From assembly GCF_900102615.1 (NCBI RefSeq), contig NZ_FMYV01000003.1, forward strand, positions 186,001-250,000: a stretch of DNA of 64,000 nt, written 5' to 3'. The notes below the pieces were generated by a model that worked only from the letters and a program-made list of their open reading frames with translations, was not told the origin of the DNA and searched no databases. Both the position numbers and the translations under genes were made by a program. The DNA comes from Geotoga petraea (GTDB lineage Bacteria > Thermotogota > Thermotogae > Petrotogales > Petrotogaceae). Positions 1 to 64,000 of this stretch are shown in pieces (position 1 is the stretch's first letter; every line of letters starts with the position of its first letter).

Positions 1-11
1 TACTCTTTAAT

Positions 12-830
12 TTATGCTTTTATCAATTTTTTAAGAAAGTAGTTTATCAAGAAAAATATGAATAGTAAAACAACTATCGATGGCCCAGATGGTATATCAA
101 GGTAATAGGAGAAGTATATTCCCAAAAACGAGCTTAGTAAACCGAAAATGGAACTAATGATGACCATTTGATTTATAGATTTTGCCCAAAGCTTTGCTAT
201 AACTCCTGGGGTTATAAGCATGGAAGTAACCAAAATTATTCCTATGATTTTTACTGATGTAACAACAACAAGAGCAACCGCTATTAAAAATAAAAATCTG
301 ATTAGTTCAGTTGGTACTCCGTAAATTTTAGCCATTCTTTCATTGTAGCTGAAATATTTTAGCTCTTTGTTGAAAATTGTTATAAAAAATATGACCGACA
401 ATAAAATTATTCCCAAAGTGATGATATCCGTTAGATTGACCATCAAAATATCTCCAAAAAGATAACTTTCTATCTCTGGAGTATATCCCGGTTTTAAGTT
501 CATAATAATTACACCCAATGCCATTGATAATGGAAAAAGCATTCCAATTAAGGAATTCTCACTTATCTTACCTTTTTTACCTACAAAATAAATAAAAACA
601 GCAAATAATATCCCTGTTATAATACTCACTAAATTCATATTCCATCCAAAAAAAATCGCTACGGCTATTCCTCCAAAAGCAGTGTGGGCTGCACCATCAC
701 TTATGAATTCCATCTTTCTCAAAACGATGTAGTTCGAAAGAATGGAACAAGAAAGTCCCGAAAGAATTGATGCTATTAGTGCGTATAACATAAATTGATA
801 AGACAGTATCTCAATCATTTCTATCAACAA
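12..830 (-). CDS. Metal ABC transporter permease (ZnuB/MntB/TroC family)
   Basis: Inner-membrane permease of a metal-ion (zinc or manganese) ABC importer, 272 aa, the usual length of the ABC-3 family. About eight hydrophobic segments span the protein, and the family motif region SDGAAHTAFGGIA lies near residue 45. It is the last gene of a five-gene minus-strand operon with the binding protein, a NusG-II protein, a Fur regulator and the ATPase; its start overlaps the end of the ATPase gene by 20 bases, suggesting translational coupling. Zinc is favoured over manganese only because the binding protein has a His-rich loop. The family call is secure; the metal is inferred. Confidence 0.93.
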   Translation of the reverse strand: MLIEMIEILSYQFMLYALIASILSGLSCSILSNYIVLRKMEFISDGAAHTAFGGIAVAIFFGWNMNLVSIITGILFAVFIYFVGKKGKISENSLIGMLFPLSMALGVIIMNLKPGYTPEIESYLFGDILMVNLTDIITLGIILLSVIFFITIFNKELKYFSYNERMAKIYGVPTELIRFLFLIAVALVVVTSVKIIGIILVTSMLITPGVIAKLWAKSINQMVIISSIFGLLSSFLGIYFSYYLDIPSGPSIVVLLFIFFLINYFLKKLIKA

Positions 831-1548
831 CTTTCACTTTGTTTTCTACATGTACAAGCATTTCCAAACTATCGGGGTATAAAATTTTGAGATCTTCAGC
901 GGTCATTTCTTTTGTGCTTTTATGACAATGAAGGGTTTTGTTCAGACACATAACTCTGTTCGTCTTTTTAAACACCATTGATAGATCATGGCTCACGAGA
1001 ATTATGGTCATGTTTTTTTCAGTTTGTAATCTTTCTAAAACTTTGTAAAACAATTCTTGGCCTTTTTTGTCAATGCCAGCTTCTGGTTCATCCAGAACCA
1101 ATATATCTGGATCAAATATAACAGCTCTTGCAAGCATTAACCTTTGGTATTCACCGCCAGATAATTTCCCAACTTGTCTATCGAAAACGTACTCGATGTC
1201 TAATAGGTTTAACAATTCTTTAACTTTTTTTTTGTCTAAATCATCAAACCCTTTCAAAATCTTTTTATTTTTGTATAGGCCCATTAATACAACTTCTGAA
1301 CCTGTTATTGGAAAATCTTTTTCAAAGTCATCATGTTGAGGAATATAACCTACCTTTCCGTTAATTGTAATTTTTCCAGTATATTCAAGTTCACCCAAAA
1401 TACACTTTATAAGAGAAGATTTCCCAGCACCATTTGGACCTATTATTCCGACAAAATCTTTTTTATATATATCAAAATTGATGTCTTTTAAAATATGATT
1501 ATTGTCTGATTTAAAATTTAGATTTTCTACTTTAATCATTTGCTTCAT
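811..1548 (-). CDS. Metal ABC transporter ATP-binding protein (ZnuC-like)
   Basis: ATPase that powers the adjacent metal permease. Walker A GPNGAGKSS, signature LSGGEYQR and Walker B ILVLDEPEAG are all present, followed by the switch His in VSHD. The open frame extends to 1590, but AGGAGA at 1556-1561 sits 7 bases before the ATG at 1548, so I start there (245 aa, beginning MKQMIKVENLNF). It overlaps the end of the upstream Fur gene by 17 bases and the downstream permease by 20 bases, so the three are probably translated in a coupled way. Confidence 0.93.
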   Translation of the reverse strand: MKQMIKVENLNFKSDNNHILKDINFDIYKKDFVGIIGPNGAGKSSLIKCILGELEYTGKITINGKVGYIPQHDDFEKDFPITGSEVVLMGLYKNKKILKGFDDLDKKKVKELLNLLDIEYVFDRQVGKLSGGEYQRLMLARAVIFDPDILVLDEPEAGIDKKGQELFYKVLERLQTEKNMTIILVSHDLSMVFKKTNRVMCLNKTLHCHKSTKEMTAEDLKILYPDSLEMLVHVENKVKVVDRND

Positions 1549-1924
1549 CATAATCTCTCCTATTTTTACAATCGTGGCATAATCCTTCAAAATAAAGAGT
1601 ATGCGATTTCACTTCAAAGTCTAACTTTTTATTAATATGTTTTTTGAACTCTTCTTCAAAACATTTGTTTATTTTCTGAAATTTTTTACATTTAGTACAA
1701 TAAACAAAATGGTAGTGACCTTTTGATGTGAAATAATATTTTATCTTGTCAGAAAACACTATAGACCTTAAAATAGCTTGTTCCTCAAAAAAATTCAAAT
1801 TTCTGTATATAGTCGAAAGATCGTAATCTTCTTCGAGAATTTTGCTTAGTTGTTCTGCATTTAATGGCTTATCATTTTCATTAAATATTTTTAAAATGTC
1901 TCTTCTTGCCTTTGTCATTCTCAT
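1532..1924 (-). CDS. Fur-family metalloregulator (Zur/PerR-like)
   Basis: DNA-binding metal-dependent repressor, about 130 aa. The N-terminal winged helix covers roughly residues 1-80 (DLSTIYRNLNFFEE recognition region). Next comes the metal site GHYHF and two CxxC pairs (CTKC and CHDC) that form the usual structural zinc site. The open frame could begin at 1933, but AGGTG at 1931-1935 is 6 bases before the ATG at 1924, which I use. Its position inside the metal-uptake operon makes it the likely zinc or manganese sensor of that operon, controlling its own expression. Zur versus Mur/PerR cannot be decided from sequence alone. Confidence 0.9.
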   Translation of the reverse strand: MRMTKARRDILKIFNENDKPLNAEQLSKILEEDYDLSTIYRNLNFFEEQAILRSIVFSDKIKYYFTSKGHYHFVYCTKCKKFQKINKCFEEEFKKHINKKLDFEVKSHTLYFEGLCHDCKNRRDYDEAND

Positions 1925-1934
1925 AAAAAACACC

Positions 1935-2315
1935 TCATTGAACTATCACGTCCACTTCTGATTCTTTTCCTCCAATTGGTTTTACAACTATAGAGTTTGG
2001 CATTGCTATTAGCTGTTGATTAGATTTATTGGTTGGCCCCATATGTTCAACTATTTTCAAAGGATTTTTTTCATCTGTGTCGACAACTTTTACAGTCCCA
2101 TTCATAAAAACAACTTTCAGGTGATAGACTCCATTTTCATCGTAAACTGAATATGTGCCTTCTTCTGTTATGGTCATTATTTTTTCACCTTTTAAATAAA
2201 CCTCTGCTCCTGTTATGCCTTCTTTTGAAAATGAATTGAAGAGCATAAAAATACCAGCTATTGCAAAGATAACTATTAGAATATAAATATCTCTTTTTTT
2301 TACAAAGTTAGGCAT
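1935..2315 (-). CDS. NusG domain II protein, membrane anchored
   Basis: Small protein of 126 aa with one N-terminal membrane helix (residues about 9-28) and an extracytoplasmic NusG_II-type beta domain. That domain shows the order GAEVYLKGEKI, EEGTYSV, GTVKVVDTDE and a closing MPNSIVVKPIG. Most family members carry a Cys-containing loop between the last strands; here that loop has no Cys. The function of this family is unknown, although in Firmicutes and Thermotogota it often neighbours membrane lipoproteins and FMN-transfer or transport genes. Here it sits between the metal-binding protein and the Fur gene. Family assignment is by pattern recognition. Confidence 0.7.
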   Translation of the reverse strand: MPNFVKKRDIYILIVIFAIAGIFMLFNSFSKEGITGAEVYLKGEKIMTITEEGTYSVYDENGVYHLKVVFMNGTVKVVDTDEKNPLKIVEHMGPTNKSNQQLIAMPNSIVVKPIGGKESEVDVIVQ

Positions 2316-2334
2316 GATAAAACTCCTTTATAAT

Positions 2335-3213
2335 TTATTGTTTTTTCAAAGATTCTAAGAATATAGAATTTATATTATTATAATAATCCATGATTGTTTC
2401 AGCTGTATTTGGATCACCTAAAGGATCAATCACTGCAATGTCTATGTTCAAAGTTTCTGCAATTGTTTTTGCAGCCCTATCTGACATTTGTGGTTCAACG
2501 AAAATAATCTTTACGTTATTTTCTTTTGCTTTATTTATGAGCTCTGCCAATTCTTTTGGTGAAGGGTTTTCTCCGGGTGAAGTTTGAACAACTCCCGCTA
2601 TTTGTATACCATATTCTTCAGCGTAGTATGAAAAAGAGTTGTGGAATGTAAAAACAGATCCTGATAGTTTATGTTTTCTAAAATCTTGGTCTATAGCTTT
2701 TAGTTTTAATATAAGTGTTTTAGAATTTTGAATGTATTCTTCTTTTGATTGTGGGTTGACTTTTATCATTTTATCTGTTAATTCAGGGACAATATACTTA
2801 TACATAAAAACCGGATTGATCCAAACATGTGGGTTAATTCCATGATCATGTTCATTTGTTTCTGATTTTTTGGGAGGGTAGTCTTCTTCAAAATTTTCAA
2901 AGTGTTCATGTAATACAACTTCTCCAGCATAAAAAATATCGATTTTATCACTGGATAAATTATCTAAGAATATTTCAGCATTCAAACCATTTACTACCAG
3001 CAAATCACTTTCATATATATTTTTAACGTCTGATGGTATAAGAGAATATGTATGAGGGGATTTCCCTTCTGGAATTATTAAATCTAAGTGATCTTCATCG
3101 GTCTTCAATTCTTTTAACACAAGGTAATAAGGATAAATTGAAGCTGTGAATTTAGCAGTAAAACTTGTTAAAGCTAAGATTGAAATGATTGATATCAACA
3201 AAAATTTTTTCAT
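2335..3213 (-). CDS. Metal ABC transporter substrate-binding protein (ZnuA-like)
   Basis: Secreted binding protein of the cluster A-I (ZnuA/TroA) family that delivers a divalent metal to the permease. A 17-residue hydrophobic signal follows MKKFLLIS. Conserved metal ligands are visible: the His of GKSPHTYSL, the His of INPHVWINP, the His of TFHNSFSYYAEEYG and the acidic residue of AVIDPLGDP. A His/Glu-rich insert (HEHFENFEED..NEHDHG) before the second His is typical of zinc rather than manganese binders. GGAGG at 3220-3224 lies 6 bases before the ATG at 3213, so the longer frame to 3234 is rejected. First gene of the operon. Confidence 0.93.
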   Translation of the reverse strand: MKKFLLISIISILALTSFTAKFTASIYPYYLVLKELKTDEDHLDLIIPEGKSPHTYSLIPSDVKNIYESDLLVVNGLNAEIFLDNLSSDKIDIFYAGEVVLHEHFENFEEDYPPKKSETNEHDHGINPHVWINPVFMYKYIVPELTDKMIKVNPQSKEEYIQNSKTLILKLKAIDQDFRKHKLSGSVFTFHNSFSYYAEEYGIQIAGVVQTSPGENPSPKELAELINKAKENNVKIIFVEPQMSDRAAKTIAETLNIDIAVIDPLGDPNTAETIMDYYNNINSIFLESLKKQ

Positions 3214-3227
3214 ATTAGGCCTCCGTA

Positions 3228-3273
3228 AATGCAATTTATTTGTATTTGCAACTTGTTTGCATTTAATATTATA
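3228..3273 (-). promoter_or_regulatory. Promoter and putative metalloregulator operator of the metal-uptake operon
   Basis: On the minus strand an extended -10 box (TGTTATAAT; TATAAT at 3268-3273) is followed by three TGCA cores at 3258-3261, 3247-3250 and 3230-3233. The first and last form an inverted pair, AAATGCAA...TTGCATTT. The cores cover the expected transcription start and the start of the leader, a position from which a Fur-family repressor would block initiation. The Fur-type gene of the same operon is the obvious candidate. No clear -35 box is seen. Confidence 0.55.
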
Positions 3274-3315
3274 ACAGATAATATATTAAGAAAAAATAAA
3301 TTATCCGTTTAGAAA

Positions 3316-3350
3316 TAAAAAACGAAGAAAGATATTTGCTTTCTCCGTTG
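3316..3350 (-). terminator. Rho-independent terminator of the ABC exporter gene
   Basis: The minus-strand transcript forms AACGGAGAAAG / CTTTCTTCGTT with one G.U pair and then a run of T, 13 bases after the stop of the upstream exporter gene. Confidence 0.8.
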
Positions 3351-3362
3351 GTATAAAATATA

Positions 3363-5090
3363 TTAACTTAGCAATAAAGGCTCAAATTGTGCGTTATACA
3401 ATGAATAGTAAGCACCTTTTTTGTTTATCAACTCTTCATGAGTTCCCTGCTCGACAATCCCCTTATCTGTGAGAACAATGATTCTTTTGGCATGCCTTAT
3501 TGTTGCCAATCTATGGGCAATAATAAATGTGGTTCTATTTGTCGATAATCTTTCTATTGATTCTTGTATAATCATTTCACTGTAATTATCTAAAGAAGAT
3601 GTGGCTTCGTCTAAAATAAGTATAGGAGGATTTTTTAAAAACATTCTGGCGATAGAAATTCTTTGTTTTTGCCCACCAGAAAGTTTAACTCCTTTCTCAC
3701 CTATGTTTGTATCGTATCCATTGACCAATTTTGTTATAAAATCATGGGCGTTTGCAGCTTTTGCAGCATTAATCACTTCCTCATCAGTTGCATTGAATTT
3801 TCCATAAGCTATATTGTCCCTTATTGATCCCGAAAAAAGAAAGACATCTTGTTGTACTACACCAATGTTGTTTCTCAAAGAGTAGAGAGTGAAGTCTCTA
3901 ACATCGGTTCCATCTATAGAGACTTTTCCTTCCGGCACATCGTAGAATCTTGGTATTAAAGAACAGAGTGTTGATTTACCAGCTCCAGATGGTCCTACTA
4001 TGGCTACAGTCTCACCTTTTTTAACAGATAAAGAGATATTGTGTAAGACTTTTTCTCCTTCCTCGTATCTAAAGCCAACATTTTCAAATTTTACGTTACC
4101 ATCTAATTTCCCAGCTTCTATTGCATCTGGTTTATCTTTAACTTCAGGGTCAATGTCCATAAGTTGTAAAAACCTTCTAAACCCAGCTCCACCTTGTTGG
4201 TACATTTCAACAAATCTAAGTAAAATGTTCAAAGGTTCTAAAAACTGGGTAACAAACAAAGAGTAAGCAAAGAAATCTCCAATATTTATTTGTTCGTTGT
4301 ATACGAAGATACCACCAGCCAAAAGCATTATTACTATTGCCAGATTTGAAAGAAATTTGGTTTGAGAGTAGAAAACTCCCAGATGTTTAAAAGCCTTTGA
4401 TCTAGCTTCTTTAAATCTTTCATTCCCCTTGTTGAATTCTTTTATTTCGTGTTCTTCATTGGTAAAAGATTTTACTACCCTTATACCAGATAATGATTCT
4501 TCTATTCTTGCGTTTACATCAGCAATTTTTTCTTTTGCTTCTCTGAAAGCTGCTTCTAACTTATTGTTAAATATATACATATAAATGAACATAAAAGGAA
4601 CAATTGAAAATGTGATTAAAGTTAGTGGTACGTTTATAGTTAACAAAAGTATAAAAGCCCCTATTATTCTTACTAAAGAAATGAATAAATCTTCTGGCCC
4701 ATGATGGGCTACTTCAGCTATTTCTTGTAAGTCCGTTATAATACGTGACATAAGATGCCCAACTTTTGTGTTACTGTAATAGTTAAAATCCAGCTTTTGT
4801 AGATGGATAAACAAGTTTTTTCTCATATCAGCTTGCATTCTCACACCCATTACATGCCCCCAATAATTAACTATATATTGAAAAATCATCATCAAAAAAT
4901 AAACTCCCAATAGAATTACTGAAAGCCAGATTATCATTCCCAAATCTTTATTTGGTATAGCATCGTTGATGACCTTTCTTGTAATCATTGGGTAGACAAG
5001 GCTGAGTCCAGCAAGTGAAAAAGCCGAGAACATGTCTAAAATAAATAGTTTTATATGGTTTTTATAGAATTCAATAAATCTTTTTAACAT
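3363..5090 (-). CDS. ABC exporter, fused permease-ATPase (MsbA/multidrug type)
   Basis: Homodimer-type ABC exporter of 575 aa, the normal length. Six transmembrane helices occupy residues about 1-310 and an ATPase domain the rest. Visible motifs are Walker A VGPSGAGKST (about residue 366), signature LSGGQKQR (about 470), Walker B ILILDEATSSLD (about 493) and the H-loop IAHRL. The substrate could be lipid, drug or peptide; nothing nearby decides. GGGGG is six bases before the ATG. It stands alone between terminators, so it is probably a single-gene unit. Confidence 0.92.
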   Translation of the reverse strand: MLKRFIEFYKNHIKLFILDMFSAFSLAGLSLVYPMITRKVINDAIPNKDLGMIIWLSVILLGVYFLMMIFQYIVNYWGHVMGVRMQADMRKNLFIHLQKLDFNYYSNTKVGHLMSRIITDLQEIAEVAHHGPEDLFISLVRIIGAFILLLTINVPLTLITFSIVPFMFIYMYIFNNKLEAAFREAKEKIADVNARIEESLSGIRVVKSFTNEEHEIKEFNKGNERFKEARSKAFKHLGVFYSQTKFLSNLAIVIMLLAGGIFVYNEQINIGDFFAYSLFVTQFLEPLNILLRFVEMYQQGGAGFRRFLQLMDIDPEVKDKPDAIEAGKLDGNVKFENVGFRYEEGEKVLHNISLSVKKGETVAIVGPSGAGKSTLCSLIPRFYDVPEGKVSIDGTDVRDFTLYSLRNNIGVVQQDVFLFSGSIRDNIAYGKFNATDEEVINAAKAANAHDFITKLVNGYDTNIGEKGVKLSGGQKQRISIARMFLKNPPILILDEATSSLDNYSEMIIQESIERLSTNRTTFIIAHRLATIRHAKRIIVLTDKGIVEQGTHEELINKKGAYYSLYNAQFEPLLLS

Positions 5091-5142
5091 TTTTTACCCC
5101 CGTTCATAAAATATGGTTAACTTCCCTTACCATTCTATCATA

Positions 5143-5186
5143 AAATTAAATTGATGCCTATCATTTATAAGCATCAATTTAATTTT
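5143..5186 (-). terminator. Terminator hairpin after the GNAT gene
   Basis: Perfect inverted repeat AAAATTAAATTGATGC / GCATCAATTTAATTTT with a 12-base loop, directly after the stop at 5189. The A/T outer arms make it usable in both directions. Confidence 0.75.
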
Positions 5187-5188
5187 AA

Positions 5189-6007
5189 TTAACCATTTAA
5201 TTTTTTATAATAAGACAAAATGGTCTCAGAATCTTCAAAACCTATTTTTTGATACAAGTTTTGAGAAATTAGATTTTTAGCGTTTACTGTCAAATATACC
5301 CTTTCTGTGTTAGTGTTCTCAAAAAGGTGTTTTATTGTATATATCAAAAGATTTTTTCTTATGTTTCTGTTTCTAAAATCGCCTTCAACTTCAAAATTTT
5401 CTATATAAGCGGCCTTACCTTTTTTTCTATAAGAAATATGAGCGATGATTTCATCATCTTTTTTGTAATAAAATACCTTATCGTAATTTCCAAAGTCTAT
5501 GTCATTGAAAGATTCGTTGTTGCTTGGTTTGTATTCCTTTACATATTCAAAGTCTTTTTCTTCGAGGTCGTCAAATTTATCTTTGTCTAAATATATCTTT
5601 TTTTGGGATATTTTCATTTTAAATTTATTAGAGCTACAGAATTTTTTTAGATTTTTGTTTTCTTTATAAAATTTTATATTTAACTTTTTGTAATATTCTT
5701 TGTTTATAGATTTCATAAAAGTAGTAAACAATTTATCGTTTTTTCTTCCCCAATAGATCTCATCAATTATTGGACCTATCAATTGAATAGTCCCTTTATC
5801 TTCATCTTTTTCCCCAGAAATAAACCCAACTATGTTATTTTTGTCGATTAAAACAAAACTGTTGTTTTCGTCTAAATTTTGTAGTTGGTTAATTAGAGCA
5901 CTGTAATCTTTTTCAAGATAGAAAACATTGTGCTCTTTTTTTGAATTGTATTCATTCAAAAATTTTGCCACAGGAACTAATAATTCTTGTTTTAATTTTT
6001 CGATCAT
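5189..6007 (-). CDS. GNAT-family N-acetyltransferase
   Basis: Acetyl-CoA-dependent acyltransferase of 272 aa. The C-terminal half (about residues 190-270) carries the GNAT fold: a beta strand AYIENFEVEGDFRN followed by RNIRKNLL, which stands where the acetyl-CoA motif R/Q-x-x-G-x-G/A usually lies, then the AKNLISQNLYQKIGF motif. The motif A glycines are replaced (RNRNIRKN), so activity is uncertain. The N-terminal half may be a second, degenerate GNAT domain. Start at 6007: a G-run is six bases upstream, while the longer frame to 6034 would place that site inside the gene. Substrate unknown. Confidence 0.75.
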   Translation of the reverse strand: MIEKLKQELLVPVAKFLNEYNSKKEHNVFYLEKDYSALINQLQNLDENNSFVLIDKNNIVGFISGEKDEDKGTIQLIGPIIDEIYWGRKNDKLFTTFMKSINKEYYKKLNIKFYKENKNLKKFCSSNKFKMKISQKKIYLDKDKFDDLEEKDFEYVKEYKPSNNESFNDIDFGNYDKVFYYKKDDEIIAHISYRKKGKAAYIENFEVEGDFRNRNIRKNLLIYTIKHLFENTNTERVYLTVNAKNLISQNLYQKIGFEDSETILSYYKKLNG

Positions 6008-6049
6008 TTGTTCCCCCCCTAATATTTCTTTCAAATATAACCCAAAATT

Positions 6050-7459
6050 TTAGTTGTAAATTTCAAAATCCCATAAACCAGTTTCTATAAAATCATTATA
6101 AAACTGTAATTCCATATAATCAGATAAAACAGAAGATTTTATTTTATAAGAAATACCTATTCCAGATAAGTAGTCTACAGGATAATTATACTCACCTATT
6201 AAAAGCTCTTCAGATTCAACACTTTTTTCAATTATAAATTTTTCTTTGAAGTCTTCATAATCAGTCAAAGCAAGGTTTAAATCTAAAAGTTTATTATAGT
6301 TTGCAACATATGGAGATATATAGATTGAGCCTGAAGTTTCAAGTAAAATATTTTTTAAGTTTTCAGTTAAATTATCTTTTATATAATCTCTTAAACCATC
6401 GGTTTTTAGAACAGAAAAAGTTATAGCATAATATTTATCATTATAAAAATAAAAATCATCATCTAGGCCTTTTTCATAAGACCTCGCATAATACTCAACT
6501 TGTTTTTTTAAAAGATTTTCTAAGTTTCCATCAAATTCTTTTAAAAATGTATAATCCCAGCCATCTCCTGGTTCTTCATTTACAGAACCTGCGTAATAGT
6601 TTATCTCATCAGCAAATTCATAGATAATCTCTATAAAAGCCATGTCACACGCATCTGTACCAAAAACATCTATTTTATCATCAAATTCAATTTGAAAGTT
6701 TTTCAGCAGTTGAGTTATTTCTTTTATTTTTAAAGATGAATTGTAGTTCCCTTCATCTATAGATATGTTTTTTTGTACATAATCAGTATTGTAATCATGT
6801 TCACCTAACCAACCATCACCATGATTCCAAATGTCCAAGTATTTTATAGTTTCTTGTGATCTACTCATCATTTCAAAAAGATAATTTTCCAATAGTTGGA
6901 TATTTCCAGAATTAATTTCCCCTTCTGAAGAATAATATGGGGATTCCTGAGTTTCGTAGTAATGTCCTTCTATAGAATAAATATTGTATATTGTATCAGG
7001 ATCATTTGAAAAATCCGCAACTACGTTTACAACCATATCTGAGTTTGAGTTTTGGAGGGCGTTTCTAATTTCATTTATATCTTTTTTTAAATAGTTGGGA
7101 CCAGTAGTTAAATTATTGTCACCACCACCCCACAAAAACATTTGAAATTCAGGGTATACTTTTGATATAGTTTCTTTCCAGCTTCTTCCATACTCGTCGA
7201 TATATTTAATTAAAATGGAGTCATTTCCTTTAATGACATTTCTGTTTAAATATATATATTTTGAAGGTGTTTCCATTTCATAGGTTATTCCGTCTATTTC
7301 ATAACTTTTTATTTCCACATCAAATTCTATATATTGTGAGAAATTAACGTCATAAATGCTCTTAGTTATTAAAGGTGTATCTATATCTTTTTTTATGGAA
7401 ATACAAGAAGTCAAAATAAATGATAAAAATATTATCGATATAAAAAACAGTTTTCTCAT
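6050..7459 (-). CDS. Clostripain-family (C11) cysteine peptidase lipoprotein
   Basis: Surface or periplasmic lipoprotein of 469 aa. The N-terminal signal ends in lipobox LTSC at residue 19. The peptidase C11 region begins at FLWGGGDNNL and contains the His of YLDIWNHGDGW and the Cys of VFGTDACDMAF, which fit the catalytic dyad; ...YYAGSVNEEPGDGWDY follows, as in the family. Clostripain-type enzymes cleave after Arg or Lys; the specificity here is not readable. The gene is preceded by AGGTGATG and followed 43 bases later by the GNAT gene on the same strand. Confidence 0.85.
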   Translation of the reverse strand: MRKLFFISIIFLSFILTSCISIKKDIDTPLITKSIYDVNFSQYIEFDVEIKSYEIDGITYEMETPSKYIYLNRNVIKGNDSILIKYIDEYGRSWKETISKVYPEFQMFLWGGGDNNLTTGPNYLKKDINEIRNALQNSNSDMVVNVVADFSNDPDTIYNIYSIEGHYYETQESPYYSSEGEINSGNIQLLENYLFEMMSRSQETIKYLDIWNHGDGWLGEHDYNTDYVQKNISIDEGNYNSSLKIKEITQLLKNFQIEFDDKIDVFGTDACDMAFIEIIYEFADEINYYAGSVNEEPGDGWDYTFLKEFDGNLENLLKKQVEYYARSYEKGLDDDFYFYNDKYYAITFSVLKTDGLRDYIKDNLTENLKNILLETSGSIYISPYVANYNKLLDLNLALTDYEDFKEKFIIEKSVESEELLIGEYNYPVDYLSGIGISYKIKSSVLSDYMELQFYNDFIETGLWDFEIYN

Positions 7460-7491
7460 AACATCACCTACTTATATGAACAATTATACAA

Positions 7492-8283
7492 TTATATAAA
7501 AATTACAATAACTCCCAAAGAAACAAAAGAAGCAGTAAATAAGGAATCTTTGAATTTCCAATTAAAAGTTTTAAATCTTGTTCTTCCTTCATATCCAGAG
7601 TAACCTCTCGCTTCCATAGCTATACTAAGTTCTTCTGCCCTTCTCAAAGCTGAAACTAATAGAGGGATTATTATTGACACCACACCTTTTATTTTGCCTG
7701 AAAGTTTTCTATCGTCAAACTTTGCACCCCTGCTCATTTGAGCTTTTATTATTCTGTCAGCTTCTGAAGCCATAACGGGAATGAATCTTATCGCTATTGT
7801 CATTACCATTGAGAGTTCGTGTGCAAAGCTTTTTGGCACAAAAAACCATCTCAAAACGTCTTCCATTGCATGAGCTAAAGATGTTGGCGATGTTGTCAAG
7901 GTCAATACACTTGAGAGCATTATGGCAAATAAAATTCTAAAAGTGATAATTGAAGCATTAAAAAGTCCTTGGTCTGTGATTTTTAAAAATCCAAACTCAA
8001 ATACAACCTCACCCATAGAATTAAAAAGTTGTATAACAAAGGCAAATACTACAATAAACCATATAGATTTTAAAGACTTTAAATAATATCTTATCGGTAA
8101 TTTAGAAACAAGCATCAAAGTAAATGTGTATAAAGTCATCAAAAAAACATCAAAAATAGAGTTTATAGAAAAAGCAAAGCCTGCTAAAACAAACAAACCT
8201 AATAATTTTCCTCTTGGGTCTAAATTATGCATTAATGAATCTTTTTCAACATATCTTCCTAAAGCAACATTATCTAAAAGCAT
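7492..8283 (-). CDS. ecfT: Energy-coupling factor transporter membrane subunit (EcfT)
   Basis: Integral membrane coupling subunit of a group II ECF vitamin or metal transporter, 263 aa. Six hydrophobic segments are visible, as are the two short cytoplasmic motifs that contact the ATPases: AQMSRGAK (ARG-type) and AMEARGYSG. No EcfA ATPase or S component is adjacent, so it must work with subunits encoded elsewhere. The GAGAGG site is 12 bases from the ATG, longer than usual, so the start is a little uncertain. Confidence 0.9.
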   Translation of the reverse strand: MLLDNVALGRYVEKDSLMHNLDPRGKLLGLFVLAGFAFSINSIFDVFLMTLYTFTLMLVSKLPIRYYLKSLKSIWFIVVFAFVIQLFNSMGEVVFEFGFLKITDQGLFNASIITFRILFAIMLSSVLTLTTSPTSLAHAMEDVLRWFFVPKSFAHELSMVMTIAIRFIPVMASEADRIIKAQMSRGAKFDDRKLSGKIKGVVSIIIPLLVSALRRAEELSIAMEARGYSGYEGRTRFKTFNWKFKDSLFTASFVSLGVIVIFI

Positions 8284-8405
8284 TTTTATATCAAACCTCT
8301 CTAAATTTATTTTGTATAAGGATATTATAATATTTTTTTGTAACTATGACTTTTTTACTCGTTTAATTATACTATATGATAAAATTTTATTGGGGGGATA
8401 ATTAA

Positions 8406-9035
8406 GTGGATGATCTATTAAAAAAAAGATTAGTCAAGTTTATTATAACAGCTTGTCTACTATTTTTTATAATTTTTTTGATTTTTGAGATTTATGAAAT
8501 TAATAGAAGGAAGGATTATCAATACAAGATAGAGTTTTTTCAGCACTATCTAAGGGATAATTATGGGTTAAACGATATGATTATAGCAGATTTTGTAGAA
8601 GTTTTTGAAATGCTAAATGAGAAAAGGCCAGATATAGCGAAAAAAATATCTCCACTTGAGATGATTGCAATTGGAGAAAAAGAAACTAATTTTAGAAATA
8701 TAAAAGGTGATGGAGACGATTCGTTGGGGTTTTTTCAAGTTCAAGAGCCAACATACTGGTTTGTGAAAAACAAATATGAAGATCTATTTTATGAAATAAA
8801 TTTTTTGGGACTGCCTTGGATATGGGATAATGTCAGAGTGAGACCAGATGCTCAACTTTTGTCTTCCATGCTTTATCTTTATTATTTGAAAGATAGGTTT
8901 TCAGAAGAATATGCTTATTCTCACTATAATGGTGGAAATATATATTACCATCAGGATATTATGGTTATCATAAATGAGATTGAAGAAAAATATAAACAAT
9001 ATAGAAAGCAAAAGGAGAGAAATCAGTATGATTAA
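8406..9035 (+). CDS. Membrane-anchored lytic transglycosylase (SLT fold)
   Basis: Probable murein transglycosylase of 209 aa. It has an N-terminal membrane helix (residues about 10-28) and an SLT-like domain: catalytic Glu in MIAIGEKETNF, then GDDSLGFFQVQ, DAQLLSSMLYLYYL and HYNGG. These match the E-S-x-x-G-x-M/F-Q and A/H-Y-N-G-G signatures of family 1 enzymes. The start codon is GTG, eight bases after GGGGG; an ATG four bases later is out of frame. It overlaps the start of the manA-like gene by 8 bases. Confidence 0.82.
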   Translation: MDDLLKKRLVKFIITACLLFFIIFLIFEIYEINRRKDYQYKIEFFQHYLRDNYGLNDMIIADFVEVFEMLNEKRPDIAKKISPLEMIAIGEKETNFRNIKGDGDDSLGFFQVQEPTYWFVKNKYEDLFYEINFLGLPWIWDNVRVRPDAQLLSSMLYLYYLKDRFSEEYAYSHYNGGNIYYHQDIMVIINEIEEKYKQYRKQKERNQYD

Positions 9036-9831
9036 AGAACCTCTAATAACAAGACCTATATTTTCTGAAAAAGTGTGGGGAAACAGAAAATTAAATGATG
9101 TTTTTGATAAAGGTAATGAAAATTCAATAGGTGAAGTATGGTTATATTCAGATGTAAAAAATCGAGAAACTGAATTAATCGGAATGAGTACTGGGAAAAT
9201 ATATGGGTATCCATCTGAAATTTTTCCAGGTATTCCTTTGTTATTAAAATTGTTAGGAACTTCTTCATGGCTTTCTGTTCAAGTCCATCCAGACGATGAA
9301 TTTGCCAGAAAAGTTGAAAATCAAAAATGGGGAAAAACAGAGTGTTGGTATTTCATAGAAAATAATGGGAAAATAAAAATAAGTAATGATAACGAAGGTG
9401 TGAAAAAAGCTTTAGAAGATAATAATTGGGAAGATGTTCTTGAAGATTACGAAATGAATAAATTTGATAGTGTTTTTCTTCCAGCTGGGACAGTTCACAC
9501 ATTAGGACCAAATAGCTTTCTTTTAGAAATACAACAAAGTTCTGATATGACTTACAGGCTTTATGATTGGGGCAGGCCAAGAGAAATACACGTAGAAAAG
9601 GCTAAAAAAGTTATGGAAAGTATTAACACAAGTTATTCAATATCAAGAGAAACACAAGGAATTGAAAGCAAATATTTTTCATTTAAAAAATTTAAAGATG
9701 AAACAAAAAAAGGATTTGGTATATACTTATCTTTGAAGGATTTTACCACAATAGTACTCCCTGATGGAATAGACCATAATTTTCAGGGTGAATGGATAGA
9801 ATATAAGTTAAATAAAAACGGTTGGAAATAA
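9028..9831 (+). CDS. manA: Mannose-6-phosphate isomerase, class I
   Basis: Zinc enzyme that interconverts mannose-6-phosphate and fructose-6-phosphate, 267 aa, a little short compared with about 315 in Bacillus. Cupin zinc ligands are visible in SVQVHPDDEFA and in AGTVHTLGPNS, and GKTECWYF and RLYDWGRPRE are typical of the family. The open frame runs back to 8974, but AGGAGAG at 9014-9020 points to the ATG at 9028. It overlaps the transglycosylase gene and ends in a hairpin terminator. Confidence 0.9.
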   Translation: MIKEPLITRPIFSEKVWGNRKLNDVFDKGNENSIGEVWLYSDVKNRETELIGMSTGKIYGYPSEIFPGIPLLLKLLGTSSWLSVQVHPDDEFARKVENQKWGKTECWYFIENNGKIKISNDNEGVKKALEDNNWEDVLEDYEMNKFDSVFLPAGTVHTLGPNSFLLEIQQSSDMTYRLYDWGRPREIHVEKAKKVMESINTSYSISRETQGIESKYFSFKKFKDETKKGFGIYLSLKDFTTIVLPDGIDHNFQGEWIEYKLNKNGWK

Positions 9832-9858
9832 ATAAGTGTGCTAAGCATACTTATTTTA
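9831..9858. terminator. Terminator between convergent genes
   Basis: AATAAGTGTGC-TAA-GCATACTTATT followed by TTAATTGTTGTTTT. It lies immediately after the mannose-6-phosphate isomerase stop and before the 3' end of the convergent gene, so it could serve both. Confidence 0.75.
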
Positions 9859-9878
9859 ATTGTTGTTTTATCATTTTT

Positions 9879-10514
9879 CTAAAATTGTAAATCTGCTTTT
9901 GGAAAAGTTATGTTGAAATCTTCAATTCTAAGACTAAAAAGTCTTCTTTGATCTTCTACTTTAGGAAAAAGAGTAGGGTTTATTTTTAGTTTTTTTACTT
10001 TTGCGAACCTGGCTTTGCCTTTTCCGAAAAATTTTGTATAATAATCTTTTTTATTATATCTTTGAACAAGAGGTAAAGGTACCAATTTGGTGGATAACGG
10101 GAATTTTAGGTGCCTATAATTAGCTTTAAAATCTAAAATATTAATGCCTTCAATATCTACAGAAATTTTTGAAAAATCATCGTTAAAATTAAAATTAGCA
10201 AATTGTTTTGGCATACCCCAATTTTCTTTCCCGTTAACTACACTTTCCATTGAAGAAACGTATATTTTAGTTATTGAGTAGTATTTTTTATTATTATAAA
10301 TGAACTTACCTGGAATAAAAAGCAATTCCTGATAAGGTCCCACATTTGATTCAAAATAATCCATAATCATAATTGCACCAAAACCACCTTTAAAACGGTA
10401 ATTCAAAAAAGGTGGTAAAGAGCAATTATCTTTAACAAAATCTTTATTAAATTTATAAATTATTACATAACCTCGCCCTTTCAAATTCCAAGGAGCTGAA
10501 ATTTTATCGACCAT
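9879..10514 (-). CDS. Acetoacetate decarboxylase family protein
   Basis: Protein of 211 aa with the acetoacetate decarboxylase fold. Family signatures are GPYQELLFIPG, YVSSMESVVNGKENWGMPKQ (the NWGxPK block) and the closing beta-strand region. The Lys of GMPKQ stands in the conserved block, but I cannot confirm it is the Schiff-base Lys, since many homologues are not true decarboxylases. AAGGTGAT lies four bases before the ATG. Single-gene unit. Confidence 0.78.
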   Translation of the reverse strand: MVDKISAPWNLKGRGYVIIYKFNKDFVKDNCSLPPFLNYRFKGGFGAIMIMDYFESNVGPYQELLFIPGKFIYNNKKYYSITKIYVSSMESVVNGKENWGMPKQFANFNFNDDFSKISVDIEGINILDFKANYRHLKFPLSTKLVPLPLVQRYNKKDYYTKFFGKGKARFAKVKKLKINPTLFPKVEDQRRLFSLRIEDFNITFPKADLQF

Positions 10515-10594
10515 ATTATCACCTTAAAAATATATTATATCTATATTATATAATAATTTTTAGGTTTAAACGTTATAAAATTAAAATAAAAATC

Positions 10595-10616
10595 GGGCTG
10601 GATAAAATTCCAGCCC
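10595..10616 (-). terminator. Terminator of the glycine-betaine binding protein gene
   Basis: GGGCTGG / CCAGCCC stem with an 8-base loop, followed on the minus strand by GATTTTTATTTT; eight bases after the stop at 10624. Confidence 0.88.
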
Positions 10617-10623
10617 TTTAATA

Positions 10624-11457
10624 TTATTTGTTTGGTATCCAATTATTTATTAAATCCATATTTTCTTCTTTCCATTTTTTTGCAGATTCTTCTGGTTTTC
10701 CACTGTCTGAAATATAACCCATCAATTCGCCAAGTTGTTTGTCATTCATAAAGAAGTGGTTCAAGAATTGTGCGACTTCGGGCATATCAATTATGAAGTT
10801 TCTTCTCGCTAAAGTGTGAATGAATTCTTCTCTACCATAAACACCTTTAGGATCTTCTAAAAATTTTAAGTCAAATCTGGCAAATTTCCAATGTGGAGCC
10901 CAACCTGTAACAACTATCCATTCTTTGTTGTCTATAGCATCTGCAAGAGAAGCTGTCATAACAGGGCCTGAGCTTGTTATTTGTTCAAAATCCAAATTGT
11001 ACTCTTCTATTGCAATTTCAGTTTTACCAGCTATAGCTGCTCCAGCTTCAATCCCAATGATTTCTGAATCAAATTTTTCTTTGTGTGTATTCAACTCTTC
11101 TATTGAATTTATGTTTACATATGCTGGGACTACCAAACCAATTTTTGCACCTTTATAGTTATACCCTAAATCAGTTAGATCTTCTTTGAATCTATCCATG
11201 TAAGCTTTTGAAGTTACTGGTAACCAAGCATCCATGAAAGCATCAATATCTCCCTGTGACAAAGAAAGGTAAATAGGGCCATTATCTGCAATGATAATAT
11301 CGACCTCGTACCCCATTTCTTCCTCAAGAACCACTTTTGCCAAGTTTGTCATAGCGATACCTTCTGCCCAATTTCCTGTTGCCAATCTAACTGTTTCTTT
11401 TGAAAACACCATTAAGAAAGTAAGTAATACCATTGTTACTATCAATAATTTTTTCAC
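10624..11457 (-). CDS. Glycine betaine/choline ABC transporter substrate-binding protein (OpuAC/ProX type)
   Basis: Secreted solute-binding protein of 277 aa. A 20-residue signal (MKKLLIVTMVLLTFLMVFS) is followed by ETVRLATGNWAEGIAMTNLAK, the usual start of OpuAC domains. GAAIAGKTEIAIEEY and VTGWAPHWKFARFDLKFLEDP (aromatic cage region) are typical of quaternary-amine binders. The start is GTG, nine bases after GGGAGGG. No permease or ATPase gene lies nearby, so its partners are elsewhere. Its signal peptide is almost identical to that of the hydrolase at 16161-17102. Confidence 0.9.
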   Translation of the reverse strand: MKKLLIVTMVLLTFLMVFSKETVRLATGNWAEGIAMTNLAKVVLEEEMGYEVDIIIADNGPIYLSLSQGDIDAFMDAWLPVTSKAYMDRFKEDLTDLGYNYKGAKIGLVVPAYVNINSIEELNTHKEKFDSEIIGIEAGAAIAGKTEIAIEEYNLDFEQITSSGPVMTASLADAIDNKEWIVVTGWAPHWKFARFDLKFLEDPKGVYGREEFIHTLARRNFIIDMPEVAQFLNHFFMNDKQLGELMGYISDSGKPEESAKKWKEENMDLINNWIPNK

Positions 11458-11584
11458 TACAAAAATCCCTCCCTGTTAATGATTATAAAATATTTTTTTA
11501 CATTTCAACTATAACAAGTTTATATCAAGTCAATGATAAGTAAATGATAAATCATTATTAAATCAAAAAAATTTCAGTAATGAA

Positions 11585-12286
11585 TTAACCCTTTCTATAA
11601 CCCTCAAAAAGTTTCCCACCTTTTATATTTAGAATATCGTTGGTGAGTGATATTAAAACATCTTTATTTTCATTTTTGTAATATTCTTCCATAGCCATAA
11701 GAAAAATATCTGCAATTTGTTCATCAAAATTTTTAAGTGCTTTTGCATTGTATTTACCTTTTGAATCCCAATATCCATTTACCAAAAGGGTGAACTGTTT
11801 TAATTTTTCAATCAATTCTGAAACAGTAAAAAGATTTTTGAAGTAATCTTCTTCACCTTCAAAATCATCCAAAAGATTTGTTATTTCGTATCTAAAATCT
11901 CTAATTTCATCAAGGGTTAATTCTTCTGGCCCTTTTTTCAAAAGACTTTTTGCTTGTTTTTTCATGATATTTATAATCTGATTATCTTTTAGAATAATAC
12001 TTTCTAAAATCATGTTAGGGAGAGATGGCCTTTTTCGTCTGGCATCTTTTTCGAAAAAATCCATATAGTTTTTATTGTTGAAAACAAAAGCTTCAATATT
12101 CCATCCAAATTCAGCATAACTTTGTCTATATGGTGTATCAACTTCATCGGTAATTACAATAATATTTAGATCAGAATTATCGTTATATTCTTGTCTGGCA
12201 ACGCTACCAGCAAGCATTGCTGCTTGTGCTTTTGGGAAATAATATTCAACAAATTTTTTTGCAGCTTCTATTGGCTTTTCTTTCAT
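11585..12286 (-). CDS. Nucleotidyltransferase-domain protein
   Basis: Protein of 233 aa with an N-terminal nucleotidyltransferase core: LAGSVARQEYNDNSDLNIIVI gives the GS-x(n)-SDxD-type motif near residues 22-42. A helical C-terminal part follows (about residues 120-233) resembling substrate-binding domains of aminoglycoside-type or MNT nucleotidyltransferases. The substrate is unknown. AAGGAGTTG lies before the ATG. Alternative roles include a stand-alone AMPylator; no HEPN partner is adjacent. Confidence 0.72.
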   Translation of the reverse strand: MKEKPIEAAKKFVEYYFPKAQAAMLAGSVARQEYNDNSDLNIIVITDEVDTPYRQSYAEFGWNIEAFVFNNKNYMDFFEKDARRKRPSLPNMILESIILKDNQIINIMKKQAKSLLKKGPEELTLDEIRDFRYEITNLLDDFEGEEDYFKNLFTVSELIEKLKQFTLLVNGYWDSKGKYNAKALKNFDEQIADIFLMAMEEYYKNENKDVLISLTNDILNIKGGKLFEGYRKG

Positions 12287-12765
12287 AAAATCAACTCCTT
12301 TTAAAATAATTATAACAAAATTGAAATAGCAGTTGCTATTTTGGTTGAAAGATAGATGTTGGAAGAAAAAACTTTATCGAAAACTTTTGCGTATGTCATG
12401 TCGGCTAAACGAAGTGCATGGAGACAACTTGTCAGTTAATTTTGCTTTGCAAAATTTATAGATTATCGAAAATAATAAATAGAGCTCTTTACTAGATCAA
12501 ATTATTGAAAAAATAATATCTTCAATCACTTGGAAATACTAAAAATTGTAAACTCGCAAAAAGCAGCTCAGACATACAATTTTTTTAACGCATTTCCAGC
12601 GTTCTTTCAGATAAATTTTGTACAATAATTTTCAATAGTTCATCGCATCTATTTATTGTTTTTAAAAATGTTTTAGATAAGTTTTTTTCTAAATATAAAG
12701 TTGTTTTGATATAACATGCTATAATTTTAATAACGATTAAAAGCATAAAAAGGAGTTGTTTTATT
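12287..12765. other. Gene-free stretch with hairpins and a nested inverted repeat
   Basis: 479 bases without a convincing gene. It contains a small perfect hairpin AATTTTGC-TTT-GCAAAATT at 12438-12456, a larger nested inverted repeat centred near 12564 (listed separately), and the ribosome site AGGAG of the next gene near 12751. A motif GATGTTGGAAG at 12355-12365 also occurs at 52075. No tRNA or known riboswitch is recognised. Confidence 0.6.
12471..12660. repeat. Large nested imperfect inverted repeat
   Basis: Four pairs of arms share nearly one centre (about 12564): AATAATAAATAGA (12471) with TCTATTTATTGTT (ending 12660); AATTATTG (12499) with CAATAATT (12623-12630); GGAAAT (12532) with ATTTCC (ending 12597); AAAAATTGTA (ending 12550) with TACAATTTTT (from 12575). 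Coincident centres argue for one long extended hairpin, as in a decayed miniature transposon or a structured RNA. Confidence 0.5.
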
Positions 12766-13542
12766 ATGGTAATAGATTCTCATGTTCATTTTGGAAAAGC
12801 TATGGAATGGGATTTAAAAGGTATAGATTTAATAAACGCTTTTAAAAAATATAGTATTGATTTTGGAATTGTTTCAAATATAGAAGGAGCAGAGTTTGGA
12901 CATGAATTTGATAAAATTGAAAATGACGAAGATCAATTAAAAGTCAATAAAAAAACTCTTGATCTTGTAAAAGAAAATCCAGAAAAATTAAAAGGCTTAT
13001 TTTGGATAAAACCTAATACCAACAAATATTCGGATGAAATCAAAGATTTTTTAATTGAAAACAAAAAATTTTTTTGTGGGTTAAAAGCGCATCCTTACCA
13101 CTCTAAAATGAAATTCACTACAGAAAACTACAGGCCATATATCAAATTGGCAGAAGAATTAGATATTCCTTTTGCAGTACATACAGCAGAAGATGAAAAT
13201 TCAAAAGTTAAGTATTTATACGAAACTGCTAAAGAAAATCCAAAAGTCAATTTTATTGCTGTTCATATGGGCCTTGGGACAGATAATCAAGAAGCTATCG
13301 AATATATTTCCAAGTTAGACAATTTGTATGGAGACACTACATGGGTATCAAAAGAAAATGTTTTGGAAGCAGTAAAAAAATGTGGGAGTAAGAAAATTAT
13401 GTTTGGAACTGATGCAATAATAGATGGAACTAATACATACGAAAAATATTTAACTATGTTTGAATATTTACATGAAAACCTTTCTGAAGAAGATTTCGAA
13501 AATGTTTTTAGATACAATGCAAGAAGGTTATTTGATCTATGA
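12766..13542 (+). CDS. Amidohydrolase (TatD/amidohydrolase-2 type)
   Basis: Metal-dependent hydrolase of the TIM-barrel superfamily, 258 aa. Visible metal-site elements in order are IDSHVHFG (residues 3-10), GLKAHPYHS, FAVHTAED, FIAVHMGLG and MFGTDAI, matching the HxH, H, H, D pattern. The substrate is unknown. AAAGGAG is nine bases before the ATG. Its stop overlaps the next start (ATGA), so it is co-translated with the small hypothetical gene that follows. Confidence 0.83.
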   Translation: MVIDSHVHFGKAMEWDLKGIDLINAFKKYSIDFGIVSNIEGAEFGHEFDKIENDEDQLKVNKKTLDLVKENPEKLKGLFWIKPNTNKYSDEIKDFLIENKKFFCGLKAHPYHSKMKFTTENYRPYIKLAEELDIPFAVHTAEDENSKVKYLYETAKENPKVNFIAVHMGLGTDNQEAIEYISKLDNLYGDTTWVSKENVLEAVKKCGSKKIMFGTDAIIDGTNTYEKYLTMFEYLHENLSEEDFENVFRYNARRLFDL

Positions 13543-14042
13543 CGCCAAGAGACATTGTAGAGTTTCATAATTTCTATAACAATTTGTATAAAAGTGCTGA
13601 GACTTTTCACAAGTTTTTAGAAAAAAACAATTATTATTCCAAACTTATATATTCAACAAGGAATGGGTTTTACATGAACAAAGAGTATTTTGAAGAAAAA
13701 TATCATATACCTGAAATCGAGATGATGGATAAATCATCAATTGTTTTTGATGTTATTGGCATAACTTACTATTACTGGTCAATTAAAAAAGAGAGCATAA
13801 AATTAGAAAGTCTTTCTCTGCTTAATGAGTTAAACCAGGGAAACAGAATAGAAATTTATGGTGCGGATAATTATATGACTGATTATTATGACGATACAGA
13901 CGAAAAAACTCTTGATAATATTAAAAGATCAAGTGAAGACGTGTTTCAAATATCTATTATAGAAAGGTTCAAATACAACATAAAAAATGAAGAATTGTTT
14001 GAAATATATTTGAAGAATTATGGGGTGATTTTTAGAATCTAA
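13539..14042 (+). CDS. Hypothetical protein, 167 aa
   Basis: I do not recognise this protein. It is soluble and rich in Tyr, Asn and acidic residues, with no signal peptide or membrane segment. Its N-terminal half is rich in aromatic residues (VEFHNFYNNLYKSAETFHKFL). The start overlaps the amidohydrolase stop (ATGA), so the two probably act together. Codon use is like the neighbours, which supports a real gene. Confidence 0.6.
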   Translation: MTPRDIVEFHNFYNNLYKSAETFHKFLEKNNYYSKLIYSTRNGFYMNKEYFEEKYHIPEIEMMDKSSIVFDVIGITYYYWSIKKESIKLESLSLLNELNQGNRIEIYGADNYMTDYYDDTDEKTLDNIKRSSEDVFQISIIERFKYNIKNEELFEIYLKNYGVIFRI

Positions 14043-14063
14043 ATTATAAAAGAGGTGATTTTT

Positions 14064-14150
14064 ATGGAAGAAGACTTACCAGATAGTTATAAGATAATAA
14101 TGAATAAAGAAGATAAAAATCACTTTTATAAATGGTTTTTTATCTTCTGA
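14064..14150 (+). CDS. Short leader ORF upstream of mgtE (28 aa)
   Basis: Starts MEEDLPDSYKIIM and ends HFYKWFFIF, with AGAGGTG seven bases before its ATG. It lies in the leader of the Mg2+ transporter gene and ends 19 bases before it. Acidic and proline-containing N-termini in leader peptides such as E. coli MgtL are known to destabilise translating ribosomes at low Mg2+ and so switch on the downstream transporter; this peptide has that composition. A 12-bp stem (14108-14119 with 14137-14148) spans its 3' end. The role is inferred; the reading frame and ribosome site are seen directly. Confidence 0.5.
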   Translation: MEEDLPDSYKIIMNKEDKNHFYKWFFIF

Positions 14151-14155
14151 TTTTT
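14108..14155 (+). promoter_or_regulatory. Stem-loop in the mgtE leader, possible conditional terminator
   Basis: AGAAGATAAAAA pairs perfectly with TTTTTATCTTCT around a 17-base loop, followed by GATTTTT and then the mgtE ribosome site. The 5' arm lies inside the leader ORF, so a ribosome in that ORF would prevent the stem from forming. Confidence 0.5.
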
Positions 14156-14169
14156 AGGAGGTAAAAAAT

Positions 14170-15522
14170 GTGATATTGAAAACAACCAGTAAAAAAATAA
14201 TGGAATTGATTAGGGAGAAAAACTTTAGCGAATTAAAAAATGAACTAATGCAGATGAACGTGGTAAATATATCAGAACTTATTCAAGAATTTCCATCAGT
14301 TGAAGCCTTGATGATTTATAGACTTTTACCAAAAGAAAAAGCGGTAGATGTGTTTTATTATTTGGATAAAGGTTATCAACAAAAGATTATTGAAAAGATT
14401 ACAGATTCTGAAACTCAACATATTTTAAGAGAATCACAATTTGATGATATGGTCGATTTAGTTGAAGAAATGCCAGCTTCTGTTGTAAAAAAAATAATTA
14501 AAAATACGTCTAGAGAAAAAAGAGGGTTGATTAATAAATTTTTAAATTATCCAGATTTTTCAGCTGGAACAATAATGACTTTAGAGTATGTAGGATTGAA
14601 TCAAAATTGGACTGTGAAAGAATCTTTAGATCATATAAAAAAAGTGGCTGAGAATGTTGAATCAATATATACCGCATATATTCTAAGTCCACATAGAAAG
14701 TTAAAAGGTATAATTTCTCTAAGAAAATTACTAATGTCTGATGAAAGTGAAAAAGTAAAGAATGTAATGGTCAAAACAGATTTAATAACAGCTCGAACAT
14801 ATGAAGATCAAGAAGATGTAGCGAAAAAAATGAGTAAATATGATTTTAATATAATTCCTGTGTTAGACAAAGAGGATAGAATGATTGGAGTAATAACTAT
14901 AGATGATATTATAGATGTTATTAAAGAAGAAAATACAGAAGATTTTGAAAAAATGGCAGCTATCGAACCTCTAGCAGAAGGTTATTTGGAAGCAAAAACT
15001 TGGACTTTGGCAAGAAAAAGGATTATGTGGCTTATAATTTTAATGGTTTCAGCAACTTTTACTGAAATTGTTATTAGAGACGCAGAGAGTGTATTGAGTT
15101 CTGTAGCTATCTTAGCTTCTTTTATTCCAATGCTTATGGATACTGGAGGAAATTCTGGATCGCAAGCTGCGACTCTTGTAATAAGAGGATTAGCTATAGA
15201 TGAAATACAACTAAAAGATGTGTTGAAAGTTTTATTAAAAGAGTTCAAAGTAAGTTTGATAGTAGCTTTTGCATTATCTTTAATGAATTTTTTAAGAATT
15301 TACTTTATATCTCAAGTTGGCTTTACAATAGCTTTTGTCGTAGGCGTGACATTGTTTTTTACTGTTGTGATAGCGAAAATGATAGGAGCTATGCTTCCTA
15401 TGGCTGCACAAAAACTTAAATTAGATCCTGCAATAATGGCTGCTCCTTTGATAACAACAATTGTAGATACTACATCTTTGATATTATACTTTACCTTTGC
15501 CAAAACGTTTTTGAATTTATAA
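14170..15522 (+). CDS. mgtE: Magnesium transporter MgtE
   Basis: Mg2+ channel/transporter of 450 aa. It has the N domain (about 1-125, with helical repeats), a CBS pair (about 130-250, including GVITIDDIIDVI) and five membrane helices (about 280-450). The pore signature MDTGGNSGSQAATLVIRG is near residue 322. The start is GTG, eight bases after AGGAGG; the ATG two bases earlier runs straight into TGA and is not used. The leader carries a short ORF and a hairpin. Confidence 0.95.
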   Translation: MILKTTSKKIMELIREKNFSELKNELMQMNVVNISELIQEFPSVEALMIYRLLPKEKAVDVFYYLDKGYQQKIIEKITDSETQHILRESQFDDMVDLVEEMPASVVKKIIKNTSREKRGLINKFLNYPDFSAGTIMTLEYVGLNQNWTVKESLDHIKKVAENVESIYTAYILSPHRKLKGIISLRKLLMSDESEKVKNVMVKTDLITARTYEDQEDVAKKMSKYDFNIIPVLDKEDRMIGVITIDDIIDVIKEENTEDFEKMAAIEPLAEGYLEAKTWTLARKRIMWLIILMVSATFTEIVIRDAESVLSSVAILASFIPMLMDTGGNSGSQAATLVIRGLAIDEIQLKDVLKVLLKEFKVSLIVAFALSLMNFLRIYFISQVGFTIAFVVGVTLFFTVVIAKMIGAMLPMAAQKLKLDPAIMAAPLITTIVDTTSLILYFTFAKTFLNL

Positions 15523-15549
15523 AAAAATAAAGGTGGATTTTTAAATTAA

Positions 15550-16113
15550 ATGAAAAATAAGAATATATTTTACGATTATAAGAATATAAACAAATATAGA
15601 ACAGTGAATTACTGCCCTAATTGTGGGGAGAAATTAGCACCAAGGGACGACGATTTTCAAAAATGTGATAATTGTGGATATGTTAATTATGTCAACCCAC
15701 AAACAGCCACAGCCATCCTGATCACAGATGGAGAAAAGTATTTACTTGGAAAAAGAAATAGTGAAAATGTAAAGAACGGATATTGGGCTCTTCCAGGGGG
15801 ATTTATAGAGTTCAAAGAGGATTTTTTAACTGCAGCAAAGAGAGAAGTAAAAGAAGAAACTAATTTGGACATAAAGATAGACAAAATAATAAACGTATCC
15901 CACAACTTTTTAAATAAGAATCTACATAGTTTGGTGATAGTTTTACATGCTACAGTAATTAATGGAGAAGCTAAGGCAGGAGATGACATTTCACAGGTTA
16001 AATGGTTTAATTATGGAGAAGATATGCCAGAGATGGCTTTTGATGCTGATATACATATAATCAATTACTATTATCAAAAAAATCCAAAAGGAATTAAAAT
16101 AGACGAAACATAA
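15550..16113 (+). CDS. Nudix hydrolase with N-terminal zinc ribbon
   Basis: Pyrophosphohydrolase of 187 aa. A four-Cys zinc ribbon (CPNC at about 21-24, CDNC at about 38-41) precedes a Nudix domain with box GGFIEFKEDFLTAA..REVKEET (about 84-106), which retains the G..E..REVKEE core. The arrangement resembles NADH pyrophosphatase and related ADP-ribose/nucleotide housecleaning enzymes. The exact substrate is unknown. Terminator directly after. Confidence 0.88.
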   Translation: MKNKNIFYDYKNINKYRTVNYCPNCGEKLAPRDDDFQKCDNCGYVNYVNPQTATAILITDGEKYLLGKRNSENVKNGYWALPGGFIEFKEDFLTAAKREVKEETNLDIKIDKIINVSHNFLNKNLHSLVIVLHATVINGEAKAGDDISQVKWFNYGEDMPEMAFDADIHIINYYYQKNPKGIKIDET

Positions 16114-16122
16114 AAAATAAAA

Positions 16123-16148
16123 AACTACCCTCTTTTAAGAGGGTAGTT
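16123..16148. terminator. Bidirectional terminator between convergent genes
   Basis: AACTACCCTCTT-TT-AAGAGGGTAGTT flanked by A and T runs, serving the Nudix gene (+) and the hydrolase gene (-). A diverged copy with paired base changes lies at 18610-18635. Confidence 0.88.
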
Positions 16149-16160
16149 AAATGGTATCAT

Positions 16161-17102
16161 TTATTTTCTCAAAAACGAGTACATATTATCTAAAAGCTGA
16201 TCTAAGTTATCTATTAAAGGTGAATGTCCAGAATTTTTGAGATACACTAATTCTGCATTTTCTCCAATGTCTTTTTTGATATCTAGAGCCATTTGTTCTG
16301 GAACTACGAGGTCGTTCTCACCCCAAAGAACTAAAACAGGGCAATCTATGCTTTTTGCTTTTCCGTTTCCTTGATCTATTCCATTGTGTTCTTCACTTAT
16401 ATTAAAATGGACTAAAGCGTAATCAACATCTGTAAGATTTCTTTGTGTCAACATGTCGTCTAAATACTCATCGTATTTTTCTGGATCGGGTTTGTTATGA
16501 GTATATATTGAGGATTCCCATATAGCTTTTAAAGTTTCTTTGTCTTTATTATCATAAGCGTTTTGTAAAGGTGAAACTTGAACTGCTATTTCTTCTTTTG
16601 TAGTTAAAAATTCACCTGGAATAGGTTTTCCTGCTTGGTCTATTTTGAACATTGGATATCCTCTTGTACCTACTGATTCAATAAGAATTAGTTTTTTAAC
16701 TTTTGAAGGGTGATCTGCAGCCAGAACCATAGCTACTCCACCACCAGTTGACCAACCAGCAACATTTACATTTGTTAAATCCATTTTATCCATGAATTCA
16801 TTTATGTCTTCTTCAAAATCTTTTAGTGAGTTTACAGGTGTTTTGTAAGTTGATGCACCAAATCCTCTCATATCTACAGCGTAAATAGTGTAATCTTTAT
16901 CGAACTTTTCCATCAATATATCCCAGTGTTTTGAAGAAGTCATGTTTCCATGAATCAATAATAACTTTTTGTCTCCACCTTCTTTTATTCTATAACCCAA
17001 TTCTTCACCGTTACTTAATTTAATTGTTTTTACTGGAAAATCCATTGAAAATACCATCAAGAAAGTTAACAATACCATCGTTACTACTAATAATTTTTTC
17101 AT
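16161..17102 (-). CDS. Secreted alpha/beta hydrolase (copy 1, intact)
   Basis: Alpha/beta-hydrolase of 313 aa with a 19-residue signal peptide (MKKLLVVTMVLLTFLMVFS). Oxyanion-hole motif LLIHGNMTSSKHW, nucleophile elbow GWSTGGGVAM, acid ENDLVVPEQ and catalytic His of NSGHSPLID are all present. The usual substrates are esters or lactones; this one is unknown. The open frame extends to 17150, but the signal peptide and the G-run at about 17117 favour 17102. A near-identical second copy lies at 18694-19515 without signal peptide. Compared with copy 2 it lacks three residues after EEIA. Confidence 0.86.
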   Translation of the reverse strand: MKKLLVVTMVLLTFLMVFSMDFPVKTIKLSNGEELGYRIKEGGDKKLLLIHGNMTSSKHWDILMEKFDKDYTIYAVDMRGFGASTYKTPVNSLKDFEEDINEFMDKMDLTNVNVAGWSTGGGVAMVLAADHPSKVKKLILIESVGTRGYPMFKIDQAGKPIPGEFLTTKEEIAVQVSPLQNAYDNKDKETLKAIWESSIYTHNKPDPEKYDEYLDDMLTQRNLTDVDYALVHFNISEEHNGIDQGNGKAKSIDCPVLVLWGENDLVVPEQMALDIKKDIGENAELVYLKNSGHSPLIDNLDQLLDNMYSFLRK

Positions 17103-17130
17103 TATAAGTTTTACCCCCCTTTTTAATATA

Positions 17131-18525
17131 TCATCCTTTGAAAAAATCATTTAAATCAAAAAGTAATAAATTATCATTTGATTCAGAAATTTCTGATAAA
17201 TTTCTTTCAAAACCAGATTTAGAAAAAATAACAAAATATTTTTCAGAAAAATCAAAAATATTGCTTTTATCTTTTAATTGCTCATAAGTTTGAACTCCAA
17301 CTTTTTTATCATACCACTTGCATTCTCCAAATAATGCAGATTTGTTAGAAAAAGCTAAAATATCTATTTCCTCCTGTCTTTTTCTTACGGGATTATGTCC
17401 CCACCATCTACCAATCTTCTCAAAAACAAAAGGTAATTTTTTTTGAAAGTTTAATTTCGTTAAAAATTGAATAGATACATCTTCAAAAACGAATCCCATA
17501 TATTGGTTTAAAAAAGGTTCTACTTTTTTTTCAAAAACATAATCATACATTTCTTGTTCGATTAAAGAATAATTAGAAAAAATAAACCTATAATAGAATT
17601 TAAACATATTATCTTTTAATTTATAAATTGATTTTCTCGATGTCTTTTTATCTAAAATAGGCAGTTCTTTTTCTACTAGATGAATATCTATTAATGTTTT
17701 TAAATACTTAGCTGTTTTATCATTTTTCTCGCCTATCTTTGTTGAAATTTCATTTAATTTTGTATATCCATTAGCTATAGATTCTATTATTGAATTATAT
17801 AAAGAAGGTTCTCTTAGTTCCTGTTTTAAAAGATGTTTTGGTTCATCAAATAGATATGAGTTTCTATTCATAAAATTATTAACTATATTTTCTTTAACAG
17901 AAATAGAATAATCAAATTTATTCAAGTATTGCGGAGTTCCTCCCAATATTCCATAATTAATTATTTTATCTTTATTAGAATAGCTTTTTGAAAATAAACT
18001 ACTTTCAAAAATATCAAAAGGTTTAACTTCCATTTGAGATGTTCTTCTTCCAAAAAGAGGACTTTTGTAGCTTAGAATTTCTTTTTCCATAAAGCTCATA
18101 GAAGAACCGCATATAATTAAAAATAAATTAGTTTTCTGTAGTAAATTATCAATTAAATTTTGAAGCAATGAAATAAGACTTTTATTAGAATTTGCAATAT
18201 AAGGGAATTCATCAATTATTAGAACCAATTTATTTTTTAAGGCTTTTTCTCCTATGAATCTAAAGGCTTTTTCCCAACTAGTAAACGAGTCTAAATAATC
18301 ATTCATTTTAAAATGTTCTAAAATTTGATTTGAAAATTTTTCTAAAGCTAACTTGTCATTATACTCTTCTGCAACAAAGAAAATACTATTTTTATTTTTA
18401 GAAAATTCTTTTAATAAAGAAGTTTTCCCTACCCTTCTTCTTCCGTACATTACTAAAAATTGAAATCCTCTTTTTAAATATAAATCATTTAAAGAATTTA
18501 ATTCTTTTTTACGATTAAAAAACAT
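17131..18525 (-). CDS. ATPase of the archaeal-type/DUF234 family
   Basis: STAND-like AAA ATPase of 464 aa. Walker A GRRRVGKTSLL (about residues 28-38) and Walker B LVLIIDEFPYI (about 107-117) are followed by a winged-helix region (about 230-290) and a C-terminal DUF234 part. In that part, EIDILAFSNKSALFGECKW carries the E/D..ExK pattern of PD-(D/E)xK nucleases. The biological role of this widespread family is unknown; a defence or mobile origin has been suggested. GAGGTG six bases before the ATG at 18525 fixes the start over 18543. It separates two copies of a duplicated hydrolase. Confidence 0.85.
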   Translation of the reverse strand: MFFNRKKELNSLNDLYLKRGFQFLVMYGRRRVGKTSLLKEFSKNKNSIFFVAEEYNDKLALEKFSNQILEHFKMNDYLDSFTSWEKAFRFIGEKALKNKLVLIIDEFPYIANSNKSLISLLQNLIDNLLQKTNLFLIICGSSMSFMEKEILSYKSPLFGRRTSQMEVKPFDIFESSLFSKSYSNKDKIINYGILGGTPQYLNKFDYSISVKENIVNNFMNRNSYLFDEPKHLLKQELREPSLYNSIIESIANGYTKLNEISTKIGEKNDKTAKYLKTLIDIHLVEKELPILDKKTSRKSIYKLKDNMFKFYYRFIFSNYSLIEQEMYDYVFEKKVEPFLNQYMGFVFEDVSIQFLTKLNFQKKLPFVFEKIGRWWGHNPVRKRQEEIDILAFSNKSALFGECKWYDKKVGVQTYEQLKDKSNIFDFSEKYFVIFSKSGFERNLSEISESNDNLLLFDLNDFFKG

Positions 18526-18609
18526 AATTATCACCTCAAACAATTATACCGTATTTTACTAACTCTAAAGTTAATAACTTACGAGTAAGTAATTGACAAG
18601 TAAATAAAA

Positions 18610-18635
18610 AACTACCTTCTTAATAGAAGGTAGTT
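18610..18635 (-). terminator. Terminator of the truncated hydrolase copy
   Basis: AACTACCTTC / GAAGGTAGTT with a 6-base loop. It is homologous to the hairpin at 16123-16148, with paired changes that keep the stem, so it was copied along with the gene. Confidence 0.8.
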
Positions 18636-18693
18636 AAATTTTTGATTTTATTTTCTCAAAAACGAGTACATATTATCTAAAAGCTGATCTAAG

Positions 18694-19515
18694 TTATCTA
18701 TTAAAGGTGAATGTCCACAACAAAAATATGTCTTTCTTTATATCTAATGCCATTTGTTCTGGAACTACGAGGTCGTTCTCACCCCAAAGAACTAAAACAG
18801 GGCACTCTATGCTTTTTGCTTTTCCGTTTCCTTGCTCTATTCCATTGTGTTCTTCACTTATATTAAAATGGACTAATGAATAATCAACATCTGCAAGATT
18901 TCTTTGTGTCAACATGTCGTCTAAATACTCATCGTATTTTTCTGGATCGGGTTTGTTATGTGTGTATATTGTGGCTTCCCATATAGCTCTTAAAGTTGCT
19001 TTGTCTTTATTATCATATGCTTTTTGTAATGGGAGAACCTGTACGGGATCTCTTGCTATTTCTTCTTTTGTAGTTAAATATTCTCCAGCTATGGCATTTC
19101 CGGTTTGGTCCTTTTTAAACATTGGATATCCTCTTGTACCTACTGATTCAATAAGAATTAATTTTTTAACTTTTGAAGGGTGATCTGCAGCCAGAATCAT
19201 AGCTACTCCACCACCAGTTGACCAACCAGCAACATTTACATTTGTTAAATTCATTTTATCCATAAATTCATTAATATCATCTGAAAAATCTTTTAATGAG
19301 TTAACAGGTGTTTTGTAAGTTGATGCACCAAATCCTCTCATATCTACAGCGTAAATAGTGTAATCTTTATCGAACTTTTCCATCAATATATCCCAGTGTT
19401 TTGAAGAAGTCATGTTTCCATGAATCAATAATAACTTTTTGTCTCCACCTTCTTTTATTCTATAACCCAATTCTTCACCGTTACTTAATTTAATTGTTTT
19501 TACTGGAAAATCCAT
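18694..19515 (-). pseudogene. Alpha/beta hydrolase copy 2, frameshifted at the 3' end
   Basis: Near-identical to the intact copy at 16161-17102 but starting at MDFPVKTIKLS, without a signal peptide. After ALDIKKDI the frame changes to FLLWTFTFNR and stops. Relative to copy 1 a stretch encoding about GENAELVYLKNS is lost, and the following GHSPLIDN codons (still present near 18714) are out of frame, removing the catalytic His. Oxyanion hole, nucleophile GWSTGGGVAM and acid remain. The remaining DNA up to 18650 still aligns with copy 1. Probably inactive; a cytosolic origin is suggested by the missing signal. GGGGGCTAAAAA precedes the ATG. Confidence 0.8.
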
Positions 19516-19617
19516 TTTTTAGCCCCCTTTTATTATGAATCAACTCTCACAACAATTATAATACTTTTAACATTTATTTCAAAAAAAATATGCCATCAAA
19601 AAACATATGCCATTAGC

Positions 19618-20229
19618 TCACATATTATCCAAATGATATGTACATCCTTCTAATCTTACATTATAATTATTTGAGTTATAAACTTCAACTATGTTTAGAG
19701 CTGTGTTTTGTTGAACAGGAGGTTGCCATACAAGAGATAAATCTTTGTTATTAAATAAAAGCATTATTACATTCAATATGGCTGCATGTGTAACTATTAA
19801 CACGTTTCCTTCATCATGTTTTGAAATAATGACATTTATTGCTTTTTTAGCTCTTTCTTTTACATCATGAAAAGATTCTCCTTCTTCGGCTTTGAAAATA
19901 TGTGGATATTCCCAAAAATTAACAAAAAGATCTGCGTGAGTTTTTTTAATTTCTTCTTGAGTTCTACTTTCCCATACTCCCAATCCAATTTCTTTTAAAT
20001 TATCTATAGTTTTTATATTTTCTCTTCCAGAAACTATTTTAGCTGTATCTATAGCTCTTTTAAGGGGGCTGCTATATACTTCTTCGAAGTCTATGTGTTT
20101 AATTCTTTTATGTAATTTTTTTGCTTGATTTTTCCCCAATTCAGTTAATTCAGAATTGTGCCAACCTTGCATAATTTTGTTAAGGTTTGACTGGGTTTGG
20201 CCGTGTCTTGTTAGATATAATCTCAACAA
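19618..20229 (-). CDS. Histidine phosphatase (phosphoglycerate mutase superfamily)
   Basis: Phosphatase of about 203 aa. The phospho-acceptor motif LTRHGQTQSN is near residue 8, the second arginine/His region is YSSPLKRAIDTA and the proton donor region is GESFHDVKERA, followed by VTHAAIL with the second catalytic His. Substrate may be a sugar phosphate or alpha-ribazole phosphate. Start choice: an ATG at 20238 touches the AGGAG site, so TTG at 20229 (spacing nine) is more plausible; two codons before RLYLTRHG are TTG. Confidence 0.85.
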   Translation of the reverse strand: MLRLYLTRHGQTQSNLNKIMQGWHNSELTELGKNQAKKLHKRIKHIDFEEVYSSPLKRAIDTAKIVSGRENIKTIDNLKEIGLGVWESRTQEEIKKTHADLFVNFWEYPHIFKAEEGESFHDVKERAKKAINVIISKHDEGNVLIVTHAAILNVIMLLFNNKDLSLVWQPPVQQNTALNIVEVYNSNNYNVRLEGCTYHLDNM

Positions 20230-20340
20230 TAAAATCATCTCCTACATTTTTTCATTTATACTAATATTTTATATTAAATTTATTAATCAATTGATAAGTT
20301 ATTTATAATAATATAAAAAAGTTTATTTATTAAGTAACAA

Positions 20341-20392
20341 ACCTTCAAAATAGTTTTGTAATTTTTATTAATTACTTGGCTACTTTGAAGGT
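20341..20392 (-). repeat. 52-nt palindromic dispersed element, copy 1
   Basis: Read on the minus strand: outer arms ACCTTCAAAGTAG / CTATTTTGAAGGT enclose an inner stem GTAATT-AATAAA-AATTAC. The single non-Watson-Crick position is a G.U pair on the minus strand but an A-C mismatch on the plus strand. A second 52-nt copy is at 55915-55966. This one lies between the histidine kinase 3' end and the phosphatase gene. Confidence 0.75.
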
Positions 20393-20416
20393 ATTATTGT
20401 GTATTGTCACTTGAAG

Positions 20417-22264
20417 TTATTTTATTAATTTTTTTATAAAGCTTATTAACTCTTCTTTTGTATAAGGTTTTGGTAGGAAATCATTTGCCCCAGCTAAAAT
20501 AAATTTAAACCTGTCTTCTGGTCTGGTAAAACCAGAAATAGCTAATATAGGAGTTGATTCGTCCTTTTTTCTAATTTTTTTAATAACCTCCAGGCCGTTT
20601 ATTTTTTTTATCTGAATATCCATTAAAAGAAGATCATATTTATTTTGTTCATATTTTTTGAATGCTTCTTCTCCATCAGCGGCTGTATCTATTAAAAAAT
20701 TTTCATCATTTAAAAACTCTTTCATAAGTTCAAGATTTATAGAGTTATCTTCCGTTATTAATATTTTTTTATTATTAAAATCAATTTTTTTGTTTTCTTC
20801 AGTTTTTATTTCTACGGGTATTTTAACTACGAATTTTGTTCCTTTTGTAGAGGTCTCAACAGATATATTACCTTTGAGCATGTTAATATATTTTTTTGTT
20901 AAAAAAAGTCCAAGTCCTAATCCTTCATATTTTTTAGTGTAAGATAAATCTTGTTGAGAAAATTCATTAAATAAATTTTTTAAATATTCTTCATCTATTC
21001 CTACTCCAGAGTCTTTAACTATTATTTCTAAAACTCTGTTTTTTAGAACCATACTAAATTCTATAAACCCTTTTTCAGTAAACTTACAAGCATTATTTAG
21101 TAAGTTTTCAATAATTTCTTCAACCATTATTACGTCTGTTTTGACGATCTTGTCTAAATTCTGGGATTCAGCTTTAAAAACAAGATTTTTATTTTTTGCC
21201 TCTTCGCTATATTTAGTTTTTAACTCATTAAAAATATTTTCAAAGCTAATCCAACTAAAATTTTTCTTAACATGACTGAATTTTATTTCTGAGGATAATA
21301 GGAGCTTGTTGACTAAATCTTTTAAAGTATTTGCAGATTTTTCCATCATCTCAAAGAAATTTTTGTTTTGCTCTGTGCAGTCACTTTCTTTCAAAATGGA
21401 TAAAGTGCCAAGTAATCCAGTTAAAGGAGTTTTTAGTTCGTGGTTTATATTAGCTAAAAAGATTTCTTTTGCTTTGTTTGCTTCTACTGCTTTATTCTTA
21501 GCTTCAATTAGATTTTGAATTATTTTTTCTTCATCAGATAAATCTCTTGAAGTAACTCCCATTATTGCGCCTAAGTCAGTTTTTATATAGACAATGTTGG
21601 ACAAAATAGACAATGCTTCTCCAGATTTCTTTTTATGAGGCATCTTTATAGATTCCAGATAACCTGTTTCATATAGTTTTTGAATTAAGTTATCCAATTT
21701 ATCATAATTTTCTTTAAAATGTAAAGTTTTCCATTTTTTGCCTAATAATTCATCTGGCGTATATCCATGTATTTCAGCCATATAATCGTTTATATAAACT
21801 ATTTTTTCATTTAGATCTAAAAAACAGACTCCAGATGTCGAATTATCCGCAAGTTTTTTAAATTTATTTAATTCATACTCAAGTTTTTTTCTTTTGGTTA
21901 TGTCTCTGGCAACAGATATTATATAAAGGTTTGGATCATTATTTAAGCGGATTATTTTAGAGGATAGTTCAACATCATATTTTTCACCAGTTTTTGTGAT
22001 GTGTTTTGTTTCGAAAATTTCATCTTTGTTTTCTTTTAATTTTTTTATGATTTTTGGAATATTTTCTATACGGGAAGTATCGTCTATGTCTGTAGGAGAA
22101 AGATTCATGAATTCATCAAAAGAATAACCCATTTTACCAACCGCTGCGTTGTTAACAAAAACAAAGTTTCCAGGGATATTTGTATTTGGATTAACCTTAT
22201 GTATATAAACAGGATCGTTTATATAGTTTAACATTTTGAATTCATCGAATAAATAATCATTCAT
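20417..22264 (-). CDS. Hybrid sensor histidine kinase (PAS-PAS-HisKA-HATPase-REC)
   Basis: Cytosolic hybrid kinase of 615 aa with no membrane helix. Two PAS domains (about 1-125 and 130-250) precede the dimerisation helix with H-box ANINHELKTPLTG (His near 275). The ATPase domain shows N-box NLLNNACKF, G1 DSGVGID and G2 GLGLGLF. The C-terminal receiver has phospho-acceptor Asp in LLLMDIQ (about 548) and Lys in FLPKPY. No output gene or partner regulator lies next to it. The signal sensed is unknown; PAS domains suggest redox, small ligand or light. Confidence 0.93.
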   Translation of the reverse strand: MNDYLFDEFKMLNYINDPVYIHKVNPNTNIPGNFVFVNNAAVGKMGYSFDEFMNLSPTDIDDTSRIENIPKIIKKLKENKDEIFETKHITKTGEKYDVELSSKIIRLNNDPNLYIISVARDITKRKKLEYELNKFKKLADNSTSGVCFLDLNEKIVYINDYMAEIHGYTPDELLGKKWKTLHFKENYDKLDNLIQKLYETGYLESIKMPHKKKSGEALSILSNIVYIKTDLGAIMGVTSRDLSDEEKIIQNLIEAKNKAVEANKAKEIFLANINHELKTPLTGLLGTLSILKESDCTEQNKNFFEMMEKSANTLKDLVNKLLLSSEIKFSHVKKNFSWISFENIFNELKTKYSEEAKNKNLVFKAESQNLDKIVKTDVIMVEEIIENLLNNACKFTEKGFIEFSMVLKNRVLEIIVKDSGVGIDEEYLKNLFNEFSQQDLSYTKKYEGLGLGLFLTKKYINMLKGNISVETSTKGTKFVVKIPVEIKTEENKKIDFNNKKILITEDNSINLELMKEFLNDENFLIDTAADGEEAFKKYEQNKYDLLLMDIQIKKINGLEVIKKIRKKDESTPILAISGFTRPEDRFKFILAGANDFLPKPYTKEELISFIKKLIK

Positions 22265-22327
22265 ATTTTTCTTTCCCCTTTACTTGTCTTTATTATATTA
22301 TACCAAAATTGTTGGGGTAAAATAAAA

Positions 22328-22346
22328 GCCTGTTTTTTAAACAGGC
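22328..22346 (-). terminator. Terminator of the NADH oxidase-like gene
   Basis: GCCTGTTT / AAACAGGC hairpin followed on the minus strand by TTTTATTTT, 14 bases after the stop at 22360. Confidence 0.85.
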
Positions 22347-22359
22347 GTTATAAAATGAA

Positions 22360-23691
22360 TTAATCTAATGCTTCTAAAGCAACACTATTTAAATAATTCC
22401 AAGGCTTATTATAATTAGGTTGGAAGAAAAAATCTGTAAAAGCTAATTCGTCTACTGTCATTTTATTTTGTATGGCTACAGAAATAGTGTTGATTGCTTC
22501 AGTGTGATCTCCGTTTGACATAATTTGAGCACCTAATATTTCTTTTGTTTTTTTGTTATATACCAGTTTAATGATTATCTTGTCATAAGAAGGCATGAAC
22601 TCAGGCCTATTATTCTCTTCTATCAACACTGATTCAACATCAATTTTTTCATTTTTAGCTCTTTCTTCTGTTAAACCTGTAGAAGCTATATTATTTTCAT
22701 ATATTTTGATGCCTGAAGTTCCTTGCGTACCTATGTACTTCATTCTATTTTCTTTTAGGTTTCTTGCAACAAGTGTCCCCATTCTTATTGCATTTGTTGC
22801 AAGAGGGATGTACTGATGAGTATGAAGCGGATTGTAAGTAACTGTACAACAGTCTCCTGCGGCAAAAACATCTTTTTCACTTGTTTCCATATATTCGTTT
22901 ATTTTTATGGCACCATTTTCAAGCATTTCTAATTTCCCTTTGAATAAATTTGTGTTGGGTTTAAACCCAACAGACATGATAACCATATCAGCCTTATATT
23001 CGCCATTGTTTGTAATAACTTTTGAAACCTTTCCATCTTTTCCTTCAAACCTTTCGACTTTCTCACCTAAAGCTAAGATAATACCATGATTTTCCATAGA
23101 ATTTTGGGCTATATCTGTAAATTCTTTATCTAAATATTTTGGTAGAATAGTTTTCTCTGCATCTATTAAAGTAACATTTTTATTCATTTGTTCGAAAGCT
23201 TCTGCTAATTCTACCCCAATATAACCAGCACCAACAACAACAATATTTTTTGCTGATTTAGATTTTTCTATTATCTTGTTTGAATGATAATAATTTTTGG
23301 ATAATTGAATATTTTCAAGGTTTATTCCTTCAATATTTGGAATTACAGGCCATGAACCAGTTGTTATTACGAGCTTATCATAACTATCTTTTTTTATTTC
23401 ATCATTTTCAAGATTTTTAATTTCAAGTTCTTTCTTGTCAAAATCAACATCCAAAACATCATGTTTCATATAAGTCTTTACCCCATCTTTTGACAATTCT
23501 TCTGGAGATGAATAAAAAAGTCCCTTGGGATCTTTTACAACCCCACCTATATATAAAGCAATGCCACAAGAAAGAAAAGATATATTATCATTTATTTCAT
23601 AAACTGTTATATCAGCATCTGGATATAAATTAATTGCATTTTTTATTGCTGCTGTACCTGCATGAGTACAACCAATAACCACTATTTTCAT
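22360..23691 (-). CDS. FAD-dependent NADH oxidase / CoA-disulfide reductase family
   Basis: Flavoprotein of 443 aa in the pyridine nucleotide-disulfide oxidoreductase group. It has the FAD-binding GCTHAGTAAIKNA motif at the N-terminus, the single redox Cys in SFLSCGIALYIGG (about residue 42), NAD-binding VVVGAGYIGVELAEA (about 150) and ATG-type FAD motif VFAAGDCC. Members reduce oxygen to water or peroxide, or reduce CoA/persulfide disulfides; oxygen or sulfur detoxification is likely here. GTG at 23700 overlaps the ribosome site, so the start is taken as ATG 23691. Confidence 0.88.
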   Translation of the reverse strand: MKIVVIGCTHAGTAAIKNAINLYPDADITVYEINDNISFLSCGIALYIGGVVKDPKGLFYSSPEELSKDGVKTYMKHDVLDVDFDKKELEIKNLENDEIKKDSYDKLVITTGSWPVIPNIEGINLENIQLSKNYYHSNKIIEKSKSAKNIVVVGAGYIGVELAEAFEQMNKNVTLIDAEKTILPKYLDKEFTDIAQNSMENHGIILALGEKVERFEGKDGKVSKVITNNGEYKADMVIMSVGFKPNTNLFKGKLEMLENGAIKINEYMETSEKDVFAAGDCCTVTYNPLHTHQYIPLATNAIRMGTLVARNLKENRMKYIGTQGTSGIKIYENNIASTGLTEERAKNEKIDVESVLIEENNRPEFMPSYDKIIIKLVYNKKTKEILGAQIMSNGDHTEAINTISVAIQNKMTVDELAFTDFFFQPNYNKPWNYLNSVALEALD

Positions 23692-23910
23692 ATAAATCAC
23701 TCCATAATATATATTGTTAAAAAAAGCTCAAATAAATAAGATAAAATAAATCGTATTTAAATTATACAACTAATTAAATTATTTTTCAAGAGGAAAATGA
23801 AATTGTTTTATAAGATTATGTAAACATTCTTGACCTATTGTTTTATAAAATTTTTAATATTGATTAATTTATTATATAATTTTATTTATAGATTCGAAAA
23901 GGGGGTAATT

Positions 23911-24435
23911 ATGAGAAAAGCTTGGTATAAATTAGATAATGCAGGTAAACTGTATTCTTCTATTATGAACGATAGAGCAACCACTATTTTTAGATTAAGT
24001 ATTTATTTAAAAGAAAAAGTTGATGTATTAATTTTAAAACAAGCAGTAGATAATTTAAAAGATAGGTTTCCTTATTACAATGTTCTTTTGAAAAAAGGTT
24101 TTTTCTGGCATTATTTGGAAACAACCGATAGGAACCCAACAATAGATTTAGAGAGATATTATCCTTGTATGGATATAAAATATAACAAACAGGGAATTTA
24201 TCTTTATAGATTGCTTTACTTTGAAAATAAACTGTCTTTTGAATTTAGCCATATTATGACAGATGGAAATGGTGCTTTGGTTTATATACTTTCTTTGATT
24301 TATGAGTATTTAAATTTAAAAGGAGAAAATATAGAAAAAATTCCGGGTTTATTTTATAAAGATGAGACTCCAGACCCAGGCGAGTTTGAAGATGGGTTTG
24401 ATAAATATTTTGATCCTACAAACAAAAAAAGATAA
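23911..24435 (+). CDS. Condensation/acyltransferase-type protein, 5' part (frameshifted gene)
   Basis: First 174 codons of an alcohol acetyltransferase/condensation-domain family protein. It opens MRKAWYKLDNAGKLYSSIM and carries the acyltransferase HxxxDG motif in FSHIMTDGNGAL (about residues 113-124). The frame stops at AGA TAA just after a run of seven A (24424-24430). Reading on in the -1 frame gives KKIKFVDAFKLPF, which joins smoothly to the next open frame. The full protein would be about 420 aa, the normal length. Open upstream sequence to 23830 is ignored because AGGGGGT precedes the ATG at 23911. Substrate unknown. Confidence 0.72.
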   Translation: MRKAWYKLDNAGKLYSSIMNDRATTIFRLSIYLKEKVDVLILKQAVDNLKDRFPYYNVLLKKGFFWHYLETTDRNPTIDLERYYPCMDIKYNKQGIYLYRLLYFENKLSFEFSHIMTDGNGALVYILSLIYEYLNLKGENIEKIPGLFYKDETPDPGEFEDGFDKYFDPTNKKR

Positions 24436-24440
24436 AATTT

Positions 24441-25169
24441 GTGGATGCTTTCAAATTGCCATTTAATAAAACGGAACCTGGTATTTATTACACAGTAACT
24501 GGTATTCTTGATAGTAAAGAACTAAAGAAATTGGCGACTAACTACGATTCAAGCGTGGGAGAGTTTTTAATTTCACTATATATATTTTCTATTTACAAAT
24601 ATATAGTTGAAAACAACCTTCCAAAAAAACCTATCTATACTAATTCTCCGGTGAATTTGAGAAGTGTTTTTGGTTCGAAAACAATGAAAAATTTTTTTGT
24701 TAGTGTAACTCCTCATATAGATTTTGAAAAAGATTTATACTCTTTGGAAGAAATAGTGGAAATAGTGAAAAAATATATGAGAAAAGCAAAACAAAAAGAG
24801 TATTTAACAAGGTATATAAATCGATCTGTTAGAAATACTAAAAATTGGTTGAAATTTTTTCCATTGATAATAAAAGATTCTGCTATGTCTGCTGTATATA
24901 ATATTTGGGGAGAAAGTAATTACACATCAGGCTTTTCAAATATGGGGGTTATCAAGTTAGGTCCTTTAGAGAAATATATTGAAAAAATGGAAGCGTATCC
25001 CCCACCAAGTGAAGGAAATATAATAAAAGTAGCTTCATTAACTTATAAAGATAAAATGTATATAACATTTGGAAAATTAACAGAAGAAAAGGACTTGGAA
25101 AGAATTTTCTTTTCCGAATTGAGAAAAATGGGAATAATTGCAAAAATTGAAACGAATTATAGGAGCTGA
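24441..25169 (+). CDS. Condensation/acyltransferase-type protein, 3' part (frameshifted gene)
   Basis: Remaining about 242 codons of the protein begun at 23911. It contains the second half of the condensation-like fold, including SVGEFLISLYIFSIYKYI, PVNLRSVFGSKTMKNFF and SNMGVIKLGPLE, which fit the C-terminal half of these acyltransferases. No ribosome site lies before its only near start (GTG 24441), so independent initiation is unlikely. It is best read as the same gene, joined by a programmed or slippage frameshift, or broken by a one-base loss. Confidence 0.7.
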   Translation: MDAFKLPFNKTEPGIYYTVTGILDSKELKKLATNYDSSVGEFLISLYIFSIYKYIVENNLPKKPIYTNSPVNLRSVFGSKTMKNFFVSVTPHIDFEKDLYSLEEIVEIVKKYMRKAKQKEYLTRYINRSVRNTKNWLKFFPLIIKDSAMSAVYNIWGESNYTSGFSNMGVIKLGPLEKYIEKMEAYPPPSEGNIIKVASLTYKDKMYITFGKLTEEKDLERIFFSELRKMGIIAKIETNYRS

Positions 25170-25173
25170 TAAA

Positions 25174-25908
25174 ATGCCATATTGTCCTAATTGTGGTGTA
25201 AAAGTTGATAAAGGAGTAGAAAAGTGCCCTTTGTGTAATTTTGATATCCCAGCTATAGATCAGGATGATGGTAAAAAATTTAAAAAATATCCAGACAAAA
25301 TAGATAGATATCCAAAATCATACAGAAGAAAAAGAAAGATATTTATGTCTTATTACAACTTTATGGCGCTAGTTTTATCGATTATCTTTTTAATCGAAGA
25401 TTTTGTATTTACAGGGGGAATAACCTGGAGTAAATATGTAATAGTTCCTGTTTTATATACAACTTATTTTTTAAGGTTTATTTTTGGTTTGACAAAAGGA
25501 TATCATAGGGGCCTTTTAACTGTTCATTTAGGCACTTTTGTCATGGTTTTTTTGCTGGATATATTTAATGGAGAAATTGATTTTTCATTGACTTTGGCTT
25601 TACCATTGTTAGTTGTTTCTTATTTTGGTATTGAAGTTTTTTCTTTTATTTCCAAAAAGACGAAAAAGTTCGGATTGGATTCAGTAGCCTATATATTGAT
25701 ATTTTTTGCCTTTTTATTGATAGCTTTGGAGTTTGTTGTAGAATTAAATGTATATTCAATAATAGATCTTGATTGGTCTTTAATAGCGGCTTTTCAATTG
25801 ATTCCGATAGCTTTTTTTATGTTTTTATTACACAACGGTTCTACAGAGAATTTTAAAAGAAATTTTAAACATTTTATTGAAAGACTAATGAGAAAGTTTC
25901 ATACTTAG
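25174..25908 (+). CDS. DUF6320-type zinc-ribbon membrane protein
   Basis: Protein of 244 aa. A four-Cys zinc ribbon (CPNC..CPLC) is within the first 26 residues, a basic linker follows, and then six or so membrane helices (residues about 60-215). It matches what I know of DUF6320 proteins, which commonly sit directly after an acyltransferase like the preceding gene, so the two probably cooperate in modifying a lipid or alcohol. AGGAG at 25161-25165 fixes the ATG at 25174. Function unknown. Confidence 0.7.
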   Translation: MPYCPNCGVKVDKGVEKCPLCNFDIPAIDQDDGKKFKKYPDKIDRYPKSYRRKRKIFMSYYNFMALVLSIIFLIEDFVFTGGITWSKYVIVPVLYTTYFLRFIFGLTKGYHRGLLTVHLGTFVMVFLLDIFNGEIDFSLTLALPLLVVSYFGIEVFSFISKKTKKFGLDSVAYILIFFAFLLIALEFVVELNVYSIIDLDWSLIAAFQLIPIAFFMFLLHNGSTENFKRNFKHFIERLMRKFHT

Positions 25909-25912
25909 AATA

Positions 25913-25945
25913 AAAGCCCTAATGAAATATTAGGGCTTTTTTAGT
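25913..25945 (+). terminator. Terminator after the DUF6320 gene
   Basis: AAAGCCCTAA / TTAGGGCTTT stem followed by TTTTAG, five bases after the stop. Confidence 0.9.
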
Positions 25946-26007
25946 ATTCGCTTAAAATTGTCAATGTATAATTATAGGGTAATATAAAACATGAGGAGGA
26001 AATAAAA

Positions 26008-26658
26008 ATGATTAGGGCGTGTATATTTGATTTGGATGGAGTAATAGTAGATACAGCAAAATATCATTATAAAGCATGGAAAAGACTGGCAAATGAGTTG
26101 GGGTTTGAATTCACTGAAGAGGATAACGAAAGATTAAAAGGCGTAAGTAGAATGACTTCATTAGAAATATTGTTAGAAATTGGAAATAAAAAAGGCGAAT
26201 ATACCGAAGATGAAAAATTAAAATTGGCAACGAAGAAAAATGAATGGTATAGAGAATACATAACAAAAATGGAAAAAGATGAAATATTACCAGGAGTAGA
26301 AGGATTTTTGGAGTTATTAAGACAAAATGGGGTAAAAATAGCAATAGGTTCAGCCTCTAAGAATGCAAAAACAATACTGGAAAGAATAGGATTAATAGAT
26401 AAGTTTGACGCAATAGTAGATGGAACAAAAATAACAAAAGCTAAGCCAGATCCACAAGTATTCACAAAAGCAGCAGATGAAATGAATGAAAAATACGAAG
26501 ATTGTGTGGTTTTTGAAGATTCTCAAGCAGGGATAGATGCAGCGTTAGCTGCTGGAATGAAAGCTATTGCTGTGGGAAAGCCAGAAAATCTAAAAAATGC
26601 GCACAAAATAATTTCTGGGTTTAAAAACAAAGATTTTGAGCTATTAATGTTTGATTGA
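26008..26658 (+). CDS. pgmB: Beta-phosphoglucomutase
   Basis: HAD-superfamily mutase of 216 aa converting beta-glucose-1-phosphate to glucose-6-phosphate. The nucleophile/acid motif FDLDGVIVDT (residues 7-16), cap region with YHYKAWKRLANELG, GSASKN, GTKITKAKPDP and FEDSQAGIDAA are all typical. It converges on the GH65 phosphorylase gene, whose product releases beta-glucose-1-phosphate, so the two reactions form one pathway. AGGAGG lies nine bases before the ATG. Confidence 0.93.
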   Translation: MIRACIFDLDGVIVDTAKYHYKAWKRLANELGFEFTEEDNERLKGVSRMTSLEILLEIGNKKGEYTEDEKLKLATKKNEWYREYITKMEKDEILPGVEGFLELLRQNGVKIAIGSASKNAKTILERIGLIDKFDAIVDGTKITKAKPDPQVFTKAADEMNEKYEDCVVFEDSQAGIDAALAAGMKAIAVGKPENLKNAHKIISGFKNKDFELLMFD

Positions 26659-26659
26659 T

Positions 26660-26691
26660 AAAATAGAGCCCTCTTTAAGAGAGCTCTATTT
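26660..26691. terminator. Bidirectional terminator between pgmB and the GH65 gene
   Basis: AAATAGAGC..CTCTTTAAGAG..GCTCTATTT hairpin with T runs on both sides. It overlaps the last codons of the GH65 gene. Confidence 0.82.
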
Positions 26692-28957
26692 CTTTTTTTT
26701 GACCTTTTATCAAATTATATTTTTTTGACTGAACTTTAATAATTAAATCTTTTTCTGATAAAAATTCAATAGATTTACTTTTGACTTTAATATTTAAATC
26801 TTTGCCTTTCCAATTTATTTTATAAGAAAGACTTTCCCATTTATCTGGAATCCAAGGGTCAAAATTTAAAATATTATCTATATCAACAGATAAACCTCCA
26901 AACCCCATTACAGCAGATTGCCATGATCCTCCAGTAGAAGCAGCATGAAGTCCGGCGTTTGAATTCCCTTGATTATCTTCTAAATCAGTCATGATGGTTT
27001 TCATAAAATATTTATAAGCATTATGAGTATCTCCTACTTTCAATCCCATTATAGAATACATAGAAGGGCTTAAAGAAGATTTATGCATGGTTCTTTTTTC
27101 ATAATAATCATAATTAATTTTCTTAGTTTTTTTATCAAATTCTTCTTGTAAAATTAGCATTAACATAATTACATCTGGTTGTTTTATTAATTGAGTTTCG
27201 CCTAACTTATCAAGTTCAATATTTTTTGGCCATAGAGGCATTCCGTTATTGTCCCATTCAGTTATTACAATATCCTTCAAGTTGAAATATCCTTCAAATT
27301 GTTCAATTAAATTAGAATTTTCTTTTTTAGGGAGATATATTTTTTTAGATAATTCAAGAAATTCAAGAAAATCATTGTCATTTAAGCCTAATAAAACGCA
27401 TAATTCATCATATTTATTTTTATGGCGTTCTTTTAGCCAATTCGAAAGATCATAAGCTTTTTTCAAATTCCATTTAGCTAAGTAGTTTGTATAGAAATTA
27501 TTGTTAACATGTTCATGAAATTCATCTGGGCCAATAATTTTATTTATTTCATATGAACCAGTTTTGCTATTGTATTCAAGTCTTGATTTCCAAAACTTAG
27601 CAGTATCAAAAAATATTTCAACTCCATAATCAAGTAAAAATGACTCATCCTGAACAGTTCTATAATACTCCCAAAAAGATAAAGCAATATCTGCACTTAT
27701 ATGATATTCTTCATCCCCTGTCCATATTCTAACGGGGTTTCCAACGTAGTCTATTCCCCATTTAGGTGTTTCTTCAATCCCTTTATCAGCTGCTTCCCAG
27801 GGGAACTGTGCCCCTTTATAACCATTTATTTGTGCATTTTTTCTAGCCCCTTTTAGAGTGTTGTATCTATATAGTAGTAAAGATTTTGCTGTTTCAGGGC
27901 TTGTATATATAAAAAAAGGTAGCATAAAAATTTCTGTATCCCAAAATATATGGCCTTTATATCCTTCTCCATGTAATCCTTTAGCAGGTATAGAAACAGT
28001 ATCATCTTTTTCGTTAGCTGAAGAAGTTAGTTGAAAAATGTTAAATCTGATGCCTTTTTGAGCTTCTTCATCACCTTCGATTTTTATGTCTATTTTATTC
28101 CAAATCTTTTCCCATTCTTTTTTATGTAATTCAAATTCTTGATCATATGAATTATAAAAAAACTCCCTTAAGTCTTTTTGGGCCATTAATTCTGGATTTT
28201 TAGTTTCTCTTGAGCTGAAGGTAGAATTGAATTTTTCAATAATATAAGTTGAATCTTTTTCGCATAAAAATTCATAAGTTTCTTGAATAGTTTGCCCTAC
28301 TTTACGATAATTTCTTGATTTTAAAATATTTTGCCCGTTATTTTGAGCTTTAATTGTAGTGGCTTCACAGACTAAAATTCCTTTATCTCTTGTTTTAGTA
28401 AGCATTAGCATACCAGGAGATAAATCCATAGTTTTTATGATATTGTAATGTTTTACTCTGTTTATAGGATCGAAGATTGAGTTAGTTGTACTACCATCTA
28501 TTATATTTTCAAGTGTTATTTTACCTGAAAAATTGAGAGGTGTTATCTTATATTTCAAACCCGTTCTATGGAAATTATTTTTACTAACAAATCTTTCTGC
28601 TTCTACTTTAATTTGTTTACCTTTTTTTGTCTCAAAGGTAATATTTGTAATTAGTTTAGCACTTTTCATATCCAAAGTTCTTTTAAAGTTTAGTATATTA
28701 GACTCATCTATTTTTAGAATTTCATAGTCAACATATATATTTAAGGTTAAATTATCTGGGTTATTGACTATTTCGTTTACTTGAGCTTCCGATTTGTCAT
28801 ATATCCCTGCTATAAAATTCCCTTTTTCATTTTTTTCAGAAAACTCATTGATTCCTCTGTATCCTCTATAACCATTTGCAAGAGTAAAGACAGTTTCATA
28901 TTTACCAAAATTATCTTTAAGGAATTCATTTTGAACTATATACCAGCTATCATTCAT
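26675..28957 (-). CDS. GH65 disaccharide phosphorylase (kojibiose/trehalose/maltose type)
   Basis: Inverting phosphorylase of 760 aa, full length for the family. The N-terminal beta-sandwich (about 1-270) is followed by the (alpha/alpha)6 barrel. Seen in it are GEGYKGHIFWDTEIFMLPF, GAQFPWEAADKG, and the general acid Glu in KIIGPDEFHEHVNNN. The phosphate-binding HKSSLSPSMYSI and the C-terminal sheet follow. It cleaves an alpha-glucobiose with phosphate to beta-glucose-1-phosphate, the substrate of the convergent mutase. Which disaccharide is used cannot be read. Distal gene of the LacI-ABC operon. AGGAGG precedes the ATG. Confidence 0.9.
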   Translation of the reverse strand: MNDSWYIVQNEFLKDNFGKYETVFTLANGYRGYRGINEFSEKNEKGNFIAGIYDKSEAQVNEIVNNPDNLTLNIYVDYEILKIDESNILNFKRTLDMKSAKLITNITFETKKGKQIKVEAERFVSKNNFHRTGLKYKITPLNFSGKITLENIIDGSTTNSIFDPINRVKHYNIIKTMDLSPGMLMLTKTRDKGILVCEATTIKAQNNGQNILKSRNYRKVGQTIQETYEFLCEKDSTYIIEKFNSTFSSRETKNPELMAQKDLREFFYNSYDQEFELHKKEWEKIWNKIDIKIEGDEEAQKGIRFNIFQLTSSANEKDDTVSIPAKGLHGEGYKGHIFWDTEIFMLPFFIYTSPETAKSLLLYRYNTLKGARKNAQINGYKGAQFPWEAADKGIEETPKWGIDYVGNPVRIWTGDEEYHISADIALSFWEYYRTVQDESFLLDYGVEIFFDTAKFWKSRLEYNSKTGSYEINKIIGPDEFHEHVNNNFYTNYLAKWNLKKAYDLSNWLKERHKNKYDELCVLLGLNDNDFLEFLELSKKIYLPKKENSNLIEQFEGYFNLKDIVITEWDNNGMPLWPKNIELDKLGETQLIKQPDVIMLMLILQEEFDKKTKKINYDYYEKRTMHKSSLSPSMYSIMGLKVGDTHNAYKYFMKTIMTDLEDNQGNSNAGLHAASTGGSWQSAVMGFGGLSVDIDNILNFDPWIPDKWESLSYKINWKGKDLNIKVKSKSIEFLSEKDLIIKVQSKKYNLIKGQKKEIELS

Positions 28958-29045
28958 CCGATTTCCTCCTATTATGAAAAATTTATTAATGTCAATTTCT
29001 TAGCTTAAAACCCAGAAATTATTTTTATTGCTCCTATATTTTAAA

Positions 29046-29091
29046 TTAACCGCCCTTAGCCCCGGTCTCCCTCCCAAATTACTCAGGATGA
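29046..29091 (-). other. GC-rich intercistronic island between permease and GH65 genes
   Basis: The minus strand reads GGGAGGGAGACCGGGGC followed by TAAGGGCGG, far richer in G and C than the surrounding roughly 30% GC DNA, right after the permease stop. I see no strong hairpin. It could be an RNA-binding or processing site, or a scar. Confidence 0.4.
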
Positions 29092-29982
29092 TTAGCCTTT
29101 TACGGCAGAAACTTTTCCAGTTTCAACAAATTGCTTTTGAAAAGATATAAATATTATTATCATAGGGATTGTCATTAAAATTGAACCAGCCATTAAATAT
29201 TGCCAAAATGTATAATAAGAAGATTTAAAGAAATTTAAGCCCATTGTTAATGTATACATTTCCTTTTGCGAAGTAATTATTAAAGGCCATTGAAAATCAT
29301 TCCAAGCTCCCATAAAAGTATATATAGAAAGAGCTGCTATTGCTGGTTTTGAATTTGGTAGTACTATTCTGAAAAATGTCCCTGTGATTGATGAGCCGTC
29401 TAATCTTGCTGATTCTTCTAATTCTTTAGGAAAATTTATAAAAAATTGTCTCATTAAAAATAAACCAAAAATATTTGTTAATTTTGGTAAAAATAATCCC
29501 CAATAGGTATTAACCAGCTCAAAATTAACCATTAAATTATATTGTGGAATCATCAAAACTTGTCCTGGAATCATTAAAGTAGCTAAAAATAGTGTGAACC
29601 AAAAGTTTTTTAAAGGAAAATTAAGTCGAGCAAATGCATAACCCCCCAGGGTGTTAAATAATATATTTCCTAAAGTTAGTAATCCTGCGTAGATAACAGT
29701 GTTTAAAATCCATCTTCCATATAAAGGAACGACTTCAAAAATTTTGAAATAGTTTTCAAAGGTTAAAGGTGCTCCAAAAGCAGATGGCTCTTTATCGATT
29801 AAATCTATTTCTGGTGGCCAATCCATGATGTTTACACCTTGCTCTTCCCCCGCTTCATTAGTATAAGTTAAAGGAGTTAATGAAACCAATGTTGCCCAAA
29901 AAAATGGGAACAAAGAAAGAAGAGCATAGGCTATTAAAATGATATAAGAAACAATTCTTGCTGTTTTCCATTTTTTATTCAT
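29092..29982 (-). CDS. Sugar ABC transporter permease 2 (MalG type)
   Basis: Carbohydrate-importer permease of 296 aa with six membrane helices. The EAA coupling loop is EESARLDGSSITGTFFRIVLP. A short extracytoplasmic loop of about 50 residues follows the first helix (SLTPLTYTNEAGEEQGVNIM). The open frame extends to 29997, but AGGAGGG is five bases before the ATG at 29982. Second of two permeases in the GH65 operon. Confidence 0.93.
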   Translation of the reverse strand: MNKKWKTARIVSYIILIAYALLSLFPFFWATLVSLTPLTYTNEAGEEQGVNIMDWPPEIDLIDKEPSAFGAPLTFENYFKIFEVVPLYGRWILNTVIYAGLLTLGNILFNTLGGYAFARLNFPLKNFWFTLFLATLMIPGQVLMIPQYNLMVNFELVNTYWGLFLPKLTNIFGLFLMRQFFINFPKELEESARLDGSSITGTFFRIVLPNSKPAIAALSIYTFMGAWNDFQWPLIITSQKEMYTLTMGLNFFKSSYYTFWQYLMAGSILMTIPMIIIFISFQKQFVETGKVSAVKG

Positions 29983-29993
29983 AAAAACCCTCC

Positions 29994-31163
29994 TCAATAC
30001 TCTTCTTTAATGTATTTTCTTTGAATAAATGTTATAAAAAGAATAACTCCAAACAATACTACTGCAAGAGAAGAAGCATAGCCCATTTCTCCATATTCAA
30101 AAGCATTTTTATATATATAGAATGATATTGTTATATTCCGCATATTCTTTATTAAAAAATATATCTGGTCAAAAACTTGTAAGCATCCTATAGTACTCAT
30201 AATCATAACAAATAATATTTGGGGCCTTAATAAAGGCATTGTGATTTTCCAAAATCTTGTCCAACCTTTTGCTCCATCTATGCTTGCTGCTTCATATATG
30301 CTTTTTGGTATATCCTGCAACCCTGCTAAAAATGTGATCATGAAATATCCTGCGGTTGTCCAAATATTCATTGCCATTATTGAATATAGAGCTATATTTG
30401 GTTCGTTTAAGAAGTCGATTGGTTGGTATCCAAATCCTCCAAATAATGATTCTAAAATTCTATTTAATATACCTGGTTTTGAGTAAATCAACCAAAAAAT
30501 CATTGAAATTGCTGCTGAAGAAGTTACAGCTGGAATAAAGAATATTACCTTAAAAATGTTTCTACCTTTTATTTTGGAATTAGCTGCAACAGCTAAAATA
30601 ACTGCTAAAAGTGTTTGTATAGGCACAACAATTAAAGAATACAATATTGCGTTCCAAAGTGATATATAAAAATATTGGTCATTAAACATTCTTTTAAAGT
30701 TATCGAATCCAACAAAATCTGGTATATATCTTAAAAAAGCTTGAAAACCCGTTATCATATATTCTTTCATAAATTCGGATACAACCATTTTTTCTGGCAG
30801 ATCATCATTCACGAAATCTTTAATTAATTTTTCGGAATTAAAATTCTTTTTTATAGATTCCTTTTCTTTTTCATCTAAATTAACCCCAACATCATATTGA
30901 ATAAAACTCACTGGCTCAAATGATGATAATAACTTTTCATAATCATCAGGCCCAACATCGCTTTGAAAATATCCTAAATTGAATTCTAACGATTCAGAAG
31001 GATAAACAGGATTATTAAATTTTTGAGCCTCTAATGGCTGATAATTTGTAAAACTATAATAGAATATTGCTATGATTGGATATATAGTGAAAATCAAAAC
31101 TGTTAATATCATAGGCGAAGCAAAAGTATATCCAGTTAATGCTTCTCGGGTTTTTCTTTTCAT
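29994..31163 (-). CDS. Sugar ABC transporter permease 1 (MalF type)
   Basis: Carbohydrate-importer permease of 389 aa, longer than the common 290-310 because of a loop of about 100 polar residues between helix 1 and helix 2, similar in place to the MalF P2 loop. The EAA loop is YEAASIDGAKGWTRFWKITMP. AGAGAGGTG is six bases before the ATG at 31163. It lies 56 bases after the binding-protein gene, with a hairpin in between. Confidence 0.93.
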   Translation of the reverse strand: MKRKTREALTGYTFASPMILTVLIFTIYPIIAIFYYSFTNYQPLEAQKFNNPVYPSESLEFNLGYFQSDVGPDDYEKLLSSFEPVSFIQYDVGVNLDEKEKESIKKNFNSEKLIKDFVNDDLPEKMVVSEFMKEYMITGFQAFLRYIPDFVGFDNFKRMFNDQYFYISLWNAILYSLIVVPIQTLLAVILAVAANSKIKGRNIFKVIFFIPAVTSSAAISMIFWLIYSKPGILNRILESLFGGFGYQPIDFLNEPNIALYSIMAMNIWTTAGYFMITFLAGLQDIPKSIYEAASIDGAKGWTRFWKITMPLLRPQILFVMIMSTIGCLQVFDQIYFLIKNMRNITISFYIYKNAFEYGEMGYASSLAVVLFGVILFITFIQRKYIKEEY

Positions 31164-31184
31164 TACACGCACCTCTCTAAATAA

Positions 31185-31208
31185 TTAGAGGGGAAATATC
31201 CCCTCTAA
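31185..31208 (-). terminator. Intercistronic hairpin between binding-protein and permease genes
   Basis: TTAGAGGGG-AAATAT-CCCCTCTAA, 11 bases after the binding-protein stop. It has no good T run on the minus strand, so it is more likely an attenuator or mRNA-stabilising hairpin that keeps the binding protein more abundant than the permeases. Confidence 0.7.
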
Positions 31209-31219
31209 AAATTATAATG

Positions 31220-32434
31220 TTAGTTACTTTGAACCCATTCTTGATAATTATTTTCGATTCTATTTGCAAACTCTTCAATGGTTATTTTTTCATACATTAA
31301 ATCTTTAAGCATAGAATTGAGTTGATCGTTAGCCTTTGAGAAAACACCACTTGGTGTAGGAACACTCCAAGGATAACCAAATTCAACTGAATCATAAAAA
31401 ACTTTGTTTTCAGGTGTTCTTGCATTTTCTGCTATTGATTTTCTTGAAGCTAATATAGATGTTTTTTCAGTAAATATTTTTTGACCTTCATTTGTTAAAA
31501 ACTTTAACACTTTCCAAGCTGCTTCTCTATTTTGTGTTTGTCTGTTAATAGACCAAGAAACTGTATAAATCATACTTGCTCTTTCTTCATCTTTTGGCAT
31601 TAAAGTCATTCCTATTTTGTTAGACATATTAGGATATTGATCATCAATAAAACCTTTTGTCCAAGGTCCTGACATACCCATAGCTACTTTACCGGCTGCT
31701 ATTGCTTCACCAATCCATCCGGAACCAACATTTGAAGGTTCAAATGCAACTTTATATTTACTTGCAAGATCAGTGTAAAATTCAATTGCTTCAAGAGATT
31801 TCTCAGAAGTTAATGCTTGTGTCATATCGTCGTTCACTACTTTTCCACCAAATGCATAAATAAAAGGCATGGCTCTGTTAAAGTCTGGAGCTAAAACCAT
31901 AGGAGTTTCAAACCCTGATGATTTTAACAATTCAGCTTTAGCCAACATATCTTCGTATGTATCATGTTCAGTAGGATATGGGACATCGTATTTGTCAAAT
32001 ATTTCCTTGTTGTAGTATAATACTAATGTAGAAAAATCTTTTGGCAAACCGTATAATCTTTCGTTGAATGTAAAACCGTCAATTAAATTTTCATAAAAAT
32101 CATCTACATCAAAGTTTTCTTTTTGAATGTACAAATCCAAAGGCAATAAAACATTTTTTCTAGCTAATTCTTCGAAGTAGTATATGTCTACGTAGAAGAT
32201 ATCTGGTCCGGTTCCTGCTGACAACCTTGTGAGAAGGGCTTGTTTGTAATCTCCAGGGATCGGATCCCATTTTATTTGTACATCTGAGTTTTCACTGTTA
32301 AATACTTCAACTGCCTCTTTAATAGCTGCTTCTTCTGTAGGATTACCAGGCCACCCTGATATTGTAATTGTTGTTACAGAAAAAACTGTTAATACGAAAG
32401 TTAAAACCAAGAAAAAACTTAAAACTTTTTTCAT
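31220..32434 (-). CDS. Sugar ABC transporter substrate-binding protein
   Basis: Secreted extracellular sugar-binding protein of cluster 1, 404 aa. Signal peptide MKKVLSFFLVLTFVLTVFS; then TTITISGWPGNPTEEAAIKEAV and RLSAGTGPDIFYVDIYYFEELARK, typical of the MalE-type fold. Its ligand is presumably the disaccharide split by the GH65 enzyme of the operon. GGGGGT lies before the ATG, and the gene starts five bases after the LacI regulator stop, so they share a transcript. Confidence 0.92.
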   Translation of the reverse strand: MKKVLSFFLVLTFVLTVFSVTTITISGWPGNPTEEAAIKEAVEVFNSENSDVQIKWDPIPGDYKQALLTRLSAGTGPDIFYVDIYYFEELARKNVLLPLDLYIQKENFDVDDFYENLIDGFTFNERLYGLPKDFSTLVLYYNKEIFDKYDVPYPTEHDTYEDMLAKAELLKSSGFETPMVLAPDFNRAMPFIYAFGGKVVNDDMTQALTSEKSLEAIEFYTDLASKYKVAFEPSNVGSGWIGEAIAAGKVAMGMSGPWTKGFIDDQYPNMSNKIGMTLMPKDEERASMIYTVSWSINRQTQNREAAWKVLKFLTNEGQKIFTEKTSILASRKSIAENARTPENKVFYDSVEFGYPWSVPTPSGVFSKANDQLNSMLKDLMYEKITIEEFANRIENNYQEWVQSN

Positions 32435-32439
32435 CCAAC

Positions 32440-33417
32440 TTACCCCCTTTTAAATTTTTTGGTACTTTCCCGTTCTACCAATTTTGTGGGAATTATTATT
32501 GAATTAATTTTATTGCCTTGAGATAATTCGTGTACATTTTTGGCTGCATTAAAACCTATATCAAAGATGTTTTGATCTACTGTTGTTAAATCAAAAAATT
32601 TAGCAAGCTCGATGTTATCAAACCCTATTATTGGGAAATATTTTTTAGTTCTTCTCATTTCTTGCATAATGGCTATAGCCATTTTATCTGAAGCACAAAA
32701 AATTCCTTCAAAATCTGTTTTAGTGATTTTTTGTTTAAAAATTTTAACAGCTTTTTCTTCATCAAAATTTGCGTATTCCATATCTATTTTTATATTATTC
32801 AATCTTGCTGCATTCTTAACTCCTTCGTTTCTTTGCTCAGTAACAGGATTATTTTTATCACCAGTCAGATACAATATTTTTCTTAGCCCCATTTCTGAAA
32901 ACTTTTCAATAGCGTAAAAAGCACCAGATGTATTGTCAGAATCAATATAATTAAAATTATTTTTAGAATTTCTTCCTATAACTACATAGGGAAAATTTTT
33001 TTTGTTTAAAAAATCAATTCTTTTATCATTTTCTTTTAAATCAAGTAAAATAAAACCATCTACTATTTTGCTATCAATTACTGATCCATAATAATCTATC
33101 AAATCTTTTTGAGCGTGGGTATCTACTATTAGCTTTAAACCTTTTTTAGACATATAAGATATAGTTCCTTGCAATAATTGTTGGGAATATGATGTTTCAA
33201 AGATTCGATCTGTATGAACAGAAAAAACTATAGAAAAAATTCCTGTCTTTTTTTTTCTCATTGATTTTGCAATTGCATCAGGCCTATAATTATATTTTTT
33301 AATAACACTTAAAACTCTATTTTTTGTTTCATTTTTAACTTTTTCAGGGTTGTTTAAAACTCTTGATACAGTTGCTACTGAAACATTTGCTTTTTTGGCA
33401 ATTTCTTTTATATTCAT
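32440..33417 (-). CDS. LacI-family transcriptional regulator
   Basis: Repressor of 325 aa. The helix-turn-helix NIKEIAKKANVSVATVSRVLNNPEKV is at the very N-terminus, and a periplasmic-binding-protein-like ligand domain follows. AGAGGTG is six bases before ATG 33417. First gene of the GH65 transport operon. An 18-bp perfect palindrome 16 bases upstream has the CG-centred form expected for this family, so autoregulation is likely. The inducer is probably the transported sugar or a phosphorylated product. Confidence 0.93.
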   Translation of the reverse strand: MNIKEIAKKANVSVATVSRVLNNPEKVKNETKNRVLSVIKKYNYRPDAIAKSMRKKKTGIFSIVFSVHTDRIFETSYSQQLLQGTISYMSKKGLKLIVDTHAQKDLIDYYGSVIDSKIVDGFILLDLKENDKRIDFLNKKNFPYVVIGRNSKNNFNYIDSDNTSGAFYAIEKFSEMGLRKILYLTGDKNNPVTEQRNEGVKNAARLNNIKIDMEYANFDEEKAVKIFKQKITKTDFEGIFCASDKMAIAIMQEMRRTKKYFPIIGFDNIELAKFFDLTTVDQNIFDIGFNAAKNVHELSQGNKINSIIIPTKLVERESTKKFKRG

Positions 33418-33432
33418 ATACAACACCTCTAT

Positions 33433-33450
33433 AATGTAATCGATTACATT
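33433..33450. promoter_or_regulatory. LacI-type operator O1
   Basis: Perfect palindrome AATGTAATCGATTACATT between the regulator's ribosome site and a possible promoter (-35 TTGATT at 33476-33481, -10 TAATAT at 33454-33459 on the minus strand, 16-base spacer). It would overlap the transcription start. Confidence 0.82.
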
Positions 33451-33568
33451 GCTATATTACTATTTATTTACAAAAAATCAAAATGCATTTATACTTGTTA
33501 TGAAGCTTTTATATAAAAATATTTATAATTAGAAAAAAGATTCTTCACTTTTTACAATTAATAAAAAT

Positions 33569-33584
33569 ATGTAATCGTTTTCAT
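33569..33584. promoter_or_regulatory. Possible second LacI-type operator O2
   Basis: ATGTAATCGTTTTCAT differs from the O1 core ATGTAATCGATTACAT at two positions. It lies 135 bp from O1 centre to centre, a distance compatible with DNA looping by a tetramer or with a second control site. Confidence 0.5.
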
Positions 33585-33610
33585 AAAAATAATAATAATT
33601 CTATAAAAAA

Positions 33611-33635
33611 AATAAACCCCTAAAAGGGGTTTATT
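33611..33635 (-). terminator. Terminator of the operon ending at 33631
   Basis: AATAAACCCC-TAAA-AGGGGTTTATT followed on the minus strand by a T-rich run; the hairpin includes the stop codon. Confidence 0.88.
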
Positions 33636-33975
33636 TAATCCTTATATCAGCTAATAATTGTTCATTTTCTTCTGTTTTTTCGATGAAAGAATTATAAAAA
33701 TTCTCCCAGACAATTTTTTCTTTTTGAAATTGATCCTTATAGTATCCATCTTCAATCTTTGATATAATTTCGTTTAACCTTTCGGAAATCTCTAATAAAA
33801 ATTCTTTTGCTTCGATTTCATTCTCTTCTGCTAAAGAGTATGTTTTTAATAGAGCTCTGAAGTAAACAGTTAAAAAAGGTATTTTTGTTATAAAACATCC
33901 AGTGAAAGGGAACAATTCTTCTTTTATATAATCATAATTATCCAAAATATCTGAGGCATAATAGCTGAATAACAA
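33631..33975 (-). CDS. Hypothetical protein, about 114 aa
   Basis: Unrecognised helical, soluble protein rich in Glu and Lys, with heptad-like spacing in its second half (LLEISERLNEIISKIE). The only ordinary start is TTG at 33975, but the frame stays open upstream to the TAG of the preceding gene (reading ..GKLIGDYERI..), and the ribosome sites there (GAGG near 34018, AGGAG near 33994) fit rare ATA or ATT starts better. So the true N-terminus may be about 11 residues longer. Last gene of the 38.6-33.6 kb operon. Confidence 0.55.
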   Translation of the reverse strand: MLFSYYASDILDNYDYIKEELFPFTGCFITKIPFLTVYFRALLKTYSLAEENEIEAKEFLLEISERLNEIISKIEDGYYKDQFQKEKIVWENFYNSFIEKTEENEQLLADIRIK

Positions 33976-34019
33976 AATTCTTTCGTAATCTCCTATTAGC
34001 TTTCCTATTTTTGATTCCT

Positions 34020-35405
34020 CTATGGTTTTTTAATTAAATTATGTTTATCATGCCTCATAACAAGTTTGTCATTATGGTAATATCTCAAATATTTTCCATG
34101 TATTTTTTTGTCAATAATAGATAATATAAAAGCTTGGTCTTCTGCTCTGCCAATAAAGCTTGGGGTAAATGGCTTGTATTTTATTAAATCTTCAACCAGT
34201 ATTCCATTAGTACCTCCAGTTACATGGTATCTTATTATTGGATTATCTTTCTTTTTGTATCTGGTTCCCATCTCTGCAATTGTTGAAATATACTGTGGTT
34301 TTTGTGAGTTAAAGATGAATTTATCATAAGTTATTGTTATTTCATCTTTTTTAATATCAGGTTCAAATAGTGATTTTTTTATGTCATAATCGTTGACCAA
34401 AGAACCAGCTATCATCCCGAGTTGTACCTCTTCTCCATTATGGACTCCAACTGAACCCCAGAGCTTATCTTTGAAAATTTCAAAAGCAAACTCACCTGTG
34501 TATTTGTGAAGTGCTCTTTGGTCAAACACTTGGTCTAAATCTATTTTAAAAGTAGCCTTTATTCTTGGGTCAATATAATAGCTCCAAAAAACCGACACAG
34601 CTTTTAAAAAGCTATAATGTCTTCCATATTTACCGCTTACACCTATAACTTTCTTGGTTTCTTCTCGTTTTATATCATCTTTTATTACTATATCGATCAT
34701 TTTTTCAACATCATCTTCTGTAAAAGCATACACATTTAAATTTTCTAAATCGTAGGTTCGTAGTATATCTCTTAAATATTTTTTTGCAATTATATTCAGT
34801 GAATCATGTGTACAACTTATCGAAAGAACCACAGTTACTTTTTCATTTGTTTCAACAGATACAGAATCATTCAATTTTGTCAATCCATATATTATTTCAT
34901 TTTCCGAATCTGGAGTGTCTATAGGTACTGGGTGGTCATACCAATATTTTTGTTTTTCTTCAAAATCCACCTTACTTTTATATTCATAAGGTAGGTTTTC
35001 CTTATTTTTAGGCATTGTCAATAACACATTAGAGGTTATTAGAATTTCTTTATAAGGGTTATCAATAATTGGTTCGTCGAGTTTTGATATTTCAACACGC
35101 CTTTTCCCCCTTACATGTTTGATCGTTTCTTCATAATCGAGAAGATTTTCTGGAAAGAATATTCTTTGGATTTCATTTATTTTTTCTTCTACCGAACCAC
35201 TTAAATCTATTTCATTTCCTATAGATTCAAAATCTCTTACAGCTTTCTTTCTCAACCTATTTATGAACAAATTTATACTTTCTTGTGAATAAATTTCAGT
35301 AATTTCGCCTTTTAAAAATTTTTTTATGATATTTTGGGTTTTGTTTTTTCTCACGGAATTTAAAATTAGTTCGTCAATTTCTTTTGAAAATTCCCTAAAT
35401 GTCAT
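34020..35405 (-). CDS. Putative GT-A type glycosyltransferase
   Basis: Protein of 461 aa that I place only loosely. The central part carries KVTVVLSISCTHDS (first beta strand), GRHYSFLKAVSVFWSYYIDP and TFKIDLDQVFDQ, which looks like a DxD metal/nucleotide-sugar site. The later VTGGTNGILVEDLIKYKPF and GRAEDQAFILS resemble the acceptor-side motifs of family-2-like enzymes. No membrane helix. The start at 35405 follows GAGGGTG; the next upstream gene ends two bases earlier. It could make a glycan or compatible solute; the substrate is unknown. Confidence 0.5.
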   Translation of the reverse strand: MTFREFSKEIDELILNSVRKNKTQNIIKKFLKGEITEIYSQESINLFINRLRKKAVRDFESIGNEIDLSGSVEEKINEIQRIFFPENLLDYEETIKHVRGKRRVEISKLDEPIIDNPYKEILITSNVLLTMPKNKENLPYEYKSKVDFEEKQKYWYDHPVPIDTPDSENEIIYGLTKLNDSVSVETNEKVTVVLSISCTHDSLNIIAKKYLRDILRTYDLENLNVYAFTEDDVEKMIDIVIKDDIKREETKKVIGVSGKYGRHYSFLKAVSVFWSYYIDPRIKATFKIDLDQVFDQRALHKYTGEFAFEIFKDKLWGSVGVHNGEEVQLGMIAGSLVNDYDIKKSLFEPDIKKDEITITYDKFIFNSQKPQYISTIAEMGTRYKKKDNPIIRYHVTGGTNGILVEDLIKYKPFTPSFIGRAEDQAFILSIIDKKIHGKYLRYYHNDKLVMRHDKHNLIKKP

Positions 35406-35406
35406 A

Positions 35407-36651
35407 TTATTCACCCTCTACTTTTTTACCTTTGAAAACAAAAAAATCGAGCCTTGATTTTTTTTTCATGAATCTATCTATCTCTGTCTTGAAATTAGAG
35501 CCTTGAATAACTGCAGAATCTTCTTTTTCAAAAATACTATATTCAAGGTCAATAAAATCTCTTGTATATAGCTTATCTAAATAATTGAATTCTTTGACAA
35601 AAATATTATCTCTTGATTCTTTTAGAAAAAACGTTGAGAAAATATAACCATTGTATTTTAAGATATCATAGAAATTTTTTAATGGAGATTTATTGGTGTT
35701 TGAGACATAATTTATCATCCCTGATAGATCTAATATATAATCAAAACTATTATGTTTTAAAGGTATTGTTAAATAATCAAATGCCATAAAAACTACATTT
35801 GATGATGATGATAAATCTGTTTTTTCCATTCTCTTTTTGAGCCCTTTCATTCTTAGATATTGATAATCAACAATAAAAATATTTGCATTTTCAATATTTT
35901 CTATAAATTTGTAGGGGATTTCATGACCTATTGGTCTTGCCAGAAGAATATTTTTTCCATTTAAATCTTTAAGGTTGATTCTCTTTTCCATCCAATATGA
36001 TGGAGCCATTAAGAAAGATAAATATTCTGAATCATTTTCATCGATAACACTTTTATAAGAAAGTTCTTCACCGTATGATTTATGAAAGGATTTTTTGTCA
36101 GAATCTTCTGTGACTATCATTCCATTCTCTATTTTGGCCTCATATCCACATTCACAATACAAATCGCCATTTTCAATTTTATTATTTTTAATTGAAGCAT
36201 TGTTTAATTTTAAAGGTTTTTGGCATTTTGGACAGGCTAAAAAGTGCAATACATTTATAGGTATCGAATAAGTTTTGTATTCATTTTTCGCATCTCTTAT
36301 CTCTTTTTCATAATCCTTTTTTATCTTTTCCAACTCTTCTAAAGCTATATTGAATTCTTCTTTTTCTTTAGCAACTTGATCTATTTTATTATTTATAATA
36401 CTCAAAAGATATTCTGTTTCAGCTTTCCCTGTTTTTGGCATCATTCTCATATATGTCAAGATGTGTTTTATTTCTTCAATTGTAAATTTCATCTTTTTAA
36501 ACTGTAGGATAAAATCCATACTTTTTTCACATGTTTCGTCAAAATGATAACGATTATGAACTTTTTCAGGTATTATCATTCCATTATCTATGTAATACCT
36601 AACTGTATCTGTGGATAGATTGTACTTTTCAGCAAATTCTCCAATTTTCAT
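35407..36651 (-). CDS. MerR regulator fused to zinc ribbon and methyltransferase-like domain
   Basis: Fusion of 414 aa. Residues 1-70 are a MerR winged helix (IGEFAEKYNLSTDTVRYYIDNGMI). About 95-125 form a coiled coil. A zinc ribbon with CPKC (about 140) and CECG (about 168) resembles the one of RlmA-type rRNA methyltransferases. About 215-410 form a Rossmann methyltransferase-like region, ending with LKHNSFDYILDLSGMINYV. The expected SAM glycine motif is replaced by LLARPIGHEIPY, so catalysis is doubtful and ligand sensing is possible. A paralogue with an intact motif but an in-frame stop is at 58095-59345. Confidence 0.75.
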   Translation of the reverse strand: MKIGEFAEKYNLSTDTVRYYIDNGMIIPEKVHNRYHFDETCEKSMDFILQFKKMKFTIEEIKHILTYMRMMPKTGKAETEYLLSIINNKIDQVAKEKEEFNIALEELEKIKKDYEKEIRDAKNEYKTYSIPINVLHFLACPKCQKPLKLNNASIKNNKIENGDLYCECGYEAKIENGMIVTEDSDKKSFHKSYGEELSYKSVIDENDSEYLSFLMAPSYWMEKRINLKDLNGKNILLARPIGHEIPYKFIENIENANIFIVDYQYLRMKGLKKRMEKTDLSSSSNVVFMAFDYLTIPLKHNSFDYILDLSGMINYVSNTNKSPLKNFYDILKYNGYIFSTFFLKESRDNIFVKEFNYLDKLYTRDFIDLEYSIFEKEDSAVIQGSNFKTEIDRFMKKKSRLDFFVFKGKKVEGE

Positions 36652-36672
36652 ATGAATTCCCCCACCATGAAC

Positions 36673-37710
36673 TTATAATTTTATAAACTGTCTTTTTTCA
36701 TTGCTTTCGAATGCTTTTTCAATTATTTGTATGGTTCTTAAAGCTGTTTCTGGTCTAACTTCTATTTTAGCATTGTTTTTAATTCTATCGAACAAGTTTT
36801 TATAAAAGAAATGGTATTTTCCAGTCTCTGTTATAATTTTTTCCGATTTTTCTTCGCCATTTTCAATGTAGTTTATTTTACCCCAGTTTGATTCTTTGTC
36901 TTTACCGTAGTCAGGATCATCTGGTGTTATTTTTTCTTTCAACTGCCCTTCTTGTACATCGGTCCCATATTTTATAAATGTTCCGTTAAGGCCTTTTATT
37001 ATATACTTTGGAGATTTGTAATTAGATAACATATCTGCTTTAAGAGTTACTTTTAAAGTGTTATAGTCCAAAATTATCTCAAAATAATCATCTACAACGG
37101 CATCTGGCCTTTGTTTTCTAATATCTGCAAAAATTGCATATGGTTCTCCGAACAAACATAAAGCTTGATCTATTAGATGTGAACCAAGATCATAGACTAT
37201 TCCAGAGCCAGGTTCGTCTTTTTCTTTCCATTTGTCTTTTATGAAATTTCTAAATCTATCAAAGTGGGCCTCAAATTCAACAACTTTTCCAAGTTTTTTG
37301 GTTTCTAAAAGTTTTTTTACAGTTAAAAAATCTCCATCCCATCTTCTATTTTGATTTACAGTTAGCACTAAATTCTTTTTAACTGCTAAATCTACAAGTT
37401 CTCTTGCTTCTTCAGAGGTGACAGTGAAAGGTTTTTCCACAATAACGTGTTTGTTATGTAGTAATGCAAGTTTCGCGTGATCATAATGTATTTTATTTGG
37501 TGTAGTGACTAAAATAACGTCTATATCAGAGTCAAAAAGATCTTCGATGTTATGAACAACTTCTACATATGGGTATTCTTTTTTGGATTTTTCTGATTTT
37601 CTTTCATAGACTTTTTTCAAATTGAATTCTGGTAAATAGTCAATAATTGGAGCATGAAATACACTTGCAGACAAACCAAAACCAATGATTCCAACATTAA
37701 TTTTTTCCAT
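36673..37710 (-). CDS. Gfo/Idh/MocA family oxidoreductase
   Basis: NAD(P)-dependent sugar or inositol-type dehydrogenase of 345 aa. The N-terminal Rossmann motif VGIIGFGLSASVFHAP (residues 5-20) resembles YulF/YvaA-type members. The EKPFTVTSEEA motif with the conserved Lys and the GSGIVYDLGSHLIDQAL segment with the catalytic His are present. The start overlaps the stop of the upstream amidohydrolase (TAATG), so they are coupled. The substrate is not identifiable. Confidence 0.92.
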   Translation of the reverse strand: MEKINVGIIGFGLSASVFHAPIIDYLPEFNLKKVYERKSEKSKKEYPYVEVVHNIEDLFDSDIDVILVTTPNKIHYDHAKLALLHNKHVIVEKPFTVTSEEARELVDLAVKKNLVLTVNQNRRWDGDFLTVKKLLETKKLGKVVEFEAHFDRFRNFIKDKWKEKDEPGSGIVYDLGSHLIDQALCLFGEPYAIFADIRKQRPDAVVDDYFEIILDYNTLKVTLKADMLSNYKSPKYIIKGLNGTFIKYGTDVQEGQLKEKITPDDPDYGKDKESNWGKINYIENGEEKSEKIITETGKYHFFYKNLFDRIKNNAKIEVRPETALRTIQIIEKAFESNEKRQFIKL

Positions 37711-38579
37711 TATTCCCCCTCCTCAAAAAGTTTGAACAAATTGTTAGAGTTGTTATAAAAAATATCCTCGTAATATTTTTCAGGCACCAACTTTTTAATA
37801 AATTCAATGTACGTTTTCACTTGTACCAGTGGCCAATCTGTTCCGAAAAGAAGTTTATCATAGGTTTCACTGTAAAAGATAGCCCTTCTAAAGTGATCAA
37901 TAAAAGTTTTTTCATTTATATATGTTTTTGCTTTAAATTCATCTGAAACTATCAATCCAGATAAATCTGCAAAAACATTCCTGTTTTTCGAAAGAATTTC
38001 TGCTGTATCCATAACCCACGGATCTCCCAAATGGGCAATAACAAAATTGATGTTTCTATGAAAAACAGCTAATTCATCTATGTGTATAGGGTGTGAATAT
38101 TTTATTAGCCCTCTTTCTGAATAAGTGTCTCCCGAGTGAATAACAACCGGAAGATTATATTTCTCTGCCAATTCGTAAATGGGTTCATAAACTGTGTCAT
38201 AAACATAAAATGGATAATAACCAGCATAAATTTTGAACCCCACAATTCTTGTTTCTGAAATAGCATTTTCTATATCATATATACTCTCTTTTCTTGTTTG
38301 CAAGTCGTATGGATTTATTCCAAGGCATTCGTAAATAAAAGCGGGGTTTGGAACTTCTAAGTCCAATCGCATAGGATTTAAAGAGTTATAATCGGGGAAT
38401 TTTCCTTCTTCAGTTTCAGATAATCCCATACCTATTCCAGCTATTATATTGTTTTCTTCATATTCATTTTTCAACCCAATAGAAGAATAATCAAGGTCGG
38501 AAATTTCTAAAGCAGTTCCCTTAAAACTCAGAATATCTGAAAAATGCATATGAGCATCAATTATTTTAATAATTATCAC
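37710..38579 (-). CDS. Amidohydrolase-family metal-dependent hydrolase
   Basis: TIM-barrel hydrolase of 289 aa. Metal-site motifs in order are IDAHMHFSD near the N-terminus, VGFKIYAGYYPF, PVVIHSGDT, FVIAHLGDPW and LLFGTDWPLV. This is the amidohydrolase-2 pattern. First gene of the operon with the Gfo/Idh oxidoreductase. The start codon is unclear: GTG at 38579 sits directly against the ribosome site AAGGATGTGAT, while the spacing would better suit ATT at 38570. Substrate unknown. Confidence 0.82.
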   Translation of the reverse strand: MIIIKIIDAHMHFSDILSFKGTALEISDLDYSSIGLKNEYEENNIIAGIGMGLSETEEGKFPDYNSLNPMRLDLEVPNPAFIYECLGINPYDLQTRKESIYDIENAISETRIVGFKIYAGYYPFYVYDTVYEPIYELAEKYNLPVVIHSGDTYSERGLIKYSHPIHIDELAVFHRNINFVIAHLGDPWVMDTAEILSKNRNVFADLSGLIVSDEFKAKTYINEKTFIDHFRRAIFYSETYDKLLFGTDWPLVQVKTYIEFIKKLVPEKYYEDIFYNNSNNLFKLFEEGE

Positions 38580-38888
38580 ATCCTTATGCTATAATTTTGT
38601 AAATTAATGAGGCGGTGATGGGTGAAAAAGTTTTATTGTAGTATCTATATTAATTATATCATTTGTTTTTGTAAGCTTTTAAAAAACATATAAATTTCTA
38701 AGAATTAAATATATTTTAAAGATCCCAGAAAAAATTTTGCCATTAATTTTTGTTCAATGTAGATAGTTTGGTATAGAACTATTTTTAAATCTAATAATGG
38801 TATTGCTTTTTTAATTAACTAATAAGAAATATTAACGAAATCTTTAGTTATAAAAGTATTGTTATTATGAGTTTAGAAAAATAAATAA
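38580..38888. other. Divergent intergenic region, no gene
   Basis: About 310 bases of AT-rich DNA between the divergent amidohydrolase operon and the thiamine riboswitch. It must hold both promoters, but I see no unambiguous -35/-10 pair. No repeat or small gene is supported. Confidence 0.5.
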
Positions 38889-38978
38889 GTGAACCAGGGG
38901 AGCCATATAGGCTGAGAGGGCAAGATGCCGACCCTAAAACCTGATCCGGGTAATGCCGGCGTAGGAAGCGAAATCAAA
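38889..38978 (+). ncRNA. TPP (thi-box) riboswitch
   Basis: Contains the conserved thi-box elements in order: GGGGAGCC, GGCTGAGAGGGCAAGATGCC, CTGATCCGGGTAATGCCGGC and GTAGGAAGCGA. It binds thiamine pyrophosphate and precedes thiB-thiP. It is followed directly by a hairpin terminator, so control is most likely by premature termination when TPP is bound. Confidence 0.97.
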
Positions 38979-38983
38979 TATAT

Positions 38984-39019
38984 AAACTCTCACCTATATG
39001 ATAGCGTGAGAGTTTTTTT
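38984..39019 (+). terminator. Riboswitch-controlled terminator of thiB-thiP
   Basis: AAACTCTCAC / GTGAGAGTTT with a 12-base loop and seven T residues, between the thi-box and thiB. Confidence 0.9.
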
Positions 39020-39051
39020 GTTTTTTCAATATTTTTAAGGAGGTTTTCAAA

Positions 39052-40020
39052 ATGAGAAGGATTTTGTTTTTAGCTATGTTGATATTTAGTTTGGTTTCTT
39101 TCAGTGCTCTGACTGTTTATACTTACGAGAGTATGGGATGGATAGAAGATTCTGTTATTTCTGAATTTGAAGATATGTACAGTGTTGATGTGAAAGTCGT
39201 AAAACTTGGTGATGGTGGGAACGTGTTGTCCAGAATAAAGTTAGAAAAAAGGAATCCTAAAGCAGATGTTGTTATAGGGTTAGACCAAAGTTTGGTCGTA
39301 GAAGCAGTTAAGAACGATTTGTTAATTTCTTATAAACCGTTAAACGCGTCAAAAATTGAAAATCAAGATATTGTTTTCAATCAAAATTATTTTGTAACTC
39401 CATATGACTATGGAGCTATAGCGATTATATACGACCCTGAAAGGCTTGATACAACGCCAAAGACTTTTGAAGATTTGACAAAAATGGATAAATCTTTGAT
39501 AATTCAAGATCCAAGAAGTTCAAGCACAGGCCAAGCGTTTTTGTTATGGACAATCGCAATTTATGGAGAAGACTGGAAAGAGTTTTGGAAAGAATTAAAA
39601 CCGGCTATTTTAACCGTAACAACTGGATGGACAGATTCATTTTCAAAATTTGAAGCTGGAGAAGCCCCAATGATGGTTAGCTACGCAACAGATGGAGCTT
39701 ATTCTTATGAATATTATGAAAGTACCAAATACAAAGCTTTAATACCAGAAGAAGGTGGATATGTTCAAGTAGAAGGGGCAGGCATAGTAAAAGGAACAAA
39801 AAATGAAGAGTTAGCAAAAAGATTTATTGAATTTCTTTTAATGGATGAATTTCAAAAAAAGGTCCCTCTGAACCAATGGATGTTTCCAGTAACTAATGTA
39901 GAACTACCAGAATCTTATGAATATGCTTTAAAACCTGAAAAAATATTGACCATAGAATCAGAAGAAATTGCAAATAATTTAAATAAATGGTTGAATGAAT
40001 GGGAAGAACTAATGTATTAA
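39052..40020 (+). CDS. thiB: Thiamine ABC transporter substrate-binding protein
   Basis: Secreted binding protein of 322 aa for thiamine or thiamine phosphates. Signal peptide MRRILFLAMLIFSLVSFS, then LTVYTYESMGWIEDSVISEFE, VVIGLDQSLVVEA and PRSSSTGQAFLLWTI, as in ThiB/TbpA. It lies directly after the TPP riboswitch. AGGAGG is nine bases before the ATG. Its stop overlaps the thiP start. Confidence 0.93.
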   Translation: MRRILFLAMLIFSLVSFSALTVYTYESMGWIEDSVISEFEDMYSVDVKVVKLGDGGNVLSRIKLEKRNPKADVVIGLDQSLVVEAVKNDLLISYKPLNASKIENQDIVFNQNYFVTPYDYGAIAIIYDPERLDTTPKTFEDLTKMDKSLIIQDPRSSSTGQAFLLWTIAIYGEDWKEFWKELKPAILTVTTGWTDSFSKFEAGEAPMMVSYATDGAYSYEYYESTKYKALIPEEGGYVQVEGAGIVKGTKNEELAKRFIEFLLMDEFQKKVPLNQWMFPVTNVELPESYEYALKPEKILTIESEEIANNLNKWLNEWEELMY

Positions 40021-41555
40021 TGAACAAGAAAAAAATAATTCCCATAATTTATATTGCATTATGGGTTACTCCTTTCATTTTTTTATTCAGAGATTTTTTT
40101 GAACTTAATAGTTTCACCCTCATAATGGATTCGCGCTTGTCGCGAATCCTTGGGGTTACTTTTTTACAATCAATTCTATCCACTTTAATATCATTAGCAA
40201 TAGCTATAATACCTTCTTATTACATATATAAAAAGAAAAATTTAATATCAAATATTTTGGAAGGAAGTATATTCATCCCTTTCTTCTTTCCTCCAGTTTC
40301 AATGGTCCTGGCTTTTAGTTTATTGTATTCAAACGCAGGATTGTTTTCAAAACTCGGGATCGATTTGAACATTTTATATACCATGAAAGCAATTGTTTTG
40401 GCACATGTTTTTTATAATTCTCCCATATTTGTAAAATACATAGGGGAAGCCTTGAGAAAGATTCCAAATGGAGTTGTCGAAGCCTCAAAAATAGATGGAG
40501 CCAGTAAAGTAAGAACATTTTTTTCAATAGAAGTCCCAATGATAATGCCGTCAATAATGAAAGCATTTTTTTTGGTGTTTTCTTACAGTTTTATGAGTTT
40601 TGCTGTAGTTTTAAACTTAGGTGGAATAAAATATTCAACTTTAGAAGTAGCTATTGCAAACACCTTGAGAGGGTCATTTGATTTCTCAAAAGCTTTGGGA
40701 TATGCATTGATTCAATTTGCAATATTATTTGTGTTGAATTACGTTATTTCAAAGATTGATATCCTTTCTTTTGAGGGAGACATTTCTCACCCTAAAAAAG
40801 TTTCTAAATTTGTAACGGGTACATCTATAATCTATTTGATATTTGAATTTTCAATAGTTTTTGTAGGAGTCTTTTCAGCATTTTTCAACTTTTTTGACAT
40901 GAAATTCGATATTTCAGGTTTTCTTAATTTGTTTTCGAAAGAGTTTAATAATAAATACCCAATAGTTGAATCTATATTCAATTCTCTTTTTGTAGCCCTC
41001 ATAGCAGCTACTTTGAGTATTGTTTTTACCTATATTATTTTAAAAAACTATACCAAATTTACAGATAGAGTTATTTTACCGTTTTTAGGTATTTCTTCTG
41101 CTTTTTTAGCTATGGGGTTGCTTTATATAAACATTTTATATGGAATTCCTTTTGTCATCCTTTTAATAATAGGGTTTATGATGATAACAATACCAATAAC
41201 CTACTCTTTTTTATTTCAACATGTTGTAGGGTTTAACAAGTCTCTTTTGGAAGCAGCAAGTATAGATGGAGCGAATAGATGGCAAAGTTTTTGGAACATA
41301 GAACTTCCGTTAATCCTTCCTTCTATGATCTCAGTATTTTTACAGATTTTTGCCATTATTTATGGTGAATTCACCATAACCTATACAATGCAGGTTAGGG
41401 ATTTTTTCCCTCTTGTAAGTGTGGTGAATTATTCTCTTTCTGCAAATAGACAATATTTAGAAGCAAATGCCTTAAGTGCTTTTAACATAGCCATTATAAT
41501 AATAATATTTGTTCTATCCAATAGAATAAAAAATAGATTTTATAAAACTCTTTAA
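40020..41555 (+). CDS. thiP: Thiamine ABC transporter permease (double-length)
   Basis: Fused two-domain permease of 511 aa with about twelve helices. Two EAA coupling loops are seen: VVEASKIDGASKVRTFFSIEVP (first half) and LLEAASIDGANRWQSFWNIELP (second half). The start ATG overlaps the thiB stop (TAATG); the frame open to 39999 is not needed. No thiQ ATPase follows, so the ATPase must be shared or encoded elsewhere. A GC-rich palindrome interrupts the start of the gene at 40127-40149. Confidence 0.92.
   Translation: MNKKKIIPIIYIALWVTPFIFLFRDFFELNSFTLIMDSRLSRILGVTFLQSILSTLISLAIAIIPSYYIYKKKNLISNILEGSIFIPFFFPPVSMVLAFSLLYSNAGLFSKLGIDLNILYTMKAIVLAHVFYNSPIFVKYIGEALRKIPNGVVEASKIDGASKVRTFFSIEVPMIMPSIMKAFFLVFSYSFMSFAVVLNLGGIKYSTLEVAIANTLRGSFDFSKALGYALIQFAILFVLNYVISKIDILSFEGDISHPKKVSKFVTGTSIIYLIFEFSIVFVGVFSAFFNFFDMKFDISGFLNLFSKEFNNKYPIVESIFNSLFVALIAATLSIVFTYIILKNYTKFTDRVILPFLGISSAFLAMGLLYINILYGIPFVILLIIGFMMITIPITYSFLFQHVVGFNKSLLEAASIDGANRWQSFWNIELPLILPSMISVFLQIFAIIYGEFTITYTMQVRDFFPLVSVVNYSLSANRQYLEANALSAFNIAIIIIIFVLSNRIKNRFYKTL
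40127..40149. repeat. GC-rich palindrome inside thiP
   Basis: GGATTCGCG-CTTGT-CGCGAATCC, a perfect 9-bp stem within the coding sequence (encoding MDSRLSRILG between the first two helices). Its base composition differs sharply from the AT-rich gene around it. The frame is kept. Confidence 0.6.
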
Positions 41556-41578
41556 TCCATTCCTATTGATTTCAAAAA

Positions 41579-41656
41579 TTAATTCTTTTGTCTGGCAATT
41601 ATTGCAGCAGCAAAAATCACTAAAGAAGTGCCAAAGATTTTTTGAGGGTTTGGCAT
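41579..41656 (-). pseudogene. Possible remnant of a DMT/EamA transporter C-terminus
   Basis: A 25-codon frame reading NPQKIFGTSLVIFAAAIIARQKN and then stop looks like the last membrane helix and basic tail of an EamA transporter. A stop codon precedes the ATG, and no other part of such a gene is visible. Confidence 0.3.
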
Positions 41657-41700
41657 TTAAGATAAAAATATATAAGATAAAAACATAGATATACCTCGAT

Positions 41701-41733
41701 TAAATAAAAAAGTAAAGGTTACTTTTTTATTTA
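41701..41733. terminator. Terminator after thiP
   Basis: TAAATAAAAAAGTAA-AGG-TTACTTTTTTATTTA, perfect 15-bp arms with a T run. Confidence 0.72.
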
Positions 41734-41775
41734 AAAACTTTTAAAAAATAATATAAGTAATTTCATTAAAACATA

Positions 41776-41809
41776 AAAATCAGCCCTTATTTAAATAAGG
41801 GCTGATTTT
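41776..41809 (-). terminator. Terminator after the MCP remnant
   Basis: AAAATCAGCCCTTATTT / AAATAAGGGCTGATTTT, perfect 17-bp arms, directly after the stop at 41821. Confidence 0.85.
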
Positions 41810-41820
41810 GAATCAAGATA

Positions 41821-42081
41821 TTATTTTGTTTTGAATTTTTTGACTAGTTCATTTAAACTTTCAGCAGAAGCAGATAATTCTTCTGCACTTGCGCTAACTT
41901 GTTGTGATGCCTGTGCTTGAGCATTAACTGAAGTTGATGCTTCTTTAAGTTGTGCAGAAATGTTCTCGATATTTTTTGATATATCTTCTATATTTGAATT
42001 TATCTCTTGAATTCCAGCACTTTGCTCTTCACTAACTGCAGTCATGTCTTCGGTTGAAGTATTTAAATTTGTTATTTTCAT
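41821..42081 (-). pseudogene. C-terminal fragment of a methyl-accepting chemotaxis protein
   Basis: 86 residues covering only the last coiled-coil part of an MCP signalling domain (VSEEQSAGIQEINSNIEDI .. ASAEELSASAESLNELVKKF). The hairpin tip with the CheA/CheW contact, the HAMP and the sensor domain are absent. No good ribosome site precedes the ATG and no upstream MCP sequence is in frame. Probably the tail left by a deletion; it keeps its own terminator. Compare the complete MCP at 44392-46332, which ends in a similar [19 protein letters not shown]. Confidence 0.72.
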
Positions 42082-42199
42082 TTCTATTCAACCAAAAGTA
42101 AGTTAAAACAAAAGCATAATTTTCACATGATTAAAAAATAAAGGTTAAATATAGTATAATGATTATGTATTACATGTTAAAATAAATTTTTTTGATTAA

Positions 42200-42230
42200 A
42201 AAAAGCACGCATTAAAAAATGCATGCTTTT
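42200..42230 (-). terminator. Terminator of trpS
   Basis: AAAAGCATGCATT / AATGCGTGCTTTT with one G.U pair and seven T on the minus strand, 18 bases after the stop. Confidence 0.88.
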
Positions 42231-42247
42231 GAATAGTTATTATATTT

Positions 42248-43303
42248 TTATCTATCTTTTTTCTCTTGTTTTTTTAGATATCTTTCTGCTTTTCTTCTGA
42301 TTCTTTTGTAAACTCCTGAGAGACCCATAAGTTTTTTCATTTCAAGTACTGTATTTCTAACCTCTTCTCTTACCTGTTCAGTTCCTCTAACTATTATTTC
42401 TTCTACCATCCCGGATGTTTCATATTTTTGTCTTCTTTCTCTAAATGGGTCAAGGAAGTTGTTTAATGCTACTACTAATTTTTCTTTCACTTCAACATCA
42501 CCGACTTTACCCCTTCTGTATCTATCTTTTAAATCCTGAACTTCTTCTTTGTTTGGGTTGAATAAATCATGATAAATAAATACTGGATTTCCTTCGACTT
42601 TTCCTGGAATATCTGCTCTAATTCTATTAGGGTCTGTCTTCATTTTCATAACCATTTTTTTTACGGTATTGGCATCATCACTCAAAAAGATAGCATTGTT
42701 AGCACTTTTACTCATTTTTCTTTCACCATATATACCGATTAAAGCTGCCTCTTCTCCCTGTATAACTTTTGGAATTGGGAAAAGTTCACCATACAAACTA
42801 TTAAATCTTCTTGCTATTTCTCTGGCTATTTCTACGTGGGCTACGTTGTCCTTCCCAACAGGGACTAAATGGGATTTTACTCCTATAATATCTGCTGTTT
42901 GAAGAACTGGATATCCAAGTAAACCAAAAGGCATTTCAATGTTTGCGTCTCTCGCCATATCTTTTAAGCTTGGCATTCTTTCTAATCTTGCAACAGTTGT
43001 TAAGTTTTGCAAAAGTGTGTATAATTCATGTACTTCTGGAATAGCTGATTGAAGATAGAATTTTACATTTTCTGGTTCTATACCTGCAGATATTGCGTCC
43101 AAAACAAGACTTCTGGCATTTTCTTCTGATTTTTCAATATCTTCTTTTGTGTTTTTTGTTGTAAGCATATGTAAGTCAGCTATTATAAATATGCTGTCAT
43201 ACTCGTATTGATATTTAACCCTATTTTTTAATGTTCCAACATAATGTCCCAAATGCAATTTTCCGGTTGGCCTATCTCCAGTTAGAATTCTTTTCTTATC
43301 CAT
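42248..43303 (-). CDS. trpS: Tryptophanyl-tRNA synthetase
   Basis: Class I aminoacyl-tRNA synthetase of 351 aa that charges tRNA-Trp. The HIGH-type motif is KLHLGHYVG (residues 14-22) and the KMSKS loop is [10 protein letters not shown] (about 195). [12 protein letters not shown] and [15 protein letters not shown] are typical of bacterial TrpS. GAGGAGG is six bases before the ATG. The 5' leader encodes a Trp-rich peptide followed by alternative hairpins, so expression is very probably controlled by ribosome-mediated attenuation. Confidence 0.97.
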
Positions 43304-43347
43304 ATGATTTCCTCCTCGATATATTTTAAAAATTAATTTTTTATAAT

Positions 43348-43442
43348 AAAAAAGCTTTCCTTTCGGAAAGCCCTTAAAAATTTAAGGGCATCCTGTATGG
43401 ATGCCCGATTATATTCATTTTTTAGGCATCCTTAAAGATGCC
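43348..43442 (-). promoter_or_regulatory. trpS attenuator (alternative hairpins and terminators)
   Basis: Minus-strand RNA segments: 1 GGCATC (43442-43437, starting in the third Trp codon), 2 GGATGCC (43431-43425), 3 GGGCATCC (43406-43399), 4 GGATGCCC (43393-43386). 1:2, 2:3 and 3:4 can each pair. 3:4 is followed by TTAAATTTTT and acts as a terminator; 2:3 is the antiterminator. A further pair GCCCTTAAA / TTTAAGGGC (43389-43370) and a second terminator GCTTTCC-GAAA-GGAAAGC plus T run (43371-43348) follow. Confidence 0.88.
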
Positions 43443-43485
43443 ACCACCATAATTTTTTATTTAATTGTTTTAATTGATTTTTCAT
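43432..43485 (-). CDS. trpS leader peptide with three tandem Trp codons
   Basis: ATG to TAA frame of 17 residues, MKNQLKQLNKKLWWWHL, with AAAGGATG nine bases before its ATG and a perfect promoter upstream. The three TGG codons are consecutive and lie exactly where a stalled ribosome would mask segment 1 and free segment 2 of the attenuator; the stop lies just before segment 2. This is the layout of the trpL leader of enteric trp operons, here ahead of trpS. Confidence 0.9.
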   Translation of the reverse strand: MKNQLKQLNKKLWWWHL

Positions 43486-43515
43486 CTTAACACATCCTTT
43501 TTCTGGTACAATTTT

Positions 43516-43544
43516 ATTATAGCTTGAAAGAATTTTATTGTCAA
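43516..43544 (-). promoter_or_regulatory. Consensus promoter of trpS
   Basis: TTGACA (43539-43544), 17-base spacer, TATAAT (43516-43521) on the minus strand; it would start a leader of about 205 bases before trpS. Confidence 0.9.
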
Positions 43545-43573
43545 CTTTTAAAAACTTTTAGTGGAGGTGCTAT

Positions 43574-44353
43574 ATGAAAAAATTATACATGGTGTTATTT
43601 TTAACTTTATCTATTTTCATTTTCTCAGCGGAAACAGAGATATCATATCAAAAATTTGAAGAGTTAACTTTTGACAGAGTTAACTATATTATTACACAGG
43701 AAAATGAGGATATAGATAAAGATGGGAAAGTAGAGAGAATTATACTAATAGGAGAGATTTCTTCAGAAACTCCATTTATTCAAAACATTAAATTAGTAAT
43801 AAGTAATAGAGAAGATACATTTATTCTCTATAAAAACGCCATTTCTGATGGTTATGACCCATATTTTGAATTAGTTGATTTCGATGGAGATGGAATTAAG
43901 GATATTTTGATCAAAAATGCGACAGGAGGTAGTGGTGGATACATTAACGTAAAACTTCTCTCTTTTAATGGGACGTATTTAGAAGAGCTCTTCAGTACAG
44001 AAAACAGTTATTTCAATGTAAAAGGGAACTTCAAAGAAAATTTTATCGCCAACATAGTAATGGAAGATTATTTTAGTTATGATCTAAACCTTTCTCATAA
44101 AAAAGAAATGTACATTGAACAAGGTTTTTACACATCAGAGGGAAAAATATCAAATGAATGGACAGACCTAATGATAGGTGGAATTGGTGCATTTGAAGTG
44201 CAAAAGTGGGGAGACAAGAACATGGCCAGAGTGTTAAAGTCCGTTTCTGGATTTTATCACGCAGACAGATTAGGTTATTTGGAATTAATGTTAGATTTCA
44301 CTGGAGAAGAGATGAAAATTGAAAGAATTAATTTCTCAATAAATTTATACTAA
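43574..44353 (+). CDS. Secreted FG-GAP/VCBS-like protein
   Basis: Exported protein of 259 aa with signal peptide MKKLYMVLFLTLSIFIFS. Two Ca-binding-like motifs are visible: EDIDKDGKVERI (about 47-58) and DFDGDGIKDILIKNATGGSGG (about 99-119), the pattern of FG-GAP/VCBS repeats. No catalytic motif is recognised. GGAGGTG lies before the ATG. Single gene with its own terminator. Confidence 0.68.
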   Translation: MKKLYMVLFLTLSIFIFSAETEISYQKFEELTFDRVNYIITQENEDIDKDGKVERIILIGEISSETPFIQNIKLVISNREDTFILYKNAISDGYDPYFELVDFDGDGIKDILIKNATGGSGGYINVKLLSFNGTYLEELFSTENSYFNVKGNFKENFIANIVMEDYFSYDLNLSHKKEMYIEQGFYTSEGKISNEWTDLMIGGIGAFEVQKWGDKNMARVLKSVSGFYHADRLGYLELMLDFTGEEMKIERINFSINLY

Positions 44354-44384
44354 AAATAAATCCCCTTTAGGGGATTTATTTTTA
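44354..44384. terminator. Bidirectional terminator between convergent genes
   Basis: AAATAAATCCCC-TTTA-GGGGATTTATTT with flanking A and T runs, shared by the secreted protein gene (+) and the MCP gene (-). Confidence 0.88.
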
Positions 44385-44391
44385 GTTAGAA

Positions 44392-46332
44392 TCAGAATTT
44401 ATATCTTTTTATTTGCTCGTTTAAATTGTCTGCTAAGGCGGATAGTTCTTCGCTATTTGCACTGATACTCTGAGAGGAACTTGATTGTTCATCTGAACTC
44501 TTTTTTATTTCTGCTATATCTTTTGCTATATCAGTTATAGATTCGTTTATTTCATGTATACTTGAATTTATTTCTTCAGAGCTTGCAGATTGTTCTTGTG
44601 CAGTTGCTGAAAGGTTTTCTATACTATCGTTCATTTTGTTTACTGAACTTTCGATATTTTTAAAGTTTGTTTCTATTGCTTTTATTTCTTTATCTATTTG
44701 ATTGACGGACTTTTCTGTTACATCAGAAGCAGCAACTGTTTGCTTTGTTTTATCTTTTATAACATTTAATATTTTTGCTATTTCTTCGGTTGCCTTTGAG
44801 CTGTCTTCTGCTAATTTTCTTATTTCGTCTGCAACAACGGCGAAACCTTTTCCAGCTTCCCCTGCCCTTGCTGCTTCAATAGCTGCATTCAAAGCGAGTA
44901 AATTTGTCTGCTCAGTTATGGAATCTATTGTTTCTACAATTTTTCCAACATTTTCAGCACTTTCGTTAAGGGCTGATACCTTTTCTTTTGAATTTTTTGA
45001 TACCCTTGCTGTTTTTTCTATTAACTTTATTATGCTTTCCAAAGTTTTAAAACTTTCGTGTGTAGCATTTGATGTATCATTAGATATATTGTTCAAATCT
45101 TGAGAGACTGCTGATATATTTTGTGATGAATTTGTCATTTCTTCCATGGCAACAGATAGGTTAGAAATTCTTTCTTTGATTTCGTTGATATTGTTGTTTA
45201 TATCTTGTGCTTGTGCATCTAACTCTTCACTTGTTGCAGAGCTTTGTTGGGCTAAATCAGAGAGCTCTTTTGAGGAATTATCTACATTTTCAACACCAGT
45301 GTTAATTTCCGAAAAAGAATTTCTAAGAGCTTTTGTTAAATTGTTTAAAGAGTTACCCATTTTACCTATTTCATCTTTTCTATTTTGATCGAATTGTACT
45401 TTGAAATTTCCTTTTGCAACATCATTTAGTTTTTCTGAAAATTTTATGATAGGATTACTTATAACTTTTGCTATGAAGTATGAAAGACCAACCATTACAC
45501 CTATCACGATTATCATAAATATTAATATAAATCTTAAAAGATTGTTTTGCCCCTGAAATAGAACATCTTCACTTATAGCTCTTCCAACAGACCAACCATC
45601 TGGCATATCAACATCAGAATCATATACAAAGTATCTTTTTCCATCAAAATTAATAGTTTGTAACTCATCGGAGCTTGCTACTTGTTCTAATTCTGAAAAA
45701 TTAAAGTTAGGTATTTGAGAGTTTTGTGCAACTATTTTACCTTGTGAATCTAAGATAAAAGAAAATCTATTTTTCCCATCATCATCAATAAATAGTTCTT
45801 TTAAAAGTACATCAGGATTTATTTCTGCACCAATAATGCCTAATTTAATTCCCACATCCATTACCGCCTGTGAAACTACAATAACATCAGAATTATCTGT
45901 TAAAGATTTTCTCAAATCACTGAAATAGTACTCTCGGTTTTCGTTATTCATAACTTCAGTAAATATAGGGTCATTCGATAAGTTTTTTTCTACATCATCC
46001 GTACTCCTAAAATCGCCTTTTTGGTTAATAATGAATATATTTTTGTAATAATCTTTTTCTTCATTAATTTGATTAAGATCCATTTTCATAACTTCCCATA
46101 ATAATGTTTTGGTAAGACTGTTTTTAGTGTAGATTTCAAGTTCTTTTTGTATTCCACCAAAATAAGTACTAATACTTTTACCGGTTTGTGTTGCTAAATC
46201 TTCGGCTGAGTTTACTACTAAAGGTTCGATTGTTTTTCCCACGTTTAATAAAATACCTGAAGCTAAAACTATCATAAGTATCACTAAAGAGCTAACTAAC
46301 CATATTAATATTCTCTGTGTAATGCTTTTCAT
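44392..46332 (-). CDS. Methyl-accepting chemotaxis protein
   Basis: Transmembrane chemoreceptor of 646 aa. First helix about 9-31, a double-Cache-type extracytoplasmic ligand domain (about 32-280), second helix about 283-305, HAMP (about 306-360) and the signalling coiled coil. The highly conserved tip is [20 protein letters not shown], followed by [14 protein letters not shown]. It signals ligand binding to CheA. The ligand is unknown. A G-run lies 11 bases before the ATG. Confidence 0.94.
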
Positions 46333-46644
46333 TGACTGTATTGCCCCCTTTTATAATATTTAAGCTATTATCATTATACTACAAAAAATTATGTTGTAAT
46401 TACATATTTTAAATTTCAGCTTTTTTATGGAAAAAAAGAATTTAATGTTAATAAATTGATCATTTGATTAATTTATTATTTAGTACATAAATTAACAATC
46501 TAAGTAAAATTTAGATTTGAAAAATACAAATATTAACTAAAAATCGTATTTCTTTACATAGATTTTTTTATTAGATTACACATAGAAAATATACCGATAT
46601 TATAATTGGAAGGAATATGTAAATATCAATAGGAGGATTTTTAC
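46333..46644. other. Divergent intergenic region
   Basis: 312 bases of AT-rich DNA between the MCP gene and the divergent cyclase gene. An imperfect palindrome TAAATTGATC-ATTT-GATTAATTTA is at 46452-46475, and a -10-like TATAAT with a poor -35 lies about 35 bases before the cyclase ribosome site. No gene is seen. Confidence 0.5.
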
Positions 46645-48195
46645 ATGCATAAAAAAATATTAATAATTATTTTTACGGTTTTAATATCTATTAATATATT
46701 TTCAAAAAATATTCTTGTTTTGCATTCTTATAATCCTTTATATGATTGGACCAGGGATGTTAACAAAGGGTTGGAAAATATTCTGATGAATTCAAACCAT
46801 AATATTTTTATAGAATATCTGTATTCAAGAAATACTTTCTCAGAAGAATACAAAAAAGATTTAATAGATGTTTTATCCCTTAGGTATGAAAATTACAATA
46901 TAGATGCTGTGGTTACAACAGATCAAAATGCTTTTGACCTTGTGAGAGATTACAGAAAAGAATTATTACCAGAAAAACCTGTTTTTTTTCTTGGGGCTGA
47001 ATTCATAAGAGACAGTGAAATAAGAAATCACGATAATTTTTTTGGTTTGTTTGGTGAATCTAATATAGAAAAGAATATCAAATTGGTTGATAATATATAT
47101 CCTCAAGAAAAAATTTTGATCACCAACAATATGGATGAGTTTGGAGAAGAAATTATTTCTAAGGCTAAAGAGTTAAAAAATTCTATGAACTTAGAAATAA
47201 TAAACATAAACTCAGATAATTTTTACAATATAGTTGAAAAAATAAAGGAATACCCTTCAAATACTCCCGTACTACTTGGAAATTTGGCAATGACAAAAGA
47301 AAAAAATATAGGGCAATTAAAAGAGATATCACAAGAATTTGAAAAAGCTCTCGAAAATCCCCTCTTTACCTTATGGAATAATCAAATAGGTTATGGAGCA
47401 ATTGGTGGATACGTCACAGAAGGAGTTGTGGAAGGGGAGAAACTTGCTAAAAAAGTTTTGGAGTATTTTGAAAATCCGAATATTCCTAAATACGATAAAG
47501 AAGATTATATATACAAATTTGACTATCAGAAGTTACAAAAATTTAATATAAGTTTGGAACAATTGCCTAAAAATTCGTTTATTATAAACAAACCAAAAGA
47601 AATTATAAACAGTGACTTGTTTTGGATAGTCATTGTTTTAATACATATTCTGTTATTGGTAACCTTATATAGCTTTTACCGTATGTTAAAAATGAGACGC
47701 GAAAAGAAATCTATCGAAAATGAATCATTTAGAGATACTTTGACAAATGTTTACAACAGAAAAAAATTAGAATCGATTAAACCAACTTTAAACGATAAAT
47801 CAGTAGAAAAAGAACTTATAGCCTATGTAGTTGACTTAGATAATCTAAAACCAATAAACGATAGTTTTGGCCATGATGTTGGAGATAAATTCATCATATA
47901 TACTGCTGAAATATTGAAAGAAGTTTTTGGCAATAACAGTTATATTTTCAGAATGGGTGGAGATGAGTTTTATGTTGTTTCTTTTTTAGAATTAATGCAT
48001 TTAAAAGAAGAAATAAAAGAATTAAATACAAACATAGATAAACTTATTTTAAAAAAGCGAGAGGAACTAAACAAGCCTTTTAATCTTTCTTATGGATATG
48101 CTGTAAGAAGATCTTATGAAGATATAGATCAAACATTCAAACGGGCAGATGAATCAATGTATAATAACAAAAGAAAAAATAAATTAGGTAAATAA
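46645..48195 (+). CDS. Diguanylate cyclase with periplasmic ABC-binding-protein-like sensor
   Basis: Membrane receptor of 516 aa. Signal/helix at residues 1-19, then an extracytoplasmic domain (about 20-320) like the ABC_sub_bind family (NILVLHSYNPLYDWTRDVNKG, VVTTDQNAFDLVRDY, GFGAIGGY-like segment). A helix at about 329-350 leads to a GGDEF domain with FRMGGDEFYVV (about 438). It should make cyclic di-GMP in response to a bound ligand. The active site has full GGDEF. AGGAGG nine bases before the ATG. Terminator directly after. Confidence 0.9.
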   Translation: MHKKILIIIFTVLISINIFSKNILVLHSYNPLYDWTRDVNKGLENILMNSNHNIFIEYLYSRNTFSEEYKKDLIDVLSLRYENYNIDAVVTTDQNAFDLVRDYRKELLPEKPVFFLGAEFIRDSEIRNHDNFFGLFGESNIEKNIKLVDNIYPQEKILITNNMDEFGEEIISKAKELKNSMNLEIININSDNFYNIVEKIKEYPSNTPVLLGNLAMTKEKNIGQLKEISQEFEKALENPLFTLWNNQIGYGAIGGYVTEGVVEGEKLAKKVLEYFENPNIPKYDKEDYIYKFDYQKLQKFNISLEQLPKNSFIINKPKEIINSDLFWIVIVLIHILLLVTLYSFYRMLKMRREKKSIENESFRDTLTNVYNRKKLESIKPTLNDKSVEKELIAYVVDLDNLKPINDSFGHDVGDKFIIYTAEILKEVFGNNSYIFRMGGDEFYVVSFLELMHLKEEIKELNTNIDKLILKKREELNKPFNLSYGYAVRRSYEDIDQTFKRADESMYNNKRKNKLGK

Positions 48196-48219
48196 ACCCG
48201 ACAAAAGTCGGGTTTTTTT
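48194..48219 (+). terminator. Terminator of the diguanylate cyclase gene
   Basis: AAACCCGAC-AAAA-GTCGGGTTT followed by TTTT, overlapping the stop codon. Confidence 0.92.
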
Positions 48220-48337
48220 AATGTATAATGGATATAAGCTTGTTTGTAAAGAATTTTATGAAAATGGATAGGAGTTTTCACCTTAAAATCTTTGTTAGCT
48301 TTGAATAAATTTAATTACTATAATTTGGGGGTATGTT

Positions 48338-50989
48338 ATGTGGTATAAAAAAACTGAACAAGAGGTTATAGAAGAATTAAATACAGATAGAAAAAGCGGA
48401 CTAAACGATTCAGAAGTAAACAGAAGAATAAAAAAATACGGAAAGAATGAATTCAAGGAAGAAAAGAAAAAAGGTCTTTTAAAAATGATCTTTGAACAGA
48501 TAAACGATGTAATGATATATATATTGATAGCGGCGGCAGTGGCTTCTGCTTCTTTAGGAGAAGTAAGTGATGCGATTATCATTGGAATCGTAATAACATT
48601 GAATGCTGTCATAGGAATTATTCAAGAAAGAAAAGCAGAAGAAGCCATAAAAGAGCTAAAAAAATTATCATCTCCAAAATCTTTGGTAAAAAGAAATGGA
48701 AAGGTAGTAGAAGTTCCCACTAATAAAATAGTTCCTGGTGATATTGTAGTTTTAGAAGCTGGAAGAATGGTGCCAGCAGATTTGAGATTGATAGATGAAG
48801 CCAGCTTAAAAATAGAAGAATCCTCTCTTACTGGAGAATCCGTGCCAGTAGAAAAAGATTCAGAAATTGATTTGTCAGGGAAAGAAGATGTTGCTTTAGG
48901 AGATCAAAGAAATATGGCTTTTATGTCCACAGTTGTTACTTATGGCCGTGGTGAAGGTGTGGTTGTTGGTACTGCTATGGACACAGAAATGGGAAAGATT
49001 GCTGACTTGCTTGGTAAAACTGTAGACGAAAAGACGCCTCTCCAAAAGAGATTGGCAGATATTGGAAAAGTTTTGGGGATTATAGCTTTAATAATTAGTG
49101 CAGTTATATTTGGACTTGGCGTTATACAGGGAAGAGACATTTTTGACATGCTTTTCACGGCTATTAGTTTGGCTGTTGCTGCTATTCCAGAAGGACTTCC
49201 TGCTATAGTCACAATCGTACTTGCAATGGGAGTTCAAAAGATGATTAAAAGAAACGCCATAATAAGAAAGCTCCCAGCAGTTGAAACTCTTGGTTCTGTA
49301 AACATAGTCTGTTCAGATAAGACAGGTACATTAACTCAAAATAAGATGACAGTTACTAAGATATACACAAATGAAGAAATAAAGAGTGTTGAAAATATAG
49401 ATACTCAAAATGAATCTGAAAATATGCTTTTAAAAGCAATGGTACTATGTAATGATGCTACATACACAGAGAAAAATCAAACCGGTGATCCAACAGAAGT
49501 AGCCCTCTTGGTAATGGGAGAGAACAATGGTCTAAAAAAAGAAGAAGCAGAAAAACAATTCAAAAGATTAAACGAAGTTCCTTTTGAATCAGATAGAAAG
49601 ATGATGACTACTATTAACGAAATTAATGGAGAGTATTTTGTTTTCACAAAAGGAGCTATAGATAATCTTTTAAAAGCATCTACAAAAATAAACGTAAATG
49701 GCGAAGAAAAAGAGTTGACCGAAGATATTAAGAGAGATATATTGAATGCGGCTGAAAAAATGTCTTCTCAAGCGTTAAGAGTTCTCGGAGCAGCTTATAA
49801 AAAAACAGATAATAAAAAAGGTACAAGAGAAGATTTTGAAAATGACCTCGTTTATACTGGTTTGGTTGGGATGATCGATCCTCCAAGAGAAGAGGTCAAA
49901 GCTTCTATAAACAAATGTCACAATGCAGGTATAAAAACAATAATGATAACTGGAGACCATAAAAAGACCGCTTTTGCAATCGCAAAAGAACTCGGTATCG
50001 CAGAAAGAGAAGAACAATCAATATCTGGAGTAGAAATAGACAAGCTATCTGAAAAAGAATTGAGTAATCGAATAAAAGACCTCAGAGTTTTTGCAAGAGT
50101 TTCTCCAGAACACAAGGTAAAAATTGTAAATGCCTTCAGAGATAACGGAAATGTTGTTTCAATGACTGGAGATGGGGTTAATGATGCTCCTTCGTTAAAA
50201 GCTGCGGATATTGGGGTATCAATGGGTATAACTGGTACGGATGTTGCTAAAAGTGCATCTGATATGATTTTGACAGATGACAATTTTTCAACAATTGAGC
50301 ACGCAATAGAAGAAGGACGCAATATTTATAAAAATATAAAAAAGACGATACTATTCCTTCTTTCGTGTAATTTTGGAGAAATTATTGCGATTTTTTTGGC
50401 TGTATTGTTTAAATGGCCAACTCCTTTAATACCAATTCATATATTGTGGGTTAATTTGATTACTGATTCGTTCCCAGCATTGGCTTTGGGAGTAGATCCG
50501 GGTGATCCAGATGTAATGAAAGAAAAACCAAGAGATCCAAAAGAATCGATTTTTCAAGGGTACAAACTATCTTTGTTTATAAACGGTCTAATAATAGGGG
50601 GGTTAACTCTTTTTGCATTTGTTTATGGGGTAAGAAATTTTATGGGCATTACAGACTTTAACCAAATAATTCCAAGTGATATACCAGGAAATGCCCTAAT
50701 ACATGCACAAACAATGGCATTCATAGTCTTGAGTTTTTCTCAACTGGTTCATTCTTTAAACTTGAGGAGTTTTGAAAAATCTATATTTAAAAAAGGCTTA
50801 TTCACTAATAAATATCTCATAGGCGCAATTTTACTTGGTATAGTTTTACAGGCAATAATTGTTTCTGTTCCATTTTTAGAAGAGATATTCAAAGTTTCCA
50901 GCTTGAATATAACTGATTGGTCAATAGTATTAGGCCTTTCGATAGTCCCTTTGATAATAAATGAAATAGTAAAAATATTTAAAAGGTAG
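48338..50989 (+). CDS. P-type Ca2+/cation ATPase (P2 type)
   Basis: Cation pump of 883 aa. N-terminal cation ATPase domain, actuator domain with SSLTGESVPVEK, M4 with AAIPEGLPAIVTIVLAMG, phosphorylation site VCSDKTGTLTQNK (Asp near 327), nucleotide-binding DPTE and FTKGA, hinge MTGDGVNDAPSLKAADIG, M6 NLITDSFPALALG, and the C-terminal helical domain. PEGL plus NLITD..PA fits the SERCA/PMR1-like Ca2+ group. A G-run is seven bases before the ATG. Confidence 0.94.
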   Translation: MWYKKTEQEVIEELNTDRKSGLNDSEVNRRIKKYGKNEFKEEKKKGLLKMIFEQINDVMIYILIAAAVASASLGEVSDAIIIGIVITLNAVIGIIQERKAEEAIKELKKLSSPKSLVKRNGKVVEVPTNKIVPGDIVVLEAGRMVPADLRLIDEASLKIEESSLTGESVPVEKDSEIDLSGKEDVALGDQRNMAFMSTVVTYGRGEGVVVGTAMDTEMGKIADLLGKTVDEKTPLQKRLADIGKVLGIIALIISAVIFGLGVIQGRDIFDMLFTAISLAVAAIPEGLPAIVTIVLAMGVQKMIKRNAIIRKLPAVETLGSVNIVCSDKTGTLTQNKMTVTKIYTNEEIKSVENIDTQNESENMLLKAMVLCNDATYTEKNQTGDPTEVALLVMGENNGLKKEEAEKQFKRLNEVPFESDRKMMTTINEINGEYFVFTKGAIDNLLKASTKINVNGEEKELTEDIKRDILNAAEKMSSQALRVLGAAYKKTDNKKGTREDFENDLVYTGLVGMIDPPREEVKASINKCHNAGIKTIMITGDHKKTAFAIAKELGIAEREEQSISGVEIDKLSEKELSNRIKDLRVFARVSPEHKVKIVNAFRDNGNVVSMTGDGVNDAPSLKAADIGVSMGITGTDVAKSASDMILTDDNFSTIEHAIEEGRNIYKNIKKTILFLLSCNFGEIIAIFLAVLFKWPTPLIPIHILWVNLITDSFPALALGVDPGDPDVMKEKPRDPKESIFQGYKLSLFINGLIIGGLTLFAFVYGVRNFMGITDFNQIIPSDIPGNALIHAQTMAFIVLSFSQLVHSLNLRSFEKSIFKKGLFTNKYLIGAILLGIVLQAIIVSVPFLEEIFKVSSLNITDWSIVLGLSIVPLIINEIVKIFKR

Positions 50990-51004
50990 TTATATGAAAA
51001 TTAT

Positions 51005-51034
51005 AAAAAACTGAGCTTTTAGTTCAGTTTTTTT
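51005..51034. terminator. Bidirectional terminator between the P-ATPase and DMT transporter genes
   Basis: AAAAAACTGA / TCAGTTTTTT hairpin, overlapping the last codons of the convergent transporter gene. Confidence 0.8.
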
Positions 51035-51882
51035 CTTCTATTGTTAGCGTTTATATATATTAATAATGCAGCTGATATTATGAGAGCATATCCAACGATA
51101 CTTAAAAAATCTGGAATCGAGTCAAACAAAAAGTATCCTATAATTCCAGAAAAAAGAACGTTTGTGTAATTCAATATCGATATTTCTCCTGCGGGAGCGT
51201 GTTTGTATGCTATAGTTAAAGTGAACTGCCCTATAGAGGCAACAATACCAGTAAGAACTAAAAATAGAACTTGATTCCAATTCATTGGCTCGAAAAATGT
51301 TACCATTAAGGGTAAAGTTACCATTGTAGAAAAGAAAGAAAAGAAGAATACTATAGTGTAAAATTCTTCTCTTCCACCCAAAAATCTAACTGTAGTGTAA
51401 GCTCCAGCTGCTAAAACAGCTGATGATAACCCCAATAAAGCTGGTATAACACTCATGTCAAATTCAGGTTTTATAATAAATACAGCTCCAGTAAAAGCTA
51501 TAAACAAAGCTGGAATTTGTATTTTAGAAAAATGTTCCTTGAGAATGAAAAAAGCAAAAATGCTTACAAAAAATGGATTTAATTTATTTAACATAGATGA
51601 ATCGGATAGTAAAAGATGATCTATACTATAAAAATATGCCAACATCCCAGCTGTTCCAAGTGCGGATCTTATTAGCAGATATTTTAGATTTTTCTTTTCT
51701 CCAAAAAGAGGTTTTTTATTGTATAAAACTATACTTCCCGCTATAAGCATAGAAATGAAATTTCTTGAAAAAACTTTTTGTACAGTTGGCAAATCCCCTG
51801 CAAGTTTTACAAAAGCACCCATAGTCGCAAAGGCAAGTGAGGATATTAACATATAAATTACTGCTTTTCTTTTTTCAACCAT
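51019..51882 (-). CDS. DMT-superfamily (EamA) transporter
   Basis: Ten-helix drug/metabolite transporter of 287 aa with two EamA repeats (about 6-140 and 150-285). Examples are RSALGTAGMLAYFYSIDHL and ILNYTNVLFSGIIGYFLFDSIP. It may export amino acids or nucleosides; the substrate cannot be read. AGGTG lies before the ATG. Confidence 0.9.
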   Translation of the reverse strand: MVEKRKAVIYMLISSLAFATMGAFVKLAGDLPTVQKVFSRNFISMLIAGSIVLYNKKPLFGEKKNLKYLLIRSALGTAGMLAYFYSIDHLLLSDSSMLNKLNPFFVSIFAFFILKEHFSKIQIPALFIAFTGAVFIIKPEFDMSVIPALLGLSSAVLAAGAYTTVRFLGGREEFYTIVFFFSFFSTMVTLPLMVTFFEPMNWNQVLFLVLTGIVASIGQFTLTIAYKHAPAGEISILNYTNVLFSGIIGYFLFDSIPDFLSIVGYALIISAALLIYINANNRRKKLN

Positions 51883-52166
51883 AAATTCACCTCGTTTAAC
51901 ATAATCACAAATTGATTATAATGAAAAATAATCAATAGATGGTTAAGAGAGATATAATATTTCTTATAAATATAATTTCATAACAAAAAGAATGTAACTT
52001 GAGTTTATTAAAATATACATATATGAGAAATCATTTCATGATTTATGTTAGAGGTTGATGGTTGGATGTTGGAAGTAAAAATTCATAAACATCAAAAATA
52101 GAAAAAACCAAAAACCTACATTCTCAACCCATTATAAAAATTACAAAAAATTAGGGAGGAATATCG

Positions 52167-54452
52167 TTGAAAAAATTCGATAACATCAAAAACAGATTTC
52201 CAGTTAATCCTTGGGATATATCAGAAAAAAAGTACAACCCTTCCGATTATTTTACCAACGAAACCTTATTTGCTTGTGCAAACGGTTTTATTGGTGTGAG
52301 AGGAAGTTTTGAAGAGGGCAATTATTTGGGACATTCTGGTACATACATAAACGCTTTTTATGAATCCAATAAAATTGAATATGGCGAGAAATATGTAGGG
52401 TATCCTTCTGAAGGCCAATCTATGGTTAATGTTGCAAATTCAATAAAAATAGAGATTTCTATAGATGACGAAATTTTAGATATAAATAAAGGTGAATTAA
52501 TTGATTACAACAGAAAATTGGATTTTAGAAATGGGATTTTAAAAAGAAAGATTATATGGAAAACTCAGAGTGGAAAAAAGGCTGAAATTTCTTTTAATAG
52601 GTTAGTAAGTTTTGAAAACAAACATCTTATAGCTCAAAAAATTGAGATTACACCGCTAAATTTTGATGGTGAAATAACTTATAAATCTTTTTTAGATGGA
52701 ACTATAAAAAACTACATAGATGAAGATGACCCAAGAATAGATAATAAATTTAAAAAATCCGTTTTTAAAACAAGAGAACTTTACAATGATGAATTTATGT
52801 TTTTAAATCAAATAACTAAAAAAAGTGGGAAAGAATATTCTGTAGGGTTAAAAGAGAGTATTATTTCTAAAAGCAAATATAAGGTAAAAAAATATAAAGA
52901 TACAGATAAACTATACAATGAGTATAGAATAAAAGCAAAAAAAGAAAAAACAATTACGATAGAAAAATTCTCAGTCTATTATACAGAAATGAATTATTTG
53001 AAAAAACAAAAAATAGAAGTAGAGTTAGAAAAAGCTTTTGAAAAAGGCTGGGACTATTATGAAAAATTTCAAAAAGAATATTTGGAAAAATTTTGGAATG
53101 ACTCTTATATAAAAATAGACGGAGATGACGCCTTAACTCAAGGGATCAGATTCAACATGTTCCACCTTCTACAATCAACTGGTAAAGATGGTTATACAAA
53201 TATAGGCGCAAAAGGATTAACGGGCGAAGGATATGAAGGTCACTATTTTTGGGATACAGAGACATATGTTCTTTCTTTTTTCTTATACACACAACCTGAA
53301 ACGGCAAAAAAACTACTTGAGTTTAGATATAACACACTTGATGCAGCGAGGGATAGGGCAAAAGAGATGTCCCATACTAAAGGAGCTTTGTACCCTTGGA
53401 GAACGATTAACGGTTATGAATGTTCTTCTTACTACCCTGCTGGTACAGCTCAATACCATATAAACGCAGATATAGCTTTTGCTTTAAAACAGTATTACCA
53501 GGTGACAGATGATTTTGATTTTATAAAATCTATGGGAATCGAAATATTGGTTGAAACAGCAAGGCTATGGGAAGATGCCGGAAGTTATAATTCTGAAGGG
53601 CAATTTTGTATAAATTGTGTAACTGGTCCAGACGAATATACAGCGTTAATAAATAATAACTATTACACTAATTTGATGGCAGCAGAAAATTTGAGCTTTG
53701 CATCTGAAATGGTTGAAAAAATCAAAACAGAATCTCCAGAAATATATCAAGAACTAAAAAACAAATTAAAACTGTCAGAAGAAGAGCATTTTGGATGGGA
53801 AAAACACGCTGAAAAAATGTTTTACCCGTATGATGAAAAGTTAAAGATCAACGCACAAGATGATAGTTTTTTAAGCAAACCGATTTGGGAATTGGACAAA
53901 ACTCCAAAAGAGAAATTTCCTCTATTGCTGAATTATCATCCATTGGTATTGTACAGATACCAAGTTATAAAACAAGCAGATTTGATATTAGCAGAAGCTT
54001 TATTACCTCACAAATTTTCAGATGAGCAGGTAAAAAGAGATTATGATTATTATGAAAAATTAACAACGCATGATTCTTCTTTGTCTACTTGTATATACTC
54101 TATAGTTGCAAACAGAATAGGATATGAGAAAGAAGCATATGAATATTTCATAAATACTTCCAGAACTGATCTGGACAACTACCAGGGGAACACAAAAGAT
54201 GGGATACATTCTGCCAGTATGGCTGGAACATGGCTCGGAGTAGTTATGGGTTTTGGAGGAATGAAAATATATAATAATGAACTTCATTTTGACCCAAAAA
54301 TTCCAGAAAAATGGAATGAATACACTTTCAAAATAAAGTTCAAAAATAGAATAATAAAAGTAAAAGTGGATAAGACAAAAGCCGACTACAGCCTGGAAAA
54401 AGGTGAACCATTAACAATATACAATAAAGGCAATAAAATAGAGCTATCATAA
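52167..54452 (+). CDS. GH65 glycoside phosphorylase (second copy)
   Basis: Inverting disaccharide phosphorylase of 761 aa, clearly distinct in sequence from the enzyme at 26675. The N-terminal sandwich begins FTNETLFACANGFIGVRGSFEEG. Barrel motifs are GEGYEGHYFWDTETYVLSFFLY, GALYPWRTINGYECSSYYPAG, and the catalytic Glu in CVTGPDEYTALINNN, with THDSSLSTCIYSI for phosphate. The ECSSYYPAGTAQYHINADI stretch suggests maltose or kojibiose/nigerose specificity, but I cannot choose. The start is TTG after GGGAGGA. No transporter is adjacent. Confidence 0.9.
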   Translation: MKKFDNIKNRFPVNPWDISEKKYNPSDYFTNETLFACANGFIGVRGSFEEGNYLGHSGTYINAFYESNKIEYGEKYVGYPSEGQSMVNVANSIKIEISIDDEILDINKGELIDYNRKLDFRNGILKRKIIWKTQSGKKAEISFNRLVSFENKHLIAQKIEITPLNFDGEITYKSFLDGTIKNYIDEDDPRIDNKFKKSVFKTRELYNDEFMFLNQITKKSGKEYSVGLKESIISKSKYKVKKYKDTDKLYNEYRIKAKKEKTITIEKFSVYYTEMNYLKKQKIEVELEKAFEKGWDYYEKFQKEYLEKFWNDSYIKIDGDDALTQGIRFNMFHLLQSTGKDGYTNIGAKGLTGEGYEGHYFWDTETYVLSFFLYTQPETAKKLLEFRYNTLDAARDRAKEMSHTKGALYPWRTINGYECSSYYPAGTAQYHINADIAFALKQYYQVTDDFDFIKSMGIEILVETARLWEDAGSYNSEGQFCINCVTGPDEYTALINNNYYTNLMAAENLSFASEMVEKIKTESPEIYQELKNKLKLSEEEHFGWEKHAEKMFYPYDEKLKINAQDDSFLSKPIWELDKTPKEKFPLLLNYHPLVLYRYQVIKQADLILAEALLPHKFSDEQVKRDYDYYEKLTTHDSSLSTCIYSIVANRIGYEKEAYEYFINTSRTDLDNYQGNTKDGIHSASMAGTWLGVVMGFGGMKIYNNELHFDPKIPEKWNEYTFKIKFKNRIIKVKVDKTKADYSLEKGEPLTIYNKGNKIELS

Positions 54453-54477
54453 AAACTCCCTTCGGGGAGTTTTTTTG
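54451..54477 (+). terminator. Terminator of the second GH65 gene
   Basis: AAAACTCCC-TTC-GGGGAGTTTTTTT. Confidence 0.93.
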
Positions 54478-54529
54478 TAGTTCCCTCCATAATTAACATA
54501 AATTTAACTCAAATCGATAAATAATTTCT

Positions 54530-54561
54530 GTTGACAGGTAGTCAACTTGAGAATGTATTAT
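54530..54561 (+). promoter_or_regulatory. Promoter with dyad and long spacer, MFS gene
   Basis: TTGACA (54531-54536) and TATTAT (54556-54561) are separated by 19 bases, and the -35 box is part of a dyad GTTGAC-AGGTA-GTCAAC. Long 19-base spacers with a dyad are characteristic of MerR-family controlled promoters. Confidence 0.45.
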
Positions 54562-54597
54562 AAGGATGAAAAAGAAAAATGGGTGGAGGGATGATTT

Positions 54598-55902
54598 ATG
54601 AACAAATTTGAAAAGAAGAATTTCAATATTTATTTAATTGGCATGTTTGTATCTCTATTAGGAACACAGATACAGTTTATAGCGATGCCGCTTTTTATTT
54701 TAGACAGAACAGGATCAGGGTCATTAACAGGAATTTTCACCTTTTTACTATTATTTCCATTTATAGCTGTCACACCATTTGCAGGAGTAATTGGGGATAG
54801 AATGAATCGAAAAAATATTATGGTAAATATGGATTTAGCAAGAGGAGCTATGGTTTTATTTTTAGCAGTTTACGCATTTACGGTAGAGATCCCTTTAATG
54901 TTGGTTTTCGTTTTTCAAGGGATAATATCAGTAATGGATGGATTTTTTTCCTCATCAACATCAGCAATGAGAGCAGATTTAGTACAACCAAAAGATTATG
55001 CTCTTACTAACTCAAGAGTTACAGCCATGAGAAGTATAGCAGGTCTTATTGGTCCAGCTGTTGGGGGCATGATCTATGCATTTGGTGGAATAGAAGTAGT
55101 ATTTTTAATAAATGCTTTGACATTTATCATCTCCGGATTTGCTGAAATGTTTATAAAATACGACCCAGATCATATAAAAGACAAAGAAAAAATGACGGTA
55201 AAGAAATTTGCCTCAGATATTAAAGAAGGTTTTGTGTTTATAATGAAACAAAAAGGGCTTAAAAATCTTTTGTTTTTTGCATCGTTTTCTAACTTTGTTT
55301 TATCTCCAATAATGTTTGTACTTTTCCCATTTTTATTTAAAGAGATCATTGGGTTTTCTGGAGCAAAATTTGGATTTGTACAAGCAGGATTTACAGCTGG
55401 AGCATTAATTGGTAGTATAATATTTAGTAAATTTTTAATCAACAAATCGGGGAAAACTAACATGACTCTCGGATTAGGACTTCAAATGCTTGTTGGTTTT
55501 GCTATAGGGTATTTTGTTCTTCCTGCTACTGTTAACATGATTGGTGGAACTACTTGGTTGTACTTCGGATTAATTGTTGCGACTATGGTTTCTTGGGGAA
55601 TATTCAACATATGGCTAAACATTCCGCTACAAACTAATATACAAAAGATGGCTCCATCATATATAAGATCAAGAGTATTTTCGGTTTTAGAATTGATTTT
55701 CCAGGGGGCAGTTCCAATAGGTTCTGTTATATACGGGTTCATGTTGGATTCTATAGAACCACATAAAATCCTTTTAGGTGCAATGGGAATAGGGCTTGTC
55801 CTTGCTTTGATATTCTTGTTCACATCGCCAAAAGAAACATTCGACCCAGAACTACCAGAAGAAGTGAATACATCAAATATAAAAGAAAAAGAACTTGCTT
55901 AA
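54598..55902 (+). CDS. MFS transporter
   Basis: Twelve-helix major facilitator of 434 aa. The loop 2-3 signature is GVIGDRMNRKNIMV (about 61-74); the region around residues 95-160 (ALTNSRVTAMRSIAGLIGPAVGG) resembles enterobactin exporter/macrolide-efflux-like members. It may export a drug or metabolite. The ribosome site is GGAGGG. The upstream promoter has a long spacer and a dyad. Confidence 0.9.
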   Translation: MNKFEKKNFNIYLIGMFVSLLGTQIQFIAMPLFILDRTGSGSLTGIFTFLLLFPFIAVTPFAGVIGDRMNRKNIMVNMDLARGAMVLFLAVYAFTVEIPLMLVFVFQGIISVMDGFFSSSTSAMRADLVQPKDYALTNSRVTAMRSIAGLIGPAVGGMIYAFGGIEVVFLINALTFIISGFAEMFIKYDPDHIKDKEKMTVKKFASDIKEGFVFIMKQKGLKNLLFFASFSNFVLSPIMFVLFPFLFKEIIGFSGAKFGFVQAGFTAGALIGSIIFSKFLINKSGKTNMTLGLGLQMLVGFAIGYFVLPATVNMIGGTTWLYFGLIVATMVSWGIFNIWLNIPLQTNIQKMAPSYIRSRVFSVLELIFQGAVPIGSVIYGFMLDSIEPHKILLGAMGIGLVLALIFLFTSPKETFDPELPEEVNTSNIKEKELA

Positions 55903-55914
55903 AAATGATATGAT

Positions 55915-55966
55915 ACCTCCAAAGCAGTTTTGTAATTTTTATTAATTACGTGTCTACTTTGAAGGT
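55915..55966 (-). repeat. 52-nt palindromic dispersed element, copy 2
   Basis: Same length and core as the copy at 20341-20392. On the minus strand the arms ACCTTCAAAGTAG / CTGCTTTGGAGGT keep pairing through two G.U pairs, which would be mismatches on the plus strand. Inner stem GTAATT-AATAAA-AATTAC is identical. It follows the MFS gene. Confidence 0.75.
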
Positions 55967-56065
55967 ACTATATCAAAAGGCTGTTTTTTTATATATACAA
56001 ACTGGAGTATAATGTTAATGTACTTCGTTTAAATAGATTCAAAATTTTACAAAGGAGGTTTTTTC

Positions 56066-56896
56066 ATGCAATTAGATAGTATTAATGCTACTTTTAAGTT
56101 GAAAAATGGTATAGATATTCCAGTTTTAGGATTAGGAACTTATAAGGCTCATGGAGATGAACTTATATCTGCTATTTTAGATGCGCTTAAAATTGGGTAT
56201 AGAAGTATAGATACAGCATCCTTTTATGAAAATGAAGAAGAAGTTGGGGAAGCAATAAAAGCTTCAGATATTGAAAGAAAAGATATTTTTCTCACCACAA
56301 AAGTTTGGAATGATGAGCAAGGATATGACGAAACTTTAAAAGCTTTTGATAGAAGTATGGGAAGGTTAGAAGTGGATTACATAGATATGTACCTCATTCA
56401 TTGGCCAGTGGCAGGGAAATTCAAAGAAACTTGGAGAGCGCTTGAAAGCCTTTATGAACAAGGTGTTGTAAGGGCTATTGGCGTTTGTAACTTTTTAGAA
56501 CATCAGTTGAAAGATTTGATGAGCACTGCAAATGTTCCACCTATGGTTGATCAAATAGAGCATCATCCAGAATTGGTTCAGCCAGCTTTAAGAGAATTTT
56601 TAAAGGAAAATCATATTCAACAAGAAGCTTGGAGTCCAATTATGAGAGGTAGAGTAATGGAAATCCCTCAAATAGTAGAAATAGCAAAAAAATATCATAA
56701 AACTCCTGCTCAAGTAGTTTTGAGATGGGATATACAAAATGGTGTTGTAACTATTCCAAAATCTGTTCACAGGAATAGAATTAAAGAAAATTCTGAAATT
56801 TTTGATTTTGAATTAACTGAAGCTGAAATGAAAATGATAGATGATTTAGACAAAGGCAAAAGAACTGGTCCAGACCCTAAATCGTTTGATTTTTAA
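56066..56896 (+). CDS. Aldo/keto reductase
   Basis: NADPH-dependent carbonyl reductase of 276 aa. Catalytic tetrad: Asp in YRSIDTASFYENE (about 45-57), Tyr in the same segment, Lys in LTTKVWN and His in YLIHWPVAG. The cofactor motif IPKSVHRNRIKEN is near the end. It matches the 2,5-diketogluconate reductase-like group. AAAGGAGG lies before the ATG. Confidence 0.94.
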   Translation: MQLDSINATFKLKNGIDIPVLGLGTYKAHGDELISAILDALKIGYRSIDTASFYENEEEVGEAIKASDIERKDIFLTTKVWNDEQGYDETLKAFDRSMGRLEVDYIDMYLIHWPVAGKFKETWRALESLYEQGVVRAIGVCNFLEHQLKDLMSTANVPPMVDQIEHHPELVQPALREFLKENHIQQEAWSPIMRGRVMEIPQIVEIAKKYHKTPAQVVLRWDIQNGVVTIPKSVHRNRIKENSEIFDFELTEAEMKMIDDLDKGKRTGPDPKSFDF

Positions 56897-56954
56897 GAAT
56901 TTTTTAGTTATGTTAAATATGGTATATAATCGGTTAATAAAGTTTGGCTATAAT

Positions 56955-57044
56955 AGGGAAAATTAAAAATCTGACTATCCTCCAGATTGTCAGGAGAGAT
57001 TGTTTTCCCTTTGGCAACCCAATAATTGGGTTGTCCTTTTTTTT
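56955..57044 (+). ncRNA. Candidate small non-coding RNA with terminator
   Basis: A TATAAT box at 56949-56954 is followed by a structured segment. AGGGAAAA (56955-56962) pairs with TTTTCCCT (57003-57010). Inside, CTGAC (56971-56975) pairs with GTCAG (56989-56993), displaying a loop containing TCCTCC. A strong terminator GGCAACCCA..TTGGGTTGTCC plus eight T follows. No ORF fits. It does not match known riboswitches, 6S, SRP RNA or tmRNA as far as I can see. Confidence 0.55.
57013..57044 (+). terminator. Terminator of the candidate small RNA
   Basis: GGCAACCCA-ATAA-TTGGGTTGTCC followed by eight T. Confidence 0.9.
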
Positions 57045-57237
57045 ATTGTAATGTATAATATTCTTGAAATGGTAATTTAGGGTGAAGCATTTTATTAATT
57101 CAGACATAATAGAATTTTAGAACAAAAAATATACCAATACAGAAAAATTTTTAAATGGAATTATGTAAAATAAAATTGTGATTTTTTCATTGAAAATAAT
57201 GATTTTTACAATCCGAAGATTATGGAGTGATACTGAT

Positions 57238-57510
57238 ATGATGATTGGAATATTAATAGCCTTTTTAATAGGTTTGTTTATAGGGTTAAAAGGATGGTTG
57301 AAATGGTTAAAGAAGATAAAACCTGTTTTGTGGTCAACTGTATTATTACTATTTTTCATGGGATATGAGATAGGTAATAACGAGTCTTTGATTTCCCAAA
57401 TTGATGAAATAGGTTTAACAGCTTTGTATATAGCTGTTTTTTCTATTGTTGGTAGCATACTTTTTACCTCTATTTATGAAAAATTTTTTAAAAAGGGGAA
57501 ATCTGAATGA
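57238..57510 (+). CDS. LysO lysine exporter, N-terminal half
   Basis: Membrane protein of 90 aa with three helices, matching the N-terminal part of the LysO (YbjE) exporter family (GLFIGLKGWLKWLKKIKPVLW, FFMGYEIGNNESLISQI). The E. coli protein is one chain of about 300 aa; here it is split into two coupled genes. GGAGTGA before ATG 57238 fixes the start; upstream open sequence is not used. Its stop overlaps the next start (ATGA). Confidence 0.72.
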   Translation: MMIGILIAFLIGLFIGLKGWLKWLKKIKPVLWSTVLLLFFMGYEIGNNESLISQIDEIGLTALYIAVFSIVGSILFTSIYEKFFKKGKSE

Positions 57511-58079
57511 TATTACTCTTATCTGCAGTTATAGCTGGGATAATATCTGGTTTATATTTCGATATAAACATTCCAGAAAATTTAATTACAGTTTTATTGA
57601 TGTTTTTGGTTTTTAGCGTTGGGGTAGATATTGGAAGCGAAGAAAAAATATTATCCAAACTGAAAGTAAATATGAAGAATATCCTTTTTCAATCCATTTT
57701 AACTATGCTTGGTAGCCTTATTTTTGGTGCTATGGCAATATTTTTTACAAATCTAAATTTGCAAGAATCTATTGGAGCATCTGCGGGATTTGGGTGGTAT
57801 TCACTTTCTGGAGTAATGATAAGCAATCTATACTCACCAGTTTTAGGGGCAATATCTTTTACAGCAAATGTGATAAGAGAAGTTCTGGCCATTATTTTGA
57901 TTCCCTTAGTTGCTAAGTGGTCTCCATTAGGTGCAGTTTCTATCGGAGGAGCTACTTCTATGGATACTATGTTAGGGGTAATATCAAAAAATACAGATAA
58001 AGAGACAACTTTGATAGCTTTTGGCCAGGGGGTAATAGTTTCTTTATCTGTTCCATTGGTAATTACACTGATTTTTTAG
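57507..58079 (+). CDS. LysO lysine exporter, C-terminal half
   Basis: Membrane protein of 190 aa forming the rest of a LysO-type exporter. Family features are FSVGVDIGSE, ESIGASAGFGWYSLSGVMIS, ANVIREVLAIILIPL and GGATSMDTMLGVISK. It overlaps the first half by four bases, so the two are made together and probably assemble. Lysine export is known for E. coli LysO; the substrate here is inferred. A MerR-type regulator gene follows 15 bases later. Confidence 0.82.
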   Translation: MILLLSAVIAGIISGLYFDINIPENLITVLLMFLVFSVGVDIGSEEKILSKLKVNMKNILFQSILTMLGSLIFGAMAIFFTNLNLQESIGASAGFGWYSLSGVMISNLYSPVLGAISFTANVIREVLAIILIPLVAKWSPLGAVSIGGATSMDTMLGVISKNTDKETTLIAFGQGVIVSLSVPLVITLIF

Positions 58080-58094
58080 TTAGGGGGGTTTTTT

Positions 58095-58397
58095 ATGAAA
58101 ATGGGGGATTTTTGTAAAAATTTTGATATTAATTCAGACACAGTGAGGTATTATATTGATGAAGGACTTTTAGCTCCAAGAAAAAGAAACAATAGATATG
58201 AATTTACAGATAATGATTTGAGAGATATGGAGTCAATTAATAAATATAAAGATTTGAATTTTTCTATTAAACAAATTGCTCAAATTATGTCTTATAGTAG
58301 GATATCTATTGATGAAAAATCTATATATGCTTCATTTATTATGGGTTTTTATAAGAAAAAAGAAACAGAACTTTTAGAAGAGAAAAAACATATATAA
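58095..58397 (+). CDS. MerR-family regulator, N-terminal part of an interrupted fusion gene
   Basis: 100 codons: a MerR winged helix (KMGDFCKNFDINSDTVRYYIDEGLL, residues 2-26) and the start of a coiled coil. The frame ends at TAA (58395-58397), and the same frame continues immediately as NALELLQNDIKELNSI into a zinc ribbon and methyltransferase (58434-59345). The paralogue at 35407-36651 is continuous at this point. So this is either a nonsense mutant, a recoded stop or two separately useful halves. A G-run precedes the ATG. Alone it could still act as a DNA-binding regulator. Confidence 0.72.
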   Translation: MKMGDFCKNFDINSDTVRYYIDEGLLAPRKRNNRYEFTDNDLRDMESINKYKDLNFSIKQIAQIMSYSRISIDEKSIYASFIMGFYKKKETELLEEKKHI

Positions 58398-58433
58398 AAT
58401 GCTCTTGAACTTCTACAAAATGATATTAAAGAG

Positions 58434-59345
58434 TTGAATAGCATTTCAAAGATGAAGAAAGAAAAAGTTGGAATTCCATTCGATTTTTTTCAATATTTAG
58501 AATGTCCAAAATGTGGAAAGAATTTGTTGTTAAATGATGCTGAAGTTAAAAATAGCTGTATTTTTGAGGGAAAACTTAATTGTGAATGTGGTTATGAAGC
58601 AAATATTATCGATGGTATTATATATACCTCATCATCTGTAAAAAGATTTGAAGAAGATTTTGATTATGTGAATTTTAAAAAGAACTATGTTGGAAAAATA
58701 GAATCAAAATTCACGAGCAAAATATATACAATAGGAAGACAATTATTTGATGAAATAAAAAAAGAAGATAGAAATGACAAAGTAATTCTGGAATTTGGAG
58801 TTGGTTTTGGAACTTTTTTTAGCCATGCCAAAAATGAATTCTTAGAATCTAAATTTTATATTTTAAATGATATTGATTCTGATATAATAAAAGCTACCAA
58901 ATCATATTTTGAAAATACTGAGGAAAACCCAAGAATAATATATATCTGTTCTGATATAAGGAATATCCCAATAAAAAAACACTCTGTGGATTATTTTATT
59001 AACTTTTTTTCGATGATGGAATATTTTCTGTATTTAAATAGTACTAATGATTATTTAGAGTATTATTATAAAGATATAGTAGATTTACTCGCAGAAGATA
59101 ATATGCTTTTTGAACTACATATGTTTATTGAAAAATACAAAGGGAAGCTAGAAAAAGATTTTTTAACAATAGAAAAATTCTTTTTTGAAGATAATTTGCT
59201 TGATGAGTTAGAAAAAAATGATATAGAAGTTTTAAGAAAACCTTTAAGAACTGTCACAGATGTTATCGGGGATGTCAAAGGAATTGTCAAAGAAGGATCA
59301 AATATTATCATGGAAAGTTTTATTTCCAAACATATAAAAAAGTGA
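58434..59345 (+). CDS. Zinc ribbon and SAM methyltransferase part of the interrupted MerR fusion
   Basis: 303 codons from the TTG at 58434, in the same frame as the MerR part. Zinc ribbon CPKC (about residue 24) and CECG (about 50), then a Rossmann methyltransferase with SAM motif LEFGVGFGTFF (about 118-128), acidic LNDIDSD and VDYFINFFSMMEYF. The zinc ribbon plus methyltransferase order recalls RlmA rRNA methyltransferases. There is no ribosome site before the TTG, so independent translation is unsure. Followed eight bases later by the YdbC gene. Confidence 0.68.
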   Translation: MNSISKMKKEKVGIPFDFFQYLECPKCGKNLLLNDAEVKNSCIFEGKLNCECGYEANIIDGIIYTSSSVKRFEEDFDYVNFKKNYVGKIESKFTSKIYTIGRQLFDEIKKEDRNDKVILEFGVGFGTFFSHAKNEFLESKFYILNDIDSDIIKATKSYFENTEENPRIIYICSDIRNIPIKKHSVDYFINFFSMMEYFLYLNSTNDYLEYYYKDIVDLLAEDNMLFELHMFIEKYKGKLEKDFLTIEKFFFEDNLLDELEKNDIEVLRKPLRTVTDVIGDVKGIVKEGSNIIMESFISKHIKK

Positions 59346-59354
59346 GGGATTTTT

Positions 59355-59576
59355 ATGGGAGATTTTAAATTTGAAATTGAAAAGAATTTTGGCGAATTAT
59401 CAGAAAGTCCAAAAGGATGGAAAAAAGAGTTTAATTTAGTGAGTTTTAACGGAAGAGAGGCAAAGTACGACATAAGGGAGTGGGACCCAGACCATGAAAA
59501 AATGAGTAAGGGATTAACTTTCACAAAAGAAGAAATAGTCAAATTGAGAGATTTATTGAATAAACTGGATATATAA
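59355..59576 (+). CDS. PC4/YdbC family ssDNA-binding protein
   Basis: 73 aa, typical of bacterial YdbC proteins, which form PC4-like dimers binding single-stranded DNA. The pattern is a short N-terminal extension, then GWKKEFNLVSFNGREAKYDIREWDPDHEKMSKG and a final helix FTKEEIVKLRDLLNKL. The role may be in repair or transcription. It closes the lysO-merR group and is followed by a strong terminator. Confidence 0.88.
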   Translation: MGDFKFEIEKNFGELSESPKGWKKEFNLVSFNGREAKYDIREWDPDHEKMSKGLTFTKEEIVKLRDLLNKLDI

Positions 59577-59580
59577 ACAC

Positions 59581-59618
59581 AAAATCGGCGAAAGTTAAGG
59601 GATGCTTTCGCCGATTTT
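59581..59618 (+). terminator. Terminator after the YdbC gene
   Basis: AAAATCGGCGAAAG / CTTTCGCCGATTTT with a 10-base loop and a T-containing tail. Confidence 0.92.
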
Positions 59619-59643
59619 ATAAATCACTCAGGGGGAACTTATG

Positions 59644-59691
59644 AAAAATTCTGCTTGTTTGTTATATGTTACAACCACAAGCAGAATTTTT
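59644..59691. terminator. Second hairpin between convergent genes
   Basis: Perfect 14-bp arms AAAAATTCTGCTTG / CAAGCAGAATTTTT with a 20-base loop; T run in both directions. Likely the terminator of the diguanylate cyclase gene on the minus strand. It spans a chance 27-codon frame starting at 59641. Confidence 0.75.
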
Positions 59692-59741
59692 ATAGTTATT
59701 TTAGTCATGATTAAAAATTTATAATAGTGATATACGTCACG

Positions 59742-61247
59742 TTATTCTATGTCCAATCGGTAAGATGTTTTTGAATTTTTTGCCGCATACATTGCTTGAT
59801 CAGATTTTCTCAGTAAATCTTTTATGTTGTCTCCCGAATCTGGGTAAACACTGACCCCTATACTTAGATTTGCTTTTATTTTGTTTTTGTGTATAGAAAG
59901 AGGTTCATCAAAAAGGGTGATCAACCTTTTTGAGATATATTCGAGATCTTTTTTCGTTTCAATGTTATCAAGAATTATAGTGAATTCATCTCCACCTAAT
60001 CTGGCAACAAAGTCATCTTTTTTTAAATTATTTTTTATTTTTTGGGATACTGCTATAAGTAAGTCGTCTCCAATTTCATGACCATATTTATCGTTAACAT
60101 CTTTAAAATGGTCAAGATCCATGAACATGACTCCAAGTAAATTTCCATTTTTATCAGCATTATTTATCTTTTCCATAAAAACTTTTTCAAAGAGTTTTCT
60201 GTTTGGTAGACCGGTTAAATGGTCATAATAAGCCATGTTTTCAGTTTTGTTGAAAAGTCTGAAAATTACAAGACTGAATAAAATAAAAATAAAAGAGAGA
60301 ATTACTAAATTTGAAATAAATCTATTTCTTAATTCTGATAACTGATGGTTTAAAGGAATATCGTTATATATCATCTCTATAATATAAGAATTCCACCAAT
60401 CAAATTCTTGGTTATCTAAATAATTTAATATTGGAATATAGGTAAAAATGTAATTTTGCTTATTTTGTGCAACTATCTCTGTAGTTTTTTTAGTGTTTTC
60501 ATTCAAAGCTTCCCTAATAATTTCTTGTTTGTCAACACTAATATTTGTGTCAAGTCCATCTTCTAATTCTTCTGTTTTTATAATACCTATTCGAGATCCA
60601 TCTTCGTTGAACTTGTAAATAGATATATTTTCTACTATGTCGTATTCTTCTTTCAAGGTATTTACTTTACTTAATATGTCCATTTTTTGAAAGTCTGGGT
60701 ATCTTTTAGATATATCTATGCTCAATTCGAGCAAATATTTGTTATCTGGAGTTGGCATATAGCTATACTTTCTCAAAGCTTTAGTTGTAATAGAAATATC
60801 CATCCTATCTGCGGAGAATTCATCTCCCTCAAGGCGACTTCTCAACAATCTTGAAAACGCAGGATATTTACTAAAATCTAAGCCCAAATCTTCTTTAAAA
60901 GTAGATCTAATTATTTGTAAACCTTCATTTATTATGTAAATTTCATAATTTTGAAATTTTTCTTTTATAGACTCTAAATCCCAACTCATTATTTGTGGGT
61001 TTTTAATATATTTATCTATCAATTCATAAGAAATATTTTTCATCTCATCATTAAGCTGAGTTTCTAAAATCTTAGTAGATGTGTTGATAAAAATTAGTTC
61101 TTCCGTTAAAGCCTTTTCTATATGTGTTTTTTGTAAATCATACTTCTCTTGTATAATTTTTCTTGAATAGGTATAATTGGATATGGTAACAGCTAAAATT
61201 ACTCCGAAAAATACAATAATTAAAATATATCTTAATTTAATCTTCAT
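59742..61247 (-). CDS. Membrane diguanylate cyclase
   Basis: Receptor cyclase of 501 aa. Helix about 7-26, an extracytoplasmic sensor domain (about 27-310, Cache- or CHASE-like, with KNPQIMSWDLESIKEKF), helix about 315-335 and a GGDEF domain with YYDHLTGLPNRKLFEK and ARLGGDEFTII (about 417). No EAL domain. It should synthesise cyclic di-GMP. The start ATG 61247 has AGAGGTG at a spacing of seven; the alternative at 61253 is too close. Confidence 0.92.
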   Translation of the reverse strand: MKIKLRYILIIVFFGVILAVTISNYTYSRKIIQEKYDLQKTHIEKALTEELIFINTSTKILETQLNDEMKNISYELIDKYIKNPQIMSWDLESIKEKFQNYEIYIINEGLQIIRSTFKEDLGLDFSKYPAFSRLLRSRLEGDEFSADRMDISITTKALRKYSYMPTPDNKYLLELSIDISKRYPDFQKMDILSKVNTLKEEYDIVENISIYKFNEDGSRIGIIKTEELEDGLDTNISVDKQEIIREALNENTKKTTEIVAQNKQNYIFTYIPILNYLDNQEFDWWNSYIIEMIYNDIPLNHQLSELRNRFISNLVILSFIFILFSLVIFRLFNKTENMAYYDHLTGLPNRKLFEKVFMEKINNADKNGNLLGVMFMDLDHFKDVNDKYGHEIGDDLLIAVSQKIKNNLKKDDFVARLGGDEFTIILDNIETKKDLEYISKRLITLFDEPLSIHKNKIKANLSIGVSVYPDSGDNIKDLLRKSDQAMYAAKNSKTSYRLDIE

Positions 61248-61253
61248 CAGCAT

Positions 61254-61609
61254 TCACCTCTATGGGAATTATTGTTATATTGTTACTATTATATAATAAT
61301 TTTGTGAAAAAATATAATTTTTTAAAAAAAGAAGATAAAGGGAATATTTTATGAACAAAGATTACGATGAACTGATGTTGCCATATGTCTAATACAATTG
61401 GCTTATTTATTGAATATAGATTTAAAAAGAGCCTTTAAAGATAAAATGATAAAAAATGGGGAAAATGTTCTATAAAATAAAGAATTAGGATTTTGAAGAA
61501 AATTAATTATTTTTACATTTAAGATATTACTTGAGTTAATGTCTTATTTTATTTGTGTAGAATTATAATATATGAAAGGCTATTTATATCTTTTGGAGGT
61601 GTGGGTTAA
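61254..61609. other. Intergenic region with a gene remnant
   Basis: 356 bases. It holds the promoter zone of the divergent cyclase, a decayed MazG-like fragment at 61351-61475, and the leader of the ABC transporter genes with a -10-like TATAAT near 61566. Nothing else is recognised. Confidence 0.55.
61351..61475 (+). pseudogene. Remnant of a MazG-like nucleotide pyrophosphohydrolase
   Basis: ATG after AAAGGG gives MNKDYDELMLPYV and stops. The next frame reads QLAYLLNIDLKRAFKDKMIKNGENVL and stops, which is very like the C-terminal end of MazG-type nucleotide pyrophosphohydrolases (LA..L.IDLE.A...K). A frameshift and loss of the catalytic middle part mark it as a relic. Confidence 0.42.
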
Positions 61610-62359
61610 ATGATTAAAGCAATTAATTTGAAAAAAGATTTTGGAGATTTCACAGCTGTAAATTCAATTAATTTAGATATAAAACCAGGTGAAATCTACG
61701 GGTTTTTAGGACCAAACGGTGCAGGAAAAACTACAACTATGAGAATGCTAACAGGTATCTTAAAACCAACTTCTGGTAGTATTGAGATTATAAACAAAAA
61801 CTTATTTAACAATGAATTAGAAATAAAATCAAAAATCGGTGTTGTACCTGATGAACCTAAAATGTACGAAAATTTAAAAGGTACAGAATATGTTGAATTC
61901 ATTATGGGGATTTTCAAGGCAAATAATGAAGAAACAAAGAATAGATTTGATGAGATTTGTGAAGCTTTCAACATTGATTATTTAAATGATTATATCGGAG
62001 ATTATTCTCACGGAATGAAACAAAAATTGATGGTTGCTACAGTGCTGATGAGAAAACCAAAAGTGATATTTTTGGATGAACCAACAGTTGGTTTAGATGC
62101 AAGGGCAGCCAAAATATTGAAAACTCTTTTAGAAAAATATAAAAATGAAGGTACTACGATATTCTTAACAACACATATTTTGGAAATTGCTGAAAAAATG
62201 TGTGACAGGATTGGAATAATAAAAGATGGGTCAATTTTGGCTGAAGGAAATATGGATGAGTTAAGAAATATGTCAGAGAAAGAAAATCAATCTCTTGAAG
62301 ATATTTTCTTAGAATTAACAGGTGGAGACGAATTTGGAGACATTATAAAAGAATTATAG
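61610..62359 (+). CDS. ABC transporter ATP-binding protein (ABC-2 type exporter)
   Basis: ATPase of 249 aa. Walker A GPNGAGKTTTM, signature YSHGMKQKL, Walker B KVIFLDEPTVGLD and switch TTHILE are complete. The C-terminal tail ends DGSILAEGNMDELRN.., as in antibiotic or sodium export ATPases. It is followed ten bases after its stop by the permease gene. AGGTGTGGG before the ATG. Confidence 0.93.
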   Translation: MIKAINLKKDFGDFTAVNSINLDIKPGEIYGFLGPNGAGKTTTMRMLTGILKPTSGSIEIINKNLFNNELEIKSKIGVVPDEPKMYENLKGTEYVEFIMGIFKANNEETKNRFDEICEAFNIDYLNDYIGDYSHGMKQKLMVATVLMRKPKVIFLDEPTVGLDARAAKILKTLLEKYKNEGTTIFLTTHILEIAEKMCDRIGIIKDGSILAEGNMDELRNMSEKENQSLEDIFLELTGGDEFGDIIKEL

Positions 62360-62369
62360 GGGTGAGAAT

Positions 62370-63926
62370 ATGAACGATCTTTTTTTAATATTAAAATATG
62401 GATTTAAAAATAAAGCGAGACCTAAGAAAAAAGGGTTAATGTCAAACAACTCTGTATTTGGAAATATTTTTGGATATTTGTTCCCGGCGATATTGTTTAT
62501 GTTTATCATGCTTCCTTTTATGTTGAGTGTTTTTAACAATACTATGATTGAAATTATGCCTGGTGTTACTTTTGCTGAACTGATGGCATCTATGTACATA
62601 GCTTTAATGTCTTTATTGTTCTTCTTACAATACTCACCAGCTATAATAAATACTTTATTCAACAACGATAACATTGAGTTTTTGTTGACCACACCGGTAA
62701 AAAAGGGAACTATATTTTTAAGCTCTGCAATTGATAGTTTTCTCGTTTCTGGATTGCCTATAGGTATGATGCTTTCTGTAATTATATCTTACGGAATTGC
62801 AGCAGATGTCAATATTTTTAACTTGATTATATCAAGTATAGGTTATATATTTCTTATGATTTCTTTGTCATTGATAGCTGGTTTGATATTTTCTTATTTC
62901 ATTGGAAAAACAGCTGCAAAAAGATTTTCACAATTGATGTATTTTGCCAGTATATTTGCCTTTGTTTTCATGACAAATTTTATCCCTACAGATCAGATAA
63001 ATCAAGCACAGCAGGGTCAACTTTCTGGAATATTTGGAAATATGACTTTTTTAACAGGTGAATTTTTCCCTCATACACTTTTATTAAAAAGTATGCATGG
63101 TAATATATATTTTGGTTTACTTTCAATTTTAATAAGTGTTCTCATCATAGTTTTAATTTATGGAGTATCAACCAAGTTAGACTTTGTAACTTCAAGAAAA
63201 AAATCGAAAAACAAAGAACAAAAGATAAAATTAACTGGTGGAATGCCTGTTTTGAAAAAAGATTTGAGATTATTGCAAAGAGATTCTCAATCTTTATTCT
63301 TGATTTTATATCCGTTTTTGTTTCCATTAATATTTATTTTTATAAACGTCCAAAGTATGGCTGCAATGAATATTATGTTTATATTCATAGGTTCTATGTA
63401 TGCTGCGATATTGAGTGTGGGAATGATGGTTAACGATATGAAAATTTGGCCTATTCCAAAAACATATCCAATAAAAACAGAACAAATTATAAACAATAAA
63501 ATATCAATTCCTTTGATAATATTCTTAACTGAGTACGTTATAATTACAATAATCTCAGCAGTTTTGGGATATACTAATATAATTGATTATTTCATGGTAA
63601 TACCTGTTGGATTGTTATTGTATTATGCAGCTTTATATGGAGTAAAAACTTATTTAAAAAATCCTCAAAGAGATACAAGCAACAAAAATAACGTGCTAAC
63701 TTTTAAAGAGACAATTGTTTTTGAAGGTATTATAATGGGTTTTGGAGCTGCTATATTTGGCCTTTTAACAGTATATAAGATAAATATGCAAACTCCAATT
63801 TTAGATTGGTCTACTATTTTAATAAACTTAGTTTTTATAGGGATCCCAATTTTGTGCATGGGCTTGTTGATTTTTTTAATTAAACAGCAAAAAGAACAGA
63901 TAAAAAAATATTCAAACGAGATATAA
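62370..63926 (+). CDS. ABC transporter permease, large ABC-2-like subunit
   Basis: Membrane protein of 518 aa with about eleven to twelve hydrophobic segments, some arranged as two halves of six. It has no ATPase motif. It forms a two-gene unit with the preceding ATPase (GGGGTGAG before its ATG), so it is the export channel. The substrate is unknown. The only polar stretch is around residues 270-300 (RKKSKNKEQKIKLTGGMPVLKKDL), which may contact the ATPase. Confidence 0.8.
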   Translation: MNDLFLILKYGFKNKARPKKKGLMSNNSVFGNIFGYLFPAILFMFIMLPFMLSVFNNTMIEIMPGVTFAELMASMYIALMSLLFFLQYSPAIINTLFNNDNIEFLLTTPVKKGTIFLSSAIDSFLVSGLPIGMMLSVIISYGIAADVNIFNLIISSIGYIFLMISLSLIAGLIFSYFIGKTAAKRFSQLMYFASIFAFVFMTNFIPTDQINQAQQGQLSGIFGNMTFLTGEFFPHTLLLKSMHGNIYFGLLSILISVLIIVLIYGVSTKLDFVTSRKKSKNKEQKIKLTGGMPVLKKDLRLLQRDSQSLFLILYPFLFPLIFIFINVQSMAAMNIMFIFIGSMYAAILSVGMMVNDMKIWPIPKTYPIKTEQIINNKISIPLIIFLTEYVIITIISAVLGYTNIIDYFMVIPVGLLLYYAALYGVKTYLKNPQRDTSNKNNVLTFKETIVFEGIIMGFGAAIFGLLTVYKINMQTPILDWSTILINLVFIGIPILCMGLLIFLIKQQKEQIKKYSNEI

Positions 63927-63997
63927 AAAATTAATTGTGTTATAATTGTTATGTATTTCTTAACGAACAATTAACTCAATATCTCGGGGTGGTAACT

Positions 63998-64000
63998 ATG
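63998..64000 (+). CDS. Start codon of the next gene, cut by the window end
   Basis: ATG with GGGGTGG at 63986-63992 five bases before it and an extended -10 box TGTTATAAT ending at 63946. Nothing can be said of the product. Confidence 0.4.

Follow-up and report, generated by a model that had tools for sequence, protein, structure and literature searches.

The window, meaning the whole stretch of 64,000 nucleotides of Geotoga petraea DNA analysed here, carries on its minus strand the gene trpS (42248-43303), coding for a tryptophan--tRNA ligase of 351 residues. The product is a full-length enzyme according to its match with TIGR00233 (296 bits, cut-off 177) and the gene is present as a single copy in the genome (one match). 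Its ATG lies at 43303, preceded by GAGGAGG at 43317-43311. Upstream of the gene, an element running from a promoter to a second terminator (43544-43350, minus strand) was read base by base. Its sigma-70 promoter (43516-43544) agrees with the consensus at 12 of 12 positions, with the -35 box TTGACA at 43544-43539, a 17-nt spacer and the -10 box TATAAT at 43521-43516. The ribosome site AAAGGA (43495-43500) was likewise read directly, 9 nt 5' of the ATG of a leader ORF encoding MKNQLKQLNKKLWWWHL (43432-43485). This ORF starts at 43485, contains three Trp codons among its 17, in a row at 43449-43441, and stops with TAA at 43434-43432. Elsewhere in the window, a TPP riboswitch on the plus strand (38886-38984) precedes ABC transporter binding-protein and permease genes (39052-41555) that are probably involved in thiamine uptake.

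The leader contains four segments followed by a second hairpin, all on the minus strand. Segment 1, GGCATC (43437-43442), starts at the second base of the third Trp codon and can be extended to GGCATCTT, which forms 8 pairs with segment 2. Segment 2, GGATGCC (43425-43431), stands immediately 3' of the stop codon. Two terminator-like hairpins occupy the DNA between the leader ORF and trpS. The arms of terminator 1 are segment 3, GGGCATCC (43399-43406, 5' arm), and segment 4, GGATGCCC (43386-43393, 3' arm). Its U-tract (TTAAATTTTT) is imperfect in the trpS leader of the window, whereas the related copies upstream of trpE, trpB and trpX possess a proper one. Terminator 2, or 5:6, consists of AAGGGCTTTCC-GAAA-GGAAAGCTTTT followed by T-rich DNA (43350-43375). 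The 3' end of segment 4 and the tail of terminator 1 together form a stretch, GCCCTTAA (43382-43389), that is the exact 8-bp complement of segment 5, TTAAGGGC (43370-43377), which overlaps the 5' arm of terminator 2. The anatomy of an attenuator is present, including the mutually exclusive pairings 1:2/3:4 and 2:3. The RNA that extends from the first Trp codon to the end of terminator 2 has a folding z-score of -5.1, and 0 of 200 shuffles were as stable. The promoter, leader peptide, segments 1-4, second terminator and trpS listed in the initial annotation of this DNA were thereby recovered base for base, and the coordinates bear out its placing of segment 1 inside the third Trp codon and of segment 2 right after the stop.

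Related leaders were sought by pattern and covariance-model searches. When up to 3 mismatches were allowed, the pattern TGGTGGTGGCAYCNNNAAGGNTGCC gave one match in the 2.17-Mb genome of the window and two in G011, a genome from another genus of the same family, Petrotogaceae. It was absent from all other genomes of the family searched, and the reversed control pattern had zero matches in the family genomes. The leader pattern was also sought in viral contigs and none was found there. The trpS product of G011 is 75% identical to that of the window, and its leader encodes MKYFYTKKMNNNINWWWHL with the segments and tandem hairpins arranged as in the window; WWWHL and all segments are kept amid diverged DNA. 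The second G011 copy, detected with the degenerate pattern, precedes a TrpX-like gene whose sole NCBIfam match is the tryptophan-transporter binding protein TrpX, at 220 bits and below the curated 390. In the window genome, a scan for TGGTGGTGG revealed a further copy, some 180 bp upstream of trpB. A covariance model built from these four leaders was run against 103 genomes of the phylum. Genus g6 contributed six genomes with clean matches, g2 and g3 three, and g8 two; the leaders among the model matches have consensus-like promoters and lie ahead of trpE in nine genomes and ahead of trpB in two. In total, 15 leaders spread over six genera of the family were found, upstream of trpS (2), trpB (3), the TrpX-like transporter gene (1) and trpE (9), so that all targets are Trp genes. 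All 15 leader peptides end in WWWHL, plus at most one residue.

Pairing between the segments is preserved throughout this set. With the register set by hand in the 15 leaders, all core cells are in standard pairs (1:2, 90/90; 2:3, 105/105; 3:4, 105/105; 300/300 overall). In genus g8, segments 2 (GGATGCC to AGGTGCT), 3 (GGCATCC to GGCACCT) and 4 (GGATGCC to AGGTGCC) are altered together. On a MAFFT alignment 99.2% of the 3:4 cells (119/120) are paired, with three pairs changed on both sides; none of 500 shuffles matched the paired fraction or the covariation score, and slid controls paired at 36-53%. The coordinated changes represent few independent events. Segment 1 is also constrained by the WWH codons and its conservation alone therefore proves little. 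The comparison with relatives that the initial annotation had proposed strongly supports its reading as a ribosome-mediated attenuator, since the related leaders keep both the Trp codons and the paired segments. The G011 trpS leader retains three Trp codons and all segments, and a leader lacking Trp codons or changed in segments 1-4 without pairing was seen in 0 of 15 cases. The location on trpS stands as it had been described but is not specific to this gene, as members of the family also carry the element ahead of trpE, trpB and trpX. These locations point to a family-wide Trp circuit, a putative small regulon of trpS, trpB, trpX and trpE. No trpE match was found in the window genome or in G011, and no trpB above cut-off in G011; the two organisms therefore look like Trp scavengers in which the attenuator was retained on the genes for uptake and charging and on trpB. 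G011, with neither trpE nor trpB above cut-off, yet has several TrpX-like genes, which suggests a Trp auxotroph dependent on uptake.

Other leaders were encountered during these searches. Weak model matches outside the family (E > 0.003) were chance hairpins or belonged to a second class of Trp leader, located on trpX in other Thermotogota families, with peptides of the type ..AYAYWWFRGxPSSxIPxxPLGT before the stop and a single terminator (L196-L198, L200-L202, L204-L206 and L209; also L141, L142 and L146). About 15 residues are conserved past their Trp codons, a conservation that could reflect RNA pairing within the ORF or a role of the nascent peptide. Further trpX leaders have the divergent peptides GWWHRGCPFQKF and YYFWWKALSKDS (L207, L148; L199, L143). 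In genus g7, one of two trpE copies (L183, G018:C1:1254860-1255400) is preceded by an unrelated leader, MKTLKNNWWWKIRVRR, downstream of which lie two tandem hairpins.

Judged on sequence comparison, the element in front of trpS is very probably a trpL-type ribosome-mediated attenuator that would set the expression of the gene by the supply of charged tRNA-Trp, combined with a putative 4:5 relay and an acquired synthetase under resident control, both considered below. When Trp-tRNA is ample, the ribosome at the leader stop would mask segment 2, and 3:4 would end transcription; with segment 4 occupied, terminator 2 would form too, as a back-up. When Trp-tRNA is scarce, a ribosome stalled at UGG UGG UGG would mask segment 1, 2:3 would pair before segment 4 is transcribed, and the free segment 4 would bind segment 5 and oppose terminator 2. 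RNA polymerase would then proceed into trpS and charging would be restored. In folding calculations with a ribosome masking the stop codon, 3:4 formed with a probability of 0.94 or more in all leaders, and of 1.00 in that of the window. Even when the ribosome occupies the Trp codons, 3:4 prevails over 2:3 at equilibrium in nearly all leaders, and antitermination must therefore be kinetic, with 2:3 forming first. In enteric leaders as well, the antiterminator is accepted to win by forming first.

Two other explanations dispense with starvation-induced stalling. The hairpins could be constitutive terminators that shield trpS from upstream transcription, the WWW ORF being incidental. The hairpins are indeed strong, and terminator-like sites also arise in shuffled DNA of the same composition, at about 1.3 per 2.5 kb, but the ORF is preceded by a consensus promoter and a ribosome site, and WWWHL and the alternative 2:3 pairing are conserved before four different Trp genes, which makes this explanation exceedingly improbable. 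Sensing of Trp by a T-box, by TRAP or by TnaC-like arrest in response to free Trp is hardly more credible and very unlikely, even if such sensors are generally known to control Trp genes in other bacteria. The absence of a T-box asserted in the initial annotation was upheld by a covariance-model search of the window and the trpS loci, and the Rfam search found no other known riboswitch on trpS and no family at gathering score. No run of spaced TRAP-type triplets is visible by eye, and the geometry, with segment 1 in the Trp codons and segment 2 after the stop, suits stalling upon starvation.

Within the attenuator reading, the role of terminator 2 has to be weighed. It is present in 15 of 15 leaders, and the 3' side of terminator 1 is complementary to part of it over 6-12 bp. 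The second terminator and the 4:5 stem linking the two, both noted in the initial annotation, hold in the relatives, where 4:5 recurs with different sequences; this recurrence makes it the most unusual part of the element. The partners are GCCCTTAA and TTAAGGGC in the trpS leader of the window, CCTCTTTTT and AAAAAGAGG in the trpB and trpX leaders, CCCTTTTTTAAT and ATTAAAAAAGGG in most trpE leaders and CCTTTTTTAT and ATAAAAAAGG in the g8 leaders. The match is exact over 8-12 bp in 14 leaders and beats shuffles in 14 of 15: of 500 dinucleotide shuffles, no more than 20 and usually 0 to 4 paired equally well, and for the window the count was 8 of 1000. When terminator 1 tails were swapped between leaders, they matched the terminator 2 of their own class best, with small exceptions (trpS and one trpE row). 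By folding, 2:3 imposed with segment 5 out gives 4:5 a probability of 0.88-1.00, while 5:6 forms in all leaders once 3:4 is imposed; in the window leader the values are 0.93 for 4:5 with 2:3 held and 0.91 for 5:6 with 3:4 held. Through the putative relay, a single stalled ribosome could disarm both terminators. It is alternatively possible, if somewhat doubtful, that a plain four-segment trpL attenuator is followed by an independent, leaky terminator 2 and that 4:5 has no function. At equilibrium, 14 of the 15 leaders prefer the 5:6 hairpin to 4:5, the exception being the window leader, in which 4:5 persists. The tails of terminator 1 are U-rich and the loops of terminator 2 A-rich, which favours chance pairing, and the 4:5 match of the G011 trpS leader is weak and not significant (6 bp, equalled in 114 of 1000 shuffles). 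Against a functionless 4:5 stand its exactness in the 14 leaders, the better fit of tails to their own class than to most others, and the maintenance of both terminators in all 15 leaders, although a terminator 2 that cannot be relieved would defeat control. Such a terminator would silence the gene unless leaky, which adds weight to the relay.

Upstream of trpS, the leader was found only in the two genera whose trpS is Chloroflexota-like and was probably acquired. Among the 21 family genomes, including that of the window, a close trpS occurs in G011 only; in 18 others the gene is a different trpS (36-48% identity), upstream of which neither a W-cluster ORF nor a terminator was found (18 loci). 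Thirty trpS upstream regions representing 28 further genera of the phylum contained no comparable leader, and the isolated W-containing ORFs remaining upstream of the scanned trpS genes look like chance. In the TrpRS tree, the enzymes of the two genera and of one MAG labelled Spirochaetales fall within a mainly Chloroflexota clade; those of the remaining family members group separately with full support, and well-supported branches force at least two changes. Most likely, the synthetase gene was acquired from a Chloroflexota-like source and put under the resident Trp attenuator of the family. For the attenuator itself, a resident trp leader is the most likely template, because the donor-like trpS upstream regions scanned have no such leader. 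Among the related trpS loci scanned, the one leader found was a distinct one in the Spirochaetales MAG (L080:1384-1580), whose trpS is 45% identical and whose own leader, ending in NRLWWWCIFMGKSRFP, has alternative hairpins and two terminator-like stems; it is possibly an independent trpS attenuator in another phylum. For the complete proposal there is about an even chance: a tandem-terminator Trp attenuator, common to trpE, trpB, trpX and trpS in one Thermotogota family, would relay the stalling decision from terminator 1 to terminator 2 through pairing of 4:5 in the loop or 5' arm of the latter, and would have been recruited onto a horizontally acquired synthetase gene. This would be a double terminator of natural design, with a single sensor governing two stop signals, and a case of an acquired housekeeping gene wired into a pre-existing RNA control of its host.

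The element resembles the ribosome-mediated attenuator of the Escherichia coli trp operon, trpL, in its tandem Trp codons, its short leader ORF with segment 1 overlapping the end, the exclusive 1:2/3:4 and 2:3 pairings and the terminator before a Trp gene. Unlike trpL, it is predicted to control trpS (trpB, trpX and trpE in relatives), has three Trp codons and possesses a second terminator with the potential 4:5 pairing. It has no detectable match to the Rfam trp-leader models: Trp_leader (presumably RF00513) gave none up to E = 10. The best match by bits, RF01692 Bacteroid-trp (Bacteroidete tryptophan peptide leader; 43349-43494, minus strand), was rejected because its 23.2 bits (E = 2.2) fall short of the gathering score, 49. 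The enteric his operon leader, with its six segments A-F, has the topology 1:2, 3:4, 5:6 versus 2:3, 4:5 that is predicted here. It differs in that here the codons are for Trp and not His, 3:4 is itself terminator-like, and in most leaders segment 5 lies in the loop of terminator 2 and not in its 5' arm. Attenuators of Streptomyces trpS genes, reportedly studied experimentally by Vecchione and Sello, also consist of a leader-peptide attenuator ahead of a tryptophanyl-tRNA synthetase gene. The novelty claimed in the initial annotation holds in part: no description of Trp attenuators in Thermotogota was found in the literature searched, though the survey of Lopatovskaya et al. (2010) may contain one, but trpL-type attenuation of trpS was already predicted in Streptomyces (Seliverstov et al. 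2005; PMC1262725). Two sources describe leader-peptide attenuation for Proteobacteria, Actinobacteria and some Firmicutes (PMC2965389, PMC1262725). The leaders found here would add Thermotogota to these, with a small Trp regulon of several genes. The Streptomyces case belongs to another phylum and concerns trpS2 of S. avermitilis (PMC1262725), whereas here the sole trpS is involved. The text consulted on that case does not mention tandem linked terminators (PMC1262725), which are present in the Petrotogaceae leaders.
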